Below, piece after piece: positions 1-64,000 of a DNA stretch of 64,000 nucleotides. The first letter of the stretch is position 1. Each line of letters begins with the position of its first letter. This DNA comes from Actinomycetes bacterium (GTDB taxonomy: Bacteria; Actinomycetota; Acidimicrobiia; Acidimicrobiales; Palsa-688). The stretch is taken from assembly GCA_021850325.1 (NCBI GenBank), contig JAJZMF010000023.1, positions 1 through 64,000 on the forward strand. Direction: 5' to 3'. The notes beneath the pieces were generated by a model. The model saw only the letters and a program-made list of their open reading frames with translations. It was not told the DNA's origin and searched no databases. Both the position numbers and the translations under genes were made by a program.

Positions 1-507
1 TTCTGCCCGCCACCAGCATCTACACAAACCAGTGCGCCTCCACCCCCGAGCGCTCAACAGGTGTTCGAGCAGGTGCCCTTCCCTCAGCCCAGCGTGCGCA
101 CCGACCCCGGGACCATCGGAGTTGTCCAACTGCCCACCTGGTTCTGGGTAGGTGACAGTGCGACGTCCTCGGGGCTCACCGTGGGCCCACTGGGTGTGGG
201 GGGCTACTCGGTCGTCCTCCATGTGCACCCCGTTGCCTATTACTGGTCGTTTGGTGACGGCACGGACGCCGTTAGCTATACAGGAGGCTCGGGCGGTGGC
301 GCGGCCAGCGCTTCTGTCGTGCACACCTACCACCAACAAGGCACCTACGAGGTGGGATTGGGGATCGCCTGGGAGGGTTCGTACACGTTCACTGGTTACG
401 GAGTGGACCAGACCGTCCCCCTGGGCCCTGTGCGCCAGCCGGCCGTCGTACGTAGCTACCGTGTCCAGGAGGTGAGGTCAGTCCTGGTCCAGGAAGGCGT
501 TACCTAG
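1..507 (+). CDS. PKD-domain protein, 3' part (5' truncated by window)
   Basis: The frame is open from base 1 to the TAG at 505-507, so the gene begins upstream; 168 residues are visible. Residues about 75-130 look like a PKD-type Ig-like fold: a YYWSFGDGTD core strand, a Gly/Ser-rich loop, then VVHTYHQQGTYEV, matching the family pattern W-x-FGDG...HTY...G-Y-V. Such domains occur in secreted or surface proteins, so an extracytoplasmic location is likely; the signal peptide would lie outside the window. The Pro-rich start (PPPPSAQQ) looks like a linker. Its last 30 bases overlap the convergent ArsR gene. Full domain content and function are unknown. Confidence 0.7.
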   Translation, partial: FCPPPASTQTSAPPPPSAQQVFEQVPFPQPSVRTDPGTIGVVQLPTWFWVGDSATSSGLTVGPLGVGGYSVVLHVHPVAYYWSFGDGTDAVSYTGGSGGGAASASVVHTYHQQGTYEVGLGIAWEGSYTFTGYGVDQTVPLGPVRQPAVVRSYRVQEVRSVLVQEGVT

Positions 508-1017
508 CACTGGCGCCGTGGCGGGGCCGGTGGGGCGGTGCTGGTAGGTGTGCAAGGAGAGCTCTGCAGGTACGGTCGGCGCGCTCGGATGGTCGGAGGC
601 TTGGCCCACAAGGGGCCCGAGGTCATCGGCCGCGCGTTGCGCCTTGGCCGATTTGTGGTTGCCCAGCTTCTTTTTCGGCTTGCCGCCCGCAGGCTTGGCC
701 TTCTTCTTGTGGGGGGCACTACCGGCTGGCACCGGGGCCGCCGTGGCATCGACGTAAGCGGTGAGCGCCTGGTGGAGCATGGCGCCCTGCAGGGTGTAGA
801 TCACCCGGTTGGCTGAACGGCGCTCGCTCACCAGGCCGGAGGCTTTGAGGACGGTGAGATGGCGTGACACGGACGGGCCGGAGATCGGGAAGAGGGCAGC
901 GATCTGCCCGGCCGAGAGCTCACCGTCGCTCAGGGCCACCAGGATGGTACGCCGGGTGGCGTCGGAGAGCGCCCGGAAAACAGCGGAGGAGCTCTCCGTC
1001 TCCTGCCACACAGCCAT
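478..1017 (-). CDS. ArsR-family transcriptional regulator with Lys-rich tail
   Basis: Winged-helix regulator of 179 residues. The ArsR core is clear in the first 90 residues: FRALSDATRRTILVAL, then the helix-turn-helix ALFPISGPSVSRHLTVLKAS and the wing SERRSANRVIYTL. No CxC or other obvious metal-binding Cys motif is present, so the signal is unknown. The C-terminal half is atypical: a Lys/Ala/Pro/Gly-rich stretch (HKKKAKPAGGKPKKK) followed by a disordered tail, possibly a non-specific DNA-binding tail. ATG at 1017 is preferred; an in-frame TTG at 1053 would add 12 residues. An inverted repeat abuts the ATG, suggesting autorepression. The 3' end overlaps the convergent PKD gene by 30 bases. 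Confidence 0.85.
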   Translation of the reverse strand: MAVWQETESSSAVFRALSDATRRTILVALSDGELSAGQIAALFPISGPSVSRHLTVLKASGLVSERRSANRVIYTLQGAMLHQALTAYVDATAAPVPAGSAPHKKKAKPAGGKPKKKLGNHKSAKAQRAADDLGPLVGQASDHPSAPTVPAELSLHTYQHRPTGPATAPVLGNAFLDQD

Positions 1018-1033
1018 ATGGCTATTTAGCCAT
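1012..1033 (-). promoter_or_regulatory. Inverted repeat at arsR start (putative operator)
   Basis: AGCCATATGGCT (1012-1023) is a perfect 12-bp palindrome containing the start codon. ATGGCT-ATTT-AGCCAT (1018-1033) is a second inverted repeat sharing one arm, so three half-sites lie in 22 bases. This AT-richer patch in a GC-rich region sits where the promoter or leaderless start of the minus-strand regulator would be. An autoregulatory operator is inferred. Confidence 0.5.
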
Positions 1034-1096
1034 CGCGCTACGCCGTCCGTCAAGGCCGCGCTGATGGACCAGGCGGGCCGTTGCTAGGGTGAGCGC

Positions 1097-2098
1097 GTGC
1101 CCAGGGGCCGAAGTCCCGTGCCCGTCAGGGCGCCCTTGTCGGCCGCACTGGCGGCTGTAGTTGCCGTTGGCACCGGGGTGGGTGCTGGCGGTGCGCCTCG
1201 GCTGCGGGCGGACGGGCGGCCCCGGCCGTCCTCGGGCGCCTTGGCCCGTCCGGGCGGGCTGCGGCCCTGCGGTTACCTCCGGGGCCGCCCACGCGTCGAC
1301 CAGGTGCTCGTCATCTGGGAGGAGAACCACAGCTACAGCTCAGTTATAGGTAGCCCCGCCGCTCCTGAGATCAACCGCCTGGCCGCCCGGTGCGGGCTGG
1401 CCACGGGCTACGTTGCCCTGGACCACCCGTCCCTTCCCAATTACCTTCAGATGACGTCGGGAGCGCTGTACTCGCACAGCCCTTGGACCAGTGACTGCGG
1501 GCCCTCGGGGGCCTGCACCACCCGGGTCGCTTCGGTGTTCTCGGAGCTGGACCAGGCGCACAAGCAGTGGCGTTCCTACGCCGAGTCCATGGCGACCAAC
1601 TGCGACCTGGTCACGGCAGGCACCTACGCGGCGCGCCACAACCCGGCCGTCTACTACACCTCGGTACGACGCAGGTGCCAACAGTGGGACCAGCCTCTGG
1701 GGACCTTGTCCGAGGGCCCGCTGAGCAGTGCCCTGGCCCATGGCCCCCGGGCCGCCCTGACCACCGTGAGCCCCAACGTCGAGGACGACATGCACGACGG
1801 GACGGTCAAGCAGGCGGACACGTGGTTGGCCGGCTGGGTGCCCCGCATCGTCGCCAGCCCCGCCTACCGCAGCGGGCACCTTGCGGTCCTCATCGTCTGG
1901 GACGAGGGCTTTGGTTCGGGCGACCAGCAGTCGTCGGCGCCGTTGGTGGTGATGTCGGCCTCCACCCCCGCCGGCACCCGCTCCGGGTTGGCCTTCAACG
2001 ACTTCTCGGTGCTGCGGACCGTGAGCCAGTTGAGCGGCGTGCGCCCCCTCGGGTCAGCTGCCAGGGCCCCTTCCCTGGTCCGGCCGTTCCGCCTTTAG
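1097..2098 (+). CDS. Secreted phosphoesterase (acid phosphatase / phospholipase C-like)
   Basis: 333 residues with an N-terminal hydrophobic Ala/Val stretch (residues 12-32) likely to be a signal sequence. The body matches the phosphoesterase family that includes bacterial acid phosphatases and phospholipase C: LVIWEENHSYSSVIG near residue 72 (family motif xxENHSF/Y), LDHPSLPNYLQMTSG, SPNVEDDMHDG, and LIVWDEGFGSGD near residue 268, which supply the metal- and phosphate-binding Asp, Glu and His positions. Substrate specificity cannot be read from sequence; phospholipid or phosphomonoester hydrolysis outside the membrane is the family role. GTG start at 1097. It is divergent from arsR and convergent with the next gene, across a hairpin. 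Confidence 0.8.
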   Translation: MPRGRSPVPVRAPLSAALAAVVAVGTGVGAGGAPRLRADGRPRPSSGALARPGGLRPCGYLRGRPRVDQVLVIWEENHSYSSVIGSPAAPEINRLAARCGLATGYVALDHPSLPNYLQMTSGALYSHSPWTSDCGPSGACTTRVASVFSELDQAHKQWRSYAESMATNCDLVTAGTYAARHNPAVYYTSVRRRCQQWDQPLGTLSEGPLSSALAHGPRAALTTVSPNVEDDMHDGTVKQADTWLAGWVPRIVASPAYRSGHLAVLIVWDEGFGSGDQQSSAPLVVMSASTPAGTRSGLAFNDFSVLRTVSQLSGVRPLGSAARAPSLVRPFRL

Positions 2099-2132
2099 GA
2101 CTGGGCGCTCGGCTCGCTGGCGCGACCTCCGA

Positions 2133-2154
2133 GGGCCGCTGCCGTGAGCGGCCC
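2133..2154. terminator. Bidirectional hairpin between convergent genes
   Basis: GGGCCGCT, loop GCCGTG, AGCGGCCC: perfect 8-bp arms with a 6-base loop between the ends of the phosphoesterase gene and the minus-strand membrane-protein gene. There is no U-tract, as is common for GC-rich actinobacterial terminators. Confidence 0.5.
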
Positions 2155-2168
2155 CGGGGCGCCGGTGC

Positions 2169-2804
2169 TCAGTGGGTTATGCGCAGCTCGGGTAGTTGCA
2201 GCCAGTCCTCGTCGTCGTTCACCAGTAGCGTGCACCGCCCGTGCGCTGCCAGCAGCTGGAGCGGGGTACGGCCGGCTTCCCAGCTGTTCAACCGCCGGGC
2301 CTGCCTGCGGGCGCAGCGTCGGCCGTGGCAGCGCCAGGTGAGGGAGATGTTCGTGGTCTCCACGCTGCGGCGTTGCCGTGTGAGGGGGTCGACGCGAAAG
2401 CCGCTGCCGCCTCGCAGGTACGCCAGCACCTCGTTGCCGAGCACGTAGACCGCCTCGACTTCCACGGCATGCAGCTCCAGGTACAGGTCCTGGGCCCTTG
2501 GGCGTGGGAAGTGGCGGGTGCCGCGGTGCCCGGTGAGGGCGGCAGGCGTCCTCTGTGGGGCCCGGGACCAGGGTGCGGTCACGGCGACGGCCACCCCGGC
2601 GCCAAAAGCACCCGCTGCCGCGGGGACCTGGTGGAGCCCGAACAACAGCCCGCCTGCCGCCAGGCAGAGCACGGGGGCGACGAGTGCCGCCCAGGCCACC
2701 CGGTCCGGGCCACGGTGGCGCCGGGGGTGCTCTCCGGCCAGGGTTGCCGCGGTGCGGGTGCGATGTCCCATCTGGATTGGCACATACCCAACAAGCCCCG
2801 ACAT
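2169..2804 (-). CDS. Hypothetical membrane protein
   Basis: I do not recognise a family. The 211-residue protein has a basic N-terminus (GEHPRRHRGPDR, residues 24-35), then two adjacent hydrophobic segments at about 37-57 and 61-78 that could form a membrane hairpin. A soluble C-terminal domain of about 130 residues follows, with a Tyr/Leu-rich strand (LYLELHAVEVEAVYVLGNEV) and a basic patch with two cysteines (WRCHGRRCARRQARR). The C-terminal half probably faces the cytoplasm given the positive charges, but topology is inference. It stands alone between the phosphoesterase and the rpf-like gene. Confidence 0.6.
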   Translation of the reverse strand: MSGLVGYVPIQMGHRTRTAATLAGEHPRRHRGPDRVAWAALVAPVLCLAAGGLLFGLHQVPAAAGAFGAGVAVAVTAPWSRAPQRTPAALTGHRGTRHFPRPRAQDLYLELHAVEVEAVYVLGNEVLAYLRGGSGFRVDPLTRQRRSVETTNISLTWRCHGRRCARRQARRLNSWEAGRTPLQLLAAHGRCTLLVNDDEDWLQLPELRITH

Positions 2805-2918
2805 CCCACTCTGGCGTAGCCCGGTTTGCCGGGCCCGCCCCGGCGCAGCTCCTGGGCGTGCTCAAGGGCCTGCGGTGCCTGTGGGCGGCGGCCGGACGGA
2901 AGCGGAGGGGTGGGGGCC

Positions 2919-4379
2919 TCAGAGGCCGAGAGCGGCGCTGCAGGCGGGCCAGGGTGACCACCCGGCTGAGGCCTCCAGGTGCTGAGCGGCGGCGTCCTGC
3001 TCCCAGTAGGGGGCGCTGGAGGGTACCCCCGGGTAGCCGAGCGCGTTCCAGGTCGCCCCGGAGAACTGGTAGGCGCCGTAGAAGCCGTTACCGGTGTTCT
3101 CCTGGTAGTTGTCGCCGGACTCGCAGGTCCTCAGCTCCAGCCACACGCCCCCGGCCGGGCCGGGGTGGCCGCCAGCCGAGCCGGCAGCGCTCGCCGGCGA
3201 CGCCGGGGCGGTCGTCGTGCCCGGGGCGGTCGTCAGGGCGCCGAGGGCGCTCGGGCCGGCCGAGGTGGAGGTCGAGGCGGGTGCCGTGCCTGCGCCGGGG
3301 CCGGTCACGCCGGGGACGGTCGTCGTGGCACCAGGGGCGGTGGTGGGGGTGGCCACCGGGACCGCGGCGTCGGTGCTGGCCACCACGGTGCCGGGGCGGG
3401 CAGCCCCCGTCGTGCTTGCGGAGGGTGCAGGAGCGGTCGACGTGGGACCGTACACAGGAGCGCGGCCGTCTAGCTGAGCGGTCACCACCCGTACGAGACC
3501 GTTGGCCTGGGGTGGCCCCGCCTGTGCTGCCGCCCGGGCCCGGGCCTCGGCCGCGGCATGGGCCCTGGCTGCCGCCCGGGCTGCCTGTTCGGCCTGTGCT
3601 GCGGCTCGGGCTGCAGCGGCGGCGCGGGCTGCAGCTTGTGCCCGGGCCTGTGCTTGTGCCCGCGCCTGTGCCTGTGCCGCCGCTTGTGCGGCAGCCTGTG
3701 CTGCTGCCCGCGCCCGGGCTTCGGCTGCCGCCAAAGCTTCGGCCCGGGCAGTGGCCTGGGCCTGGAGGTCCACGACGTCGGCCTGGGCCTGGTCGAGGAG
3801 CTTCTGGAGGGCGCCGGCCTGCACCAGGGCCTGGGTGCGGAGCCTGGCTGCCAGGGCCGCTGCGTGCTCCGCCTGGCTCAGGCGGGTGCGGTAGACGGTG
3901 AGCTCAGCCGTGAGGGCGGTCCCCTGTCGGTCGAAGCGGGCGAGGAGGGCGGAGAGGTCGACCACCGCGAGGTCCTCGTACGCCACCTGGTCGGCCTGGG
4001 CCACGAAGCCGCCGCCGCTGCCTGCCGGCGTGGGCACGGCGCCGGTGTAGGAGAGCAGGGCCTGGCGCTGCACGAGGTCCCGGGTGCGGCCGTAGGCCCG
4101 TTGCAGCGAGCGCGTGCCCCGGGCCAGGGAGGCCACCTCGGGGCGGAGACGGGCCACGTGCGCCTGGTCGGCCAGGTAGCCCAGGGTGAGGGCATGCACC
4201 TGCTGGCCCTGGCGCACCTCGGCGGCGTACAGAGCTGTCGCCCGGGCCCGGGCTGACGGCAGGTTGTCGGCGGAGGCCTGCCGGTTCGCGAGCGCGCCGC
4301 ACACACCTACCAAGGCCGCGAGGCAGGCGAGCGCCCCGACTAGGCGCCCAGCCCCCCGCAGCGCCCCAGCGGCCCCCAT
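2919..4379 (-). CDS. Coiled-coil Rpf-like transglycosylase (resuscitation-promoting factor domain)
   Basis: 486 residues from ATG 4379, which opens with a signal-like segment (GRLVGALACLAALVGVCGAL); longer starts to 4544 add only Arg/Pro-rich sequence. Residues about 40-300 form a long predicted coiled coil ending in an extreme Ala-rich stretch of (A/R/Q) repeats. A Pro/Ala/Thr linker (about 315-400) follows. The last 85 residues are an Rpf domain: LRTCESGDNYQENTG with the catalytic Glu after the first Cys, NGFYGAYQFSGATWNALGYPG, and GWSPWPACSAALGL with the second disulfide Cys. Rpf proteins cleave peptidoglycan glycan strands and promote growth resumption. The coiled-coil N-terminus resembles that of cell-wall hydrolases held inactive until triggered; this is inferred. 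Confidence 0.9.
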   Translation of the reverse strand: MGAAGALRGAGRLVGALACLAALVGVCGALANRQASADNLPSARARATALYAAEVRQGQQVHALTLGYLADQAHVARLRPEVASLARGTRSLQRAYGRTRDLVQRQALLSYTGAVPTPAGSGGGFVAQADQVAYEDLAVVDLSALLARFDRQGTALTAELTVYRTRLSQAEHAAALAARLRTQALVQAGALQKLLDQAQADVVDLQAQATARAEALAAAEARARAAAQAAAQAAAQAQARAQAQARAQAAARAAAAARAAAQAEQAARAAARAHAAAEARARAAAQAGPPQANGLVRVVTAQLDGRAPVYGPTSTAPAPSASTTGAARPGTVVASTDAAVPVATPTTAPGATTTVPGVTGPGAGTAPASTSTSAGPSALGALTTAPGTTTAPASPASAAGSAGGHPGPAGGVWLELRTCESGDNYQENTGNGFYGAYQFSGATWNALGYPGVPSSAPYWEQDAAAQHLEASAGWSPWPACSAALGL

Positions 4380-4566
4380 GGGCTGTCGGCACGCCACGAC
4401 GAGCCAGACACTACCCGGCCGCAACCGTCCCGGCCAGAGCCAACTGTCCCCGCGGGTTGTGGCCGCCCTGTTGTGGCCGCCCTGCTCGGCCGGTGGCATG
4501 ACGCCGGCGGCGGCCGGGGGGCGGGGACGTGGCCGTTGGCGCACCCGACCGGCGCGCCCTACCTGG

Positions 4567-5688
4567 TCAGGGCCCGGGCCAGCGCAGAGCCCGCCCTTTG
4601 TAGATGGCGTCGACGTAACGGGCGTCGATGATCGAGGCGAGGTTGACGCTGTGGCTTATCAGGTGGTAGCCGAGCAGCAGGTGGTACTCGGGTTGCCACT
4701 GGGCGACGTCCTCGTAGCCGAGCGGTCTCCCGGGGAGCAGGGTCGAGACGACCGAGCCTGATTCGACCTGCCAGCGTTGCAGGTTGAGCTGCTTGGGGTA
4801 GCCGGGCTGGTACTTGGCGGCGTCGTTGATGCACGTCGGGGCATGGGCCCGGCAGAACTGGAACGCCTTGAAGGTCGCCCGGAGGAAGTCCTCCAGCGCG
4901 CCGGGGTGGGCGCCGGCCCACTTGCGGTTGACGTCCAGGACGTTGAAGGCCCCTTTGAGGCCGAAGGCGCCCGGGTCCCACTGGCGGACCTTGTAGCCCT
5001 CGTCGCGCAACTGCAGCGGCTCGTTCGACTTGTACGCCGTCAGGGCCTGCACCTCGCCCCTGGGGAGGATCCGGGGGTCGTAGCCGACGGAGACCTCGTG
5101 CAGGGAGGAAATCTTCACCCCTGCCTTCTCGAGCATGGCCGTGATGATGGGCGGCATGGCGCCCTTGTAGCCGATCGTCTTGCCGTCGAGCTGGCGCAGG
5201 TTGGTGATGTCCGGCATGGTGAGCAGGGTGGAGGCGGTGGTGTTGCCGTAAGTGGCCACGGCGTCCACAGGGATGCTCGGAGACCCTGCGACATCGGTTA
5301 TGGCGTCCGAGGGTGAACCGAGCTCCCCCAGGGTGGCCCGCCCCGTGGCCACCAGTTGGCCCGTCGCAGCCGGGTTCCCTGTGCCGGCGTCGATGGTGAC
5401 GTTGAGGCACAGGTCGCTGTAGTAGCCCTGGGCCTTGGCTGCCACCGCGTCGAGGATGCCCACCGATGCCTGCCAGCCGAAGCCCGTCAGGTAGGTGACC
5501 TGCCCCGCCGCCCGGTTCCGCGCACAACGCGCCGCGCCGACCAGGCTGCTGTTGCCGGCGTGCACCCGCAGGGGCGGCAGCGGTGCCGCGGCTGCAGCTT
5601 GGACGGCACCCGGGCCGGCCAGCACGGCCGCTGTGAGCACGGTGGCGAAGCCACGGGCCCGTCTTTGTTGTTGCTTGGTGGTAGCCAT
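4567..5688 (-). CDS. ABC transporter substrate-binding protein, NMT1/SsuA-like
   Basis: 373 residues with a typical export signal (Lys/Arg-rich start, then FATVLTAAVLAGPGAVQAAA). It has the two-lobe NMT1/THI5-like layout: VTYLTGFGWQASVGILDAVAAKAQGYY near the start, then GQLVATGRATLGELGSPSDAI and LRQLDGKTIGYKGA, as in binding proteins for pyrimidine thiamine precursors, sulfonates or nitrate-type anions. It lacks an obvious lipobox Cys. It is the last gene of the operon with the permease and ATPase upstream. The ligand cannot be assigned: no TPP riboswitch or sulfonate gene is nearby. RBS-like AGGGAC lies just before the ATG. Confidence 0.85.
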   Translation of the reverse strand: MATTKQQQRRARGFATVLTAAVLAGPGAVQAAAAAPLPPLRVHAGNSSLVGAARCARNRAAGQVTYLTGFGWQASVGILDAVAAKAQGYYSDLCLNVTIDAGTGNPAATGQLVATGRATLGELGSPSDAITDVAGSPSIPVDAVATYGNTTASTLLTMPDITNLRQLDGKTIGYKGAMPPIITAMLEKAGVKISSLHEVSVGYDPRILPRGEVQALTAYKSNEPLQLRDEGYKVRQWDPGAFGLKGAFNVLDVNRKWAGAHPGALEDFLRATFKAFQFCRAHAPTCINDAAKYQPGYPKQLNLQRWQVESGSVVSTLLPGRPLGYEDVAQWQPEYHLLLGYHLISHSVNLASIIDARYVDAIYKGRALRWPGP

Positions 5689-5786
5689 GTCCCTGGCAGG
5701 CTAGCGGTCACCGGTCGCCGGCCGGCCAGCACCGCGCCCCGCGCCCCGCGGCCCCGCCTAGGGCCGTCCCGTGCCGGGGGCCCCTC

Positions 5787-6611
5787 TCAGCGGAAGCCGC
5801 GGCGTTTGAGCACCCACGCCTCCAGTCCCGCCACCAGCCCGGTCAACAGCAGCCCGAAGAAGGCGAGCACGGCGATCCCCGCCCACGCCAGGTTGAGCTG
5901 GGCATTGGCCGAGGCGGTGTTGATCCAGATACCCAGGCCCACGTTGGTCCCACCGAGCACCATCTCGGCCACGGCGGCGCCCACGAGTGACAGCGGGGCC
6001 GAGATGCGCGCCGCAGCGAACAGGTAGGGCAGGCTGGCCGGCAGCCTCAGGCGCCAGAGGGTCTCCCAGCGCGAGGCGTGCAGGGTCTGGAAGACCTCGA
6101 GAGCCCCCTGGTCGGCCGAGCCCAGGCCCACTATGGCGTTGATCAGCGACGGGAAGAAGGTGATCACCGCTGCCAGCACGACCCTGGGGGCCCGGCCCAG
6201 GCCGAAGGCGATGGACAGGGGAGGGGCGAAGGCGATGATGGGGCTCACGTTGAGCGCCACGGCGAGGGGCAGGACGGCCCGGGTGACAACCCTCGACTGG
6301 CTCATGGCGACGGCCAGGACGATGGCTACGACATAGCTGATGGCCAGGCCCGGGAGGGCCTCGGCCAGGGTGTCGCCCCCATTGGCGAAGAGGGCCACCG
6401 TGTGCCCGGCGAAGGCGGACCAGATGGCGCCGAGGGTCGGGATGATGGCCGTGGTGCTGGAGGCCACGAGCTGCCACGCACCGGCCACGGCGGCCAGTGC
6501 CAGCACCGTGGGCAGCCAGTTGGCCGGGCGCACCAGGCTCGCCAGGCGGGAGAGCGTAACGCCGGCCGTGGCTTGCCGGCCGCCTCCCGCAGGCAGGGCC
6601 GCCCTAGCCAC
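5787..6611 (-). CDS. ABC transporter permease (SsuC/TauC/ThiX-like)
   Basis: 274 residues from GTG 6611, which overlaps the end of the ATPase gene by 8 bases; upstream in-frame sequence is the ATPase gene read in another frame. About six membrane segments are visible, starting at WLPTVLALAAVAGAWQLVAS. The cytoplasmic EAA-type loop that docks on the ATPase is at EVFQTLHASRWETLWRLRLP followed by LPYLFAAARIS. This is the binding-protein-dependent permease family used for sulfonate, taurine, nitrate and thiamine-precursor import. It forms the membrane channel with the neighbouring ATPase and binding protein. Confidence 0.9.
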   Translation of the reverse strand: MARAALPAGGGRQATAGVTLSRLASLVRPANWLPTVLALAAVAGAWQLVASSTTAIIPTLGAIWSAFAGHTVALFANGGDTLAEALPGLAISYVVAIVLAVAMSQSRVVTRAVLPLAVALNVSPIIAFAPPLSIAFGLGRAPRVVLAAVITFFPSLINAIVGLGSADQGALEVFQTLHASRWETLWRLRLPASLPYLFAAARISAPLSLVGAAVAEMVLGGTNVGLGIWINTASANAQLNLAWAGIAVLAFFGLLLTGLVAGLEAWVLKRRGFR

Positions 6612-7428
6612 CGGCGCCGAGGAAGGCCTGGCGGAGCTGCGCCCGCAGGCTCGAGGTGAGCTGGTAGAAGCGTTCGGAGTCCTCGATGCCCTCTGGACGC
6701 GGGCGCCCCAGGTCGACCTCCACCGGAGCCGACAAACGGCCCTGGCCGAGCACGGCCACACGGTCCGAGAGCAGGACGGCCTCGGCCACCGAATGGGTCA
6801 CGAACACCACGGTGGGCCGGTCGGCCTGCCACAGTTCGAGCAGCAGGTGGGCCATGTGCTCACGTGTCATCTCGTCCAGGGCACCGAACGGCTCGTCCAT
6901 CAGCAGGACCCGGGGCAGGAAGGCGAAGGCCCGGGCGATGGCCACCCGCTGGCGCATGCCGCCCGAGAGCTGGGAGGGGAGCATGTTGCGGGCATGGGTG
7001 AGGCCGACACGGGCCAGGATCTCCTCGGGGTCACGGGCCTCGCAGCGGGCGGCACGGTTGACCTGCAGGGGTAGGCGCACGTTCTCTGCCACCGTCCTCC
7101 AGGGCAGGAGGGCGGGGGACTGGGGGACCCAGCCCAGGTGCTTGGCCCGGCTCGCCTGGCGCGGGGGCTCACCGAAGATGGACACCCGGCCACCGTCCGG
7201 GGCGGCCAGGCCGGCCAGGATCCGCAAGAGGGTCGACTTGCCCGCCCCGCTCGGCCCGATGACCGTGAAGAAGCAGCCCCGGGGGATGCTCAGGTCGACA
7301 TTGTCCAGTGCCGGCCAGCCCAGCGCCGCGAAGCGCTTGGTGACCCCCTCCAGCAGGATGTGGCCCTCGGGGCCGGGCGCGCTCCAGCCGGTCGGGCGTG
7401 CCGGGGGTTCAGCGCTCGGGGGGGCCAT
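6604..7428 (-). CDS. ABC transporter ATP-binding protein (SsuB/TauB-like)
   Basis: 274 residues. Walker A GPSGAGKST, Q-loop WVPQSPALLPW, signature LSGGMRQR, Walker B VLLMDEPFGALD and H-loop VFVTHSVAEAV are all intact and in order. The sequence belongs to the nitrate/sulfonate/taurine ATPase group, matching the permease and binding protein downstream. It drives import by ATP hydrolysis on the cytoplasmic face. The start ATG at 7428 gives a short Pro-rich N-terminal extension before the nucleotide-binding domain begins at about residue 23. Confidence 0.95.
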   Translation of the reverse strand: MAPPSAEPPARPTGWSAPGPEGHILLEGVTKRFAALGWPALDNVDLSIPRGCFFTVIGPSGAGKSTLLRILAGLAAPDGGRVSIFGEPPRQASRAKHLGWVPQSPALLPWRTVAENVRLPLQVNRAARCEARDPEEILARVGLTHARNMLPSQLSGGMRQRVAIARAFAFLPRVLLMDEPFGALDEMTREHMAHLLLELWQADRPTVVFVTHSVAEAVLLSDRVAVLGQGRLSAPVEVDLGRPRPEGIEDSERFYQLTSSLRAQLRQAFLGAGG

Positions 7429-7467
7429 GGGTTGGGCCCAGGTTATTGGGCCCGGCTCCTGCTGCCC

Positions 7468-7635
7468 TCAGTGCAGCTGGTTGTACACCCCGTCAGCCCC
7501 TGCAGCCAGGGCCGTCACCACGAGGACCACCATCACGAGAGCGAAGATGAAGTCCGCCCTCTTGCTGACCAGGGCGTAGATCCCGAGCACCTGGGCCACG
7601 ACCAGCAACCCGCCGGCGATGTAGAAGGGCGTCAC
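7468..7635 (-). CDS. Small two-TM membrane protein, first gene of the ABC operon
   Basis: A 55-residue protein read directly from the sequence; it is short enough to be missed by length cut-offs. GTG at 7635 with AGGACGGGG about 6-10 bases upstream, TGA at 7468-7470. Start: MTPFYIAGGLLVVAQVLGIY, a hydrophobic helix; then a short basic loop (SKRAD); then FIFALVMVVLVVTALAAGAD, a second helix; then a polar end (GVYNQLH). The helical hairpin and positive-inside loop are convincing. It lies 39 bases upstream of the ATPase start on the same strand, so co-transcription and an accessory role in transport are plausible. No known family is recognised. Confidence 0.65.
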   Translation of the reverse strand: MTPFYIAGGLLVVAQVLGIYALVSKRADFIFALVMVVLVVTALAAGADGVYNQLH

Positions 7636-7812
7636 CTGCCCCGTCCTGTGCCCCCGGTACGGGCCCGGCCCACCCTGGGAGCCGGCCCCTGGGAGCGGTC
7701 CGGGAGGCGCTCGAGCACGTTTGGCATCGAGGGAAGGCTAGCCGGGGAGGCAGGTGCCGGTCACGGAGGTCCCTGGGGACGCCTCCCCAGCCCGACGGGC
7801 CCCGCTGCCGCT

Positions 7813-9528
7813 CTACCCGGCCGTACCGTCGTAGGTGCCCGCCCCCCACGGGCCCGGGGCATGGGGGCCGTCGCCGTCACCGTTGGTGTCCGGGCTGCCC
7901 GGCAGGTCAGCCACCCTGGGCAGGACGATCTCGACCCGGGCGCCGCGCCCGGGGGCGTTGGTGACCTCTATGGAGCCTCCGTGGGCGCTGACCACGCGCT
8001 TGACGATGGCCAGGCCGAGCCCCGAGCCCGGCATGGAGCGGGCGCCCGGTGCACGGTAGAAGCGGTCGAAGATCCGGGGCAGGTCGGCAGCGTCTATCCC
8101 CGGCCCCTGGTCCGTCACCACCAGGTGCCATGCGTCGGTGGCGCTCAGGGTCACCGTTACCGTGCCACCAGGGGGGCTCCATTTGGCCGCGTTGTCCAGG
8201 ACGTTCATGACGGCGCGCTCGAGCAGGGCGGGCTGGGCCCTGATCGCCCCCGGCTCGAGGGAGACCTCGAAGTTGACGGACATGGCCCGCCTCTGTGCCC
8301 TCTCTACAGCCCGGTTCACCACGGCCTGCAGTTCGAGCGGCTCGGGCTCGGCCTGTTGGCGTTCGTCCTCCCGGGCCAGGTCCACCAGGTCCCCCACGAG
8401 GTTGGTCAGCTCCTGCAACTGGGCCTCGATGTCGCCCAGCAGCTCGTCCCGGTCCGGCCCGGAGAGGTTCTTGGCCCGCATCAGCACCTCGATGTTGGTC
8501 CGGAGGCTGGTCAGCGGTGTACGAAGCTCGTGACCGGCGTCCGAGACCAGCTGGGCCTGCTGTTCGCGCGAGGCGCTCAGAGCGTCGAGCATGGCATTGA
8601 AGCTCCGGGCCAGGCGGGCCAGCTCGTCGTTGCCCGTGTCGTCGATGGTGGCGGTCAGGTCCTTGGTGTCGGCTACGTGCTCCGCCGCCAGGGTCAGGTC
8701 CTCGACCGGCCCCATGCTCGCCCTGCCCACGGCCCAGCCCAGGGCGGTGGCGAGGGCCACCCCTCCGATGGCGACCACCATAAGGAGCAGGCGCAGGAAG
8801 GCCAGGGTGCGCTGCAGCCCGTGGAGGGGGAAGCCGAGCTCCACCGCCAGCTCGTGCGGCACGACCCCGACCGTGGCCACCAGGTAGTCGTGGTGGTCGG
8901 TGCCCGTGACCGTCTCCTGGACGGGGGTGTACGAGGGCCCGGTCTCGAAGGCCTGCTTCACCTGCTGGTCGATGGGGAAGATGCGCGAGGGCAGGATGCC
9001 GGGCACGGGCCCGGAGCTGCGCACCGAGTACACCTGCGTGCCGTTGGGCGTGTTGGCGAGGACCTGCACCTCGTCGCCGGTCACCACCTGGAGGTTCACG
9101 AGCAGGTCGGCGTTGACCTGGCCCGTGAAGTTGTTGACCTGCACCGACCCGGGCACCTGGCTGATGCCGTTCAGGAGCGAGCTGCTTGCCTGCTGCTGCA
9201 GCTGGCGGCTCACCGCGAAGTAGGAGGCGGTGGCGGTCAGTGCGACCGCGATGCCCACGGCCAGGCCCACCAGGACGCTCACCCGGGTGCGGAAGGTGAC
9301 CTGGCGCAACCAGGCCAGCGGGCGGGAGCGGGCAGCGCCCTCGGCCTCTTGGCCGAGGGCCATGTCCCCGGCCTCGGGCCGCCCGGCGCCGGCCTCCCCG
9401 TCGTCGCCGCCCCCCGGCACCTCCAGGTGGGTGAGCTCGGCGACGGCGGGCCACTCCCGGTCATCAGGAGGTGCCGGGGGCCAGACCGGTGCTGTGCCGC
9501 CCAGGGCGGGGGCGGGATGGTCGCTCAT
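7813..9528 (-). CDS. mprB: Sensor histidine kinase, MprB-like
   Basis: 571 residues from ATG 9528; a TTG at 9552 overlapping the stop of the response-regulator gene is an alternative that adds 8 residues. Order: disordered N-terminus, TM1 near residue 85-105, extracytoplasmic sensor of about 140 residues, TM2 near 244-267, HAMP (MGPVEDLTLAAEHVADTKDL), dimerisation helix with phospho-acceptor His333 (SDAGHELRTPLTSLRTN), and ATPase domain with DNAAKWSPPGG, DQGPGID and GSGLGLAIVK boxes. The H-box and N-box are close to mycobacterial MprB, an envelope-stress sensor. It phosphorylates the regulator encoded directly upstream. Confidence 0.92.
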   Translation of the reverse strand: MSDHPAPALGGTAPVWPPAPPDDREWPAVAELTHLEVPGGGDDGEAGAGRPEAGDMALGQEAEGAARSRPLAWLRQVTFRTRVSVLVGLAVGIAVALTATASYFAVSRQLQQQASSSLLNGISQVPGSVQVNNFTGQVNADLLVNLQVVTGDEVQVLANTPNGTQVYSVRSSGPVPGILPSRIFPIDQQVKQAFETGPSYTPVQETVTGTDHHDYLVATVGVVPHELAVELGFPLHGLQRTLAFLRLLLMVVAIGGVALATALGWAVGRASMGPVEDLTLAAEHVADTKDLTATIDDTGNDELARLARSFNAMLDALSASREQQAQLVSDAGHELRTPLTSLRTNIEVLMRAKNLSGPDRDELLGDIEAQLQELTNLVGDLVDLAREDERQQAEPEPLELQAVVNRAVERAQRRAMSVNFEVSLEPGAIRAQPALLERAVMNVLDNAAKWSPPGGTVTVTLSATDAWHLVVTDQGPGIDAADLPRIFDRFYRAPGARSMPGSGLGLAIVKRVVSAHGGSIEVTNAPGRGARVEIVLPRVADLPGSPDTNGDGDGPHAPGPWGAGTYDGTAG

Positions 9529-9548
9529 GGCGCCGTTGGGGCCTCCGG

Positions 9549-10238
9549 TCAACTCCGCATCTCAGCAGGCAGTCGCATCACGTAGCCGACACCTCGGACA
9601 GTGTGTATGAGGCGCGGCTCCCCATCGGTCTCCGTCTTGCGCCTGAGGTAACCGATGTAGACCTCCAGGCTGTTCGAGTTGAGGCCGAAGTCGTAGCCCC
9701 AGACACGGTCGAAGATGACCTCCCGGGGCAGCACCTGCCGGGGGTTGCGCAGGAAGAGCTCGAGCAGGAGGAACTCGGTCCTGGTCAGCTCGATCAGGCG
9801 CTGGCCCCGGCGCACCTCGCGTGTGCCCGGGTCCAGGGAGAGGTCGGCGAAGCGCAGGACCTCGCTCTCCGAGGTGGGCGAGCTGCGGCGCATCAGCGCC
9901 CGCAGGCGGGCGAGCAGCTCCTCCAGTGCGAAGGGCTTGACCAGGTAGTCGTCGGCACCGGCGTCCAGGCCGTCCACCCGCTCGGTCACCGAGGCCCGCG
10001 CCGTCAGCATCAGCACCGGGGTGCGGTCTCCCGCCGTCCGCATGCGCCGGCACATCTCCAGGCCGTCCAGGCGGGGCATGGCGATGTCGAGCACGATGGC
10101 GTCAGCCGGCCGCTCGGCGTGAGCCGCCAGCCCGGCCATGCCGTCCTCCGCCATCTCGACCGTGTAACCCTCGAAACGAAGAGCGCGCTCAAGGGCCTGG
10201 CGGACCGCGGGCTCGTCGTCTACGACCAGGACCCTCAT
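9549..10238 (-). CDS. mprA: Response regulator, OmpR/PhoB family, MprA-like
   Basis: 229 residues from ATG 10238, chosen because GGAGGAGG sits 5 bases upstream and the receiver domain begins at once ([10 protein letters not shown]). Phospho-acceptor Asp51 in [12 protein letters not shown], conserved Thr/Lys at LMLTARA and YLVKPF (Lys101). The C-terminal winged helix (about 130-225) has the family signatures [19 protein letters not shown] and [12 protein letters not shown]. The pair MprA-MprB controls envelope-stress genes in mycobacteria; targets here are unknown. It is first in the two-gene operon. Confidence 0.93.
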
Positions 10239-10391
10239 CAGGCCTCCTCCATATCCAGTCTGCCTGGCGCGGGCGACAAGGCAGCAGACCGCCTCGGGGC
10301 ACCCTGCGCCCCGGCGGGGCCCGGTGCCGGCCGGGAGCGCGCCCAGCCTCTCCGACACCCGAGGTTACCGGTGGGGCGGTAACTTGTCCGT

Positions 10392-10679
10392 GTGGCCCAG
10401 CACCTGGTGGAGCGACGCCTGACGGAGCTCTCCAAACGCCTGCGCCGGTCCCGGGAGGAGCTGGCGGTGGTCGAGGAGCAACTGCGGGCGCTCTCGGAGG
10501 CCGCCGACGAGGCCCGCATCCGTTCGCTCGTTTCGGAGACACCTTTGGCGGCGCGGGAGAGCCAGGAGGCCCAGCGCCATGCCGAGGCCATGGCGGGGGC
10601 GCGCAACAGCCTGGCCGCCCAGGTCAAGCGCATGGAGGCCGAGATGGACGAGCTCTTGGACAAGCTCCTGCCGGGCTGA
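10392..10679 (+). CDS. Small coiled-coil protein, unknown function
   Basis: 95 residues, almost entirely charged helix with heptad-like Leu spacing: LTELSKRLRRSREELAVVEE, a break near residues 35-55, then a second helix MEAEMDELLDKLLPG. No cysteines, signal or membrane segment. It is probably a cytoplasmic coiled-coil dimer. GTG start at 10392; an alternative start is not obvious. It is divergent from mprA. Function is not known to me. Confidence 0.75.
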   Translation: MAQHLVERRLTELSKRLRRSREELAVVEEQLRALSEAADEARIRSLVSETPLAARESQEAQRHAEAMAGARNSLAAQVKRMEAEMDELLDKLLPG

Positions 10680-10730
10680 GGCCGGCGTTTGCGCCGTCGG
10701 GCCCGCGCAGCACGGTGCAGGGGTGGTTGG

Positions 10731-10747
10731 CAGGGCCCGGGGCCCTG
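10731..10747 (+). terminator. Hairpin downstream of the coiled-coil gene
   Basis: CAGGGCC-CGG-GGCCCTG, perfect 7-bp arms, 52 bases past the stop codon. There is no U-tract. It may end the coiled-coil transcript before the PdtaR gene; the remaining 136 bases up to the next start hold no gene that I can see. Confidence 0.35.
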
Positions 10748-10882
10748 GGCCGGCGCGGTAGTGTTCGAGCGTAAGGCCACCGCGGGGTCGTAGCTCCCGG
10801 CCGGCGGGTGCCGGGCCTGGTCCGGGTACCTCGACGGCTGGCACCGTTCGTGGCACGGGACGAGAGGACGAGGTAACCCCTG

Positions 10883-11464
10883 GTGGGCGCACGTGTCGTG
10901 ATAGCTGAAGATGAGGCCCTCATCCGTCTCGACCTTCGGGAGACCCTCGAAGAGGAGGGCTACGAGGTCGTAGGCGAGACGGGCCGGGGCGACGAGGTGG
11001 TCGACCTGGTGCGCAAGCACCGGCCCGACCTCGCCATCCTCGACATCAAGATGCCCGGCGAGGACGGCCTCAGCGCCGCGGCACGCATCACCGCCGAGCG
11101 GCTGGCCGCTGTGCTGGTGCTCACCGCCTTCTCCCAGCGCGAGCTCGTGGACCGTGCCCGTGAGGCGGGGGCGCTCGCCTACCTCGTCAAGCCCTTCCAG
11201 CGCAACGACCTCCTGCCCGCCATGGAGGTGGCCATGGGCAGGTTCGAGGAGATGCGAGCGCTGGAGCAGGAGAACAAGAGCCTCGAAGAGCGCCTGGCCA
11301 CCCAGAAGCTGGTGGAGAGGGCGAAGGGCAGCCTCATGGACTCCATGGACATGAAGGAGACGGAAGCCTTCCGTTGGATCCAGAAGACGGCGATGGACCG
11401 TCGGAGCACCATGCGCGAGGTGGCCGAGCAGGTGCTCGGCGGGGCGATCAGGCCGGAGGCCTAG
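10883..11464 (+). CDS. pdtaR: ANTAR-domain response regulator, PdtaR-like
   Basis: 193 residues. Receiver domain at 3-120 with Asp54 in AILDIKMPGEDG, Thr in LVLTAFS and Lys in YLVKPFQ. A short linker helix (MRALEQENKSLEERLATQKL) leads into a C-terminal ANTAR RNA-binding domain (about 130-190): VERAKGSLMDSMDMKETEAF...IQKTAMDRRSTMREVAEQVL. ANTAR regulators of the PdtaR group bind paired hairpins in nascent mRNA and prevent termination when phosphorylated by a PdtaS-type kinase. No such kinase is in the window. GTG start at 10883 with GAGGACGAGG upstream. Confidence 0.93.
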   Translation: MGARVVIAEDEALIRLDLRETLEEEGYEVVGETGRGDEVVDLVRKHRPDLAILDIKMPGEDGLSAAARITAERLAAVLVLTAFSQRELVDRAREAGALAYLVKPFQRNDLLPAMEVAMGRFEEMRALEQENKSLEERLATQKLVERAKGSLMDSMDMKETEAFRWIQKTAMDRRSTMREVAEQVLGGAIRPEA

Positions 11465-11482
11465 GGCGTCGCCCTGCCGGCC

Positions 11483-11509
11483 CCTGCTGGGCCGTCCCGG
11501 CCCAGCAGG
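11483..11509. terminator. Bidirectional terminator hairpin
   Basis: CCTGCTGGGCC, loop GTCCC, GGCCCAGCAGG: perfect 11-bp arms between the convergent pdtaR and DtxR-family genes. The stem is very stable but lacks a U-tract. Confidence 0.7.
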
Positions 11510-11521
11510 CCGGGACGACGT

Positions 11522-12256
11522 TCAGACGACCAGTTCCTCGAGCGGGCCGGACGAGGCGCCCACAGGTACCGGGGGGGCTCCCTCGACATCGGCGTAGAAG
11601 AGCAACTGGGCGAAGGTGGCCCCGAGCACGAGGGTGCCACCGGAGGTCTCCAGCACAAGGCTGCCGTCCGGGCCCTGGGCACTGACGCGTGCCTCCCGAC
11701 CGGGGATGAAGTTGTGCTCCTCGAGGTAGGCCATGGTGTCGGTGTCGAACTCGAGCAGCTCGGAGATGCGGGAGAGGCGCACCCGGTCACCGACCTTGGC
11801 GTCGGCGAGGACCTTGGTCGGCTCCACCTGGTAGCCCGAGCCGGGCACCAGGTTGCCGTGGGGGCAGGTGGCCGGGTTGCCCAGCACCTCCACCAGGCGC
11901 TGCTCGACCTCGTCGGAGATGACGTGCTCCCACCGGTCGGCTTCGGCGTGGACCTTGTGCCAGGGCAGGCCGATGATGTCGGTGAGGAGGCGTTCAGCCA
12001 GGCGGTGCTTGCGGATGACGCTCGTCGCCATGCTCCGGCCCTCTGACGTGAGGGTCAGGTTCCGGCCATGGACGTCGAGGTAGCCCGCCTCCTTGAGGCG
12101 GTGCACCATTTCGGACACGGTGGGAGCGGAATGGCCCACCCTTTCTGCCAGGCGGGCCTGGATTACCTGGTTGCCCTCTTCCTCGAGGTTGAAGATAGCC
12201 TCCAGGTACTGCTCATTGGGAGGGTGGGCGCCGGGGCGGTCACCATTGGTAGGCAT
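11522..12256 (-). CDS. DtxR/MntR-family metal-dependent repressor with altered primary site
   Basis: 244 residues with the DtxR three-domain layout: HTH (ARLAERVGHSAPTVSEMVHR), dimer/metal domain (RKHRLAERLLTDIIGLPWHK, then VHAEADRWEHVISDEVE), and a C-terminal SH3/FeoA-like domain. The ancillary-site ligands His84, Glu88 and His103 and the primary-site Glu110 and His111 are kept. However, the DtxR Cys102 position is Asp107 and the Met10 position is Gln16. Family knowledge links such hard-ligand changes to Mn2+ rather than Fe2+ sensing, so the metal specificity is open. It is divergent from polA across 182 bases. Confidence 0.9.
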   Translation of the reverse strand: MPTNGDRPGAHPPNEQYLEAIFNLEEEGNQVIQARLAERVGHSAPTVSEMVHRLKEAGYLDVHGRNLTLTSEGRSMATSVIRKHRLAERLLTDIIGLPWHKVHAEADRWEHVISDEVEQRLVEVLGNPATCPHGNLVPGSGYQVEPTKVLADAKVGDRVRLSRISELLEFDTDTMAYLEEHNFIPGREARVSAQGPDGSLVLETSGGTLVLGATFAQLLFYADVEGAPPVPVGASSGPLEELVV

Positions 12257-12438
12257 GCCTGTGACCGTAGTGGTGGGCAGGCCCTACGGGTCATGGGCGT
12301 TGTGCTCGTTTAGGAGGGCCGAACGCCCCTATGCCGCCCACCTCAGTGGTGGCCCAAGGGTTGCCGGTGGGGCGGGCCTAGGGCAGGTGGGGCGTGGGCC
12401 CTGCCGCCCGCCGGTGGGGCGGTGGCAGACTCTACCGG

Positions 12439-15174
12439 GTGGCCCTTCTCATGCTCCTGGACGGCAATTCGCTCACCTACAGGGCCTTCTTCGCCCTGCC
12501 TTCGGACATGGCGACGGCTTCGGGGCAGGTGACCAATGCCGTCTACGGGTTCACCTCGATGCTGGTGAACCTCCTGAAGGACCACCACCCCGACATGCTC
12601 GTCGTGGCCTTCGACCGGCCGGAGCCCACCTTCCGCCACCACCTCGTGCCGGACTACAAGGCCACCCGGTCGGAAGTGCCCGACATCCTGCGCCAGCAGC
12701 TGGGCCTGGTGCGCCAGGTCGTCCAGGCCATGCGTGCACCGGTCGTGGAGATGCCCGGCTTCGAGGCCGACGACGTCCTGGCCACCCTGGCCACGGCGGC
12801 GGCCGCTGCGGGCGACGACGTCATCGTGGTCACCGGGGACCGGGACGCCTACCAGCTGGTGCAGGACCCCCACATAAGGGTGCTCTACAACCGCCGGGGG
12901 GTATCGGACTACGTCCTCTACGACGAGGCCGGTATCTTCGAGCGCACCGGCGTCACGCCCGCCCAGTACCCCGAGTTCGCCGCCCTGAGGGGTGACCCGT
13001 CCGACAACCTCCCCGGGGTACCCGGCGTGGGGGAGAAGACGGCAGCCAGGCTCATCGGCACCTACGGCTCGCTGGAAGGGGTGTACGCCCACCTGGACGA
13101 GCTGACGCCGCGCCTGCGGCAGTCCCTGAGCGAGGGCCAGGCCACGGTGAGGGCCAATGCCCTGGCCACTCCGCTGGTGAGAGACGTACCGGTGACGGTG
13201 GCCCGCGAGGACGCGGTCCTCGGGGGCTGGGACCTGGGAGAGCTGCGGCGGCTGTTCGACTTCCTGGAGTTCCGTGCCCTCTGGGACCGCTTCTTGGAGG
13301 CCAGCGGGGCCGGGAAGGGCCAGCTCCCGGGCCCGGTGCCTGCTCCGGGCCGGGAGCTGGAGGTCGCCCTGCACGAGGTGAGCGATGCCGGCGAGTGGGC
13401 GGGGCTGGCGGAGCGCTGGCTCTCCTCAGGCCGGCAGCTGAGCATGGCCGGTGCCTGGGAGGGTGCCGAAGGGCGTTCGCCCCTGGTCGGCTTGGCGTTC
13501 GCCGAGGTGCCCGAGCCGGGGCAGGCCGAGCCGGGGCAGGCCGAGCCGGCGTCGGCGCCGCCCGTGTGGTGGCTGCCCTGGGACCTGGGCCGCTTACCGG
13601 CCGCATCCGAGGCCCTGGCCCGCCTGCTCGGGACCGGCGGGGTGCCCGTCTCCGCTCACGACGCCAAGGCGCTGGTGCGCGCGCTGGCCATGGAGGGGGT
13701 CGACTTCGCCGGGGCCCAGCTCGACACGTCGGTGGCCGCCTACCTTGTCGACCCGGCGGGTGACAGGTACGTCCTCGAGGACCTGGCTGCCCGTTATGCG
13801 GGCGTGGCGCTCGCTGCCCCGGGGACAACGCCGAGCGGTCAGCTCGACCTGTCCGGGGCCGGCCCCGCCCCGGCGCTCACCGCCGGGCGGCGTGCCGCAG
13901 CCGTCGCCGCTCTGGTGGCCCCGCTGAGCGAGGCCCTGGCTTCGCGTGGCATGTCGCGGCTCTACGAGGAGGTGGAGCGGCCACTGGTGCGGGTGCTGGC
14001 CCGCATGGAGCTGGTCGGGGTCAGGGTCGACACGGAGGAGCTCCGGCGGCTCGGCCGCCAGTTGGCGGACGAGGCCAGGCGCCTGGAGGCGCGTGTACAG
14101 GAGCTGGCCGGCGTCAGCTTCCTCGTCAACTCCCCCCAGCAGCTGGGGGAGGTCCTCTACGGCAAGCTGGGCCTGACGCCGGCCAAGAAGACCAGGACCG
14201 GTCGCAACTCCACGGACAGCCAGACCCTGGAGAAGCTGCGCGACGAGCACCCTGTGGTGCCTGCCGTCCTGCGCTACCGGGAGGTCGAGAAGCTCCGTTC
14301 CACCTATACCGACGCCCTGCTGGCCGAGGTGGGCCCCGACGGCCGTGTCCACGCCACCTTCAACCAGACGGTCGCCCGTACGGGCAGGCTCTCCTCGGAC
14401 GCCCCCAACCTGCACAACATCCCGGTGCGCACGGACGAGGGCCGCCAGCTGCGCCGGGTCTTCGTGCCCGAGCCGGGCACCAGCTTCCTCGTGGCGGACT
14501 ACAACCAGATCGAGCTGAGGGTCATCGCCCACCTGTCGGGGGACCCGGGCCTGGTCGAGGCCTTCCGCACCGGAGCGGACATCCACGCCATGACCGCGGC
14601 CCGCATCTTCGGCGTGGCGCCGGGCGAGGTGACCACGGCGATGCGCTCCAAGGCCAAGATGGTCTCCTACGGGCTGGCCTATGGCATGGAGGCCTACGGC
14701 CTGGCCCAGCGCCTGGCCATCGGCCGGGACGAGGCTGCGCAGATCCTGAAGTCCTACTTCGAGAGCTTCCCCCGCGTCCGTTCCTACATGGACGCCGCGG
14801 TGGCGGAGGCCAGGGACAAGGGCTATACCGAGACCCTCTTCGGCCGCCGCCGCATAATCCCCGAGCTGTCCTCCAGCCAGTACAGCGTGCGCATGGCCGG
14901 CGAGCGCCAGGCGATGAACGCCGGGGTGCAGGGCCTGGCGGCGGACATCTTCAAGGTGGCCCTGGTGCGCCTGGACGAGGCCCTGGCCGGCAGGGCCATG
15001 CGCAGCCGGCTCGTGCTCCAGGTGCACGACGAGGTGCTCCTGGAGGTCCCGCCCGAGGAGCGGGAGGCCGCTACCGAGGTCACCCTGGCCGCCATGCGGG
15101 GGGCGGCCGAGCTGAGCGTGCCTCTCGAGGTCCACCTGTCATGGGGCGACAGCTGGGCCGAGGCCAAGGCCTGA
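12439..15174 (+). CDS. polA: DNA polymerase I
   Basis: 911 residues from GTG 12439 (ATG 12451 is also possible; upstream sequence is not conserved in character). Residues 1-290 form the 5'-3' exonuclease/flap domain (LLMLLDGNSLTYRAFFALP, VVAFDRPEPTFRHHL, FEADDVLATLA, SDNLPGVPGVGEKTA). The middle domain lacks the Asp-x-Glu proofreading motif, so 3'-5' exonuclease activity is probably absent, as in many actinobacterial Pol I. The polymerase domain is complete: DYNQIELRVIAHLSGD (motif A), RSKAKMVSYGLAYGMEAYGL (O-helix, motif B), QVHDEVLLEVP (motif C). A 15-bp unit repeated twice (13513-13542) encodes EPGQA repeats in a linker. It acts in Okazaki fragment maturation and repair. Confidence 0.97.
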   Translation: MALLMLLDGNSLTYRAFFALPSDMATASGQVTNAVYGFTSMLVNLLKDHHPDMLVVAFDRPEPTFRHHLVPDYKATRSEVPDILRQQLGLVRQVVQAMRAPVVEMPGFEADDVLATLATAAAAAGDDVIVVTGDRDAYQLVQDPHIRVLYNRRGVSDYVLYDEAGIFERTGVTPAQYPEFAALRGDPSDNLPGVPGVGEKTAARLIGTYGSLEGVYAHLDELTPRLRQSLSEGQATVRANALATPLVRDVPVTVAREDAVLGGWDLGELRRLFDFLEFRALWDRFLEASGAGKGQLPGPVPAPGRELEVALHEVSDAGEWAGLAERWLSSGRQLSMAGAWEGAEGRSPLVGLAFAEVPEPGQAEPGQAEPASAPPVWWLPWDLGRLPAASEALARLLGTGGVPVSAHDAKALVRALAMEGVDFAGAQLDTSVAAYLVDPAGDRYVLEDLAARYAGVALAAPGTTPSGQLDLSGAGPAPALTAGRRAAAVAALVAPLSEALASRGMSRLYEEVERPLVRVLARMELVGVRVDTEELRRLGRQLADEARRLEARVQELAGVSFLVNSPQQLGEVLYGKLGLTPAKKTRTGRNSTDSQTLEKLRDEHPVVPAVLRYREVEKLRSTYTDALLAEVGPDGRVHATFNQTVARTGRLSSDAPNLHNIPVRTDEGRQLRRVFVPEPGTSFLVADYNQIELRVIAHLSGDPGLVEAFRTGADIHAMTAARIFGVAPGEVTTAMRSKAKMVSYGLAYGMEAYGLAQRLAIGRDEAAQILKSYFESFPRVRSYMDAAVAEARDKGYTETLFGRRRIIPELSSSQYSVRMAGERQAMNAGVQGLAADIFKVALVRLDEALAGRAMRSRLVLQVHDEVLLEVPPEEREAATEVTLAAMRGAAELSVPLEVHLSWGDSWAEAKA

Positions 15175-15193
15175 ACCTGCCTGCCCGGGCGGC

Positions 15194-17428
15194 TCAGGCC
15201 TCTCCCGGCACCCTGCCGACGTGGCCGCTGGCGATGTCGGCGGTGCTGGGCAGGTGCCTCCACGCGTAGCTGATGTAGGGGCCCGGGCTCTGCTGGGGTG
15301 CCTGGCCGAACAGCCACTCCAGCCACACGACCAGCTTGGCCTGGCCGTCGGGCGTCCAGTTGGGCACGCTGGGTGACTCCGGGGCGACTACGACCTCGCT
15401 CACCCCGAGCTGGTGCAGGTAGGCGGCGGCAGCCTGGCGGGTTGCCGCGGTCAGCGGGGGCATTGCCGCACCGGGCGTGCCGACGTTGAACATCATCGGG
15501 AGGGCCTTGGGGTTGGTGCTGCTCGAGCCGGTCATCCCGGCGTCACCGGGCATGACGAAGCAGAACCTCGCCTCGGCCTGCCAGCGCAGCTCGAGCTCGT
15601 TGTGGGTGGGCAGCAGCAACGCCACAGGCGGGTGGTGCCCATGGGCGCGCTGGCCGTTGGCCGGCAAGGGGCAGGAGAGGCCGGTGTCGAACGCCGCATA
15701 GAGGGGGCTGGAGCCCGCCGGGTAGGCCGTGATGGGGAAGAGGGCGGCGAGGCCGGTGCCCACCACCAGCCAGGAGCCCACCTTGGCCGGGCGGGCACGG
15801 CGGCCCAGGCGCCCGACCTCGGTCAGCCCCAGGGCCACCAGCCACCCCACCCCCAGGGTCATGATCGAGGCGAACCGGTCGGGCAGCAGGTTGTGGTAGG
15901 CGGGCAGGTGCGCCAAGAGGTCGCCGGGCAGGGGGACGCCCAGGCGGGTGCCCCCGACGTGCAGGTAGGGGCCCATCGAGAGCACCCCTGCACCGAGGGC
16001 GACGGCCAGGGCCACCCAGGTGACCTTCCTGCGACGGGCGACGTAGAGGGCGAACAGGAGGAACAGCACCAGGGGGATCCCGATATAGGCGCCCTGCTCG
16101 GACCCGTTGCCGGTGAAGTGGGAGCTGATGGCCAGCGCGGCGCGCGGCGCCAACTTGGTGATGTTGGTGGGTACGAAGAAGTTGAGCAGGTCGCTCACGT
16201 AGGCGTTCGCCGGGTGGGGGTCCTGGACGCGGTCCGGCCCGAGGTACTGCACGGCCAGGAAGGGTGCCGAGAGCACCCCGGCGGTGAGCGCAGCCACGGC
16301 ACCCCCCCGCATGGCGTGGTGCAGCTTCTCATAGGCCACAGGGCGCGAGACGAGGTAGAGCACCGCCACGGCGACCAGGACGGTGGCCGCCTCCATGGCG
16401 AGCACCTCCTCCCCGGTCACCAGTTGGGCCCAGGCCAGGATCCCGAGGACGGCCCCTTCACGCCAGGCCCGGCCCTTCTGCAGGACGAGCAGCCGGTCCA
16501 GGGCGACGAGGAGCAGGGGGGCGCTGAAGGTCAGCGTCTGGGCCAGGTGCCCCACCGACTGGGCCACCATGTAGGGCGAGAAGCCGAAGACCAGGGCCCC
16601 GACCAGTGCCGGCACCGGTGATGCCCAGCGCCGGAACGCCCAGTGGGCGACGAGCACGTTTAGGGCCGGGGCCAGGGTTATGGCCACGTTGTAGCTGAAC
16701 GCCGCGTCCCAGATGAGCGTGAGGGGTGACAGCACCAGGGCGGGCAGGAGCACGGAAGTGTTCCACATCAGGTTGATGCCGTTGGGGTAGTTGACGTAGT
16801 GGCTGACCAGAGGGTTCAGCCCGTGGCCCAGGGCATAGGGCACCCAGGAGAAGAACCAGGAGTACTCCTCCGCGTCACCGGCGCTGCCGACCTGGGTACT
16901 GAAGGGGTACTGCCACGCCGTGTGGAACAGGGCCAGGGCGCACCCCAGGCCCACCAGGCCGACGAGCAGCGCTTCCCACCACGGGCACCTGCCGCGCCGG
17001 GGCCGGCGGCGGCTGTGGGCCGGTGCGCGCCCGGCCTGCACCGCCGGCCGCGGGCGCCAGCCCACCAGCACCGGCGGTACCTCCAGGTGGGCCCCGTCGG
17101 CCGGCTCGACGAGCAGTCTCCCGGCGTCCTCGTCCTCCACCAGCACCGCGCCCGGGCCGGGGTCGCCCACCTCCACGGCCTCGCCGTCCCGGGCCCTGCT
17201 GTCTTCGGGCGCCGGCCCGGCCTCATCCGTGGGCACGTGCACCGGCCCTGCACCGCCCCCGTTGCCCTCCGCCGTGCCGGTCCCTTCACTGCGCCCGGCC
17301 TCCTCGGCGTAGCCGGCGTGAGGCCGGCCGAGCTGGGCCGTCACGGCCGTCGGGCCGGGGCCCGGGAGCGCCGGGCCTTCTCCGCGGCCGGCGGGCCCGT
17401 GGGCCGCCAGTGGCTGTTCGTCGGGCAA
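15194..17428 (-). CDS. Large multi-pass membrane protein, GT-C glycosyltransferase-like
   Basis: 744 residues as drawn. The first 140 or so are disordered and Gly/Pro/Glu-rich; the TTG at 17428 has no clear RBS and GTG 17344 is an alternative. About 11-12 membrane segments follow. After the first (EALLVGLVGLGCALALF) a lumenal loop carries acidic residues (GSAGDAEEYSWFFSW), the position where GT-C enzymes hold catalytic Asp/Glu; HYVNYPNGINLMWN follows. The C-terminal 180 residues form an extracytoplasmic domain. These traits suggest transfer of a sugar from a polyprenyl-phosphate donor at the envelope, but no family is certain. It lies 10 bases after prpC on the same strand. Confidence 0.75.
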   Translation of the reverse strand: MPDEQPLAAHGPAGRGEGPALPGPGPTAVTAQLGRPHAGYAEEAGRSEGTGTAEGNGGGAGPVHVPTDEAGPAPEDSRARDGEAVEVGDPGPGAVLVEDEDAGRLLVEPADGAHLEVPPVLVGWRPRPAVQAGRAPAHSRRRPRRGRCPWWEALLVGLVGLGCALALFHTAWQYPFSTQVGSAGDAEEYSWFFSWVPYALGHGLNPLVSHYVNYPNGINLMWNTSVLLPALVLSPLTLIWDAAFSYNVAITLAPALNVLVAHWAFRRWASPVPALVGALVFGFSPYMVAQSVGHLAQTLTFSAPLLLVALDRLLVLQKGRAWREGAVLGILAWAQLVTGEEVLAMEAATVLVAVAVLYLVSRPVAYEKLHHAMRGGAVAALTAGVLSAPFLAVQYLGPDRVQDPHPANAYVSDLLNFFVPTNITKLAPRAALAISSHFTGNGSEQGAYIGIPLVLFLLFALYVARRRKVTWVALAVALGAGVLSMGPYLHVGGTRLGVPLPGDLLAHLPAYHNLLPDRFASIMTLGVGWLVALGLTEVGRLGRRARPAKVGSWLVVGTGLAALFPITAYPAGSSPLYAAFDTGLSCPLPANGQRAHGHHPPVALLLPTHNELELRWQAEARFCFVMPGDAGMTGSSSTNPKALPMMFNVGTPGAAMPPLTAATRQAAAAYLHQLGVSEVVVAPESPSVPNWTPDGQAKLVVWLEWLFGQAPQQSPGPYISYAWRHLPSTADIASGHVGRVPGEA

Positions 17429-17437
17429 AGCGTTCGG

Positions 17438-18580
17438 TCAGTGCCTTCCCGGCAGGGCTCGGCGCCCTGGTCCCACATATGCCGAAAGCGGTCGGATGAG
17501 CGCGTTGTTGGCCTTCTGCTCCATGACGTGGGCCGTCCAGCCGGTCACCCGGCTGACCACGAATATGGGGGTGAAGGTGGGGGTGTCGAAGCCCATCAGG
17601 TGGTAGGCAGGCCCCGTCGGGTAGTCCAGGTTCGGGTAGAGGCCCTTGCGCTCGCGCATGGCCTGTTCCAGACGGTCGGCCACGGCGAGCAGGCGGCGCC
17701 CCTCCTCGGTGGATGCCGCCAGGGCCTCCAGGTACCGGCGCATGGTGGGGACCCGGCTGTCCCCGCTCTTGTAGACGCGGTGGCCGAAGCCCATGACCTT
17801 GGCACCGGCGGCGAGCTCCCGGTCCAGCCAGGGGCCGACCTCCTCCGGGCCGCCCAGGTTGTCGAAGAAGGCCATGACGGCCTCGTTGGCGCCGCCGTGG
17901 AGGGGCCCCTTCAGGGCACCGACCGCAGCCGTGACCGCCGAGTAGAGGTCGGAACCGGTCGAGGTCACCACCCGGGCCGCGAAGGTGGAGGCGTTGAAGC
18001 CGTGCTCGGCGTAGAGCACGAGCGATACCTCGAGAGCCTGGAGCACCTCGGCCGAGGGCATTTCGCCCTGGCACATGTGGAAGAAGTTCTCGGTGAAACC
18101 GAGCGACGGGTCGGGGGGGACGGGGGCCAGTCCCCGCCGGCGGCGCTGCTCGGCAGCGACCACTGTTGGGAGCTTGGCCCACAGGCTTATGGCACGGTGC
18201 CGGTCGGCCTCCGGGCCCTCGCCGGTCGTGGTGGCGTGCGCTCCCAACAGGCTCACCGCGGTCCGTACCACGTCCATGGGGTGGCAGCTGAGGGGCAGGG
18301 AGCGCAGGGCCTCGGCCACCGGCCGCGGGAGCTCCCTGGCTGAGCGCTCGGCGTTGGACAGCTCGGCCAGCTGCTCATGGCTCGGGAGCTCGCCTTGCCA
18401 GATCAGGTAGGCGACCTCCTCGAAACTGCGTGAGCCGGCAAGGTCGGGGACCGGGTAGCCCCGGTAGAGGAGCTGGCCGGAGGCCTCGTCCACCACTGAC
18501 ACCGAGGTGGTGTCAGCTACCACCCCGGCCAGCCCGCGCACGACCTCGGGCTTGCCGGCCTGTCTCTCGCCCATGCTCAT
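17438..18580 (-). CDS. prpC: 2-methylcitrate synthase / citrate synthase
   Basis: 380 residues. Citrate-synthase fold with catalytic-site motifs LHGGANEAVMAFF (first His), MGFGHRVYKSGDSRVPTM (second His) and the Arg-containing C-terminal region; length matches the short actinobacterial type. Its place after prpD and prpB, with a 4-base overlap to prpB, argues for the propionyl-CoA + oxaloacetate reaction of the methylcitrate cycle rather than the Krebs-cycle enzyme, although dual activity is common. The C-terminus (GRRALPGRH) is short. A cytoplasmic dimer is expected. Confidence 0.93.
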   Translation of the reverse strand: MSMGERQAGKPEVVRGLAGVVADTTSVSVVDEASGQLLYRGYPVPDLAGSRSFEEVAYLIWQGELPSHEQLAELSNAERSARELPRPVAEALRSLPLSCHPMDVVRTAVSLLGAHATTTGEGPEADRHRAISLWAKLPTVVAAEQRRRRGLAPVPPDPSLGFTENFFHMCQGEMPSAEVLQALEVSLVLYAEHGFNASTFAARVVTSTGSDLYSAVTAAVGALKGPLHGGANEAVMAFFDNLGGPEEVGPWLDRELAAGAKVMGFGHRVYKSGDSRVPTMRRYLEALAASTEEGRRLLAVADRLEQAMRERKGLYPNLDYPTGPAYHLMGFDTPTFTPIFVVSRVTGWTAHVMEQKANNALIRPLSAYVGPGRRALPGRH

Positions 18581-19467
18581 TGCCCAGCCACCGTCCTGTC
18601 GAAGTCCGTGTAACCCTCGTAACCGAGCAGTTCGTAGAGCTCGGCCCGGGTCTGCATCTGAGGTACGAGGTCACGCTGGGAACCCTCCGAGGCGATGGCC
18701 TGGAGCCCTCTGGCGGCAGCTCCCATCGCCAGGCGCAGCAGCGTCACCGGGTAGATGGCGACGTTGAAGCCCAGGGCCTCCAAGACGTCCGCACCAAGCA
18801 GCTCAGTCTTGCCGAACTCGGTCATGTTGGCAAGAAGGGGGACGTCGGTGCTGCGCCTGAGCGCCTCCATCTCGGACGCCCCGCTCAGGGCTTCGGGGAA
18901 GACCAGGTCAGCTCCCGCGTCGACGTAGGCCCGGGTGCGGTCGATGGCGCCCTGGAGGCCCTCCACGGCGCGGGCGTCTGTGCGGGCGCAGATCACGAAG
19001 TCGCTGTCGCGCCGGGCTAGCACCGCGGCCCGGATGCGCCGGCACATCACCTCGACTGGCACCACCTCCTTGCCGTCCAGGTGCCCGCACCTCTTGGGGT
19101 TCACCTGGTCCTCCAGGTGGCAGCCGGCGGCCCCCGCGTCCTCCAGCACCTGCACCGTCCGAGCTGCGTTGAGCGGCTCCCCGAAGCCGGTGTCGGCGTC
19201 CACCAGCACGGGCAGGGCGCTCACCCGGGAGACCTCCCGGGCAGCCTCGGACACCTCGCTGAGAGTGGTGAGGCCTATGTCGGGCAGGCCGAGCGAGGCG
19301 GACACGACGGCCCCGGAAACGTAGACGCCCTCGAAGCCGGAGCGCTCGATGAGCATTGCCGACAGGGCATTGAAGGCACCGGGGAAGCGCAGGAGGCGGC
19401 CCGAGCGGAGCCCCTGGCGGAAGGCCCGGCGTCTCTCGGAAGGGCTGGAGCCGGTGTGGAAGCTCAC
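18577..19467 (-). CDS. prpB: 2-methylisocitrate lyase
   Basis: 296 residues of the isocitrate lyase/PEP mutase superfamily. [20 protein letters not shown], the Mg2+-binding [16 protein letters not shown], and the catalytic loop [12 protein letters not shown] with the KRCGH hexapeptide core that defines methylisocitrate lyases. It cleaves 2-methylisocitrate to pyruvate and succinate. The start at 19467 overlaps the prpD stop by 4 bases and its stop overlaps prpC by 4 bases, so the three genes are translationally coupled. Confidence 0.95.
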
Positions 19468-20987
19468 CAGAGCCCCCGGCCGGCGTCCGCCACCGAGGCT
19501 GCCCCGGGTGCGGCGAAAGTCAGCTCCGCCACCTCGGGCCCGGTGAGCTCCCCGAGACGGGACGCCAGGTCGATGAAGCGCCGGCGCTCGGCCGGCTCGA
19601 CGACCGGGCCCGCCAGGCGCTCGAACTTGGCCACGTAGTCCGCCCGCTGGAAGGGGCGGGCACCACGGGGGTGGGCGTCAGCCACCTCGACCTCGTCCAC
19701 CACCAGCGCGCCGTCGGCCATCTCCACCTCCAGGCGGCCCCCGAAGGCCTCGCCGGCAAGGTAGCGCTCGGTCCAGGCCGGGCTCTCCTGGGTGCTCACC
19801 TTGTGCCATAGAGCGACCGTGGACGGCCGGGACGCCCGTTCGGGCAGGTAGGAGAGCTCGTGGTGCCACTCGCCGTCCTCCAGGGCCACCGCCAGTATGT
19901 AGGGCAGGGAGTGGTCCAGGGTCTCCCGGCTGGCTCCGGGGTCGAACTTCTGCGGGTCGCCCGAACCTGTGCCGATCACCGTGTGGGTGTGGTGGCTGGT
20001 GACCACCCTCACGGCCCTGATGTCCTCCAGCCGCCCCAAGCGGGCGCGTACCCTCCTGGCCAGGTCGATGAAGGCCTGGGCCTGGTACTCCGCCGAGTGC
20101 TCCTTGGTGTAGGTGCCGAGGATGGCCAGCTTCGGCTCCCCCGGGCCGGGCAGGGGGACCTCGTACTCGGCCTCGGGGCCGTCGAGCAACCAGGCGATGA
20201 CACCGTCCTCGCCCTCGTAGATGGGGGCCGGTGACGTCTCGCCCCGCATGCAGCGGTCGACGGCCTCCACCGCAGCCTTCGCCGCGAAGGCAGGGGCGTA
20301 CGCCTTCCAGGACGATATCTCGCCCTTGCGTGACTGGCGGGTGGCCGTCGTGGTGTGCAGCGCCTGGCCGATGGCGTGGTAGAGCGCGGTCGCCGGGAGC
20401 TCCAGCATGGCGCCGATGCCCGCCGCCACGGCGGGGCCGAGGTGGGCGACGTGGTCGATCTTGTGGGCGTGCAGGGAGATCCCCCGGCACAGGTCGACCT
20501 GCACCTCGTAGGCGGCAGCTATCCCTCTGACCAGCGCCCGGCCGTCGCAGCCCCGGTGCTGGGCGACGGCCAGGAGGGCGGGGATGTTGTCGCCGGGGTG
20601 GGACCACTCCCGGGCCAGGAAGGTGTCGTGGAAGTCGAGCTCGCGTACGGCCACCGAGTTGGCCCATGCCGCCCACTCGGGCGAGGTGCGCGTGCCCCGG
20701 CCGTCCCCCGTACCCGAGGTCGGCGGCTGGTGGTGCCATCCCCACACGCTCGCCCCCGGGGACGACAGGTGGGGGAGGGCCTGCGCCCTGGCGTTCACGA
20801 CCGGGCGCCTGGCGAGGGAGGCCGCGGCCACGGCGGCGTCGTCGATGAGCCGGTTGGCGGCCATCTCGGCCACCTCCGCCGGCACCGGGACCGGGTCGAG
20901 GGCCATCGCTGCCAGCCTCCAGGCCAGTTCCTGCGGTCGGGGGAGCGCCTCGGTGCTGCGGTGCGTACGCACCTTGTAGGTGATCAT
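19464..20987 (-). CDS. prpD: 2-methylcitrate dehydratase (MmgE/PrpD family)
   Basis: 507 residues from ATG 20987, which has GGGAGG 7 bases upstream; the frame stays open for another 2.5 kb but only by GC bias. MmgE/PrpD hallmarks: [20 protein letters not shown] near residue 120, [40 protein letters not shown], and [16 protein letters not shown]. It dehydrates 2-methylcitrate to 2-methylaconitate (or directly to the iso form with aconitase). It is the first gene of prpD-prpB-prpC, which detoxifies propionyl-CoA to pyruvate. No dedicated PrpR regulator lies beside it. Confidence 0.95.
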
Positions 20988-21101
20988 GCTCGTACCTCCC
21001 GGCGCGGCCGTCGTCGGGCCCGATGGCCAGTTGTGCCTCTGTGCTTGCCGGTACACGCTAATGGTGGCCCGCCCGGGCTGCCGAGTGGTACAAACGCTTG
21101 G

Positions 21102-22580
21102 GTGCGGGTGTGGTCGGCGGGCCGGGCAACCCGAAGGCCGGGCCGGGCCGGTCCGGTCGTCGGGTTGGTGGCAGCTGTGGTGCTGCTGGCCTGGTCGTGC
21201 GTGCCTGCGGCGCCGGCCGGTGCTGCGACCGGCCCGGCCCCGGGCCGTGCCCCGGCCGCCCGGGCCCAGGCCGCCCCTGCCGGCGCCGCTACGTCCGCAC
21301 TGAGGGCGGAACGGGTGGCCGGGCCCTACCACGACGGGGGGGTCCTGGCCTACGGCTCCGCCCGCTTCTACGGGAGCCCGGTGGGCCGGCCCCTGCGCTC
21401 GCCCGTCGTCGCCATGGCCGCCACTGCCGACGGTGCCGGGTACTGGCTGGCGACGGCCGACGGGGGTGTCCACGGCTTCGGCGACGCCCGCGTGTTCGGC
21501 GAGGCCGACGGCCGGCCCCTGGCCTCTCCCGTGGTGACCATGGCGGCGGCACCGGACGGGGCCGGCTACTGGCTGGTGTCGGCCGACGGGGCGGTCTACA
21601 GCTTCGGTGACGCCCGCTACTTCGGTGCGCCCGCCCACGTGCCGAGCCCGGTGGTCGGCTTCGCCCCGTACCCCGGCGGCCTCGGCTACTGGATGGTGAC
21701 AAGCCACGGGGCGGTCTACAGCTTCGGCGCCGCCCGTTACCACGGTTCCCTGGGGGCGACGGACCTGCACAACATCCCGGTGGTCGCCATGGCCTCGTCC
21801 GCTGACGGCGGCGGGTACTGGTTGGTCCAGGGGGGCGGCGAGGTCCGGGCCTACGGGGACGCCCCCAGCCTGGGCAGCCTGCCCCGGGGCCAGCCCCCCG
21901 TGGACGCCATCGCGGTGACGCCCGGTGGGCGTGGCTACTGGCTCCTGTGCGGCAACGGGGAGGTCTTCAGCTTCGGCGACGCCCGCTACCACGGTGGCGA
22001 CCAGGCGGCCCGGCCGCTGCCTGGCACCTCGGCTATCGTCGCCGGCCCTGGCGGCGACGGCTACTGGTTGCTGGTGCGCTCCGCCTTCGAGGTGGGCCTG
22101 GCCGCCCCGGCGCGTTCGGAGGGCGAGGGCATCGTGGCGGCTGCGCTCAGCCAGCAGGGCCCGAGCCCTGAGGGGGGCCGCTACTGCAACCCCTACGGGC
22201 CGTGCGAGGAGTGGTGCGCCCTGTTCGCGACCTGGGCCTGGGAGAGCGCCGGCGTGAGGGTGCCCCGGATGGCCTTTGTGGGGGACGTGTACCGCTGGGC
22301 CAGGGCCCATGCCCGGGTGATGGGGCGCTCGGCACGCCCGGCTCCGGGGGACCTGGTCTTCTACGGGACCGGGCCGGCCAGCGCCAGGACCTCGCCCCAC
22401 ATGGGCGTGGTGGCCCAGGTGTGGCCGGACGGCGAGGTCGACACCGTGGAGGGGGACGCCGGGCCTGGCCCGGGCGGGTGGACCGCTGTCCTGGTGAACG
22501 GCCCGTTCCTGCCCAGCCAGTCCTTTTTTGCCAACGGGGAGCCCATCTACGCCTTCGCTGCTCCTCCTCCTGCCGCATAG
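21102..22580 (+). CDS. Secreted beta-propeller / CHAP-domain hydrolase
   Basis: 492 residues from GTG 21102 (GTG 21108 equally possible). Signal sequence at about 17-42 ([20 protein letters not shown]), then about six repeats of 40-46 residues (about 80-335), each with a GDARxxG-type strand, a PVV-AMA strand and GYWLV. These are propeller-like repeats typical of secreted proteins of Acidimicrobiia-type actinobacteria. The C-terminal CHAP domain (about 345-475) has Cys372 in [16 protein letters not shown] and His433 in [11 protein letters not shown], the amidase/endopeptidase pair. A peptidoglycan hydrolase with a wall- or glycan-binding propeller is inferred. It is divergent from prpD. Confidence 0.85.
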
Positions 22581-22589
22581 GCTCGGCTC

Positions 22590-23651
22590 ATGGGACCAGC
22601 GATGAGCGAGGCAGACGAAGCGCGCCCTGGTGAGCCGGGAGCGGTGGAGCCGGCGCCGGGCGGTGGTGACGCGCCACTTCCCGCGGCCGGGCCCACCTGC
22701 AGTGACTGGGCGCGGTCGCAGGAACTGGCCCCCGTGGGCTCGGCCGGTCACTACCGGGGCTACGTCCTGGTTGAGCACCCACTGCCCTGGCCGGGCGAGG
22801 TGACCAAGGCGCCGGGACTGGCCGAGGTGGCTTCCCTCGCTGCGACGGCGGGGTTGCGGGCCCAGGCCGTGGTCGCCCCTGAGTGGCGGCCGCGTGGCGG
22901 CGAGGCGATGCCCCTGCGCCGGGTCGTGCTCTACCGGGGGGCGGAGCAGGGCTGGGCCACTCCCGGTGCTCGGGTGGAGCGCCAGGTGCCCGCCGGCTCG
23001 GTGGCGGAGGCCCTGGCCGAGATGCTGGCGGAGGGAGAGGGTGCACCGGGCACGGAGGGCCCACTGGTGGACGTACTGGTCTGCACCCACGGGAGCCGCG
23101 ACCGCTGCTGTGGTGCCCGGGGGATGGGCCTGCTCCAGGCTCTGGGGGCGCCGGCGCCGGACGGCGCCCCGCAGTTCCGTCTGTGGCGGACCAGCCACAC
23201 CGGAGGTCACCGTTTTGCGCCCACCGTCGTCGTCCTCCCCTCGGGCACCCTCTGGGCCTATGCCGACACGCACCTCGTGCGCCGGGTCGTGGCAGCTGCG
23301 CCCGGGCTGGCCGGCCCCCGGCCCGAGGCGTCGTCCGGTCCCGGCCCGGACGACGGCGAACTGTTGCGCCACTACCGGGGGTGCGCCCTGCTCGGGCCGC
23401 CACCGGCCCAGGCGTTGGAGGGTGCTGTGGCCGCCCGGACCGGCCTCGGCCTGTTGTCGGCCCGGCGCCGGGCGCTCGACCTGGGCGGCGACCTGTGGCG
23501 CCTGGAGACCCCGGAGGGGGCCTGGGAGGCCAGGGTGACGCCCGGTCGTCAGGTGCCCCAACCCGACTGCCAGGCGCTACCGGCGACGGCGACCAAGTGG
23601 AGCACCGAATGGGCTGTCCACGGCCTGCAGGAGGCCGGGCCGCTGGGCTGA
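22590..23651 (+). CDS. Sucrase/ferredoxin-like family protein
   Basis: 353 residues. The central region has the thioredoxin-fold [2Fe-2S] ferredoxin-like pattern of this family: [19 protein letters not shown] (Cys-x8-Cys-Cys) near residue 160, then [21 protein letters not shown] with the conserved His and Gly residues, and later [11 protein letters not shown]. The family binds an iron-sulfur cluster; yeast members are linked to iron handling, and the bacterial role is unknown. A disordered acidic N-terminus precedes [13 protein letters not shown], another conserved Cys. ATG 22590 follows the upstream stop by 9 bases. Confidence 0.85.
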
Positions 23652-23747
23652 GCCGGCTGTAGCGGGCTGCCCTGCCCGTCGGGGCGCCAAGTCCTCGGCG
23701 CCGCTCCGCCGAGGGCGCCGGGGGCCGGGCAAGCTACGCTCGACCAC

Positions 23748-26700
23748 GTGCGCAAGGTGCTGGTAGCCAACCGGGGTGAGATCGCCATCAGGGCCCTGCG
23801 GGCCATCAATGAGCTCGGGTTCACCTCCGTGGCCGTCTTCCCCTACGAGGACCGCTACTCCCTGCACCGTCAAAAGGCGGACGAGAGCTACGAGATCGGC
23901 GAGCGGGGCCATCCCCTGCGGGCGTACCTGGACGTGGAGAGCATCGTTGCGACCGCGGTGCGCGCCGGGGCCGACGCGGTGTACCCGGGCTACGGGTTCC
24001 TGAGCGAGAACCCCGACCTGGCCCGGGCCTGTGCCGAGGCCGGCATCACCTTCGTCGGCCCACCGGCCGAGGTGCTGGCCCTGGCGGGCAACAAGGTGAG
24101 GGCAAAACAGGAGGCCCAGGCTGCAGGCATCCCGGTGCTGCGTAGCGCCGGGCCTCTCTCGGGCGTCGACGAGCTGGTGGCCGCAGGCGACGAGGTGGGT
24201 TTCCCCCTGTTCGTGAAGGCCACGGCGGGAGGCGGCGGCCGTGGGCTCCGCAGGGTCGAGCGAGCGGCGGACCTGCGCGCCTCGGTTGAAGCAGCGGTCC
24301 GGGAGGCCGAGACCGCCTTCGGCGACCCCACGGTCTTCCTCGAGGAAGCGGTGACGCACGCCCGTCATATCGAGGTGCAGGTGCTGGCCGACGCCCGGGG
24401 CGAGGTGGTCCACCTCTTCGAGAGGGACTGTTCGGTCCAGCGCCGCCACCAGAAGGTCGTCGAGATCGCCCCTGCCCCCAACCTGTCGGCCGAGGTGCGG
24501 GCGCGCCTGTGGCAGGACGCGGTCAGCTTTGCCCGGGCCGTGGGTTACCGCAATGCGGGCACGGTCGAGTTCCTGGTGGACCGGGACGGCCGGCACGTGT
24601 TCATCGAGATGAACCCTCGTATCCAGGTGGAGCACACCGTGACCGAGGAGGTCACCTCCGTGGACCTGGTACAGGCCCAGCTCCTGGTGGCGGCGGGGGC
24701 CACCCTCGCCGACCTCGGCTTGTCCCAGGGCACCATAGAGCTCAGGGGCGCGGCCCTGCAGTGCCGCATCACCTCCGAGGACCCCGCGCAGGGCTTCCGC
24801 CCCGACACCGGCCGGTTGACCGCCTACCGTTCACCCGGGGGCCACGGTGTGCGCCTGGACGGGAGCACCTACCTCGGGGCCGAGGTGTCGCCCCACTTCG
24901 ACTCCCTGCTCGTCAAGCTCACCTGCCGGGGGAGGACGTTCCCCGAGGCGGTGGGCAGGGCCCGGCGCGCCCTGGCCGAGTTCAGGGTGAGAGGCGTCGC
25001 CACCAACATCCCGTTCCTGCAGAGCGTGCTCGAGGAGCCTGATTTCGTTGCCGGCCGCCTGGCCACGTCCTTCATCGACGAGAGGCCCAACCTGGTGACG
25101 CGGCCCAGCGGTGCAGACCGGGGGACGCGCCTTCTCACCTACGTCGCCGACATGACGGTCAACCGTCCCAATGGCCCGGCCCGCCCGGGCAACCCCGAAG
25201 CCGTGGAGAAGCTGCCGGCCGCTGCGCCCGGGCCGGCCCGGGCGCCGGAGGGGACGCGCCAGTTGCTCGAGCGCGAAGGCCCGCACGGGTTCGCCTCCTG
25301 GTTGCGCCAGCAGGTGCCGGTGCTGGTTACCGACACCACCCTGCGGGACGCCCACCAGTCCCTGCTGGCCACCCGCCTGCGTACGCGGGACATGCTCGCA
25401 GCAGCGCCGTACTTCGCCCGGCAGTTGCCCGGCCTGCTCTCCCTGGAGTGCTGGGGTGGAGCGACTTTTGACGTCTCGCTGCGCTTTTTGAAGGAAGACC
25501 CCTGGGAGAGGCTGGCCGCCCTGCGGGAGGCGGTGCCGAACCTGATGCTGCAGATGCTGGTGCGGGGGCGCAACACCGTCGGTTACACGCCCTACCCTGA
25601 CGAGGTCGCGGTGGCGTTCGTGCACGAGGCCGCCCGTTCGGGTGTGGACCTGTTCCGCATCTTCGACTCCCTGAACGACGTCGACCAGATGGTCCCGGCC
25701 ATCCGCGCCGTGCTGGAGACGGGCAAGCTGGCCGAGGGCGCGGTGTGCTACACAGGCGACCTGGCCGACCCTGCGGAGCGGCTCTACACCCTCGACTACT
25801 ACCTGGCCAAGGCCGAGCAGTTGGTGAAGGCCGGCGTCCATGTGCTCTGCATAAAGGACATGGCCGGCCTACTGCGCGCCCCTGCGGCCCGCCGGCTGGT
25901 CACGGCCCTGAGGGCCAATTTCGACGTCCCGCTGCACCTGCACACCCACGACACGGCGGGGGGGCAACTGGCGACCTACCTGGCGGCCGTGGAGGCCGGT
26001 GTGGACGCCATCGACGGCGCCATAGGGCCCATGTCGGGCACCACGAGCCAGCCCTCGCTGGGGGCGATAGTGGCCGCCACCGACCATACCGAGCGCGAGA
26101 CCGGGCTGTCGTTGGCGGCTATCGAAGCTTTCGAGCCCTACTGGGAAGCGGTGCGCCGGATGTACGCCCCCTTTGACATCGGCGTGCCTGCGCCCTCGAC
26201 CCGGGTGTACCGCCACGAGATGCCGGGAGGCCAGATCTCCAACCTGCGCCAGCAGGCAATCGCCCTCGGGCTGGGGGAGCGCTGGGAGAAGGTGGAGGAG
26301 CTGTACGCGGAGTCCAACCGGATCCTGGGCAACATCGTCAAGGTGACGCCGAGCTCCAAGGTCGTCGGGGACCTGGCCCTGTACCTGTGCGGCGCCGATG
26401 CGGACGTGGCCGAGTTCGAGCGCGACCCGGCCGCCTTCGACCTTCCCGACAGTGTGGTCGGCTTCCTGGCCGGGGAGCTGGGCGTGCCCGCGGGCGGCTG
26501 GCCCGAGCCGTTCCGTACCCGGGCGCTCACGGGCAAGAAGATGCCCGAGCGCCAGCTGAGCCTGCCCGAGGAGGCGCGGGTCGTCCTGGAGGCGGGGGCA
26601 CCCGAGCGCACCGAGGTACGCCGGGTGCTCAATGCCCTGTTGTTCCCCGGCCCCACACGGGACTTCGAGGAGGCCCAGCGCCAGTTCGGCGACCTGTCCG

Positions 26701-27152
26701 TGCTGCCCACGTCGGCCTTCTTCTACGGTCTCACGCCGGGCGAGGAGATCGTTGTCTCCCTGGGGGCCGGCCTGTCGCTCTACCTGGCCCTGGACGCCAT
26801 CGGGGAAGCAGACGACCGTGGTTTCCGCACCGTCTTCTGCCGTATCAACGGCCAGCCCCGGACGGTGACGGTGCGCGACCGGTCCGTCAAGGAGGCCCGG
26901 CCCAGGGGCGAGCGGGCCCAGCCCGACAACCCGGCCCACGTGGCGGCCCCTTTCGCCGGGGCGGTCTCGCTGACCGTGTCCGTGGGGGACAAGGTCGAAG
27001 CCGGCCAGACGGTGGCGACCATCGAGGCCATGAAGATGGAAGCCGCTATCACGGCGTCGCTCGCGGGCACGGTGGAGCGCCTGGCCGTCCCCAGGCTGGC
27101 ATCCGTGGAGGGCGGGGACCTGCTGCTCGTGGTCGGGCCCGGAGGCAACTGA
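23748..27152 (+). CDS. pyc: Pyruvate carboxylase
   Basis: 1134 residues, full length for the single-chain enzyme. Biotin carboxylase domain 1-450: RKVLVANRGEIAIRALRA, the ATP-grasp loop KATAGGGGRGLRRV, and EMNPRIQVEHTVTE. Carboxyltransferase domain about 525-800: TDTTLRDAHQSLLATRLRT, the metal site with CIKDMAGLL and HLHTHDTAGG. C-terminal biotinyl domain: IEAMKMEAAI with the biotinylated Lys. It makes oxaloacetate from pyruvate and bicarbonate. GTG start at 23748, and the alanine dehydrogenase gene begins 1 base after its stop. Confidence 0.97.
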   Translation: MRKVLVANRGEIAIRALRAINELGFTSVAVFPYEDRYSLHRQKADESYEIGERGHPLRAYLDVESIVATAVRAGADAVYPGYGFLSENPDLARACAEAGITFVGPPAEVLALAGNKVRAKQEAQAAGIPVLRSAGPLSGVDELVAAGDEVGFPLFVKATAGGGGRGLRRVERAADLRASVEAAVREAETAFGDPTVFLEEAVTHARHIEVQVLADARGEVVHLFERDCSVQRRHQKVVEIAPAPNLSAEVRARLWQDAVSFARAVGYRNAGTVEFLVDRDGRHVFIEMNPRIQVEHTVTEEVTSVDLVQAQLLVAAGATLADLGLSQGTIELRGAALQCRITSEDPAQGFRPDTGRLTAYRSPGGHGVRLDGSTYLGAEVSPHFDSLLVKLTCRGRTFPEAVGRARRALAEFRVRGVATNIPFLQSVLEEPDFVAGRLATSFIDERPNLVTRPSGADRGTRLLTYVADMTVNRPNGPARPGNPEAVEKLPAAAPGPARAPEGTRQLLEREGPHGFASWLRQQVPVLVTDTTLRDAHQSLLATRLRTRDMLAAAPYFARQLPGLLSLECWGGATFDVSLRFLKEDPWERLAALREAVPNLMLQMLVRGRNTVGYTPYPDEVAVAFVHEAARSGVDLFRIFDSLNDVDQMVPAIRAVLETGKLAEGAVCYTGDLADPAERLYTLDYYLAKAEQLVKAGVHVLCIKDMAGLLRAPAARRLVTALRANFDVPLHLHTHDTAGGQLATYLAAVEAGVDAIDGAIGPMSGTTSQPSLGAIVAATDHTERETGLSLAAIEAFEPYWEAVRRMYAPFDIGVPAPSTRVYRHEMPGGQISNLRQQAIALGLGERWEKVEELYAESNRILGNIVKVTPSSKVVGDLALYLCGADADVAEFERDPAAFDLPDSVVGFLAGELGVPAGGWPEPFRTRALTGKKMPERQLSLPEEARVVLEAGAPERTEVRRVLNALLFPGPTRDFEEAQRQFGDLSVLPTSAFFYGLTPGEEIVVSLGAGLSLYLALDAIGEADDRGFRTVFCRINGQPRTVTVRDRSVKEARPRGERAQPDNPAHVAAPFAGAVSLTVSVGDKVEAGQTVATIEAMKMEAAITASLAGTVERLAVPRLASVEGGDLLLVVGPGGN

Positions 27153-27153
27153 G

Positions 27154-28287
27154 GTGCTCGTCGGGGTGGTGGCCGAGACCAAGCCGGCCGAACTGAGGGT
27201 GGCCCTGACGCCGGCCGGTACGGCCGAACTGGTTGGCGGTGGCCACCGGGTGATGGTGCAGCAGGGTGCCGGTGCAGGTTCGGGTTTCCCTGATGAAGCC
27301 TATGTTTCTGCAGGTGCCGTGGTCGTGCCGGGCGCTCGGCAGGTGTGGGACGAGGTGGACCTGCTGGTGAAGGTCAAGGAGCCCGTCGGCCCCGAGCTCG
27401 GGTACCTGCGGCCGGGTCTAGTGCTCTTCACCTACCTGCACCTGGCCGCCGCTCCCGAGCTGACGGCCGCGCTGGTGGGCTCGGGTGCCACGGGCGTCGC
27501 CTACGAGACCGTGGAGGACGCCTCGGGGCACCTGCCCCTGTTGGCCCCCATGAGCGAGATCGCCGGTCGACTGGCGGGCCAGGTGGTGGCGCACCACCTG
27601 ACCTCGCCTGCCGGAGGCAGGGGCATCCTGGCCGGCGGCGCACCGGGAGTGGCCCCGGCGCGGGTGCTGGTCCTCGGTGGCGGGGTCGTCGGAGTGCACG
27701 CAGCACGCGTGGCCCGGGGCCTGGGGGCGGACGTGACGGTCCTGGAGCGTTCTGACGCCCGCCTGCGTTACCTGGACGAGCGCTTCGACGGTTCTGTCCG
27801 CTGCCTCATGTCCGACGCCCACAGCGTGCCCGAGCAGCTCGCCCTGAGCGACGCCGTCATAGGTGCCGTGCTGCTCCCGGGCGCGGCGGCGCCCAAGCTC
27901 GTGAGACGGTCCATGCTGGCGGGCATGCCCGAGCGGGCTGTGATCGTAGACGTGGCCATCGACCAGGGAGGCTGCGCGGAGACCTCTCGGCCCACCACGC
28001 ACGACGAGCCCACTTTCGTGGTGGACGGGGTGGTCCATTACTGCGTCGCCAACATGCCCGGGGCCGTACCGGTCACCTCCACCCGCGCCCTGACCAACAG
28101 CACGCTGCCCTACCTGCACCGGCTGGCCGACACGGGCCTGGACGCCTACTGCGGTGCTGACCCGGGCTTTGCCCGGGGTGTCAACGTGCGTGGCCACCGG
28201 ATCGTGCACCCGGCCGTGGCGGAGGCCTACGCGGCCCTGGAGAGCGGAAAAGACCGCAACCGCGGCACCGACGGCACAACGCGCTGA
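27154..28287 (+). CDS. ald: Alanine dehydrogenase
   Basis: 377 residues. N-terminal catalytic domain with [30 protein letters not shown] (Lys) and FTYLHLAA (His). Rossmann NAD site [17 protein letters not shown] followed by [15 protein letters not shown]-terminal [18 protein letters not shown] and [16 protein letters not shown], all typical of L-alanine dehydrogenase. It interconverts alanine and pyruvate + ammonia with NAD(H). It is co-transcribed with pyc (1-base gap), linking amino-nitrogen and pyruvate pools. GTG start. Confidence 0.94.
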
Positions 28288-28351
28288 ACGGGGCTTTCCG
28301 TATCGCGCGCTTGCTCAAGCAGGCCGTCACCGGGTGCCGATCGCCTGAGCA

Positions 28352-29203
28352 ATGCTGTCGGAAGGACCATCCACGGTGCTGCGTGCTGCGATGTGGCGGG
28401 CTGGAGCGGCGCGGGCCGCCGGGCCGGGCGCCGTCCGGGGGGTGGCAGCCCCGGCCCTGGGCAGCGTGAGCCCCCTGCTGCCCGTGCGCCAGGGCGGTGC
28501 AGCTCCAGGGCCCGTCGAGCGGAGAGCGCGTGCCGAGCGCCGCTTGAGCAGCCTGCTGGCCGTGCTGTCGGACGGCGGTCTCGAGCGGCCCTCCCCGGCG
28601 CTCGAGGAGCCCGAGAGCGCCGGGAGGACGCCCAGGGCCCGGACGGCGGCCGTGAGCGGCCGCACCTGCCGTTCGGTGCGCCGGAACGTGGCGGTCGGAG
28701 GTCGCTACGGGGCGGCCATGGCCCGCCTGCTGGACCGGGTGTGCCCCGAAGAGGCCACCGTCCTGCACGACCTGGTGGTGCCGGGCACGTCGCTGCCGGT
28801 GGAGCACCTTGTGGTCGCCCCGCGGGGACTGGTGGTGGTGGGCCCCTGGCTGGTCCCTCCCGGTGCCGGGGACCGGGTGGAGGCCACGGTGGCCGCCCTG
28901 CAGTGCCATGCCGAGGTCACGACCGGGGTACCGGGCCGGTCCGAGGCGGTGCGGGCTGCCCTGCGCCGGGCGACGGGCCTGAGGGCCTGGCTGAGAGACA
29001 GCCACCCGGGCACGGTCGAGGTCATGGCGGCTGTCTGCTCGGCTCCGGCGCCCGCCGCCCCCCTTCCCCCGGCCGTGGTGGTGGACGGCCTGTGGTGCGG
29101 GCCGGTGGAGCGCCTGCCGGCCTGGCTCGGCGCCGGGGGCTCCCTCGGCTCGGCCGAGCGCGTACGTCTGGGGGCCCTGATGGTGCGGGAGCTGGCAGGC
29201 TGA
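28352..29203 (+). CDS. NERD-like domain protein, unknown function
   Basis: 283 residues; ATG 28352 is taken, with GTG 28376 or ATG 28391 possible. The first 115 residues are Ala/Arg-rich and low in complexity. From about 115 the order RYGAAMARLLDRVCPEEATVLHDLVVPG, then VEHLVVAPRGLVVVGPW, resembles the beta-hairpin core of NERD (nuclease-related) domains, where a conserved segment 'DHLVV-x-P-x-G' precedes the catalytic-type residues. Near the end, VDGLWCGPVERLPAWL is also seen in such proteins. Nuclease activity is not shown. It lies between ald and pyk on the same strand. Confidence 0.6.
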   Translation: MLSEGPSTVLRAAMWRAGAARAAGPGAVRGVAAPALGSVSPLLPVRQGGAAPGPVERRARAERRLSSLLAVLSDGGLERPSPALEEPESAGRTPRARTAAVSGRTCRSVRRNVAVGGRYGAAMARLLDRVCPEEATVLHDLVVPGTSLPVEHLVVAPRGLVVVGPWLVPPGAGDRVEATVAALQCHAEVTTGVPGRSEAVRAALRRATGLRAWLRDSHPGTVEVMAAVCSAPAPAAPLPPAVVVDGLWCGPVERLPAWLGAGGSLGSAERVRLGALMVRELAG

Positions 29204-29326
29204 GCATGCCGCCTGCAGGGCCGCACCCGGGGCCGGGGCGCCGCGCCGGCCGACCGGCAGCTGCGGTCGGGACGAGCCGGTTGCCCTGCATGTGCTCGGC
29301 GGCCCCGGATCGGTAATGCTAGAGGG

Positions 29327-30808
29327 GTGAGCCACACCGACCCCTCCACCAAGTCAAGCCCTGCGCACCGTTACCTCGATGACAACACCCGCCGCACGAA
29401 GGTGGTGGCAACGATCGGCCCGGCCTCCGACTCCCTCGAGACCCTGGCAGCGATGCAGGAGGCGGGCATGGACGTCGCCCGCCTGCCCCTGGCCCACGGC
29501 TCCATAGACGAGGCTGTCGCCCGGCTGCGCCGGGTGCGCCAGGCCGCGCCTGAGGTGGGCGTGCTGGTCGACCTGCCCGGGCCCAAGATCCGCACCACGC
29601 CCTTTCCCGAGGGTGGGGTGCTGCTGGTAGCAGGTGCAGATGTGGTGCTCAGCCCGCAGGGCCTGGCGGCCCGTAGCGACGCGTCGACCATAGGAGTCTC
29701 GGTACCGGAACTGGTGGAGACCCTGCACGAGGGTGACCGGGTGGCTCTCGGCGACGGAGGGGTTGCGCTCCTGGTGGAGTCCCGCGAGGGCTACTCGGTG
29801 CGCTGCCGCGTGGTGGCCGGGGGCAAGGTGCAGGGCCGGCCCGGGGTCACGGCGCCGGCTTCACGCCTCGCCCTGAAGACGCCCACGCCCGAGGACCTCC
29901 ACCGCTTGGAGGTGCTGCTCGAAGAGGGCATCGAGAGCGTGGCCGTGTCCTTTGTCCGGACAGCAGCGGACCTCCACGAGGTCAAAGCCATGGCCGGCCG
30001 GGGCGTCCTGGTGTGCGCCAAGATGGAGACCCCCGAAGCCCTCGACGACATGGACAACATCCTCCAGGTTGCCGACACGGTGATGGTGGCCCGCGGTGAC
30101 CTCGGCGTACGGGTGGCGTTGGAGGAGGTGCCCCACATCCAGAAGCGGCTCATCCGTTCCTGCATCGCCTGGGGGCGCCCGGTGATCACCGCGACCCAGA
30201 TGCTGGAGTCGATGGTGAGCTCCCCGGTGCCTACCCGGGCCGAGGTGACAGACGTGGCCAACGCCGTGTTCGACGGCACCAGCGCCGTGATGCTCTCGGC
30301 GGAGTCGGCGGTGGGCGTCGACCCGGTCAACGCCGTGGCGACGATGGCCCGCATCGCGCGCCGGGCCGACCTGGACTTCGACAGCAGCCACTGGGGACGC
30401 AACCTGCCGGCGCAGAACTTCGCCGCCGAGACGGCCTTCGGGGCGCGCATCACGGCTGCCGTCGGTGCTGCGGCCTGGCGTGCGTCCGTCGAGGAGAGGG
30501 CGGCCGTGATCGTGGCCTGTACCAACACGGGTGCAACGGCGCGTGCGATCGCCCGCTACCGGCCCGCTGCCCCCATCGTTGCCGCCACGCCCTACGAGTA
30601 CACGGCCCGCCAGTTGACCACCAGTTGGGGGGTGGACACCGTGCTGGTGCCCGAGGCGAAGAGCACGGACGAGGCGGTCAACCACGGCGTCGAGGCCGTG
30701 AGGGCAGCGGGTTACGCCAAGGCGGGGGACGTGGTCGTCGTTCTCGCCGGCTCGCTGCACGACCCGGAGCCGGTCACCGACACCCTGCGCCTGGTCCGCG
30801 TGTACTGA
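29327..30808 (+). CDS. pyk: Pyruvate kinase (atypical cation-site residues)
   Basis: 493 residues, full-length with A, B and C domains. KVVATIGPASDSLETL, SFVRTAADLHEVK, catalytic Lys in VCAKMETPEALDDMDN, VMVARGDLGV and ITATQMLESM are standard. The usual RLNFSHG motif reads RLPLAHG here (Pro54 and Ala56 replace the Asn and Ser that bind the monovalent cation), and the Asp-Thr after it is Asp82-Leu83. This may alter K+ dependence. It makes pyruvate and ATP from PEP and ADP. GTG start at 29327 with AGAGG just before. A strong hairpin follows its stop, inside the convergent neighbour. Confidence 0.93.
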   Translation: MSHTDPSTKSSPAHRYLDDNTRRTKVVATIGPASDSLETLAAMQEAGMDVARLPLAHGSIDEAVARLRRVRQAAPEVGVLVDLPGPKIRTTPFPEGGVLLVAGADVVLSPQGLAARSDASTIGVSVPELVETLHEGDRVALGDGGVALLVESREGYSVRCRVVAGGKVQGRPGVTAPASRLALKTPTPEDLHRLEVLLEEGIESVAVSFVRTAADLHEVKAMAGRGVLVCAKMETPEALDDMDNILQVADTVMVARGDLGVRVALEEVPHIQKRLIRSCIAWGRPVITATQMLESMVSSPVPTRAEVTDVANAVFDGTSAVMLSAESAVGVDPVNAVATMARIARRADLDFDSSHWGRNLPAQNFAAETAFGARITAAVGAAAWRASVEERAAVIVACTNTGATARAIARYRPAAPIVAATPYEYTARQLTTSWGVDTVLVPEAKSTDEAVNHGVEAVRAAGYAKAGDVVVVLAGSLHDPEPVTDTLRLVRVY

Positions 30809-30819
30809 GCGGGCACCCT

Positions 30820-32415
30820 TCAGCGCCCCGTGCCGGCCCCGGCCGGCACGGGCTCGGGCAACCTCTTGTAGACCACGTAGTCCGCCGTCCGGGCCACGGC
30901 GCGGAACTGGTGGGAGATGCGGGCAAAAGTCGCCGTCCAGGGCGCGGAGCCCTGGTCGCAGCTCAAGCAGGCGGGCAGTACGAGGTACTGGACCCTGGAG
31001 GAGTACGGCCAGTCCGTCCCGTCGAAGCGGGGGTTGCCGTAGTAGACCTGGTGGAAGGGGTTGGGCCACATGTAGATGCTCACCCTGTGGTCGAGGGCCG
31101 GGACGAGCTCCTGCACGGCTGAAACCGATGCCGTGGGCGGGATCTGGCTTAGGAGCCGGTGGTCAGCGACCAGCCGGGGGGTGTTGTCGGCGGGGGCGAG
31201 GGCCGGCGCCCGGGAGAATGGCGCGGCACCCCAGAGCACACAGGACCACAGTGCCGAGGCGGCGACCATGACGGTGACGGCGAGCCTTCTCGGCCCGGTC
31301 CTCAATCGGGACACGGCATAGACGCTCCCGCAGGTGAGCACCGCTGCCAGGGGCATCGAGTAGTGGTAGAGGATCTGCTGTTGGTAGGCGTCGTTCGAGA
31401 TGAGGTTCACCGCCAGCTGGAGCACCCCCACCGCGGCGATCTCGGGCGATGCCAGGAAGGCCAGGCCCGAGCTGGCCCCCATCTGCCACAGGTACCAGGG
31501 CCGGGGGGACGAGGTGAGGTAGTCGACCAGCCGGCCCGGCCTGTTGATAGTGGTGCTGAACAGTCCGCCGAAGCCCCCGAAGGGGATGCGGCCGCCGTGG
31601 GCACTGGCGTAGCCGATGAGGGTGGGCACCAGGAAGAGGTTGTCGAACCCGGCCACTGCGGCGGAAGCGACCAGGCCCACCGCACCGGCTCTGCGGTCCC
31701 GTCGGAGCAGCGCCCAGATGGCGAGAGGCGCCGTGTACAGGGCGGCGTCCTCCTTGCACATGAGGACCAGGGCGAGGCAGGCCAGGAAGAGACGGGGCCG
31801 CCAGCGGACAGCCCAGTAGATGGCCCAGGCCAACAGGAAGGTCTCGAAGGCCTCCACGTGGAACTGTTCGAGCGCCGTCTGCTGGAGCGCCGGGTTCAAC
31901 AGGTAGGCCAGAGCGAACAGGGTGGCTAGGCTCCAGCGCTTCAGGAGGTGCTCGGCCAGCAGGTACACCGGCACGGCGGCGCCCGCCTGCAGCATCACCT
32001 GGACGACGAGCAGCGACGACGTGTGGGGGTACAGCCAGTACACCGGCACCAGGGTCAGGTAGATGAAGGAGGGGTGGTCGCCGAAGAGGTTGCGGCCGGC
32101 CACGGTGAGGTAGGGGTCGTGGAACCGGCTGAGGAGCCATATCCCCTGGTCGGGCTCCGCCATGTCGTAGGCGGGCTGGCCGAAGGAGTGGAGCATGGCG
32201 ACGGCGATGGTGCCGAAGTGGACCACGTACCACAGGGCCACAACGGCCAGGGGCAGGTGCACGGCCCAGGGCGCCCTGGCGCGCAGCGACCGGACGGCCC
32301 CGGCCAGCGCACCGGGCAAGCGGCGCCACCAGGTCAGCCGCCCGGCCCCGTGGAGCGGTGCGGGCAGGGCCTCGGGTGGTGGGCCGGCCGTGGTCGTCTC
32401 GCCGGCACTGGCCAT
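30820..32415 (-). CDS. DUF2079-family membrane protein (GT-C-like), last gene of hopanoid operon
   Basis: 531 residues from ATG 32415; the frame extends further upstream into the SDR gene but that part has no protein-like character. Hydrophobic segments begin at PWAVHLPLAVVALWYVVHFG. The first large loop has FGQPAYDMAEPDQGIWLLSRFHDPYLTV and NLFGDHPSFIYLTLVPVYWL, the DUF2079 signature with an acidic DxxxxDQGIW and an FGDHPS motif resembling GT-C glycosyltransferase loops. About ten membrane segments, then a C-terminal extracytoplasmic domain of 120 residues. The enzymatic role is unproven. It is 62 bases from the SDR stop. Confidence 0.85.
   Translation of the reverse strand: MASAGETTTAGPPPEALPAPLHGAGRLTWWRRLPGALAGAVRSLRARAPWAVHLPLAVVALWYVVHFGTIAVAMLHSFGQPAYDMAEPDQGIWLLSRFHDPYLTVAGRNLFGDHPSFIYLTLVPVYWLYPHTSSLLVVQVMLQAGAAVPVYLLAEHLLKRWSLATLFALAYLLNPALQQTALEQFHVEAFETFLLAWAIYWAVRWRPRLFLACLALVLMCKEDAALYTAPLAIWALLRRDRRAGAVGLVASAAVAGFDNLFLVPTLIGYASAHGGRIPFGGFGGLFSTTINRPGRLVDYLTSSPRPWYLWQMGASSGLAFLASPEIAAVGVLQLAVNLISNDAYQQQILYHYSMPLAAVLTCGSVYAVSRLRTGPRRLAVTVMVAASALWSCVLWGAAPFSRAPALAPADNTPRLVADHRLLSQIPPTASVSAVQELVPALDHRVSIYMWPNPFHQVYYGNPRFDGTDWPYSSRVQYLVLPACLSCDQGSAPWTATFARISHQFRAVARTADYVVYKRLPEPVPAGAGTGR
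30827..30852. terminator. Perfect hairpin after pyk, within the convergent gene's 3' end
   Basis: CCCGTGCCGGCC-CC-GGCCGGCACGGG: 12-bp perfect arms, 19 bases past the pyk stop codon. On the minus strand the same bases encode the last residues of the DUF2079 protein. It probably terminates pyk transcription and may stall the opposing transcript. Confidence 0.65.
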
Positions 32416-32477
32416 GGACGGGGATGGTACCGGTGCGCCGCGGCGGGCACCACCCGCCGTCCCGGCGGGCACCACCC

Positions 32478-33224
32478 TCAGCGGGTCAGGCGCTCGGGAA
32501 GCCCGGACACTGCCCGGTACAGGCCGGGGGCTGCGGCGCTGAAGCGGCCCACCAGGCTCATCCAGGCCGGCACGACGACCTCGGGCCGCCGGTGCTCGAT
32601 TGCGCCCACGATGGCGTCGACGGGCTTGGCCACCGACATGGGCGGGGGCCAGGACCGCTCGTAGGGACGGTTGCGCCGTGAGAAGAACGGCGTCTGCACG
32701 GCGGCCGGGCTGACCAGGGTCACCGTGGTGCCGGGCCACTCCGCTCTCAGGCTGTCGGCCAGGCCCTTCAGGCCGGCCTTGGTGGCTGCGTAGGCAGCCT
32801 CGTAGGGGACCCCCACCAGCCCGGCCACCGAGCCCACCAGGACCATCTGGCCCCCATGAGCCAGGTGGGGGGCCGAGACCCGCGCCAGTTGCATCGGCGC
32901 CCTCAGGTTGAGGTCCACGACGGCGTCGACCTCCTGAGCGGACATGGTGGCATAAGGGCCTGCCCAGCCCGCCCCGGCACAGGAGACGACGACGTCGAGG
33001 CCGCCCAGGGCGCCTACCGCTGCGCTCACCAGTTCGTCGACGAAGCCGGCCCTCCCGAGGTCCCCGGGCAGGGTGGCGACGGCCCCTGCCTGCTCGAGCG
33101 CAGCCAGGCTGCGCCGGTCGCGCCCGGTGCCGAAGAGCCGGGCCCCGGCAGGCACGAGCCTGGTTGCCAGAGCGGCGCCGATGCCGCTCGTCGCCCCGGT
33201 GAGCAGTACCCGGAGCCCGGCCAG
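32478..33224 (-). CDS. Short-chain dehydrogenase/reductase in hopanoid operon, non-standard start
   Basis: 248 residues if it starts at CTG 33224, ten bases after the hpnH stop. No ATG, GTG or TTG in this frame precedes the essential N-terminus: LRVLLTGATSGIGAAL holds the TGxxxGIG cofactor motif and would lie at residues 4-19, the normal distance from an SDR start. The first GTG (33155) would delete it. Other SDR motifs are intact: VVSCAGAGW, VLVGSVAGLVGV (catalytic Ser) and YEAAYAATKAGL (Tyr-x3-Lys), then SPAAVQTPFF. An NAD(P)-dependent oxidoreductase; an oxidation or reduction on a hopanoid or its side chain is inferred from position alone. Confidence 0.85.
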   Translation of the reverse strand: MAGLRVLLTGATSGIGAALATRLVPAGARLFGTGRDRRSLAALEQAGAVATLPGDLGRAGFVDELVSAAVGALGGLDVVVSCAGAGWAGPYATMSAQEVDAVVDLNLRAPMQLARVSAPHLAHGGQMVLVGSVAGLVGVPYEAAYAATKAGLKGLADSLRAEWPGTTVTLVSPAAVQTPFFSRRNRPYERSWPPPMSVAKPVDAIVGAIEHRRPEVVVPAWMSLVGRFSAAAPGLYRAVSGLPERLTR

Positions 33225-33234
33225 GGGGCGGGTG

Positions 33235-34239
33235 CTAACGGGCGTTGACCAGAGCCCGTACGGACTGGCGCAGGCTCCTGGTGGTCGCCATGACCGCGCT
33301 CGGCTCGAAGCCGCAGTGGGCCATGCAGTTGTGGCAGCGGGGGTCGCGGCCGCGCCCGTACTTGGACCAGTCGGTGGTCTCGACCAGCTCCCGGTAGGTC
33401 TCGGTGTAGCCGTCGGCCAGCAGGTAGCAGGGCCTCTGCCAGCCGAAGACGGAGTAGCTGGGTATGCCCCAGGGAGTGCACTCGAACTCCACCTTGCCTT
33501 CGAGGAAGTCGAGGAAGAGCGGGCTGTGGTTGAGCCGCCAGTGCTGGCGCTTGCCCTCGAAGGCCTTGCGGAACAGCTCGGTGGACTCGTTGGTGCGCAG
33601 GAAGTTGACCTGGTTCGGGGCCTTTTCGTAGGCGTACCCGGGCGAGATCATCATGGTGTCGACCTCGAGCTCGTCGTTCAGGAAGTCCAGGACCTCCTGC
33701 ACGGTGTGGGGCGAGTCGCTGTTGAAGAACGTGGTGTTCGTCGCCACGCGGAACCCGCGTGCCTTGGCCATGCGGATGGCCTCCACGGCCTTGTCGAATA
33801 CACCGTCCCGGCTCACGGAGCTGTCGTGGCGCTCCTTCAGGCCGTCGATGTGCACCACCCAGCTGAAGGCCGGATGGGGCTTGAACAGGTCCAGTTTGCG
33901 CTCCAGCAGGATGGCGTTGGTGCACAGGTAGACGAAGCGCTTGCGCTCGAGCAGGGCCTCCACCATCTTGTCCATCTCGGGGTGCAGCAGCGGTTCGCCG
34001 CCCGCGATCGAGACCATGGGGGCACCGCTCTCCTCGATGGCGGCGACGGCCTGTTCGACCGAGAGCCGCTTGCGCAGCACCTCCGTCGGGTACTGGATCT
34101 TCCCGCAGCCGTTACAGGAGAGGTTGCAGGCAAAGAGCGGTTCGAGCTCGACGATAAGCGGGAACTTGTCCCGGCCGGCCAGCTTCTGACGGGCCACGTA
34201 GGTCCCGACCTTTATGCTCTGGCGTAGCGGTACTCCCAT
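33235..34239 (-). CDS. hpnH: Hopanoid radical SAM protein HpnH (adenosylhopane synthase)
   Basis: 334 residues from ATG 34239, which overlaps the upstream TGA (ATGA). Radical SAM cluster Cys38, Cys42 and Cys45 in FACNLSCNGCGKIQYP, SIAGGEPLLHPEMDKM (the GGE motif), and a C-terminal Cys-rich region with RPCYLLADGYTETY and RCHNCMAHCGFEPSAV as in HpnH. HpnH adds the 5'-deoxyadenosyl group to diploptene, starting C35 extended hopanoids. It is next to the phosphorylase (HpnG) that works on its product. Cytoplasmic or membrane-associated. Confidence 0.96.
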   Translation of the reverse strand: MGVPLRQSIKVGTYVARQKLAGRDKFPLIVELEPLFACNLSCNGCGKIQYPTEVLRKRLSVEQAVAAIEESGAPMVSIAGGEPLLHPEMDKMVEALLERKRFVYLCTNAILLERKLDLFKPHPAFSWVVHIDGLKERHDSSVSRDGVFDKAVEAIRMAKARGFRVATNTTFFNSDSPHTVQEVLDFLNDELEVDTMMISPGYAYEKAPNQVNFLRTNESTELFRKAFEGKRQHWRLNHSPLFLDFLEGKVEFECTPWGIPSYSVFGWQRPCYLLADGYTETYRELVETTDWSKYGRGRDPRCHNCMAHCGFEPSAVMATTRSLRQSVRALVNAR

Positions 34240-35738
34240 CAGCGGACCTCCACGGGTAGAGGGAACGTCACGTTCTCGATGCCTGTAGCCAGCTCGGACA
34301 GCTCCAGTGGGCCCAGGCTGCTGAGGCATGAAACGACTTCCTGGACGAGCTCCTCCGGCGTGCTGGCACCGGCAGTGATGCCCACAGTACGGGCGTCCTC
34401 GAGCCAAGCCAACCGGATATCGGCCGCCGTGTCGACAAGGTGGGCGGGCCGCCCCTGGCGACGTGCCACCTCGACCAGGCGGTTGCAGTTGGAGGAATTG
34501 GGTGAGCCCACCACGAGCACCAGGTCGCAGGCGGGCGCCATGGCGCGGACCGCCTCCTGGCGGTTCTGGCTGGCGTAGCAGATGTCAGAGGCGTTGGGGT
34601 GGACCAGGTCCTTGAACATGGCGTCGAGCTCGGCCAGGGTACCTGCCACCTCGTCCAGGGCCAGAGTGGTCTGGGTCACCACCGCCGTGGGGCGGTCGGT
34701 GTCGAGCTCGAGCGTACGTACGTCCTCCGGGCCTTCTACGAGGTGGGTGCCGGGCACGGTGCCGAGCGTGCCCTCCACCTCGTCGTGGCCTCGGTGGCCG
34801 ACCAGCACGACCTGACGGCCGGCCGCCGCGTAACGCCGGGCTTCATGGTGGACCTTGGACACCAGCGGGCACGTGGCGTCGATGGCCCGCATCCCCCGCC
34901 GGGCTGCTTCCTCGTGGACCGCCGTCCCGACCCCGTGGGCCGAGAAGACCACGGTGGCGCCGTCGGGCGCCTCCTCCAGTTCTGTGATGAACACTGCGCC
35001 CGCCCGTTCCAGACGGCGCACCACCGAGGCGTTGTGAACGATCTGGCGGCGCACGTACACGGGGGGCCCGGAAAGCGCCAGGGCTCTCTCGACGGTCTCG
35101 ATGGCCCTGTGCACACCGGCGCAGAACGACCGCGGTTCGGCCAGCAGGGCCTTCCGTGGGCCGGTGGCCCCGGCCCAGCGGGTGAGCGCCGGGGTGGCTG
35201 CCCGCAGCGAGGCGAGGGCCCGGCTGGCCCCCATGAGGCCGGCCGGGCTCAGCAGCTCCCGGGAGGCCGTGTCGGACACGGCGCGGACCACGGCCACGGG
35301 GCCGGTGGCCCGGGCCACGACGGCCGCGGACTCCATGTCGACCACGTCCGCAACCCGGGCGAGCTCACGGCGCTCGGCTCCGGTCACCAGGTGGTCGGTG
35401 CTGGCCACCGTCCCGCACCGGGCGCGCAGGCCCAGTGAGCGCAGCTCGGCCGCCAGCAGGGGGGCAGAGGCGAGCATGGCCACTTCGGAGCCGTCGGGGC
35501 GGACGACTTTCTGGGCCACCACCAGGTCGCCCACCTCCAGGTCGTCTGCCAGGCCGCCGCCCGCCCCCACCAGGGCGAGCGCCTCTCCCTCGGGCACCGG
35601 GCGCCGGGCCAGGAGGCGCTGCATCGCAGCGTCGGCCCGTGAGGGCCCCATACCGGTACGGGTGACCCGGGGGTGCGACGGGGCGCTTGCCAGGGCCATC
35701 GCCTCGAGACGCAGGGGGGCCAGCAGGAGCAGGGTCAT
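34239..35738 (-). CDS. ispH: HpnG-IspH fusion: hopanoid nucleoside phosphorylase + HMBPP reductase
   Basis: 499 residues from ATG 35738, overlapping the shc stop (ATGA). Residues 1-190 are a nucleoside phosphorylase of the HpnG kind: LLLLAPLRLEAMAL, GAGGGLADDLEVGDLVVA and VVDMESAAVV, the last being the substrate-binding MES motif. Residues 195-499 are a complete IspH: iron-sulfur ligands Cys206 (EPRSFCAGVHRAIE), Cys290 (IDATCPLVSKVH) and Cys387 (SDICYASQNRQEAV), plus His235, His268 and Glu320. One chain would thus make IPP/DMAPP from HMBPP and cleave adenine from adenosylhopane, the first and late steps of one pathway. The frame is continuous with no internal stop, so it is a genuine fusion. 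Confidence 0.95.
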   Translation of the reverse strand: MTLLLLAPLRLEAMALASAPSHPRVTRTGMGPSRADAAMQRLLARRPVPEGEALALVGAGGGLADDLEVGDLVVAQKVVRPDGSEVAMLASAPLLAAELRSLGLRARCGTVASTDHLVTGAERRELARVADVVDMESAAVVARATGPVAVVRAVSDTASRELLSPAGLMGASRALASLRAATPALTRWAGATGPRKALLAEPRSFCAGVHRAIETVERALALSGPPVYVRRQIVHNASVVRRLERAGAVFITELEEAPDGATVVFSAHGVGTAVHEEAARRGMRAIDATCPLVSKVHHEARRYAAAGRQVVLVGHRGHDEVEGTLGTVPGTHLVEGPEDVRTLELDTDRPTAVVTQTTLALDEVAGTLAELDAMFKDLVHPNASDICYASQNRQEAVRAMAPACDLVLVVGSPNSSNCNRLVEVARRQGRPAHLVDTAADIRLAWLEDARTVGITAGASTPEELVQEVVSCLSSLGPLELSELATGIENVTFPLPVEVR

Positions 35739-37801
35739 GGTCCTGCCGGCCTCGGGCCGGTCCCGTAGGCGTAGCGGCCCAGGGCGGCAAGTGGGAAGAC
35801 GTGGCGGTAGAGGTGGTAGTTGAGCGAGAAGTCCCAGGGGAACCCGGTGCCGGTGAACCACGGTTCGTCCCAGGTGCCGTCCTCGTCCTGGTGAGCCACC
35901 AGCCACTCCACGCCCCTCCGGGTGGCGGGGTGCTCTGCGTGACCTGCCGCCAGCAGCCCGATGAGCGCCCAGGCCGTCTGGGAGGCGGTGGTCTCGCCCC
36001 GGCCACGCCATTCGGGGGCGACGTAGGAACGGAGGTCCTCGCCCCAGCCGCCGTCCTCGTTCTGGTGGGCCAGCAGCCACTCCACGCCCCGCGCCACCGC
36101 AGGGTGGCCAGGGGTTGTGCCGGCGGCGACCAGTGCCGGTAGCACGGCCCCGGTCCCGTACACGTAGTTGACGCCCCAGCGGCCCCACCAGCTGCCGTCC
36201 GGCTCCTGGTTGCGCAGGAGCCAGTCCACCCCGCGGCGCATGGCATGCTCGGCCTCCGGCCCGAGCCCGGGCTCGCAGGCCAGCATCTCGACCACATGGG
36301 CGGTTACGTCAGCGGTCGGCGGGTCGATGACCTCGCCGAAGTCGAAGAAGGGCAGCCGTCTCGGCAGCGGGGAGGTGTTGTCGGCATCGAAGGCCCCCCA
36401 GCCCCCATCGCGCGACTGCATCCCGACCACCCAGTCGACGCCCCGCCGGCAGGCCCCGTCCGCCAGTGCCCCGTCTGCCAGCACCCCGTCCGCCAGCATC
36501 CCGTTGGCCAGTGCCCCAGGGGAGCTGGTTAGCACGGGCCGGCGGCGCAGCGCCAGTACCACCTCGGCCGTGTCATCGATGTCGGGGTAATTGACATTGG
36601 CGAACTCGAAGGCCCAACCTCCCGGTGCCAGGCCGGGGCGCTGCACGGCCCAGTCACCGACGGCCTTGACTTCCTGGTCCAGCAGCCAGCGCCGTGCCCG
36701 GTCGACCATCGGGTCGTCGAGGTCGGCACCCGCGTCGAGCAGGCCCACCAGCGCCAGCGCGGTGTCCCAGACGGGGGACTGGCACGCCTCTATCCGGCGG
36801 CCCTCTTCGTCCTCGATGGTGAAGGCGCCCATGCCCTTCAGGGCGGCGGCGATCACGGGGTGGTCGAGCGGGTAACCCTGGAGCACGAGGGCGATCGTCG
36901 AGTAGACCATGGGAGGCTGGATCCCGCCCCAGGAGCCGTCGGCTTCCTGCCTGGCCACGATCCAACGTTCGGCCTCCCGCAGGGCGGCGCTCCTGACCAG
37001 GGCCTTCAGCTTGTGCCCAGAGCGGTCGTAGCCGTGCAGGAGCTTGTCCCCCCATACCAGCGCCGTGCCGAGCAGGCCCAGTGGCCGGTGGGGGGCGGGC
37101 CGGCCCGAGCGCAGCTCGTCTATGCCGAACGGCAGCGGGCGCGATGGCCGGTGGTGGGAGATGACAGAAAGGGCCACGATCGTCTGGCGGGCCCAGCAGC
37201 CAAAAGACCAGATCGAAAAAGGCCAGCCGGACGGGAGGAAGATGAGCTCGGCCGGTACGGAGGGCAGGTCGTCCCAGTCCCAGCGCCCGACCATCGCCAA
37301 CCAGACGTGGGTGAAGACGCGTGCCGCTTCCACCCCGCCGTGCTCCCGGGCCCAGGATGCCGCGGCGCGCATGTGGTCGTCGGTGGGGTCGTCACCGGCC
37401 AGCCGCAGCGCCACGTAGGCCTCGACCGTGGCCGAGAGCTCCCCCGGGCCTCCGTAGAACGTGGCCCACGCCCCGTTGGCCAGTTGCTGGGAGCGCAGCC
37501 GGCGGGCGGCGGCGGCCAGCACGGTCGGGTCAAGGATCCCGAGGAAGTGGCGCAGCAGCACGTCCTCGGCGTCCATGGTCACGTTGGTCTCCAGCTCGCC
37601 CTTCCAGTAGCCATCGGGGTGCTGCGCTCTGCGCAGGTGCTCGGTGGCCCTCGCCGCAGCTGCTGCAGCGGCCTTTGTGGTGGGGGTGGAGCGGACGAGC
37701 GGGGTGGCCGGGTCGTGCACCAGGACAGGGCCGTCGTGAAGCGAGAGGTCGTCGTGCTCGGAGCTCCCCGGGCGCCCCGGGGCGCCCGACACGAGCGTCA
37801 C
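35735..37801 (-). CDS. shc: Squalene-hopene cyclase
   Basis: 688 residues, normal length. Catalytic DxDD motif at 407-410 (YPDIDDTAEVVLALR) and repeated QW motifs, for example QEADGSWGG, SRDGGWGAFD, NQEPDGSWWGRW, HQNEDGGWGED and HQDEDGTW. A tandem 15-bp repeat (36453-36512) encodes LADGx copies between QW repeats. The enzyme cyclises squalene to hopene/hopanol at the membrane. Stop overlaps hpnG-ispH and start overlaps the prenyl synthase gene, each by 4 bases. Confidence 0.97.
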   Translation of the reverse strand: MTLVSGAPGRPGSSEHDDLSLHDGPVLVHDPATPLVRSTPTTKAAAAAAARATEHLRRAQHPDGYWKGELETNVTMDAEDVLLRHFLGILDPTVLAAAARRLRSQQLANGAWATFYGGPGELSATVEAYVALRLAGDDPTDDHMRAAASWAREHGGVEAARVFTHVWLAMVGRWDWDDLPSVPAELIFLPSGWPFSIWSFGCWARQTIVALSVISHHRPSRPLPFGIDELRSGRPAPHRPLGLLGTALVWGDKLLHGYDRSGHKLKALVRSAALREAERWIVARQEADGSWGGIQPPMVYSTIALVLQGYPLDHPVIAAALKGMGAFTIEDEEGRRIEACQSPVWDTALALVGLLDAGADLDDPMVDRARRWLLDQEVKAVGDWAVQRPGLAPGGWAFEFANVNYPDIDDTAEVVLALRRRPVLTSSPGALANGMLADGVLADGALADGACRRGVDWVVGMQSRDGGWGAFDADNTSPLPRRLPFFDFGEVIDPPTADVTAHVVEMLACEPGLGPEAEHAMRRGVDWLLRNQEPDGSWWGRWGVNYVYGTGAVLPALVAAGTTPGHPAVARGVEWLLAHQNEDGGWGEDLRSYVAPEWRGRGETTASQTAWALIGLLAAGHAEHPATRRGVEWLVAHQDEDGTWDEPWFTGTGFPWDFSLNYHLYRHVFPLAALGRYAYGTGPRPAGP
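36453..36512 (-). repeat. 15-bp tandem repeat x4 inside shc
   Basis: Four adjacent 15-base units, variants of GCCCCGTCCGCCAGT, in frame on the minus strand and encoding LADG(V/A)-type pentapeptides. Divergence between units is 1-5 bases. It lies just upstream, in protein order, of the GACRRGVDWVVG QW repeat. Confidence 0.8.
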
Positions 37802-38955
37802 GACTCGCGCTCCACGACGTACACCGCCAGGTCGGCCAGGGCCCGGCGGGAGACGGGGCTGAGCCGGGCGCGCTCGAGAGAACCCAGGGCGGCATCGAGG
37901 TGGGCCTTGGCCCTGGCCGCCGTCCAGGCCCGGCCTCCGCAGGCCTCCACGAGCCAGGTCGCCCGGTCGACCTCGGCCTGGGACAGGGCCTGGCGGGCAC
38001 CGGGCGCCCAGCTCGGCACACCGTGGCCGGGGCCGTCTTCGTGCGCCGCGGGGCGTGAGTGCCCGTTGCTGCTGGCCGCAGCAGGGACCACGGCCAGTTC
38101 GGTGGCGCCGTCCCCGGACTGCTCCACCGGCCCGTACAGGACCGCCTCCAGCTCGCGCGACTGGTCGTCCCCGGCGCCCAGGGCAGCCACTATCGGCATG
38201 GACTTCTTGCGTTGGCGGATGTCGTTGCCGGCCGGCTTGCCCGTCGTAGAGGGGTCACCCCAGATGCCGAGCAGGTCGTCCACGGCCTGGAAGGCGACGC
38301 CCAGGTGGCGACCGAAGTCCCGCAGCGCGTCCACCGTGGCTGCGGGGGCCCCGGCCAGGATGGCACCGATGGAGGCGGCGCAGCCGAGGAGGGCGCCGGT
38401 CTTGGCCGTCGACATCGCCATGCACTCCTCGACACTGACGTAGCGCCGGCTTTCGAAGGCCAGGTCGTCCGCCTGCCCGGCGATCATCTCAGCCGTGGCC
38501 GTGCCCAGCGCCGCGGCGGCGGCCGGCGCATTGGGGTTGGGCACCGAGAGCAACCAGTCCGTCGCCAGAGTGGACAGGGCATCGCCCGCCAGCAGCGCCA
38601 TCGACGGGCCCCACAGCGTCCACACCGTGGGCCTGTGGCGGCGTTCGGTGTCCCCGTCCATCAGGTCGTCGTGCACCAGTGAGAAGTTGTGGACCATCTC
38701 GACCGCCGCACCCCCCGGCGCTCCCAGCTCGGGGGCGGCCCAGGCGGCCTCCGCCGACAACATGGCGAGCGCCGGGCGGATCCCTTTGCCACCCGGTGCC
38801 CCGGTCGGCCGGCCCGCGGCGTCGGCCCAGCCCAGGTGGTAGCTGACCACGTCCCGGATGCAGGGCACCAGCCGCCCCACGGCCTCGCGCATGAGCGGCT
38901 CGGTGATGTCCCGCGCCCTCTCCAGGACCTCGGCAACCGCGGTGGTGGGCTTCAC
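37798..38955 (-). CDS. Polyprenyl (farnesyl/geranylgeranyl-type) diphosphate synthase
   Basis: 385 residues from GTG 38955, with AGGAGG 5 bases upstream and a GTGA overlap with the hpnE stop. First Asp-rich motif LVHDDLMDGD (Asp96, 97, 100) and second AFQAVDDLLGIWGD (Asp226, 227), plus KGIRPAL and NDIRQRKKSMPI, all typical trans-prenyl synthase residues. It extends DMAPP with IPP; in this operon it most likely supplies farnesyl diphosphate for HpnCD, and Phe91 five residues before the first Asp-rich motif fits a short product. An acidic/Ala-rich insert (about 270-325) is unusual for the family. Confidence 0.93.
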   Translation of the reverse strand: MKPTTAVAEVLERARDITEPLMREAVGRLVPCIRDVVSYHLGWADAAGRPTGAPGGKGIRPALAMLSAEAAWAAPELGAPGGAAVEMVHNFSLVHDDLMDGDTERRHRPTVWTLWGPSMALLAGDALSTLATDWLLSVPNPNAPAAAAALGTATAEMIAGQADDLAFESRRYVSVEECMAMSTAKTGALLGCAASIGAILAGAPAATVDALRDFGRHLGVAFQAVDDLLGIWGDPSTTGKPAGNDIRQRKKSMPIVAALGAGDDQSRELEAVLYGPVEQSGDGATELAVVPAAASSNGHSRPAAHEDGPGHGVPSWAPGARQALSQAEVDRATWLVEACGGRAWTAARAKAHLDAALGSLERARLSPVSRRALADLAVYVVERES

Positions 38956-40364
38956 TCGACCTCCTGAAATCTCAACGGCCCGGCGCTGACGGACAGCTCC
39001 GGGCCCAAGCCGGGCCCCGCCGTGCGGGTGGCCGCCAGGGCGGCACGCGCCGCGGCCACGCCGCTGCGTACGGCACCCTCCATCGTCGGTGGCCAGCCTG
39101 TCGCTGTCCACGCCCCGGCCAGCGCCAGCCCCCGCAGTGGGGAGCGGGCCGGGGCCCTCATCTTGGCACTGCCCGGCGCGGCCCTGAACGTCGCATGGTG
39201 CTCCCGGGTCACGAACGTCGAGAGCACCCCGGCTCCCGCCGAGGCAGGGAACATCGCCCTCAGGGCACTGAGCGCGTCCCGTCCGAGGTCCTCGGGGCGC
39301 CTGCCGATGTGCTCGTCGGCGCCGGAGACCGAGACCACCAGGTACTGGCCCCGCTCGGCACCCGACGACGCGGTCCTGTCGAAGACCCATTGGGCCAGGC
39401 CGTCGCCCGCCGCCAGCGGCAGGTCGGTGACCTTGCGGTCGAAGTGCACGTGGACGTTGAGGATGGGCGAGCTGCCCAACCGGGCCGGGTCTGCCTGCAG
39501 AGCGCCCGGCGGCAGCACCTCTTCGACGCAGTAGTGGGGCAGCGCCACCACCACGGCATCGGCCTCGACCTCGCCCCGGCCGGTGCGCACGACGTACCGG
39601 GGGCTGCCCGCGGTGGGCGGGCCGTCCACCGGCCCCAGGGGTGCGACCTGCTGGACGCCCTCGCCCGTGCGCACCGAGGCACCCGCCTGCTCGAGCGCGG
39701 CCCTGCCGCGCTCGCCGTGGAGACGGCCGAGAGGCAACCTGCTCCAGCCGATGTCACCGGCGGCGCTGTCGGTGAGGAGCCCCGTCTGGAACACCTTGGC
39801 CCCCATGGCCAGCGACGCCTCCGAGGCCGGGAGGTTGACCGTCGCCAGGCAGATCAGGTCCCAGAGGTGGGCGATGGCCGAGGGGCCCTGGTGGTGACGG
39901 CGGAGCCAGTGCTCGAAGGTCTCCGAGTCCAGGGCCGGGTCGTCCAGGTCGACCCGGGCCAGTGCCGCCGCGGCCACCCCGAGCCGGGCGCGTTCGGCCA
40001 GGGGCACCAGGCCGTATGTGAGCAGGCTGCGGCCGAGGTGGAGGGGGGCGGGGAGCCGGTCCCGGCGCAGGGTCGCCCGTCGCCCCCGGCGCAGCACGGT
40101 CACCTCCAAGCGCTCCTGCAGTTCGACGTCGCCTGCGGAGCCCACCCGGTCCAGGAACCCGCGGTAGGCGGTGCAGCAGCGCAGGAACACGTGCTGGCCG
40201 TTGTCCATCGTGAGGCCGTCGTGCGAGAAGGACCAGGTGAGCCCGCCCAGGTGGGCGCGCTTCTCGAGCAGGGTCACCCGGGCACCACCGTCGGCGCACG
40301 CCAGGCCGGCCGCCATACCGGCCAGGCCGCCCCCGACCACCACGACATGGGGGGCGGTGCTCAA
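38952..40364 (-). CDS. hpnE: Hydroxysqualene dehydroxylase / squalene-associated FAD desaturase HpnE
   Basis: 470 residues from TTG 40364, preceded by GAGGGGTGG and overlapping the hpnD stop (TTGA). FAD-binding N-terminus HVVVVGGGLAGMAAGLACAD, ERARLGV-containing middle, and C-terminal AGAWTATGWPPTMEGAVRSG typical of phytoene-desaturase-like flavoproteins. HpnE reduces hydroxysqualene to squalene in the HpnCDE route. The order hpnC-hpnD-hpnE is the standard one. Confidence 0.94.
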   Translation of the reverse strand: MSTAPHVVVVGGGLAGMAAGLACADGGARVTLLEKRAHLGGLTWSFSHDGLTMDNGQHVFLRCCTAYRGFLDRVGSAGDVELQERLEVTVLRRGRRATLRRDRLPAPLHLGRSLLTYGLVPLAERARLGVAAAALARVDLDDPALDSETFEHWLRRHHQGPSAIAHLWDLICLATVNLPASEASLAMGAKVFQTGLLTDSAAGDIGWSRLPLGRLHGERGRAALEQAGASVRTGEGVQQVAPLGPVDGPPTAGSPRYVVRTGRGEVEADAVVVALPHYCVEEVLPPGALQADPARLGSSPILNVHVHFDRKVTDLPLAAGDGLAQWVFDRTASSGAERGQYLVVSVSGADEHIGRRPEDLGRDALSALRAMFPASAGAGVLSTFVTREHHATFRAAPGSAKMRAPARSPLRGLALAGAWTATGWPPTMEGAVRSGVAAARAALAATRTAGPGLGPELSVSAGPLRFQEVE

Positions 40365-41293
40365 GCCGCCACCCCTCGCGCCAGCGCCAGTACGGCCACT
40401 CTGGCCTTCTCCGTTGCGGGCAGTGCCACCCGTGTGCGCAGCGGCGCGTCCGGGCGGCTGCGCACCCGCTCCAGGAGCCGGCGGTAGATGCCGGCCATGG
40501 CTGCCGTGCACGCCCGGCTCCGCTGGTCGAGCAGCGAGAGCAGGGGCAGGCCCCGCTCGTACCACTCGGCGGCACGGGCGCTCTCGAAGCACACCAGGGC
40601 CATGAGGTCCTCCTGCCGGCCCTCCAGGTGCGGGCCGACGCCGAAGCGCTCCCTGTCCTCGCGGGGCAGGTAGACCCGCCCCATGACCTCCAGGTCCTCG
40701 CGTACGTCGCGCAGGATGTTGGTGAGCTGCAGTGCCACGCCCAGGGAGTCGGCCAGCGGCCTGGCCAGGGCGTCGTCGGTGCTGCCGTAGATGGCCAGCG
40801 AGAGGCGGCCGATGGAGCCGGCCACCCTCCGGCAGTACTCCACCAGCTCGTCGGCCGTGTCGTAGGAGCGCCCCTGCACGTCCCACTCGCAGCCCTCCAC
40901 GAGCTCGAGGAGGGTGTCGACGTCGACCGGGAAGTGCCTCATCGTGTCGGCCAGCGCCGTGAGCACCGGGTCCCCGGGCGGCACCACGGCGCCGGGGCGG
41001 CCGTCCGCCACCTGGCGCAGCACCTCCAGGGAGGACCTGATGGCCTCCAGGCTGACCAGACGGCTGTCCGGCTCGTCCGGGCCATCCCTGCCCGGTGCTG
41101 CTCCGGCAGGCAGCGGCCCGGTGCCGGTGTCGTCGCCTGCGTCGTCTACCCGCCTGGCCATGGCGTACAGGGCGCACATGGCCGCCCTCTTCCGCTGGGG
41201 CAGGAGACGTATGCCGTAGTAGAAGTTGCGCGCCCGGGTGCGGGTGATCTCCTCGCAGTGCCGGTAGGCGAGAGAGATGGCCGCCTCGTTCAA
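40361..41293 (-). CDS. hpnD: Presqualene diphosphate synthase HpnD
   Basis: 310 residues from TTG 41293 with GGGAGG 8 bases upstream, overlapping the hpnC stop (TTGA). Squalene/phytoene-synthase fold: RTRARNFYYGIRLLP, ARRVDDAGDD (first Asp-rich motif) and LTNILRDVREDLEVMGRVYLP (second). HpnD condenses two farnesyl diphosphates to presqualene diphosphate. No upstream ATG or GTG fits the start of homology, so TTG is the natural choice. Confidence 0.94.
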   Translation of the reverse strand: MNEAAISLAYRHCEEITRTRARNFYYGIRLLPQRKRAAMCALYAMARRVDDAGDDTGTGPLPAGAAPGRDGPDEPDSRLVSLEAIRSSLEVLRQVADGRPGAVVPPGDPVLTALADTMRHFPVDVDTLLELVEGCEWDVQGRSYDTADELVEYCRRVAGSIGRLSLAIYGSTDDALARPLADSLGVALQLTNILRDVREDLEVMGRVYLPREDRERFGVGPHLEGRQEDLMALVCFESARAAEWYERGLPLLSLLDQRSRACTAAMAGIYRRLLERVRSRPDAPLRTRVALPATEKARVAVLALARGVAA

Positions 41294-42231
41294 GACAGGG
41301 CCCTCCCGCTCAGCACGAGACGGGCCAGGTGTGCCACCAGGCGCCTGGGGGCCGGCCGGGCCGTGTCGGCGTAGATGTCGAAGTCGACCCGGGCCAGTGC
41401 GTCCAGTGCGGCGTGGCCTCCGGCCACGAAACCGGCCACGGCTACCCTGAGGCGGCCGTGCAGGCTGGCCACGAGCGGGGTGCCCTCCTCCAACAGGAGC
41501 CGGGCCCGACCGCACTCGAAGGCCAGCAGTGCCCGGCACTGGGCAGAGGCGCCCCCGGGCGCCCCACGGCGGGAGCGCTGCACGTAGTCCGAGGGCGGTG
41601 GTACCAGTTCGTCCACGCTCACGCCGAAGCGCGCCATGTCGTCCTGTGGCAGGTACACCCGCCCGACTATCGCGTCCTCGGCGACGTCCTGCCAGTGCTC
41701 GACGAGCTGTAAGCCGGTGCAGATGGCATCGGACCAGGCCAGGCGCTGTGGCGTCGCCTGGGAGAAAATGGCGAGGACCATGCGCCCTACCGGGTTGGCG
41801 GAGAGGCGGCAGTAACCCGCCAGCTCCTCGTAGCTGGCGTAGCGGGTCACCACCTGGTCCTGGCGGTTGGCCTGCACCAGGTCGAAGAGGGGCCCGGTGG
41901 GCAGCCGGCGCCTCTTGGCCACCTCCGCCATGGCTGACACCAGGGGGTGCAGGCCGGGCCCAACTGGCGCCGTGGCCGGGGAGCCGAGCGCTGACGAGAG
42001 CTGGCGCTCCACCTCGCCCAGTGCGGCCAGGCGGTCCCCGGCGTAGTTGTCGCCCAGTTCGTCCACCAGGCGGGCCCACCCGTAGAGCGCCATAAGGTCT
42101 GCGCGCAACCGGGCCGGCAGGATGCGGGAGGCCACGGGGAAGTTCTCGCCGCGGGCCCGGCCTGTCACCATGTGCGCCGGAGGGAGGCTCACCGTGGCTT
42201 CCGGCGGCACCGGGACCGTCGCTGCCGTCAT
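41290..42231 (-). CDS. hpnC: Hydroxysqualene synthase HpnC
   Basis: 313 residues from ATG 42231, selected because GGAGGG lies 4-9 bases upstream. Squalene-synthase-like: GENFPVASRILPARLRADL, YGWARLVDELGDNYAGD (first Asp-rich motif) and LVEHWQDVAEDAIVGRVYLP (second). HpnC converts presqualene diphosphate to hydroxysqualene. It is first in the hopanoid operon, so the promoter should lie in the 241 bases upstream. Confidence 0.93.
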   Translation of the reverse strand: MTAATVPVPPEATVSLPPAHMVTGRARGENFPVASRILPARLRADLMALYGWARLVDELGDNYAGDRLAALGEVERQLSSALGSPATAPVGPGLHPLVSAMAEVAKRRRLPTGPLFDLVQANRQDQVVTRYASYEELAGYCRLSANPVGRMVLAIFSQATPQRLAWSDAICTGLQLVEHWQDVAEDAIVGRVYLPQDDMARFGVSVDELVPPPSDYVQRSRRGAPGGASAQCRALLAFECGRARLLLEEGTPLVASLHGRLRVAVAGFVAGGHAALDALARVDFDIYADTARPAPRRLVAHLARLVLSGRALS

Positions 42232-42287
42232 AGCTCCCTCCACAACTCGCTCTGGCAAGGCCGGCCAGCCGGAATGTGCAAGCTCGC

Positions 42288-42301
42288 TGACCCACGGGTC
42301 A
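42288..42301 (-). promoter_or_regulatory. Palindrome in the hpnC upstream region
   Basis: TGACCC-AC-GGGTCA, perfect 6-bp arms, 57 bases before the hpnC start. On the minus strand a -10-like TAAGAT lies directly upstream of it, so a bound repressor would block the start of transcription. Function inferred; no matching -35 box at ideal spacing was seen. The rest of 42232-42472 shows no gene. Confidence 0.4.
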
Positions 42302-42472
42302 TCTTAGGCACGCACGGGCCGGTGGGCGCACAATTTGACCGGGCCTCCACCGCGCCCGGTGGTACTCGCCCTGGTGCCTGGGCCTTTCGGCCCATGCAAC
42401 CGGCCCGTCGCCCGCCGTCAGCGGCACCCGGGCCACCCGGCGCGGGACGGTAGGTTCACCTCGTCGCTGACC

Positions 42473-43264
42473 TCAGCCGGGGGTGGCCCTGCCTGCCCAC
42501 TCGGGCCCGACGGCCCAGTGAAGGACGGTGGAGAAGGCTGCTTCGATGACCCGCAGGCCTGCCGGCACGGGGTCGTCGGAGAGAGGGCTGCCGGCCGCTT
42601 CCGCCAGGGTCCGCAGGACCCGTGCGGCCAGCAGCTGGCTGGGCAGGTCCCCCCGCGCCGCCCTGGCGCCCAGTTCGAGGAGGATGGGCATGGCCCGGGC
42701 CACCAGGGCCCCGAACACCAGTGCCGCCTGAGCGGGGTCGCGGCCCAGGCCCTCGGGGCCTCCCAGGTCCGACACTGCGGTGGCGAAGCGTTGTGCCGTG
42801 TCCTCGCACAGGTTCTCGACCACCGCCGTGAACAGCGCCTCCTTGGAGCGGAAGTACCGGTAGACGCTGCCTTTGGCCACCCCGGCGGTGGCTGCTATCT
42901 CGCTCACGGTGACGGCCGCGTAGCCCCGGGGCTCCGAGAAGAGGGTGAACGCTGCGTCGACCAGGCGGGCCTGGGGCCCCTCGGCGCAGTCCCGGGCCGG
43001 CGGGGGCTCGCGTCCCTCCAGGATGGCGGGGAGGACGTCTCTGATCTCGGGCAGCGACAGCCCGTACTCCTCGCGCAGGACACGGATGTGCTGCAGCGCC
43101 TCGAGGTGGTGCTCGTCGTAGGCGAAGCGGCCGTGGCCGTCCCCGTTGCCCGGGCGGGTGGACGGCGGGAGCAGGCCGGCCCTGCGGTAGTGGTGGACCG
43201 TACTGGCGGGCACGCCGGAGCGCGCCACCAGTTCGCCCAGGGTGAGGCCCTGTCCATTGGCCAT
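42473..43264 (-). CDS. MerR-TetR fusion transcriptional regulator
   Basis: 263 residues from ATG 43264. Residues 6-80 are a MerR HTH: LTLGELVARSGVPASTVHHY, RRAGLLPPSTR, then GRFAYDEHHLEALQHIRVLREEYGLSLPEI split across the effector-linked helix. Residues 98-150 are a TetR HTH: RLVDAAFTLFS, TVSEIAATAGVAKGSVYRYF and KEALFTAVVENL. The C-terminal 110 residues are a TetR-type helical ligand and dimer domain. Two DNA-binding heads on one chain is unusual. It follows the aldehyde dehydrogenase gene by 19 bases, so it probably controls that gene in response to an aldehyde, lipid or related ligand. Confidence 0.9.
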   Translation of the reverse strand: MANGQGLTLGELVARSGVPASTVHHYRRAGLLPPSTRPGNGDGHGRFAYDEHHLEALQHIRVLREEYGLSLPEIRDVLPAILEGREPPPARDCAEGPQARLVDAAFTLFSEPRGYAAVTVSEIAATAGVAKGSVYRYFRSKEALFTAVVENLCEDTAQRFATAVSDLGGPEGLGRDPAQAALVFGALVARAMPILLELGARAARGDLPSQLLAARVLRTLAEAAGSPLSDDPVPAGLRVIEAAFSTVLHWAVGPEWAGRATPG

Positions 43265-43283
43265 AGGCCAAGTTACGTCGATG

Positions 43284-44663
43284 TCAGAGCACTCTGCCCA
43301 GCAGCCAGCGCTTGAACCGGCCGTAGGGCGGGTACATGAGCGGGATCTCGCCCCGCGGTGGCTTGACGAGCACGGCCTTGTGGTGGCTGAACGTGTCGAA
43401 ACCCGCCTTGCCATGGTAAGCCCCCGTGCCACTGGCACCCACCCCTCCAAAGGGGAGCTCGGGCACGGCGAGCTGGACGGCGCTGTGGTTCACGCTCACC
43501 GATCCGGACGAGGTCTGGTTGACGAAGCGGGCCATGGTGCCACGGTCCCGGCTGTAGAGGTAGAGGGCCAGTGGCTTTTCCCTGGTCGCCATGCGTACCA
43601 GCAGCTCGTCGAGGTCGTCGTAGGCCAGGACCGGCAGGAGCGGCCCGAAGATCTCCTCCTCCATCACGGCGTCGTCCCAGCTCACGCCGGCCAGGACCGT
43701 AGGGGGGACGTAGCGCTGGCTGGGGTCGGAGGCACCGCCCACGACGCTCTTGGCTTCGGTCCGCCACAGCAGGTCGGTCAGGCGCTGCACATGGCGGTCG
43801 TCCACCACCCGGGCGTAGTCGGGGCTGCGCCGGGGGTCCTCCCCGAAGGCATGGCGTACCTGGGCGGCCAGGGCGTCCAGGAGCTCGGCCTCCCGGTCGC
43901 GGTGCACGACCACGTAGTCGGGGGCCACACAGGTCTGGCCGGCGTTGAGGAACTTGGCCCACACGATGCGCCTGGCCGCGGTGGGGATGTCCGCTGTGGG
44001 GTCGACGACGGCCGGGTTCTTGCCCCCCAGCTCGAGCGTCACAGGGGTCAGGTGCTGGGCGGCGGCGGTCATCACGATCCGCCCGACGCGGGCACCCCCG
44101 GTGAAGAAGACGTGGTCCCAGCGCTGTGAGAGCAGGTGGCGCACGGTCTCGGGCCCACCCTCGACCACCCGCAGCGCGTCCGGCCCCAGGTAACGGGGGA
44201 GCGTCTCCGCTATCACCCGGGACGTGGCCGGGGCCAGCTCCGAGGGCTTGACGGCCACGGAGTTGCCTGCGGCGAGGGCGAAGGCGGCAGGTAGCAGCAG
44301 GCACCTCACCGGGTAGTTCCAGGGGCCGATGACCAGTACGGCGCCCAGTGGCTCGGGCACGGTGCGGGCCCGCCCTGGTTGGAGCGTCCAGGGGACGGCC
44401 CTCCGGGTGGGGGCCGTCCAACGCTCGAGGTGACGGTCGGCGTAGACCACGTCACGCCTTACTGCGGCGACGTCGGTCAACCAGCCCTCGATGTCAGGTT
44501 TGCCCATATCGGCGCCCATTGCCGAGGTCAGGGCGTCGGCTTGCTCCCGTAGGAACCGGGAGAGCTGGTGGAGCTGGTGGTGGCGCCAAGCGAGCGGCCG
44601 TGTCAGCCCGGAGGTGACGTTGCCTCGTAGTTCGCCGGCTAGTTGGTCGTGCACTGTGGACAT
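43284..44663 (-). CDS. Aldehyde dehydrogenase, class 3-like (fatty aldehyde type)
   Basis: 459 residues from ATG 44663; the frame extends to 44774 without homology. GAVLVIGPWNYPVRCLLLP, TLELGGKNPAVVDPTAD (catalytic Glu), WAKFLNAGQTCVAPDYV (catalytic Cys), MEEEIFGPLLPVLAYDDLDE and PELPFGGVGASGTGAYHGKAG are all class-3 features, and the C-terminus (MYPPYGRFKRWL) has the YPPY typical of fatty aldehyde dehydrogenases. It oxidises aldehydes to acids with NAD(P). The regulator downstream on the same strand probably responds to its substrate. Confidence 0.93.
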   Translation of the reverse strand: MSTVHDQLAGELRGNVTSGLTRPLAWRHHQLHQLSRFLREQADALTSAMGADMGKPDIEGWLTDVAAVRRDVVYADRHLERWTAPTRRAVPWTLQPGRARTVPEPLGAVLVIGPWNYPVRCLLLPAAFALAAGNSVAVKPSELAPATSRVIAETLPRYLGPDALRVVEGGPETVRHLLSQRWDHVFFTGGARVGRIVMTAAAQHLTPVTLELGGKNPAVVDPTADIPTAARRIVWAKFLNAGQTCVAPDYVVVHRDREAELLDALAAQVRHAFGEDPRRSPDYARVVDDRHVQRLTDLLWRTEAKSVVGGASDPSQRYVPPTVLAGVSWDDAVMEEEIFGPLLPVLAYDDLDELLVRMATREKPLALYLYSRDRGTMARFVNQTSSGSVSVNHSAVQLAVPELPFGGVGASGTGAYHGKAGFDTFSHHKAVLVKPPRGEIPLMYPPYGRFKRWLLGRVL

Positions 44664-44776
44664 CTTGCCCCTCGGGCTTTCGTGCCGGCGAGGTTGCGGG
44701 CCGTGCCGGCAGTGCGCATCGGGCGGGTCGCCCCGCCTGGCCTGGGGTGCCGACCAGGAGGGGCCCTGCGTCATGG

Positions 44777-45286
44777 TTAGGTGCGGATGCCCAGTTCCTC
44801 TATACGGTTGCGCATCGAGAGCTCGTCCCGTTCGAAGACCCTGGCCAGCGCCCTCACGTCCTCGGCGCGGATCGTGATCAGGCGCCCGTTGAAGTCGCCC
44901 CGCTGGATCTGGATCATGCCGATGTAGCGGCGCAGGACCTCGCGTTCGGGAGCGTCGAGCTGCTCCAGGCGGGACAGGTCGATCGTGATCGGCCCGCTGC
45001 CCGAGGGCAGGGAGGCCCGCGCTTCGGAGCCGAACTCGGGGTCGGGCGTGATCTTGGGCAGGAGCTGGTCGACCGGGACGCCGTAGAGGTGGGCCAGGCG
45101 CTGGAGGCGGAGGACGGAGATGATCCTCTCGCCCCGCTCGTAGGCGCCGAGGACCGACGCCTTGAACTCACGGTCGGACTGCTCCTCGACCGCCTGGAGG
45201 GACAGGCCCTGTTGGCGTCTGATGTTGCGGAGCCTTTCGCCTACGTGGCGGGCATAGGCGGGGGTCATCTCCTCAGTCATGGTCAT
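44777..45286 (-). CDS. bldD: BldD-family transcriptional regulator (c-di-GMP-binding type)
   Basis: 169 residues; streptomycete BldD is about the same length. N-terminal Xre-type HTH (8-75): ERLRNIRRQQGLSLQAVEEQ, SVLGAYERGERIISVLRLQR, YGVPVDQLLP. C-terminal domain: ITIDLSRLEQLDAPEREVLR, then Arg129-Gly130-Asp131, eight residues, and Arg140-Ala-Glu-Asp143. In streptomycete BldD this RGD-x8-RQDD signature binds a c-di-GMP tetramer; here Gln and the first Asp are Ala and Glu. DNA-binding master regulation of development is the family role; here the regulon is unknown. ATG 45286 and ATG 45280 are both possible. The upstream 144 bases are AT-richer and probably hold the promoter. Confidence 0.92.
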   Translation of the reverse strand: MTMTEEMTPAYARHVGERLRNIRRQQGLSLQAVEEQSDREFKASVLGAYERGERIISVLRLQRLAHLYGVPVDQLLPKITPDPEFGSEARASLPSGSGPITIDLSRLEQLDAPEREVLRRYIGMIQIQRGDFNGRLITIRAEDVRALARVFERDELSMRNRIEELGIRT

Positions 45287-45400
45287 TTATGTCTTCCCAT
45301 GTGTTTTGAGCATCCTCCCAGTGAAGATCGTTGAGTGACAACACGAAGAGTAGCCAAAATTGGTCACGCTAAGTAGCAATCGTGGGGTAGGGGGCTGTGC
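45287..45400 (-). promoter_or_regulatory. AT-rich bldD promoter region with GTGAC/GTCAC half-sites
   Basis: This stretch stands out by low GC. On the minus strand TACTCT is a -10-like box. GTGAC (45335-45339) and GGTCAC (45362-45367) are inverted half-sites reminiscent of BldD targets, which contain GTNAC elements. Autoregulation is inferred from BldD biology and is not proven by these short matches. Confidence 0.35.
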
Positions 45401-45430
45401 CGGCCCGTGCCGAGGCGTTACCGGCGCTGG

Positions 45431-47629
<2,199 letters not shown>

Positions 47630-47697
47630 TGCAGTTCAGGCTAGGTGCTGGTAGGGCGGCGCACCCTGCGTCCCCGACCGCCCGGCGCCGAGGGGGG

Positions 47698-48804
47698 TCA
47701 TCCCCACCAGAACGCGGCAGCTATCACCGAATAGAGAGCGACCAGGGCCACCCCCTCGAGCCAGGAGTACTCGCCGTCGTAGACGACGAAGGCCACCACC
47801 ACGACGGCCACGGCCAGGGCCACGACGAGCAGGGGAGGGAAGACCAGCGTGAGCTGGCCCTTGCCCAGTCCCGAGCTCACCACGACCAGCAGGGGGGTGA
47901 GGAACAGCGCAACCTGCAGGGCGCTGTTGAGGATGGTGGCGATGGCGAAGTCCGGCCGCGCCTTCCAGGCGAACTGGACCCCCACCGCGTGCTCCACGGC
48001 GTTGGAGGCGATGGCCACCACGACCAACCCGGTGAAGGTCTGTGAGATGCCGAGCGAACGCGTGGCCGGGGTGAGAGCGGAGACGAACCAGTCGGACACG
48101 AGGGCCGTGGCAACCCCTGAGGCGCCCAGCAGGGTGAGCGCCCGAGGGAGGCTGACGCCGGGACGGCCTGCTCCCGGGCGGGGCCGTTGCTCCTTGCCCG
48201 CCTCGGGGCCTCCCCGGAGCCAGAAGGGCACGCTGGCCAGGTAGACGACGAGGAGGACCACGGCGGCTATGTCGGACAGCGCCGCCGTGTGGTGGGCAGC
48301 GGGGACGGCCAGGCGGGAGGCAAGGGTGGGCACCACGAGGGCTGCCACCGCCAGCGACAAGAGGGTCACCAGCATGCGCGGGGCCTCGGGCTCGAACCTC
48401 TGGGTCCCGTGGCGTACCGCACCCAGGGCGAAGGCGACCCCGAGGACCAACAGCGCATTGCTCAGGACCGAGCCGACGAGCGCGGCTCTCACCACCTGGT
48501 CCAGGCCGGCCCGGAGGGCGAAGATCCCGACCAGGAGCTCGGGCAGGTTGCCCAGGCTCGACTGGAGCAGCCCGGTGGGGCCCGGGCCCCACCTCTGGCC
48601 CACCTGTTCCACTGCGTTGCCCACGACTGCGGCCAGGAAGGCGAGGGCAGCGCCCGAGACGACGAAGCGGGCCAGGTCCGGGGCGGAGAAGGCACTGAGG
48701 AGGGCCGCCAGCGCGCTCAGCCCTACCGCGCCGGCCAGCACGAAGGCCTGGGGCGCGCTCGGCGGCGTCGTGGCGGGGGGGCCGCCTCCGGAGGACGTGG
48801 TCAT
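47698..48804 (-). CDS. Ca2+/H+ antiporter-like (CaCA superfamily)
   Basis: 368 residues from ATG 48804. About eleven membrane segments in two inverted halves. The alpha-repeat motifs carrying cation-binding Glu are LLQSSLGNLPELLVGIFALR near residue 80 and VVVAIASNAVEHAVGVQFAW near residue 260, matching the GNxPE and NAxEH motifs of microbial Ca2+/H+ exchangers (ChaA/CAX). It exchanges cytoplasmic Ca2+ (possibly Na+) for protons. The segment between the halves (GGPEAGKEQRPRPGAGRPG) is a hydrophilic loop. Minus-strand; the tRNA-Cys gene lies 66 bases beyond its start on the other strand. Confidence 0.9.
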   Translation of the reverse strand: MTTSSGGGPPATTPPSAPQAFVLAGAVGLSALAALLSAFSAPDLARFVVSGAALAFLAAVVGNAVEQVGQRWGPGPTGLLQSSLGNLPELLVGIFALRAGLDQVVRAALVGSVLSNALLVLGVAFALGAVRHGTQRFEPEAPRMLVTLLSLAVAALVVPTLASRLAVPAAHHTAALSDIAAVVLLVVYLASVPFWLRGGPEAGKEQRPRPGAGRPGVSLPRALTLLGASGVATALVSDWFVSALTPATRSLGISQTFTGLVVVAIASNAVEHAVGVQFAWKARPDFAIATILNSALQVALFLTPLLVVVSSGLGKGQLTLVFPPLLVVALAVAVVVVAFVVYDGEYSWLEGVALVALYSVIAAAFWWG

Positions 48805-48870
48805 AGCGGGACGCCTCGACGCTATCCGGGGTACCGTCACGCTGTTAGAGTGTGGGTCCGGGCCAGCCGG

Positions 48871-48945
48871 GGCGGCGTGGCCGAGTGGTCCAGGCAAGGG
48901 CCTGCAAAGCCCTCTACAGCGGTTCGATTCCGCTCGCCGCCTCCA
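48871..48945 (+). tRNA. tRNA-Cys (GCA)
   Basis: Full cloverleaf: acceptor GGCGGCG (48871-48877) with CGCCGCC (48935-48941), D-arm GCCGAGTGGTCCAGGC, anticodon stem AGGGC/GCCCT with loop CTGCAAA and anticodon GCA at 48904-48906, T-arm AGCGG-TTCGATT-CCGCT, discriminator U (48942, typical for Cys), and an encoded CCA (48943-48945). A GC-rich hairpin follows. Confidence 0.97.
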
Positions 48946-48951
48946 ATCGTG

Positions 48952-48981
48952 GCCCCGTCCACCCCGGCGCAGGGACGGGGC
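48952..48981 (+). terminator. Hairpin after tRNA-Cys
   Basis: GCCCCGTCC (48952-48960), 12-base loop, GGACGGGGC (48973-48981): perfect 9-bp arms starting 7 bases beyond the CCA of tRNA-Cys. No U-tract. Confidence 0.55.
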
Positions 48982-49009
48982 GCCCGGCACCTTCCCGGTG
49001 GCCCTGTAC

Positions 49010-49065
49010 GCGCAGTGCCGCCTGCGCAGTGCGGGCTGCGCAGTGCCGGCTGCGCGGTGCCGCCT
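49010..49065. repeat. 14-bp tandem repeat x4 downstream of tRNA-Cys
   Basis: Four consecutive 14-base units of the form GCGCAGTGCCGGCT with 1-3 substitutions each, starting at 49010, 49024, 49038 and 49052, and decaying into GAGCAGGG. The unit contains TGCGCA-type palindromes. It is intergenic, between the tRNA terminator hairpin and the 3' end of the zinc-ribbon protein gene. Confidence 0.85.
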
Positions 49066-49083
49066 GAGCAGGGGGAGGGGCGG

Positions 49084-49974
49084 TCAGACGGAGAGGAGCG
49101 CCGCTCCTACCAGCAGGGCGAGGAAGGCAGTGTCGCCCGCGTAGCTGCCCGTGACGCTCACCCTGCCCTCCCGGCTCACCAGGTCGAGCGCCAGGGGCCG
49201 TAAGCCGAGCGTCCCCCGCACGGAGGCCTTGCCCGGCCCCGGTGACGCGAATATCTCGAAGTCGGCGCCGCCCAGGTCCCCCCGGGCCACGATGGTGCCG
49301 GGTGCGGCACCTGTGCCGTCGCCCGTCACCGAGACGCCGGCGCGCAACGAGGCGCCGCAGAGCAGCCCTTCGACCGGGGCGCCGGCCAGCCGTGCCGTCT
49401 CCGGCCCGAAGAGGCCCTCCAACTTTATGGCGTCCCGGCCGAAATGGCCGTTGACCCGAGCGGACCGCACCACGGCTCCGGGCCCGCCCACGTACCAGGT
49501 GATGCTCGCCTCCCTGGCGCCGAAGCGGCCACGCGCCCAGCCGTGCGGTCCATCGAGGTCGCATTCGGCTTCCCAGACGTCATCGCCGACCCGTCCCGAC
49601 AAAAGGCCTGTCGTCCGTTCGAAGAAGAGCTCCACCGGCTGTGGGCCCGGTGCCGGGGCGGTTGCGGGCAGGTCGGCCAGCACGCGGTGGTGCCCCGTCT
49701 CCGTGCCGCCCGTGGGCCCTGACCGGTCGGCCTCCTCTGACGGTGTGGTTGCCGGGCCGGTGCCCCCCGCCGGCGCCGTGGTGATCACCGTCCCGCAGCC
49801 ACTGCAGAACACGACCTCGACCAGCAGGTGCTGGCGCCCGATACCGGACTGGGGGGCCACCCGGAGAGGCCGGTGCCGGGCCAGGTCGCCCAGGTCCCCG
49901 CCGCAGTGGCCGCAGCGGAGCCTGCGGACCGAGCCGGGTTGGGGTAGCGCTGGCGCCTCCGGGTCCTCGAGCAT
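49084..49974 (-). CDS. Zinc-ribbon-containing hypothetical protein
   Basis: 296 residues. A zinc ribbon occupies residues 20-62: RCGHCGG and, 34 residues later, FCSGCGTV (two CxxC knuckles). After an acidic linker, about residues 110-290 form a beta-rich domain with repeating GxxG strands (LSGRVGDDVWEAECDLDG, RGRFGAREASITWYVGG, VRGTLGLRPLALDLVSREGR), perhaps a beta-solenoid or barrel-like fold. The last 20 residues are hydrophobic (FLALLVGAALLSV). No family recognised. It lies beyond the 3' end of btuD on the same strand, separated by 40 bases. Confidence 0.65.
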   Translation of the reverse strand: MLEDPEAPALPQPGSVRRLRCGHCGGDLGDLARHRPLRVAPQSGIGRQHLLVEVVFCSGCGTVITTAPAGGTGPATTPSEEADRSGPTGGTETGHHRVLADLPATAPAPGPQPVELFFERTTGLLSGRVGDDVWEAECDLDGPHGWARGRFGAREASITWYVGGPGAVVRSARVNGHFGRDAIKLEGLFGPETARLAGAPVEGLLCGASLRAGVSVTGDGTGAAPGTIVARGDLGGADFEIFASPGPGKASVRGTLGLRPLALDLVSREGRVSVTGSYAGDTAFLALLVGAALLSV

Positions 49975-50014
49975 CCGCGCAATAGTTGCACGCCGGTTCC
50001 CCTGCGCCCTGCAT

Positions 50015-50833
50015 TTAGCCGGCTCGTGCGCCCCCGGGGGCCAGCGCCTGTGCCGCCAGCGCAGTCCCGCCCCGGACCGGCGAGACCACCGGTCCCGAGG
50101 CGCCGTCGAGGACCTGCACCCGGGCCCCGAAGTACCGGTCGAGGTTCCCCGAGGTGAGCACCTGGCGGGCCGTGCCCCGGGCTGCGGCCCTCCCCTGGTG
50201 CAACAGCAGGAGCTCGTCGGCGTACTGGGCGGCCAGGCTCAGGTCGTGCACCGCCCAGAGCACGGTGAGCCCGCTCTCGTGGCGCAGTTCGTCGGTCAGT
50301 TCGAGGACGAGCTGGCTGTGCCCCAGGTCGAGCGAGGTGGTCGGTTCGTCCAAGAGCAGGACGGGCGCCTGTTGGGCCAGGGCGCGGGCCAGGACAGCCC
50401 GCTGCGCCTCGCCTCCCGAGAGCTGGGCCAGGGGCCGGTCGGTCAGCTCGGCCAGGCCCAGCCTCTCGACCAGCCGTGCTGTCACCGCCCGGTCCAGGGC
50501 GGTGTCAGGGCCCAGGTAGGAGTGGTGCGCGAACCGTCCCAACAGGACGTAGTCGGCCACGCGCATGGTCGGGGGGAGCGTGCTGCGTTGGGGGACGTAG
50601 GCCACGGCGAGGGCCCGCCGGCGGCCGTGGCGGCCGGCCCTCAGCACCTGGCCGTCCACCTCCACCCGCCCCCGGTGGGCGACGAGCCCGGCGACGGCCC
50701 GCAGCAGCGTGGACTTGCCTGCCCCGTTGGGGCCTATCAGGGCCAGCCAGCCGCCCGCTCCAACTTCGAAGCTGACCCCGGCCAGCGCCGTCCGCTCACC
50801 GAGGCGGACCTGGAGGCCCGAGACGCTGAGCAC
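50015..50833 (-). CDS. btuD: Cobalamin-type ABC importer ATPase (BtuD-like)
   Basis: 272 residues. Walker A GPNGAGKSTLLRAVAG, Q-loop YVPQRSTLPPTMRVADYV, signature LSGGEAQRAVLARAL, Walker B PVLLLDEPTTSLDLG and H-loop WAVHDLSLAAQ are intact. It belongs to the group serving siderophore, haem, B12 and metal importers. It is the third gene of the riboswitch-led transport operon, hence the cobalamin call. GTG start at 50833, 1 base after the permease stop. Confidence 0.9.
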   Translation of the reverse strand: MLSVSGLQVRLGERTALAGVSFEVGAGGWLALIGPNGAGKSTLLRAVAGLVAHRGRVEVDGQVLRAGRHGRRRALAVAYVPQRSTLPPTMRVADYVLLGRFAHHSYLGPDTALDRAVTARLVERLGLAELTDRPLAQLSGGEAQRAVLARALAQQAPVLLLDEPTTSLDLGHSQLVLELTDELRHESGLTVLWAVHDLSLAAQYADELLLLHQGRAAARGTARQVLTSGNLDRYFGARVQVLDGASGPVVSPVRGGTALAAQALAPGGARAG

Positions 50834-50834
50834 C

Positions 50835-51971
50835 TCAGCCCACCCTCTGGGACCGGCGGAGGACGACGAGGAAGAACGGGGCCCCCAGGAACGCGGTGAC
50901 CACCCCCAGGGGGAGCACCTGGGGCGAGAGCACGCTGCGGGCCAGGACGTCGGCGAGCACCAGGAACCCTGCCCCGTAGAGCAGCGACAAGGGCACGATG
51001 CGCCGGTAGCTGGGGCCGGCGAGCAAGCGCACGGCGTGGGGCACGATGATGCCCACGAAGCCGATCAGCCCGCTGACGGCAACCGCGCCGGCTGTTCCCA
51101 GGGTGGCGGCGACGATGACCACGGCCCGCGCATGACGAACACTGAGCCCGACGCTGGCTGCCTCCTCCTCGCCCAGGCTCATGGTGTCGAGCAGCCGCCG
51201 GCCGGCCAGGAGCGTCCCGCACGACAGGCAGGCATAGGGGAGCAGGAGCAGGACCTGTGACCAGCCGGCGGTGGACACGCTGCCCAGGATCCAGGTGTAG
51301 ATGACCTGCAGGTCGAGGCCGCTGTGCTGTTGTTGCAGGAACGTCTGGGCCGCCGTGAAGAAGGCCGCCACCGCCACCCCGGCCAGCAGGAGCGAGGCGT
51401 TCGAGCGGCCTTGGCGGGACCGGCTGAGCACGAAGGTGGCCGCCACTGCCAGGACGCCACCAACGAAGGCCGCAGCCGGCAGGAGGCTGAAGGGGGACGA
51501 GGTACCCGAGCCCGAGACGATGGCCACCGTGGCCCCGAGCCCCGCGCCCGACGCCACCCCGAGCAGGTACGGGTCCGCCAGCGGGTTCAGGAAGACACCC
51601 TGGTACGCCGCTCCCGAGACAGCCAGGACGGCGCCGACCAGGGCACCGAGGACAACCTCGGGCAGACGCAGCTGCCAGACGACCAGGGCATCTGTCGGGC
51701 TGAGCGGGGAGCGCACGTGCAGGAGCGGCACCTTGCTCAGCAGTTCGAGCGCCACTGCCGATGGCGACAGGCTGAGCGGGCCCGTCACCAGGCCGGTCCC
51801 CATGGCCACGAACAGGAAGCAGGTGGCTGCCACCAGATGGCGGTGGCCCAGGACGGTCGCCCGGAGGGGCGGGGCTGTGGCGGCGGGCGCGCGTGCCCCA
51901 GGCCCGGGGCCCGGTCCCGCTGGTGCCGCGGCAGGACCGGGTCGGTACGGGTGGGGCGAGGTGAGGGTCAC
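50835..51971 (-). CDS. btuC: Cobalamin-type ABC importer permease (BtuC/FecCD family)
   Basis: 378 residues from GTG 51971 (GTGA overlap with the binding-protein stop). FecCD family with about nine to ten membrane segments: LPEVVLGALVGAVLAVSGAA, VFLNPLADPYLLGVASGAGL, the cytoplasmic coupling region with LGEEEAASVGLSVRHAR, and SGLIGFVGIIVPHAVRLLAG near the end, all characteristic of BtuC/FhuB-type permeases. An N-terminal Pro/Ala-rich tail of about 50 residues is unusual. Confidence 0.92.
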   Translation of the reverse strand: MTLTSPHPYRPGPAAAPAGPGPGPGARAPAATAPPLRATVLGHRHLVAATCFLFVAMGTGLVTGPLSLSPSAVALELLSKVPLLHVRSPLSPTDALVVWQLRLPEVVLGALVGAVLAVSGAAYQGVFLNPLADPYLLGVASGAGLGATVAIVSGSGTSSPFSLLPAAAFVGGVLAVAATFVLSRSRQGRSNASLLLAGVAVAAFFTAAQTFLQQQHSGLDLQVIYTWILGSVSTAGWSQVLLLLPYACLSCGTLLAGRRLLDTMSLGEEEAASVGLSVRHARAVVIVAATLGTAGAVAVSGLIGFVGIIVPHAVRLLAGPSYRRIVPLSLLYGAGFLVLADVLARSVLSPQVLPLGVVTAFLGAPFFLVVLRRSQRVG

Positions 51972-52915
51972 GGTCGCAGCAGGTGGGCGACCAGGGTCGT
52001 GAACTGCTCCACCGTGTGGGGCCCCCATTGGGAGGCGAGGGAGTCGTTCACCCCGGTCACCCGGTGGTCGCGCACGGCTGTGAGGGCGGCGAAGCCGGGC
52101 CGGTGGGCGAAGGAGGCCGGGGTGACGGCGCAGCAGACGGTGTCGGCCAGCAGGACGTAGGTCGGGTTGGCGCCCAGGAGGAACTCGGCCGAGACCTGAG
52201 GGTAGGCGTTGCCGTGCCCGGCCGGGTCGGCCACGTCACGGAGCCCGAACGCAGCCATCTCGGCGCCCACGAAGGTGTGCGACGTTGCGGTGTAGTAGCT
52301 GGGGCTGAGCTCCAGGAAGTAGCTCCTGCCCCGGCCGGCGCCGGCAGCGTAGCGGACCTCGCCGGCCACGTAGGACCTGAGCGTCGCCACCGCCTGGCGG
52401 GCAGATGCCGCGTGGCCGGTAGCCGCCCCGAGCTCGTCCATCTGCTGGTATATCTGGGCCAGGTCGGCGGCTGGGGGCAGCACCAGGGTGGGCACGTGGA
52501 GCAGTTGCAGCTGCTTGAGCACGGTCCCGCTGGCATAGGCCATGACGACCAGGTCGGGGTGGAGGCGCAGGTAGCCCTCGGCGTCGGTCTCGCCCCCGGT
52601 GAACTTGGTCCTGGGTGCTCCGGGCGGCCAGGTCGAGTAGCGGTCCACACCGACCACCTGCTTGCCGGCGCCGATCACGTAGAGCATCTGGGTGGCGCTG
52701 GCCGACAGGCTGAGGATGCGGGTCGGCCGGGCCGGGGCCCCGACCTGCCCGCCCTGGCTGGGCACGGTCATCGGGAGGCTGTCCGAGCGAGGGCCGGGGC
52801 CATCGTAGGCCCGGGGGGTCGCAGCAGTTGCGGCGGCGGGCACGGTGAGAACCGTTGCGGCGGCACAGGCCACGCCGGTGAGGGTTGTGAGCAGGGTCTT
52901 CGTCAGTTGTCTCAT
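51968..52915 (-). CDS. btuF: Cobalamin-type ABC importer binding protein (BtuF-like)
   Basis: 315 residues from ATG 52915 with GGAGAAGG 7-14 bases upstream. Signal peptide (LLTTLTGVACAAATVLTVPA), then the BtuF/FepB fold: RILSLSASATQMLYVIGAGK, GVDRYSTWPPGA, a long backbone helix (DLAQIYQQMDELGAATGHAA) and C-terminal lobe. There is no lipobox Cys; the signal ends in AATA. First gene after the cobalamin riboswitch, so the ligand is most likely cobalamin or a corrinoid precursor. Confidence 0.9.
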   Translation of the reverse strand: MRQLTKTLLTTLTGVACAAATVLTVPAAATAATPRAYDGPGPRSDSLPMTVPSQGGQVGAPARPTRILSLSASATQMLYVIGAGKQVVGVDRYSTWPPGAPRTKFTGGETDAEGYLRLHPDLVVMAYASGTVLKQLQLLHVPTLVLPPAADLAQIYQQMDELGAATGHAASARQAVATLRSYVAGEVRYAAGAGRGRSYFLELSPSYYTATSHTFVGAEMAAFGLRDVADPAGHGNAYPQVSAEFLLGANPTYVLLADTVCCAVTPASFAHRPGFAALTAVRDHRVTGVNDSLASQWGPHTVEQFTTLVAHLLRP

Positions 52916-52931
52916 GGCCGTCCTTCTCCGG

Positions 52932-52992
52932 GTCGAGGGTCTTCTCCGGCCTGGGTACAGGGCGTGCCCTGCGACCAGCGCGTTACCTCGAC
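52932..52992 (-). promoter_or_regulatory. Expression platform between the B12 riboswitch and btuF
   Basis: On the minus strand GTCGAGG (plus 52986-52992) can pair with CCTCGAC (plus 52932-52938), with a second hairpin CAGGGC-AC-GCCCTG (52958-52971) inside. The downstream arm lies about 10 bases before the btuF ribosome-binding site, so the fold may sequester or expose it. No U-tract, so translational control or Rho-dependent termination is more likely than intrinsic termination. Confidence 0.45.
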
Positions 52993-52999
52993 GTGCTTG

Positions 53000-53110
53000 G
53001 TCACTCCCCACTGGCCAGGCGACCTGGCTTGCCGGCCCGAGGCCGGACGACAGTTGCGGGACAGCACCGGCTTCTCACCGGATTTCGCTGTGCCAGCGGG
53101 TTGCTCGGGC
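53000..53110 (-). ncRNA. Cobalamin riboswitch upstream of btuFCD
   Basis: On the minus strand the conserved core is present in order: GAAATCCGGTGAGAAGCCGG, then GTGCTGTCCCGCAACTGT (both halves of the central junction, plus positions about 53052-53084), then AAGCCAGGTCGCCTGGCC (the B12 box, about 53012-53030). The closing pair GCTGGC/GCCAGT is also visible. Boundaries are approximate. The riboswitch reads into btuF; bound cobalamin normally lowers expression of the importer. Confidence 0.93.
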
Positions 53111-53283
53111 CCGACTCTATGGCCCGCGGCGCCCGATGGCAACGACCGTGCCGGGAGGGCCGTCCCAGGGGCGGCCGCAGCCGAGCGGGCGCCGGGGTGC
53201 CGAGCTGACCGGGCAGCCTGGTCGCATGGGTCACACCGCGGGCCCGGCCGGCCGTCTGGCGAGCCGTCGCCGTTAGTCTCGGT

Positions 53284-53319
53284 CCCGACGTCATCGAGCG
53301 GCGCCCGACGTCATCGAGC
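53284..53319 (+). repeat. 16-bp direct repeat upstream of the MMPL gene
   Basis: CCCGACGTCATCGAGC occurs perfectly at 53284-53299 and 53304-53319, a 20-base period (about two helix turns), 73 bases before the MMPL start codon. Each copy contains the palindrome GACGTC. Two same-face binding sites for a regulator is the natural reading. The rest of 53126-53391 holds no gene that I can see. Confidence 0.6.
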
Positions 53320-53391
53320 AGCGACGGTACGGGTGTAGCCCGGCTGTGCACTGCCCGGTCGGGCAGCGCACAGGGCCACAGGAGGAGCATC

Positions 53392-55803
53392 TTGAGCCGG
53401 ACCGAGAGGTTGTTCGCTGGTTTGGGCCGTTTCTCGGTCCGTTACCGCTGGTTGGTCATCGTGGCCTGGCTGGTGCTCGCCGTCGGTACCAGCTCGCTGC
53501 TGCCCTCGCTCGGCAGCGAGGTGAACAACGACAACTCCCAGTTCCTGCCGGCCAGCGCCCCGAGCAATGTGGCCGCCAAGCTCGCCGCGCCGCTGTTCGG
53601 CGGGGTGCTCGGCAGCAGCAGCACGGTGGACATCGTGGCCGTGACGGTGGGGCCAGGTGGGGCCGGCTCGTCCGGCGGGCCCCTCACCGCCGCCGACCTG
53701 GCCCAGGTCAACGCTCTGGCCGCTCAGGCGGCCCGGGCGCCGGGCGTGAGCGGCTCCCGGCTGGGAGGGTTCTCCCCGGACCGGGCGTCCGCTCAGGTGC
53801 TGGTCGACCTGAACGTGCCCCCCAGTGACATCGCGGCGCAGAAGCCGGTGGTGGGCCGACTGACCAGTGAGGTGGCCAAGTTCAACGCCTCGCCGCTGGC
53901 CTCCCGATTGGGCCTGCAGTTCCACCTGGCGGGCTCGGTGGCCACGAACGTGGCCAACCAGGCCGTCTCCAACAAAACGGGCAGCCAGGTCCAGGAGTTC
54001 TCGCTGCTCTTCATCATCGTGCTGCTCCTGGTCATCTTCCGTTCGCTGTTGGCGCCGCTCATCACCCTGGCTCCTGCCGGGTTCGCGCTGGTGGTCTCCA
54101 TGAGCCTGATCGGGGAACTGGGTGCCCACGGGCTGAAGGTCTCCGAGATCACCCAGCTCCTGCTCATCGTGCTGATCCTGGGGGCAGGCACTGATTACGG
54201 GCTCTTCCTGGTCTTCAGGACGAGGGAGGAGCTGCGCTCGGGGCTGGGGCAGCGGGAGGCCGTGGCCCGGGCCATGGCCCGGGTGGGCGAGTCGATCACC
54301 GCCTCGGCCGCCACCGTGGTGTTCGCCCTGTTGAGCCTGCTGCTGGCAAGCTTCGGCCTCTACCACGACCTGGGCGTGCCCCTGGCCGTGGGCGTGGCGG
54401 TGATGCTGCTGGCCGGCCTCACCTTGCTGCCGGCCCTCCTGGCCGTGTTCGGACGCGCCGCCTTCTGGCCCTCCTTCGGGCCCCGCAGGGCATCCCGGGA
54501 TGACGGCGCCGAGGGCCTGTGGGGCCGGGTGGCAGCCCGCTTCGTCGCCCGCCCTGCCCTCACGCTGGCCGGGGGAGTGGTGGTCTTCGTCGCCCTGGCC
54601 GCCGCCGCCCTCGGCTACCACTCCTCGGGTTTCGGGGGTGTCCTCAGTGCCCCCAAGGGATCGGACGAGGCAGCCGGCAACGCCGTGCTGGCCCGCCACT
54701 TCCCCTCGGCGAGCGCCAACCCGGCGAACCTGGTCTTCAGGTACCCCAAGCCCGTCTGGTCGGATGCGGGGCCTCTGCAGCAGGCGCAGGCCTCACTCGA
54801 GGGCTCCAAGCTCTTCGCCCAGTTGGTGAGCCCCCTCGACCCCAACGGGACGCCGCTCACCGCCTCCCAGCTCGAGTCCCTGCACAGGCGCCTGGGCGCA
54901 CCGGCCGACATGAAGCTGCCCGAGCCCGCGTCGCTGGTGGCGAGCATCCCTCCCCAGGTCTACGTCGCCTACCGATCGGTCCTCCCCCTGGTCTCGGCCG
55001 ACGGCCGGACGGTGCAGTTCGAGGCCGACCTGGTGGCCGGGCCGCAGAGCTCGAACGCAGCCCTGGACGCCACGCCGGCGGTCCGCCGGGCGGTGAGCGC
55101 GGCCGGCTCCGCTTCAGGGGCGCTGGCCAGCGGCGTGGCCGGTGAGGCGGCCGGGCTCTACGACGTGAGCAGCACCTCGGGCCACGACATGCTCTCGATC
55201 ATCCCTGTCGCCATCCTGGCCATCGGGTTGCTGCTCGGCCTGCTCCTGCGGAGCGTGGTCGCACCCCTGTACCTGATCGTGAGCGTCGGCCTGTCCTACC
55301 TGGCCGCGCTCGGCCTGTCGACACTGGTGTTCATCGACCTCGGGGGCAACGGTGGGATCACCTTCATCCTCCCCTTCTTGATGTTCATCTTCCTGTTGGC
55401 GCTGGGGGAGGACTACAACATCCTGGTCATGACGCGCATCAGGGAGGAGGCCCACAACATGAGCCTCCCCCGGGCGGTGGTCAAGGCCGTCGGCCGTACC
55501 GGTGCGACTGTGACCTCGGCCGGTATGGTGCTGGCCGGCACGTTCGCGGTCCTCGCCTTCTCGGCGGGCAGCGGGCCCGGTTCCGGCCAGGTGCGCGACG
55601 TCGGCTTCGGCCTGGCCATCGGGGTCCTCATGGACACCTTCCTGGTGCGCACGCTCCTCGTGCCCTCGACCGTGGCCCTGCTCGGCCGTTGGAACTGGTG
55701 GCCTGGCCGGCTGTCCACCATCACCGACCACCACGCCCGGGGTCTCGTAGACCTCGGGCCGGAGGGCACCGAGGAGCCCGGCCTGGAGGAGGCGCGGCGC
55801 TGA
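53392..55803 (+). CDS. MMPL/RND-family transporter
   Basis: 803 residues, TTG start with GGAGGAG 5 bases upstream. Two RND repeats: TM1 at FSVRYRWLVIVAWLVLAVG, extracytoplasmic loop with NDNSQFLPASAP, TM2-6 from FSLLFIIVLLLVIFRSLLAP including the charged LGAGTDYGLFLVFRTREELR (proton relay Asp-Tyr pair), then TM7-12 with the second FLLALGEDYNILVMTRIREE motif. MMPL proteins export lipids, glycolipids or drugs using the proton gradient. Substrate unknown; a direct repeat lies upstream. Transcription probably ends at the hairpin past its stop. Confidence 0.92.
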   Translation: MSRTERLFAGLGRFSVRYRWLVIVAWLVLAVGTSSLLPSLGSEVNNDNSQFLPASAPSNVAAKLAAPLFGGVLGSSSTVDIVAVTVGPGGAGSSGGPLTAADLAQVNALAAQAARAPGVSGSRLGGFSPDRASAQVLVDLNVPPSDIAAQKPVVGRLTSEVAKFNASPLASRLGLQFHLAGSVATNVANQAVSNKTGSQVQEFSLLFIIVLLLVIFRSLLAPLITLAPAGFALVVSMSLIGELGAHGLKVSEITQLLLIVLILGAGTDYGLFLVFRTREELRSGLGQREAVARAMARVGESITASAATVVFALLSLLLASFGLYHDLGVPLAVGVAVMLLAGLTLLPALLAVFGRAAFWPSFGPRRASRDDGAEGLWGRVAARFVARPALTLAGGVVVFVALAAAALGYHSSGFGGVLSAPKGSDEAAGNAVLARHFPSASANPANLVFRYPKPVWSDAGPLQQAQASLEGSKLFAQLVSPLDPNGTPLTASQLESLHRRLGAPADMKLPEPASLVASIPPQVYVAYRSVLPLVSADGRTVQFEADLVAGPQSSNAALDATPAVRRAVSAAGSASGALASGVAGEAAGLYDVSSTSGHDMLSIIPVAILAIGLLLGLLLRSVVAPLYLIVSVGLSYLAALGLSTLVFIDLGGNGGITFILPFLMFIFLLALGEDYNILVMTRIREEAHNMSLPRAVVKAVGRTGATVTSAGMVLAGTFAVLAFSAGSGPGSGQVRDVGFGLAIGVLMDTFLVRTLLVPSTVALLGRWNWWPGRLSTITDHHARGLVDLGPEGTEEPGLEEARR

Positions 55804-55864
55804 ACCGCCCGGCCGGCGCCCTCCGCCTGGGCCGGCGCTCACAGCGGTGCCCGGTGCGCTCCGT

Positions 55865-55885
55865 GGCCTCCCGGGCAGGGAGGCC
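55865..55885 (+). terminator. Hairpin downstream of MMPL gene
   Basis: GGCCTCCC, loop GGGCA, GGGAGGCC: perfect 8-bp stem 62 bases after the stop codon. The rest of the 294-base gap to the next start shows no convincing gene; an upstream extension of the dehydrogenase frame to 55891 is low-complexity only. Confidence 0.45.
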
Positions 55886-56097
55886 GACGGTTGCGCACCA
55901 CATGGGACGCTGGGAGACTGGGTGGTGCGGCTGGGCCGCGGACGGGCCCTGCGTGCCGGCCCGGCGGCCGCCCAGTGCCAACGTCCGAGGAGCCAGGGGG
56001 TCGACCACATGTGCGGGAAGCTGACCGGGAGGGCCGCGACGCGGCCTGGCGGGCTTGCCCAGGGCCAGGGGTGCCCCTGCCCCGGAACGGCCGGGCC

Positions 56098-57039
56098 GTG
56101 CTGAGCGAGGCGGGCAGGCGGGGCAGGGTGGTACTGGCGCCCACCGCGGAGGCCTTTGCCCGCGAGGCGGTCGAGGCCGGGGGCGGCACGGTGGTGGGGC
56201 CGGGCGAGGGGGCCGACTGCCTCGTCTGGCTGGGCAGACCGGCTGAGGTGGCCGCCGCCCTCGAGGCCGAGGACGCCCTCGAGTGGGTGCAGCTCCCCAT
56301 GGCCGGGGTGGAGGGAGTAGCCGAAGCAGGGGTCTTCGACGACCCGCGCTGGTCCGGTCTGACCTGGACCTGTGCCAAGGGCTCCTTCGCCGAGCCCGTG
56401 GCGGAGCACGCCCTGGCGCTGGCACTGGCGGGCCTACGCCACCTGGCGCTGCGGGCGCGTGCCACCTCCTGGGGGGAGCAGGCAGGGACGACCCTCTACG
56501 ACGCCCAGGTCACTGTGCTCGGAGGGGGCGGCATCGCCGCCTCGCTGCTCCAGTTGCTGGAGCCCTTCCGGGTGAGGGCCACCGTCGTGCGCCGTTCAGC
56601 CGAGCCCCTGGCCGGGGCGTGGAGGACGGTGACGCCGGAGCACCTCCACGAGGTGCTCCCCGGCTCCCGGTGCCTGTTCGTGGCGCTGGCCCTGCACCCC
56701 GGTACGGTCAAGGTCGTTGGCGAGCGCGAGCTCGAGCTGCTGGGCCCTGACGGATGGCTGGTGAACGTGGCCCGGGGGCGCCATGTGGACACGGAGGCCC
56801 TGGTGAAGGCGTTGCAGGAGGGCACGATCGGAGGGGCGGGCCTGGACGTGACCGACCCCGAACCCCTGCCTGCCGGGCACCCGCTCTGGTCGATGCCCAA
56901 TTGCCTGGTGACACCGCACACCGCTGACACACCTGAGATGGTCCGGGCGTTGCTCGCCACCAGGGTGACCGAGAACGTGGCCCGCTGGCGGGAGGGCCGG
57001 CGACTGGTGGGCCTGGTGGACCCGGCCGCCGGCTACTGA
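56098..57039 (+). CDS. D-isomer-specific 2-hydroxyacid dehydrogenase
   Basis: 313 residues from GTG 56098 (GTG 56071 possible). Rossmann NAD motif VTVLGGGGIAASLLQLLEPF at about 135, catalytic Arg in VNVARGRHVDTEALVKAL, Glu in GLDVTDPEPLPAGHPLW and His in LVTPHTADTPEMV, the standard triad. The substrate may be glyoxylate/hydroxypyruvate or another 2-oxoacid; not resolvable from sequence. It ends 3 bases before the kinase gene and may be part of its transcript. Confidence 0.9.
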   Translation: MLSEAGRRGRVVLAPTAEAFAREAVEAGGGTVVGPGEGADCLVWLGRPAEVAAALEAEDALEWVQLPMAGVEGVAEAGVFDDPRWSGLTWTCAKGSFAEPVAEHALALALAGLRHLALRARATSWGEQAGTTLYDAQVTVLGGGGIAASLLQLLEPFRVRATVVRRSAEPLAGAWRTVTPEHLHEVLPGSRCLFVALALHPGTVKVVGERELELLGPDGWLVNVARGRHVDTEALVKALQEGTIGGAGLDVTDPEPLPAGHPLWSMPNCLVTPHTADTPEMVRALLATRVTENVARWREGRRLVGLVDPAAGY

Positions 57040-57042
57040 ACT

Positions 57043-58479
57043 GTGGGCTGGGAGCCTGCCTCGGCGAGGACCGGCCGTCCCGTCCCCGGCGCTCCCGAGG
57101 AGGCCCCGGTCGTGGCGGCCGGGGAGCTCGTACTGGGCGGGCTGCTGGCCGAGGGGGGCGAGGGCCGGGTTTTCGAGGTGGTGTCTGCGCCTCCTGGCCT
57201 CGGCGGCCCGGGCCCCGTGGTGTACAAGCAGCTGCGCTCACCGCGCCCTCTCGGGGAGCTGAGGGCCGTCGTCGCCGTGCCCGGGGCCGTCCGTGCGGCC
57301 CGGCCGGAGCTGGCGGAGAGGGTGAGGACCGGTTCCTCCTGGCCGCTGGCGGTGGTCGTGGACGAGGCGGCCCCGACCGCTAGCGTGGCGTCCTCGGCGG
57401 GCCGGGAAGGCCCGCTCGCCCTGGGGGCCCTGCTGCCACGCGCGCCCGAGCGCTTCCGCGTGCTGCACCGGGACGGTTCCGCCCGCTTGGCAGGCCTTTC
57501 GTACCTCGCCACTGACCCCGACCGGGTGGAGCTGGCCTACGGGGTCGACGTGCCCGCGCCGGGGGCCGCCGAGCGGGTGGCCATCGTGCTCAGCCTGGCG
57601 CTGCTGCTCGAGGCGCTCCAGGAGGCTCCCGGTGCGCCCCCTGTCGCCCATGGCGACCTGTCGGCCCGCAACGTGCTCTGGTCCTTGGCACCGGCGCCAG
57701 AGGTGTACGTGATCGACTGCGACGGGGCCGCTCCGGCCGGCGGGGCCGACCGGCCCCGGGTGACCACGCCCAACTGGGAGGACCCGGCTCTCCGCCCGGG
57801 TGGCCCGGTCAGCCTGGCGGCGGACCGCTACGCGCTGGGGCTCACCTTCCTGCGGGTCGTCGGAGCAGCCAACTTCCCGCTCCAGGGCCGTCAGCGCTCG
57901 GGCGCCCCGGTGGCCGTGGACCTGGAACTGCCCCGTACCTGGCGCCGCCTCCCCGACATGGCATGGCTGTGGAGGCTGTGCGAGCGCTCCCTGTCCGTGG
58001 TGGGTGCCGAGCACCGGCCGGCGCCCTCGGAGTGGGTGGCAGCACTCAGGGCGCTGCTGGCGGAACTGGGGCAACCGGTCAGCGGACAGGCCGCCGGTGC
58101 CGGGGCGACGGTGCCGGTGCTCGCAGGGGAGGCACCTCCCGATGTGGAGGTGCGCCCCGTGCTGAGGCACCGCGCCCCGTCCACCTGGCAGCTGGTCAGG
58201 CCCGAGAGGCAGACGGCGCCGGTTGGCGCCGGTGCCCACCAGGGTGCGCTGGCCGGGCTGGTAGGGCTCCCTGTGGGGGCCAACTGGCGCAGTGTGCTCC
58301 GGGCGGCGCTGGGCATCTGGGCCGGTGCTCACCGCTTGGCAGCACGTCTGCTGGCCCGTCCGGGACGCCGGCGCCACGGCGCCCGCCGCTTGGCCGGCCT
58401 CCTCGTGTTCGACCTCGCCGCCGGGTGCGTCGCCCTCTTCCTCACCGGCATGGTGGTGAGCCCCTGGATCGGGCTGTGA
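57043..58479 (+). CDS. Divergent protein kinase with C-terminal TM (TerY-P-like triad)
   Basis: 478 residues, GTG start. Kinase-like fold: LLAEGGEGRVFEV (Gly-loop), VVYKQLRSP with Lys62, the catalytic loop VAHGDLSARNVLW (Asp205) and metal loop VIDCDGAAPAG (Asp225/Asp227). A WEDPAL segment follows where APE normally lies. Sequence is far from the Hanks consensus. After an Arg-rich patch (LARPGRRRHGARR) the last 30 residues form one membrane helix, so it is anchored with the kinase inside. It precedes VWA and PP2C genes, the set seen in TerY-P triads. Confidence 0.8.
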   Translation: MGWEPASARTGRPVPGAPEEAPVVAAGELVLGGLLAEGGEGRVFEVVSAPPGLGGPGPVVYKQLRSPRPLGELRAVVAVPGAVRAARPELAERVRTGSSWPLAVVVDEAAPTASVASSAGREGPLALGALLPRAPERFRVLHRDGSARLAGLSYLATDPDRVELAYGVDVPAPGAAERVAIVLSLALLLEALQEAPGAPPVAHGDLSARNVLWSLAPAPEVYVIDCDGAAPAGGADRPRVTTPNWEDPALRPGGPVSLAADRYALGLTFLRVVGAANFPLQGRQRSGAPVAVDLELPRTWRRLPDMAWLWRLCERSLSVVGAEHRPAPSEWVAALRALLAELGQPVSGQAAGAGATVPVLAGEAPPDVEVRPVLRHRAPSTWQLVRPERQTAPVGAGAHQGALAGLVGLPVGANWRSVLRAALGIWAGAHRLAARLLARPGRRRHGARRLAGLLVFDLAAGCVALFLTGMVVSPWIGL

Positions 58480-58498
58480 CCGGCCGTGCTGGGGGATT

Positions 58499-58526
58499 TT
58501 GTCAGGGTTGCCTGCTCCGGTAGCCT
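58499..58526 (+). promoter_or_regulatory. Candidate sigma-70-type promoter before the VWA gene
   Basis: TTGTCA (58499-58504), 16-base spacer, TAGCCT (58521-58526), with the ATG at 58537, giving a predicted 5' end only a few bases before the start codon (near-leaderless). It lies in the 57-base gap after the kinase gene. Confidence 0.4.
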
Positions 58527-58536
58527 CGGACGGGCG

Positions 58537-59244
58537 ATGGCCAGCGAGCTTGTGGGCGCCGAAGAGCGCTATGCAGTGTTCCCCTTCTACCTCTGCCTGG
58601 ATGTCTCCCAGTCGATGGCCGGTGAGCCGGTCTCGCAGGTCAATGCCGAGCTCCCCCTGGTGCTCCGGGCCATCGGACAGGACCCGGCCGTGGCCGAGGT
58701 GGTGCGTTTTGCGGTCGTGACCTTCTCCGACACGGCCCGTACCCTGCTCCCGCTGGCGGACCTGGCGCTGGTCGAGGCGATGCCCACGGTGGAGGTGGAG
58801 GGCCGCACCTCCTATGCCGCCGCCTTCGACCACCTGCGCCGGGTGATCGAGGCCGACTACCACGCCGGGCGCAGCGAGGGGGAGCGTTGGTACCGTCCGG
58901 CCGTCCTTTTCGTCTCCGACGGCCGGCCCACCGACCCGGACGAACGTTGGCGCCAGGCTCTGGCCCGCCTGGCCGACCCGACCTGGAAGCGGCGCCCCAA
59001 CATCCTGGCCTTCGGCTTCGGGGAGGCCGTGCCCGAGGTGCTGGCCGAGGTGGCAGGGAACAAGCCCAACCGCGCCTTCGTGGCCACCCGGGACGCCCCG
59101 CCGTCCGCGGTGGTGCCCGAGCTGATGGCTGGGTTGGTCCAGTCCATCGTCAGCAGTTCGGCCAGCGCCTATTCGGGGTCGCCCCAGTTGGTGCCGCCCC
59201 AGCTGGCGAACATGCAGCCCATACCGGTGGACGAGCTGGGATGA
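58537..59244 (+). CDS. VWA-domain protein, TerY-like
   Basis: 235 residues from ATG 58537. Nearly the whole protein is one von Willebrand A domain with a complete metal-ion-dependent adhesion site: DVSQS (Asp22, Ser24, Ser26), GRTSYAAAF (Thr91) and LFVSDGRPTD (Asp128). Such intracellular VWA proteins (TerY group) act as metal-dependent adaptors in phosphorylation triads and tellurite/stress systems. Its stop overlaps the PP2C start (ATGA). No signal peptide. Confidence 0.87.
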   Translation: MASELVGAEERYAVFPFYLCLDVSQSMAGEPVSQVNAELPLVLRAIGQDPAVAEVVRFAVVTFSDTARTLLPLADLALVEAMPTVEVEGRTSYAAAFDHLRRVIEADYHAGRSEGERWYRPAVLFVSDGRPTDPDERWRQALARLADPTWKRRPNILAFGFGEAVPEVLAEVAGNKPNRAFVATRDAPPSAVVPELMAGLVQSIVSSSASAYSGSPQLVPPQLANMQPIPVDELG

Positions 59245-60137
59245 CCCCGGGGTGGGCCGGCCCCGCCTGGGGCCAGCCTTCCGCCGCCAGTGCCGCGCCC
59301 GTACCTCGTCGCCCCACCGTGGCGGCCGAGGACGCCGCCTACAGGGCGGAAGGTGGCATGTCCGCCGGACTGGTCGTCCTGGCCGCGAGCGTGGCCGGGG
59401 TCTCGCACCGTCTGGCGGAGCGGCGCAACGAGGACTCCTTCGCCTGGTCCTCGGCTGGGCCGGGGCGGCTGGCGGTAGCCGTGGCCGACGGTGTCAGCTC
59501 GGCCGGGCGGGGGGGTGAGGGCGCGGCCCTGGCTGTGCGCGCCGCCAGCCAGTGGACGGCCGCCCATGTCCCTCGGGTACCGGCGCACGGGGAGGCACGC
59601 GATGTGACCGGCTGCACCTCTGCCCTGGTGGCCGCGAACGAGCGCCTGCTCCTGGCTCAGCCGGGCAGGCCCGCAGGGCCCGGTTCCGAGCTTGCCACGA
59701 CCCTGGTGGCCGGCTTGGTCGAGCAGGCCCCTGGTGGCCGGGCACGGGCCTGCTTGGCCAGGGTGGGGGACAGCACAGGCTTCGTGCTGTCGGCCGGGCG
59801 CACCTGGCGGGAGGTGTTCCTGCCCGGGGGCGACGACGGTCCCGCCACCGATGCGCTTCCCCACCCGGCTCTTGGGCTGGACGCGGACGTGGTCCAGGTG
59901 GTGGAGGTGGACCTCGAGCCGGGCGAGGCGCTGGTCCTGGTCACCGACGGGGTGGCCAACCCTCTGCGTGACGGCCCCTCGACGGTGGCCCCGGCACTGG
60001 GCGGGGTCGTGGCCGAGGCCGCGGTCGGACGGGTGTCACCGGTGGGGCTGCTGGCGGCGCTCGACTTCAGCCGCCGGGGGGCCCACGACGACCGCACCCT
60101 GCTGCTGGTCTCGTCCTGGCCCGAGCATGGGGCCTAG
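59241..60137 (+). CDS. PP2C-family protein phosphatase
   Basis: 298 residues. PP2C metal and phosphate residues are present: RRNEDSFAWS (Glu-Asp), VAVADGVSSAG (Asp-Gly), ARVGDSTGFV, LVLVTDGVANPL (Asp-Gly) and AHDDRTLLLV (Asp). It is expected to dephosphorylate Ser/Thr on targets of the upstream kinase. Coupled to the VWA gene by a 4-base overlap. Its stop (TAG 60135-60137) shares bases with the stop of the convergent lgt gene (CTAG). Confidence 0.9.
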   Translation: MTPGWAGPAWGQPSAASAAPVPRRPTVAAEDAAYRAEGGMSAGLVVLAASVAGVSHRLAERRNEDSFAWSSAGPGRLAVAVADGVSSAGRGGEGAALAVRAASQWTAAHVPRVPAHGEARDVTGCTSALVAANERLLLAQPGRPAGPGSELATTLVAGLVEQAPGGRARACLARVGDSTGFVLSAGRTWREVFLPGGDDGPATDALPHPALGLDADVVQVVEVDLEPGEALVLVTDGVANPLRDGPSTVAPALGGVVAEAAVGRVSPVGLLAALDFSRRGAHDDRTLLLVSSWPEHGA

Positions 60138-61159
60138 GTGCTCGGTCCCCATTGGTCCCCGCGGGGCACCGGGCCGGGCTCCTTCGTGCTCCCGCCCTCT
60201 TCCCCCGTATGGGCGTCACCGGCGTCACCGGCGCTGCGGGCCTGCCGGGGCCGGGTGACAGCGACGGCCGCGAGCTGGGCGGCGACCACGTGCTCGGCGA
60301 GCGGTTCGCCTACCAGCTCGTCCCCCGGCCTCGGCCGGCCTCTCAGCACCAGCACGGCGCTCGCTGCCAGGAACACGATGATGCTCGTCCAGTCGTTGAG
60401 GCGCAGTCCCAGGTACCGGTGAGCCGGGTCGATCCGCAGGTACTCGGTGAAGAAGCGCCCGAAGGTGTAGATGGCGACGTAGGCGGCGAAGAGGTAGCCC
60501 CGTCGGAGTCGGAGCCTCCTCTCGATGAGCAGCAGCAGGCCGAAGGTGGCGAGGTCCCAGATGCACTCGTATAGGAAGGTGGGCTGGAAGGTGCCGGGTA
60601 GGTAGTGCCCGGCGACGTAGGGCGTGCGGTACCTGACGGGGAAGATGTTGCCCAGTTCGGTCTGGTCGGTGATGCGGACCGCCCACGGGAGCTTGCTGGG
60701 CAGGCCGAAGAGCTCCTGGTTGAAGTAGTTCCCCCACCGCCCGACGGCCTGGGCGACGGCCAGGGTGGGGGCCACCACGTCGAGCAGGGGAGGCAGGGGG
60801 GCCGGCACCCGCCTCGCCCTCAGCCAGCCACCCAGTACGCCGCCGGCCACGCCACCCCAGATGCCCAGGCCGCCGTTCCACACAGCGAGGATCTCGAGCG
60901 GGTTGCCGCCCGTGTCCTGCTGCCAGCTGGTCGCCACCGAGTAGAGCCGGGCCCCGATGAGCCCGGCCACAACGGCCCAGATGGCTATGGGCACCATGGC
61001 GGAGGGCACTCCGCCCAGGCGTGCCCAGCGACGTTGGGCCAGGGCGGCGGCCAAGAGGACGCCGATGGCGATCAGCAGCCCGTAGAAGTGCAGCGCCACG
61101 GGGCCGATGTGGAGGCCGTTGACGGGTGGGCTCGGTATGTAACCGGTCACGAGCCGCAC
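60134..61159 (-). CDS. lgt: Prolipoprotein diacylglyceryl transferase
   Basis: 341 residues. Seven membrane segments; HFYGLLIAIGVLLAAALAQR near the start with the conserved His-x-YG, AVAQAVGRWGNYFNQELFG with the signature Arg and Asn-x-E, and LPGTFQPTFLYECIWDLATF, then YTFGRFFTEYLRID. It transfers diacylglycerol from phosphatidylglycerol to the lipobox Cys of exported lipoproteins. The C-terminal 70 residues form a soluble, disordered tail, common in actinobacterial Lgt. Start is GTG 61159 or the GTG at 61150. Confidence 0.96.
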   Translation of the reverse strand: MRLVTGYIPSPPVNGLHIGPVALHFYGLLIAIGVLLAAALAQRRWARLGGVPSAMVPIAIWAVVAGLIGARLYSVATSWQQDTGGNPLEILAVWNGGLGIWGGVAGGVLGGWLRARRVPAPLPPLLDVVAPTLAVAQAVGRWGNYFNQELFGLPSKLPWAVRITDQTELGNIFPVRYRTPYVAGHYLPGTFQPTFLYECIWDLATFGLLLLIERRLRLRRGYLFAAYVAIYTFGRFFTEYLRIDPAHRYLGLRLNDWTSIIVFLAASAVLVLRGRPRPGDELVGEPLAEHVVAAQLAAVAVTRPRQARSAGDAGDAHTGEEGGSTKEPGPVPRGDQWGPST

Positions 61160-61302
61160 AACCTAGGCGAAGTGGGCGCCGCCGGGCCCGCATGGCCGGC
61201 GGGGCGCTGTAGAAAGACAAGGGTCATGTCGACGCTTGGAGGACCTCTGCGGGGTGTTGCAGGTTGACGGGGCGCCGTCAGGGGGCCGGAGGGGGCCGCT
61301 CC

Positions 61303-64000
61303 GTGAGCGGGGCCGGGCAGGCCGGGGGCGAGGGGAGCAAGGCTGCGCGGGCTCCCAAGCGTGCCACCTACAGGCTCCAGCTGCACGCCGGCTTCGGCTT
61401 CGACGACGTGGCCGACCTGGCCGGCTACCTTGCAGACCTCGGCGTGAGCCACGTCTACCTGTCGCCGGTGCTGCAGGCGGCCCGGGGTAGCACCCATGGT
61501 TACGACGTGGTCGACCCTTCGACGGTGAGCGAGGAGCTCGGCGGTGAGGAGGGCCACCACCGCCTGCAGGAGGCCCTGGGCCGGGCCGGCCTTGGCCAGG
61601 TGCTGGACATCGTCCCCAACCACATGGCGGTGTCCAGCTCGGACAACCGCTGGTGGTGGGACGTGCTGGAGAACGGGCCCTCGAGCGTCTACGCCGGGTA
61701 CTTCGACGTCACCTGGGGGCCACCGGACCAGACCGGCCGGGAGTCGGGCAACGCCGTGCTGCTGCCCGTACTGGGCGACCACTATGGCCGCGAGCTGGAG
61801 GCGGGCCGGCTCAGGCTCCTGCACCGGCGGGGGACCTTCACGGTCGGCTACTTCGACCACGAGTTCCCCATCGCCCCCCGCAGCATGGACCAGCTGGTGG
61901 GGCGGGCGGCCCGACGCCTTACGCGCAGCTTCGACCCAGCGGCCCGGGCCGAACTGGAGAGCATCGGCACCGCTCTCGGCCGGCTTCCCCCTTCGTGGGC
62001 CACCGACCGGGCGAGCGTCAGGGAGCGCCACCGGGACAAGGAGGTCCTCCGGTCGCGACTGGCGGCCCTGTGCGACGAGCACCCCCAGGTGGAGGCGGCC
62101 CTGGACGCCGAAGCCGAGGCGGTGAGCACCAGTGCCGACGCCCTGGACGCGGTCCTCCAGCGCCAGAACTACAGGCTCGCCTTCTGGCGGACCGCCTCCG
62201 AGGAGGGCCAGTACCGCAGGTTCTTCGACATCAACGACCTGGCGGGGATCAGGGTGGAGGACCCGGCGGTCTTCGCCGACAGCCACCGGCGGGTCCTCGA
62301 CTGGCTGAGCCGCGGGGTGATCGACGGGTTGCGGGTGGACCACGTCGACGGCCTGCGGGACCCGGCGGCCTACCTGGAGCGCCTGGAAGAGGCGGGCACC
62401 GGTGTCTGGGCGCTCGTGGAGAAGATCCTGGCCCCGGGCGAGCAACTGCCGGCCGGCTGGCCCGTGGCCGGGACGACGGGGTACGACTGGCTGAACGTGG
62501 CAGGGGGCGTCCTCGTGCACCCCGAGGGGGTGGAGGAGCTCCAGAAGGCGTTCGCCCGCTTCAGCGGCGATGAGGTGCCCTACGAGGAGGTGGTGTACCG
62601 CTGCAAGGCCGAAGTGCTGGACGGCTCCTTGGCGGCCGACCTCAACCGGTTGGCTGACCGGCTGGCGCGGGTGTGCGAGCGTCACCGTCGGCATTCGGAC
62701 CACACCCGGCGGGAGCTGCGGGAGTGCCTGGCCGAGGTCGTGTCCGCCTACAGCGTCTACCGGACCTACTGCGCGCCGGGCCGGCCCGTGAGCGAGCAGG
62801 ACGTGGCCGTCGTGCGCCGCGCCGTCCTGGAGGCCGGGCTGAGGCGGCCGGAGCTCGACGGGGAGCTGCTCGGCTTCGTGCGCGAACTGGCGCTGCTCGA
62901 GCTGCCCGGCGACGAGGAGGTCGAGATGGCCATGCACCTCCAGCAGCTGACCGGCCCGGTGATGGCCAAGGCGGTGGAGGACACGGCGTTCTACCGGTAC
63001 ATGCCCTTGCTGGCGCTCAACGAGGTGGGGGGCAATGCCGGGGGTACGGGGACCAGCCCGGCCGAGTTCCACGAATGGTGCCTGCGCACGCAGGCGGAGC
63101 ACCCCTGCACCCTGCTTGCCACCTCGACCCATGACACGAAGCGCTCAGAGGACGTGCGCGCCCGGCTGTACGCCCTGTCGGAGCTCCCGGCCGAGTGGGC
63201 GGCCGAGGTGACGCGCTGGCAGCGGCTCAACCGGCGTCGGCGGGTGGCCGACCTGCCCGACCCGGCGACCGAGTGGATGATCTACCAGACGCTGGTCGGC
63301 GCCTGGCCCATCTCCGGCCCCCGGCTGGTCGGCTTCGTCCGCAAAGCCGTGCGGGAGGCCAAGCTGCAGACGAGCTGGGACCAGCCGAACCCGATCTACG
63401 AAGGCGCTGTGGAGCACTTCAGTGAGGCCCTCCTGCGCTCGCGCACCTTCCTGGCGGAGCTGGTCGCCCACGTGGCGTCGCTGCAGAGGCCGGGCTGGTC
63501 GAACTCCCTGGCCCTCAAGCTCCTGACCCTCACTGCGCCCGGGGTGCCCGACCTCTACCAGGGGAGCGAGCTCTGGGACCTCTCATTGGTGGACCCCGAC
63601 AACCGTCGACCCGTGGGCTACGAGCGGCGGCGAGAGCTGCTGTCGCAGGCGGGCAGGGCCGAGCTCGGTGCCCTGTGGGCCAGAGGAGACGAGGAAGGGC
63701 TGGTCAAGCTGGCCGTTGTCCAGCGGGCACTGGCCGTGCGCCGGCGGGCCGGGCCGGCCTTCGGCGAGGGACCTGGGGGTGCCTACGAGCCGCTGGAGGC
63801 AGAGGGCCCGGCGGCGGAGCACTGCCTGGCCTTCGCCCGGGGCCGTTCCGTGGTCACCGTCGTCACCCGGCTGCCGGTCCTGCTCGGGCGACGGGGCGGC
63901 TGGCGGGGCACCAGGCTGCGCCTGCCTCCCGGGCACTGGCGCGATGTGCTGGGCGAGGGCCGGGCCCAGGGCGTGGTGGACCTGGGCGAGGTCCTGGGCA
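61303..64000 (+). CDS. treY: Maltooligosyl trehalose synthase (3' end beyond window)
   Basis: At least 899 residues from GTG 61303, with GGAGGGG 8 bases upstream; open to the window edge. GH13 family: ATYRLQLHAGFGFDDVADL, YLSPVLQAARGSTHGYDVVD, VLDIVPNHMAVS, then catalytic GLRVDHVDGLRDP (nucleophile Asp), EKILAPGEQLP (Glu) and STHDTKRSEDVRAR (Asp), and VPDLYQGSELWDLSLVDPDN. It isomerises the end of maltooligosaccharides to trehalosyl units, which TreZ then releases. treZ is probably just downstream. Divergent from lgt. Confidence 0.96.
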   Translation, partial: MSGAGQAGGEGSKAARAPKRATYRLQLHAGFGFDDVADLAGYLADLGVSHVYLSPVLQAARGSTHGYDVVDPSTVSEELGGEEGHHRLQEALGRAGLGQVLDIVPNHMAVSSSDNRWWWDVLENGPSSVYAGYFDVTWGPPDQTGRESGNAVLLPVLGDHYGRELEAGRLRLLHRRGTFTVGYFDHEFPIAPRSMDQLVGRAARRLTRSFDPAARAELESIGTALGRLPPSWATDRASVRERHRDKEVLRSRLAALCDEHPQVEAALDAEAEAVSTSADALDAVLQRQNYRLAFWRTASEEGQYRRFFDINDLAGIRVEDPAVFADSHRRVLDWLSRGVIDGLRVDHVDGLRDPAAYLERLEEAGTGVWALVEKILAPGEQLPAGWPVAGTTGYDWLNVAGGVLVHPEGVEELQKAFARFSGDEVPYEEVVYRCKAEVLDGSLAADLNRLADRLARVCERHRRHSDHTRRELRECLAEVVSAYSVYRTYCAPGRPVSEQDVAVVRRAVLEAGLRRPELDGELLGFVRELALLELPGDEEVEMAMHLQQLTGPVMAKAVEDTAFYRYMPLLALNEVGGNAGGTGTSPAEFHEWCLRTQAEHPCTLLATSTHDTKRSEDVRARLYALSELPAEWAAEVTRWQRLNRRRRVADLPDPATEWMIYQTLVGAWPISGPRLVGFVRKAVREAKLQTSWDQPNPIYEGAVEHFSEALLRSRTFLAELVAHVASLQRPGWSNSLALKLLTLTAPGVPDLYQGSELWDLSLVDPDNRRPVGYERRRELLSQAGRAELGALWARGDEEGLVKLAVVQRALAVRRRAGPAFGEGPGGAYEPLEAEGPAAEHCLAFARGRSVVTVVTRLPVLLGRRGGWRGTRLRLPPGHWRDVLGEGRAQGVVDLGEVLG

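Follow-up and report, generated by a model that had tools for sequence, protein, structure and literature searches.

Most of the TerY/YegI-type triads on record accompany defence or stress islands. TerY-P modules are defined, in the available text of PMC11090510, by a kinase that carries a fused zinc ribbon or, in the defence versions, a fused OB-fold. An actinobacterial module associated with GAP1-N2 is outlined in the available text of a 2020 eLife paper (PMC7159879); its active kinase has either a zinc ribbon with a beta-rich domain or TM helices as fusion partners, and is adjoined by a PP2C and a standalone vWA. In E. coli, YegI is reported to be membrane-bound and autophosphorylating, and to be dephosphorylated by PphC. 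YegI has been described as lacking conserved motifs, yet is reported as active, and the expression conditions of yegI and pphC are given as still undefined (PMC13232886). Here we analyse a kinase–VWA–PP2C triad from an actinobacterial contig; the whole 64,000-nucleotide stretch is referred to as the window.

The triad locus and its conservation

The initial annotation described three consecutive genes for a kinase, a VWA protein and a PP2C phosphatase, and Pfam searches and homology to the E. coli trio agree on all three gene types. Their coordinates are exact (Table 1), from the GTG start of the kinase at 57043 to the last base of the PP2C stop at 60137. The true kinase start may lie up to ∼25 codons downstream of this GTG, at the onset of conservation, and the PP2C begins at the ATG at 59241 rather than at 58887 as in the mechanical ORF list.

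Table 1. Coordinates of the triad genes, their motifs and the adjoining upstream gene in the window
Feature	Position	Strand	Remarks
D-2-hydroxyacid dehydrogenase-like gene	56071..57039	+	Pfam PF02826, 5.4e-40; 3 bases 5′ of kinase
YegI-type Ser/Thr kinase (predicted), divergent, C-terminal membrane anchor	57043..58479	+	478 aa from GTG
Nucleotide-binding loop GGEG, kinase residues 38–41	57154..57165	+	invariant, 23 rows
Beta-3 lysine Lys62 of kinase	57226..57228	+	invariant
Catalytic HGD, kinase residues 203–205 (with N210)	57649..57657	+	invariant
D225-C-D227 of kinase, metal-binding (DFG-equivalent) motif	57715..57723	+	invariant
DVEVRP, kinase residues 367–372	58141..58158	+	D367 and V368 at least 90%; P372 invariant
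C-terminal membrane helix of kinase (predicted), residues 454–472	58402..58458	+	hydropathy, conservation
VWA protein, TerY/YegL-type, single domain	58537..59244	+	235 aa
MIDAS DxSxS of VWA, residues 22–26 (with T91, D128)	58600..58614	+	invariant, 24 rows
PP2C phosphatase	59241..60137	+	298 aa; 4-base overlap with VWA stop (ATGA)

The dehydrogenase-like gene is likely co-transcribed with the kinase in the window's clade (clade A), and the two genes adjoin in all 10 clade-A genomes. A Pfam scan of the window neighbours identified transporters and uptake proteins (an MMPL transporter, an ABC/FecCD uptake set, and a Na/Ca exchanger), enzymes (the 2-hydroxyacid dehydrogenase, Lgt, alpha-amylase-type enzymes, and an aldehyde dehydrogenase) and a BldD-like regulator. 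The neighbours scanned include neither nucleases nor helicases nor restriction genes. TerD matched in 0/32 family genomes, which rules out a ter system and, together with the neighbour scan, agrees with the initial annotation that tellurite and nucleic-acid genes are absent. A GAP1-N2 system is likewise ruled out, with matches in 0/32 family genomes and the positive control found in C. glutamicum.

The kinase is present in 27 of the 32 species of the window's family and the VWA in 26, including all 12 good genomes. The initial annotation had staked its reading on the three genes occurring together in relatives, and the comparison went in its favour. In 26 of the 27 kinase-bearing genomes the VWA lies downstream of the kinase (the remaining kinase lies at a contig end), the PP2C follows the VWA in 25 of 26, and the order kinase–VWA–PP2C is retained over 13 genera. 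Each of the 12 good family genomes carries one triad locus. The exceptions are G031, which has no PP2C next to the VWA, and G010, in which 1,480 bases separate the kinase and the VWA. Divergence of the three proteins is correlated (r 0.88, 0.85, and 0.74 in 16 genomes, with partial genes and L051, L054, L056, and L057 omitted), a pattern for which shared descent alone suffices and which is no proof of binding. Conserved order and residues rule out a chance grouping of three ORFs, and the spread of the kinase and VWA across the family rules out an oddity of one genome. The triad forms a slowly evolving operon at a single locus, apparently inherited vertically, which we count as new here together with the VIT1 gene that precedes it in many relatives. 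Weak kinase matches in the order's other families (G072, G135, G165, G197, and G221) had no VWA in the stretches fetched and were set aside as other kinases.

Sequence features of the three proteins

Conserved residues were read from alignments A1, A2, and A3 (23, 24, and 19 rows for the kinase, VWA, and PP2C, respectively), which omit partial or odd frames such as the VWA of L039; in the kinase alignment, row L051 carries an N run and is out of frame beyond it. GGEG (38–41), K62, H203-G204-D205, N210, D225, and D227 are invariant in the 23 aligned kinase orthologues, and D22, S24, S26, T91, and D128 of the MIDAS are invariant in the 24 aligned VWA orthologues. Both the Lys/HGD/DxD set and the MIDAS are thus as intact as the initial annotation had read them. 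The PP2C retains invariant D65, D83-G84, G176-D177, D236-G237, and D283-D284 in 19 aligned orthologues. The 23-row kinase alignment contains zero invariant columns between K62 and W100, which leaves a conserved alpha-C glutamate without evidence. DVEVRP is the sole conserved stretch of the kinase's otherwise variable linker and, judged from its conservation, is a possible docking motif.

The predicted C-terminal helix of the window kinase (residues 454–472) has a mean hydropathy of 2.23. The initial annotation's membrane helix recurs: a hydrophobic C-terminal helix is predicted at 25 of the 28 kinase loci, and three loci are unjudgeable (two contig ends and one N run). Asp457, inside the helix, is nearly invariant, and a short tail, SPWIGL, follows the helix. 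The window kinase contains three cysteines and no CxxC, CPWC is absent from 27 relative loci, and Pfam detects no OB-fold in the window kinase.

Pfam kinase models do not match the kinase at E ≤ 1, and the sole Pfam match is TCAD9 (0.037). The NCBIfam LanKC model matches at 4.8e-5, far under the model's cut-off, and all 13 weak matches in a PDB profile search are protein kinases (E 0.028–0.99). The putative assignment as a kinase rests on these LanKC and PDB profile matches and on homology to YegI. Structure prediction, which the initial annotation had proposed, gave a poor model. Built from a four-sequence input, it has a mean pLDDT of 47.5 with a failed N-lobe. A PDB fold search with it returned 323 matches at E ≤ 10, of which none reached E ≤ 0.001, and all 50 of the matches listed are kinase or pseudokinase domains. 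Given the poor model and the lack of matches at E ≤ 0.001, the fold search lends weak support to a kinase fold.

The VWA domain is recognized by Pfam (VWA, E 2.1e-10), and the protein evolves about as slowly as pyruvate kinase. A search of 72,556 plasmid records gave VWA proteins matching it on 2,305 of them; among the 30 listed, one is named TerY-C. The PP2C domain matches Pfam PP2C_2 (E 3.5e-21).

Possible functions and the upstream VIT1 gene

We propose that the triad is probably a tail-anchored switch of the YegI-PphC-YegL type for reversible protein phosphorylation, in a zinc-ribbon-free actinobacterial form. This proposal draws on gene identity, invariant residues, the predicted helix, conserved order, correlated evolution, and E. 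coli homology; from these we infer kinase activity, complex formation, and the direction of the signal. The kinase domain would be cytoplasmic and held by its C-terminal membrane anchor, so that it may act at the membrane's inner surface. The VWA would be an adaptor that uses its metal-dependent site to bind an acidic peptide in the kinase, phosphatase, or substrate and so keeps them together. The PP2C, whose translation may be coupled to that of the VWA via the 4-base overlap, would reset the signal by removing phosphate from the kinase or from the kinase's target.

The HGD and ID-C-D of the window kinase, which we take to be APH/RIO-like in form, would also suit a small-molecule or lipid kinase at the membrane, as APH-like/LanKC-like kinases with HGD and IDxD elsewhere can be. 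The LanKC match points the same way, as do weak APH (0.0013) and Kdo (0.014) matches in the distant relative L096. Set against the conserved presence of a PP2C protein phosphatase and of a VWA next to the kinase, and against the reported dephosphorylation of YegI by PphC (PMC13232886, available text), such a role is highly unlikely. The kinase could instead be a pseudokinase, a nucleotide-binding, non-phosphorylating membrane scaffold partnered by the VWA and PP2C, as the lack of a conserved alpha-C glutamate and of a Pfam kinase match might suggest. We consider this unlikely in view of the invariance of Lys62, HGD, N210, and D225 (23 rows), the retention of a PP2C with its invariant catalytic set in 25 of 26 VWA-bearing genomes, and the activity reported for YegI despite its description as lacking conserved motifs (PMC13232886, available text). 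The lack of a Pfam kinase match and of a conserved alpha-C glutamate, and the poor structure model, also count against a phosphorylation switch.

A TerY-P-like role in anti-phage defence, in which the kinase senses infection, phosphorylation triggers protection, and the PP2C prevents false alarms, is quite unlikely. TerY-P is reported to protect P. aeruginosa against some phages (PMC10889362, available text), and conflict-type genes adjoin the distant zinc-ribbon-free relatives L098 (a CHAT protein) and L096 (an FtsK/FHA ATPase and WXG100-sized ORFs). PADLOC gave no match to the kinase or VWA at E ≤ 1 and matched the PP2C only with PDC-M21C (0.05), in a library that may hold no TerY-P model. 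A single locus in 12/12 good family genomes with inherited gene order, a VWA changing about as slowly as pyruvate kinase, and no defence gene among the window neighbours scanned argue against defence.

The best lead to the output of the switch is a VIT-family gene upstream of the operon, with synteny confined to one family being weak functional evidence. A VIT1 metal-transporter gene precedes the operon in 15 of the 25 genomes with upstream sequence, the window not being one of them. All 15 are clade-B genomes, and every clade-B genome with upstream sequence has VIT1 directly upstream, with a 4-base overlap in 7; the genes beyond VIT1 vary. Clade B is larger and branches earlier within the family, and the window's clade carries the 2-hydroxyacid dehydrogenase gene in VIT1's place. 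The linkage is thus absent in the window's own clade, and the window genome has several VIT1 copies; both count against the lead. The best identity between a VIT1 of the window genome and the triad-linked VIT1 is 56%, and the five lowest-scoring linked pairs listed share 61–70%. Our literature search found no paper joining the VIT family with a kinase–VWA–PP2C triad. If the lead holds, the regulated process would be metal transport or storage.

It is doubtful, if conceivable, that the operon works as a controller dedicated to membrane metal transport, in which the tail-anchored kinase phosphorylates the VIT-family transporter or a VWA-bound partner and the PP2C reverses this. The conserved Asp in the kinase membrane helix would then contact the co-encoded transporter, and the window's clade would have lost or relocated the transporter while retaining the switch. 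Such an arrangement would provide a physical target for the link to metals that has long been proposed for TerY-type triads.

Relationship to known triads

A tree including 12 family kinases from 28 loci places the window kinase in a zinc-ribbon-free actinobacterial branch with support of 100/100; in the zinc-ribbon branch, CPWC occurs in 7/7 kinases. Other zinc-ribbon-free members have membrane helices (L097, L098, and L110) or lack them (L088 and L096). The initial annotation's term ‘stripped’ is apt for the missing zinc ribbon and the missing C-terminal helix-hairpin-helix or other domains, but the well-supported branch shows that the form is not a one-off. A Streptomyces sp. NBC_00490 plasmid triad (L110) likewise encodes a VWA, a PP2C, and a kinase, the last being 353 aa long with one predicted C-terminal membrane helix, no CxxC, and a KIN profile match of 3.1e-26. 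Unlike the window triad, it has the order VWA–PP2C–kinase, lies on a plasmid next to a WD-repeat-like ORF, and has a kinase that sits elsewhere in the branch. A Rhodococcus plasmid locus (L109), a triad by annotation, was omitted from the tree; only its VWA matches the profiles, and its kinase is conventional.

The window triad shares with TerY-P a TerY-like VWA with a MIDAS, a PP2C-like phosphatase, and a predicted Ser/Thr kinase homologous to triad kinases. It lacks the C-terminal zinc ribbon (or OB-fold) on the kinase, and no linked tellurite-resistance or DNA/RNA restriction genes were found (neighbours scanned; TerD searched genome-wide). With the GAP1-N2-associated module it shares a TM-fused kinase, an adjacent PP2C, and a standalone vWA, as far as the available text describes that module (PMC7159879), but no GAP1-N2 gene lies in its neighbourhood. 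The initial annotation had suggested a membrane-tethered version of such triads. Tethering is neither a departure nor the novelty, since TM-fused kinases accompanied by a PP2C and a standalone vWA had earlier been described from actinobacteria (PMC7159879, available text) and E. coli YegI, with two strong predicted membrane helices, is itself reported to be membrane-bound (PMC13232886, available text).

The E. coli YegI-PphC(YegK)-YegL trio is the match to the window triad, with one-to-one homology for all three proteins. Probabilities by hhalign are 92.8% for kinase–YegI, 99.0% for VWA–YegL, in keeping with the TerY-type resemblance first noticed, and 93.5% for PP2C–PphC (an alignment of 70 columns only); hmmsearch gives 3.5e-8, 5.1e-20, and 1.3e-10 to YegI, YegL, and PphC, respectively. 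Since the triad matches this known trio, the idea is not new. Neither has adjoining ter genes (12 kb examined in E. coli), yegL/pphC show the same 4-base overlap as the window's VWA and PP2C genes, and membrane helices are predicted in both kinases. YegI has two strong predicted helices, a CPWC zinc-ribbon-like motif, and, at its C-terminus, a match to HHH_5 that falls short of Pfam's cut-off (E 9.3e-4), whereas the window kinase has one terminal helix with nothing beyond it, no CxxC, and no such domain; the kinase gene is first in the window and last in E. coli. Relative to these systems, the locus is a minimal form of the triad that has no zinc ribbon and no ter or GAP1-N2 genes; it is kept at one site in all 12 good family genomes, and its recurrent VIT1 neighbour in many relatives offers a testable target.

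Gene order and conservation in the family

The 3.18 Mb window genome is assembled in 49 contigs, and the window is contig C22. Three co-directional genes encode a 478-aa kinase-motif protein that has a hydrophobic helix at its C-terminal end, a 235-aa VWA protein, and a 298-aa PP2C whose ATG overlaps the stop of the VWA gene. Only 3 bases separate a 2-hydroxyacid dehydrogenase-like gene from the kinase start, and an Lgt gene lies 3′ of the PP2C, convergent to the triad. Further neighbours identified with Pfam are an MMPL transporter, alpha-amylase-type enzymes, an ABC/FecCD/binding-protein set, a Na/Ca exchanger, an aldehyde dehydrogenase, and a BldD-like regulator.

Features of the window and of two related loci (L numbers are loci, with their own coordinates; A1–A3 are the kinase, VWA, and PP2C alignments)
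Feature	Position	Strand	Remark
Kinase	57043-58479	+	
VWA	58537-59244	+	
PP2C	59241-60137	+	
DVxVRP	58141-58158		sole short motif kept in the variable linker from kinase domain to membrane segment (A1)
VWA C-tail	59131-59241		35 nearly invariant residues, GLVQSIVSSSAS...IPVDEL, outside the VWA core (A2)
PP2C leader	59241-59360		precedes the catalytic domain; WGxPSxA motif recurs (A3)
Pyruvate kinase (query)	29327-30808		
Neighbour ORF	49084-49974		no match in Pfam scan
L088	1714-5806		order kinase-VWA-PP2C-kinase
L098	1614-4562		CHAT-domain protein gene adjoins ribbon-free triad

The kinase was found in 27 of 61 genomes (the window's own and 60 relatives), all from the window's family of 32 species; a single-sequence search (E ≤ 0.001) matched none of 29 genomes from other families. 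Of the 32 family genomes, 26 have a match to the VWA profile, with a single match apiece in all 12 good ones (≥90% complete, ≤5% contaminated). Kinase and VWA are both absent from five genomes of 61–89% completeness (G006, G012, G013, G020, and G026), and genome G025 has a kinase at a contig end without VWA. The co-occurrence on which the triad of the initial annotation depends is borne out in relatives: of the 27 genomes with the kinase, 26 have VWA behind it (24 relative loci, the window, and G009, where a second contig opens with the 3′ part of the kinase, then VWA and PP2C), and PP2C lies behind VWA in 25 of 26. Kinase and VWA are 17–216 bases apart in all but G010. There, the gap is 1,480 bases long and contains an ORF on the opposite strand (locus L052); this could be an assembly fault, as could the missing PP2C behind VWA in G031 (locus L040). 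VWA and PP2C overlap by 4 bases in the window and seven relatives, as do E. coli yegL and pphC.

A putative YegI-type switch

The triad is probably a YegI-type switch, in which the membrane-anchored kinase would phosphorylate, the VWA protein would act as adaptor, and the PP2C would reset the system. The weakest link is the identity of the kinase. It has no Pfam kinase match; its PDB profile matches are weak, and all 13 are kinases. The predicted structure model is poor, and the 50 PDB matches listed for it are kinase or pseudokinase domains, none at E ≤ 0.001. In all three alignments, the expected catalytic set falls wholly within invariant columns.

Hydrophobicity predicts the C-terminal helix in all 25 kinase loci that can be judged. 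Asp457 within it is nearly invariant, and a juxtamembrane segment with basic residues and an invariant W426 precedes it, suggesting that the helix may be more than an anchor. Membrane helices are also predicted in YegI, which passages of PMC13232886 describe as membrane bound, autophosphorylating on serine, and dephosphorylated by PphC. The DVxVRP linker motif is a possible docking or phosphorylation site.

An anti-phage defence role is less likely, because the triad is fixed in the family and evolves slowly. VWA is the most conserved protein (61–87% identity to the window protein, against 38–65% for the kinase and 41–61% for PP2C). In 10 relatives having both, VWA identity (66–87%) resembles that of pyruvate kinase (58–89%), a single housekeeping gene with identities from a different aligner; such slow change speaks against an arms race. 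PADLOC models are silent on the triad, which is weak evidence against such a role. Pairwise divergences of the three proteins are correlated across 16 genomes (r 0.88, 0.85, and 0.74), as shared descent alone would also produce. The window pyruvate kinase was matched in just 14 of 32 family genomes (six of the 12 good ones), so loss or replacement of this enzyme may be widespread in the family.

Upstream partners

Among 25 genomes with upstream sequence, the gene directly 5′ of the kinase is a dehydrogenase in 10, which form the window's clade, and VIT1 in 15 (Pfam 2.6e-60 for one member), seven of which show a 4-base VIT1-kinase overlap. The dehydrogenase clade branches from within the VIT1-linked rows of the kinase tree, which makes the VIT1 arrangement look older. 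Genes 5′ of VIT1 vary from genus to genus. Four of the genomes have a gene for a GDT1-type cation antiporter downstream (cluster c20; Pfam for one). From this context, an output in metal transport is no more than plausible, and a version of the switch acting on the VIT transporter is doubtful. The window genome carries three full VIT1 genes at other sites, none clearly orthologous to the triad-linked VIT1.

Relatives and known systems

The kinase, VWA, and PP2C family profiles each match one member of the E. coli trio: YegI, YegL, and PphC, respectively. Across 296 phylum-wide genomes, the VWA profile found eight matches besides the window's own; seven have kinase and PP2C relatives close by, and the eighth is interrupted by a contig end. 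Some of these kinases are divergent (L097) or score weakly with the kinase profile (L101, E 0.0011, above the Pfam Pkinase cut-off; L103, E 0.00012). At E ≤ 1e-5 this profile matched 15 of 198 genomes of the order: seven in the family, three others with triads (G041, G067, and G104, the last with two kinases), and five with no VWA in the stretch covered.

In a tree of 26 kinases, a 100/100 branch parts the seven zinc-ribbon (CPWC) kinases, YegI among them, from all 19 ribbon-free ones; L096 and L099 have long branches. The family's 12 kinases form one group (100/100). The tree also includes seven ribbon-free kinases from outside the family. Membrane helices are present in four (two from L097, L098, and L110), and three are helix-free (both from L088, and L096). 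Next to the ribbon-free triad of L096 are an FtsK/FHA-domain ATPase and two WXG100-sized ORFs, a setting like that of ESX-type systems.

The TerY-P definition, as worded in PMC11090510, requires a zinc ribbon on the kinase; the window triad lacks it and is therefore not filed as strict TerY-P. Kinases fused to TM segments and accompanied by PP2C and vWA are mentioned in PMC7159879 for actinobacterial GAP1-N2 neighbourhoods, whereas GAP1-N2 occurs in none of the 32 family genomes. The triad belongs to the broader YegI-PphC-YegL group; its distinguishing features are the missing ribbon, the status of a single-locus core gene set, and the VIT1 or dehydrogenase partner.
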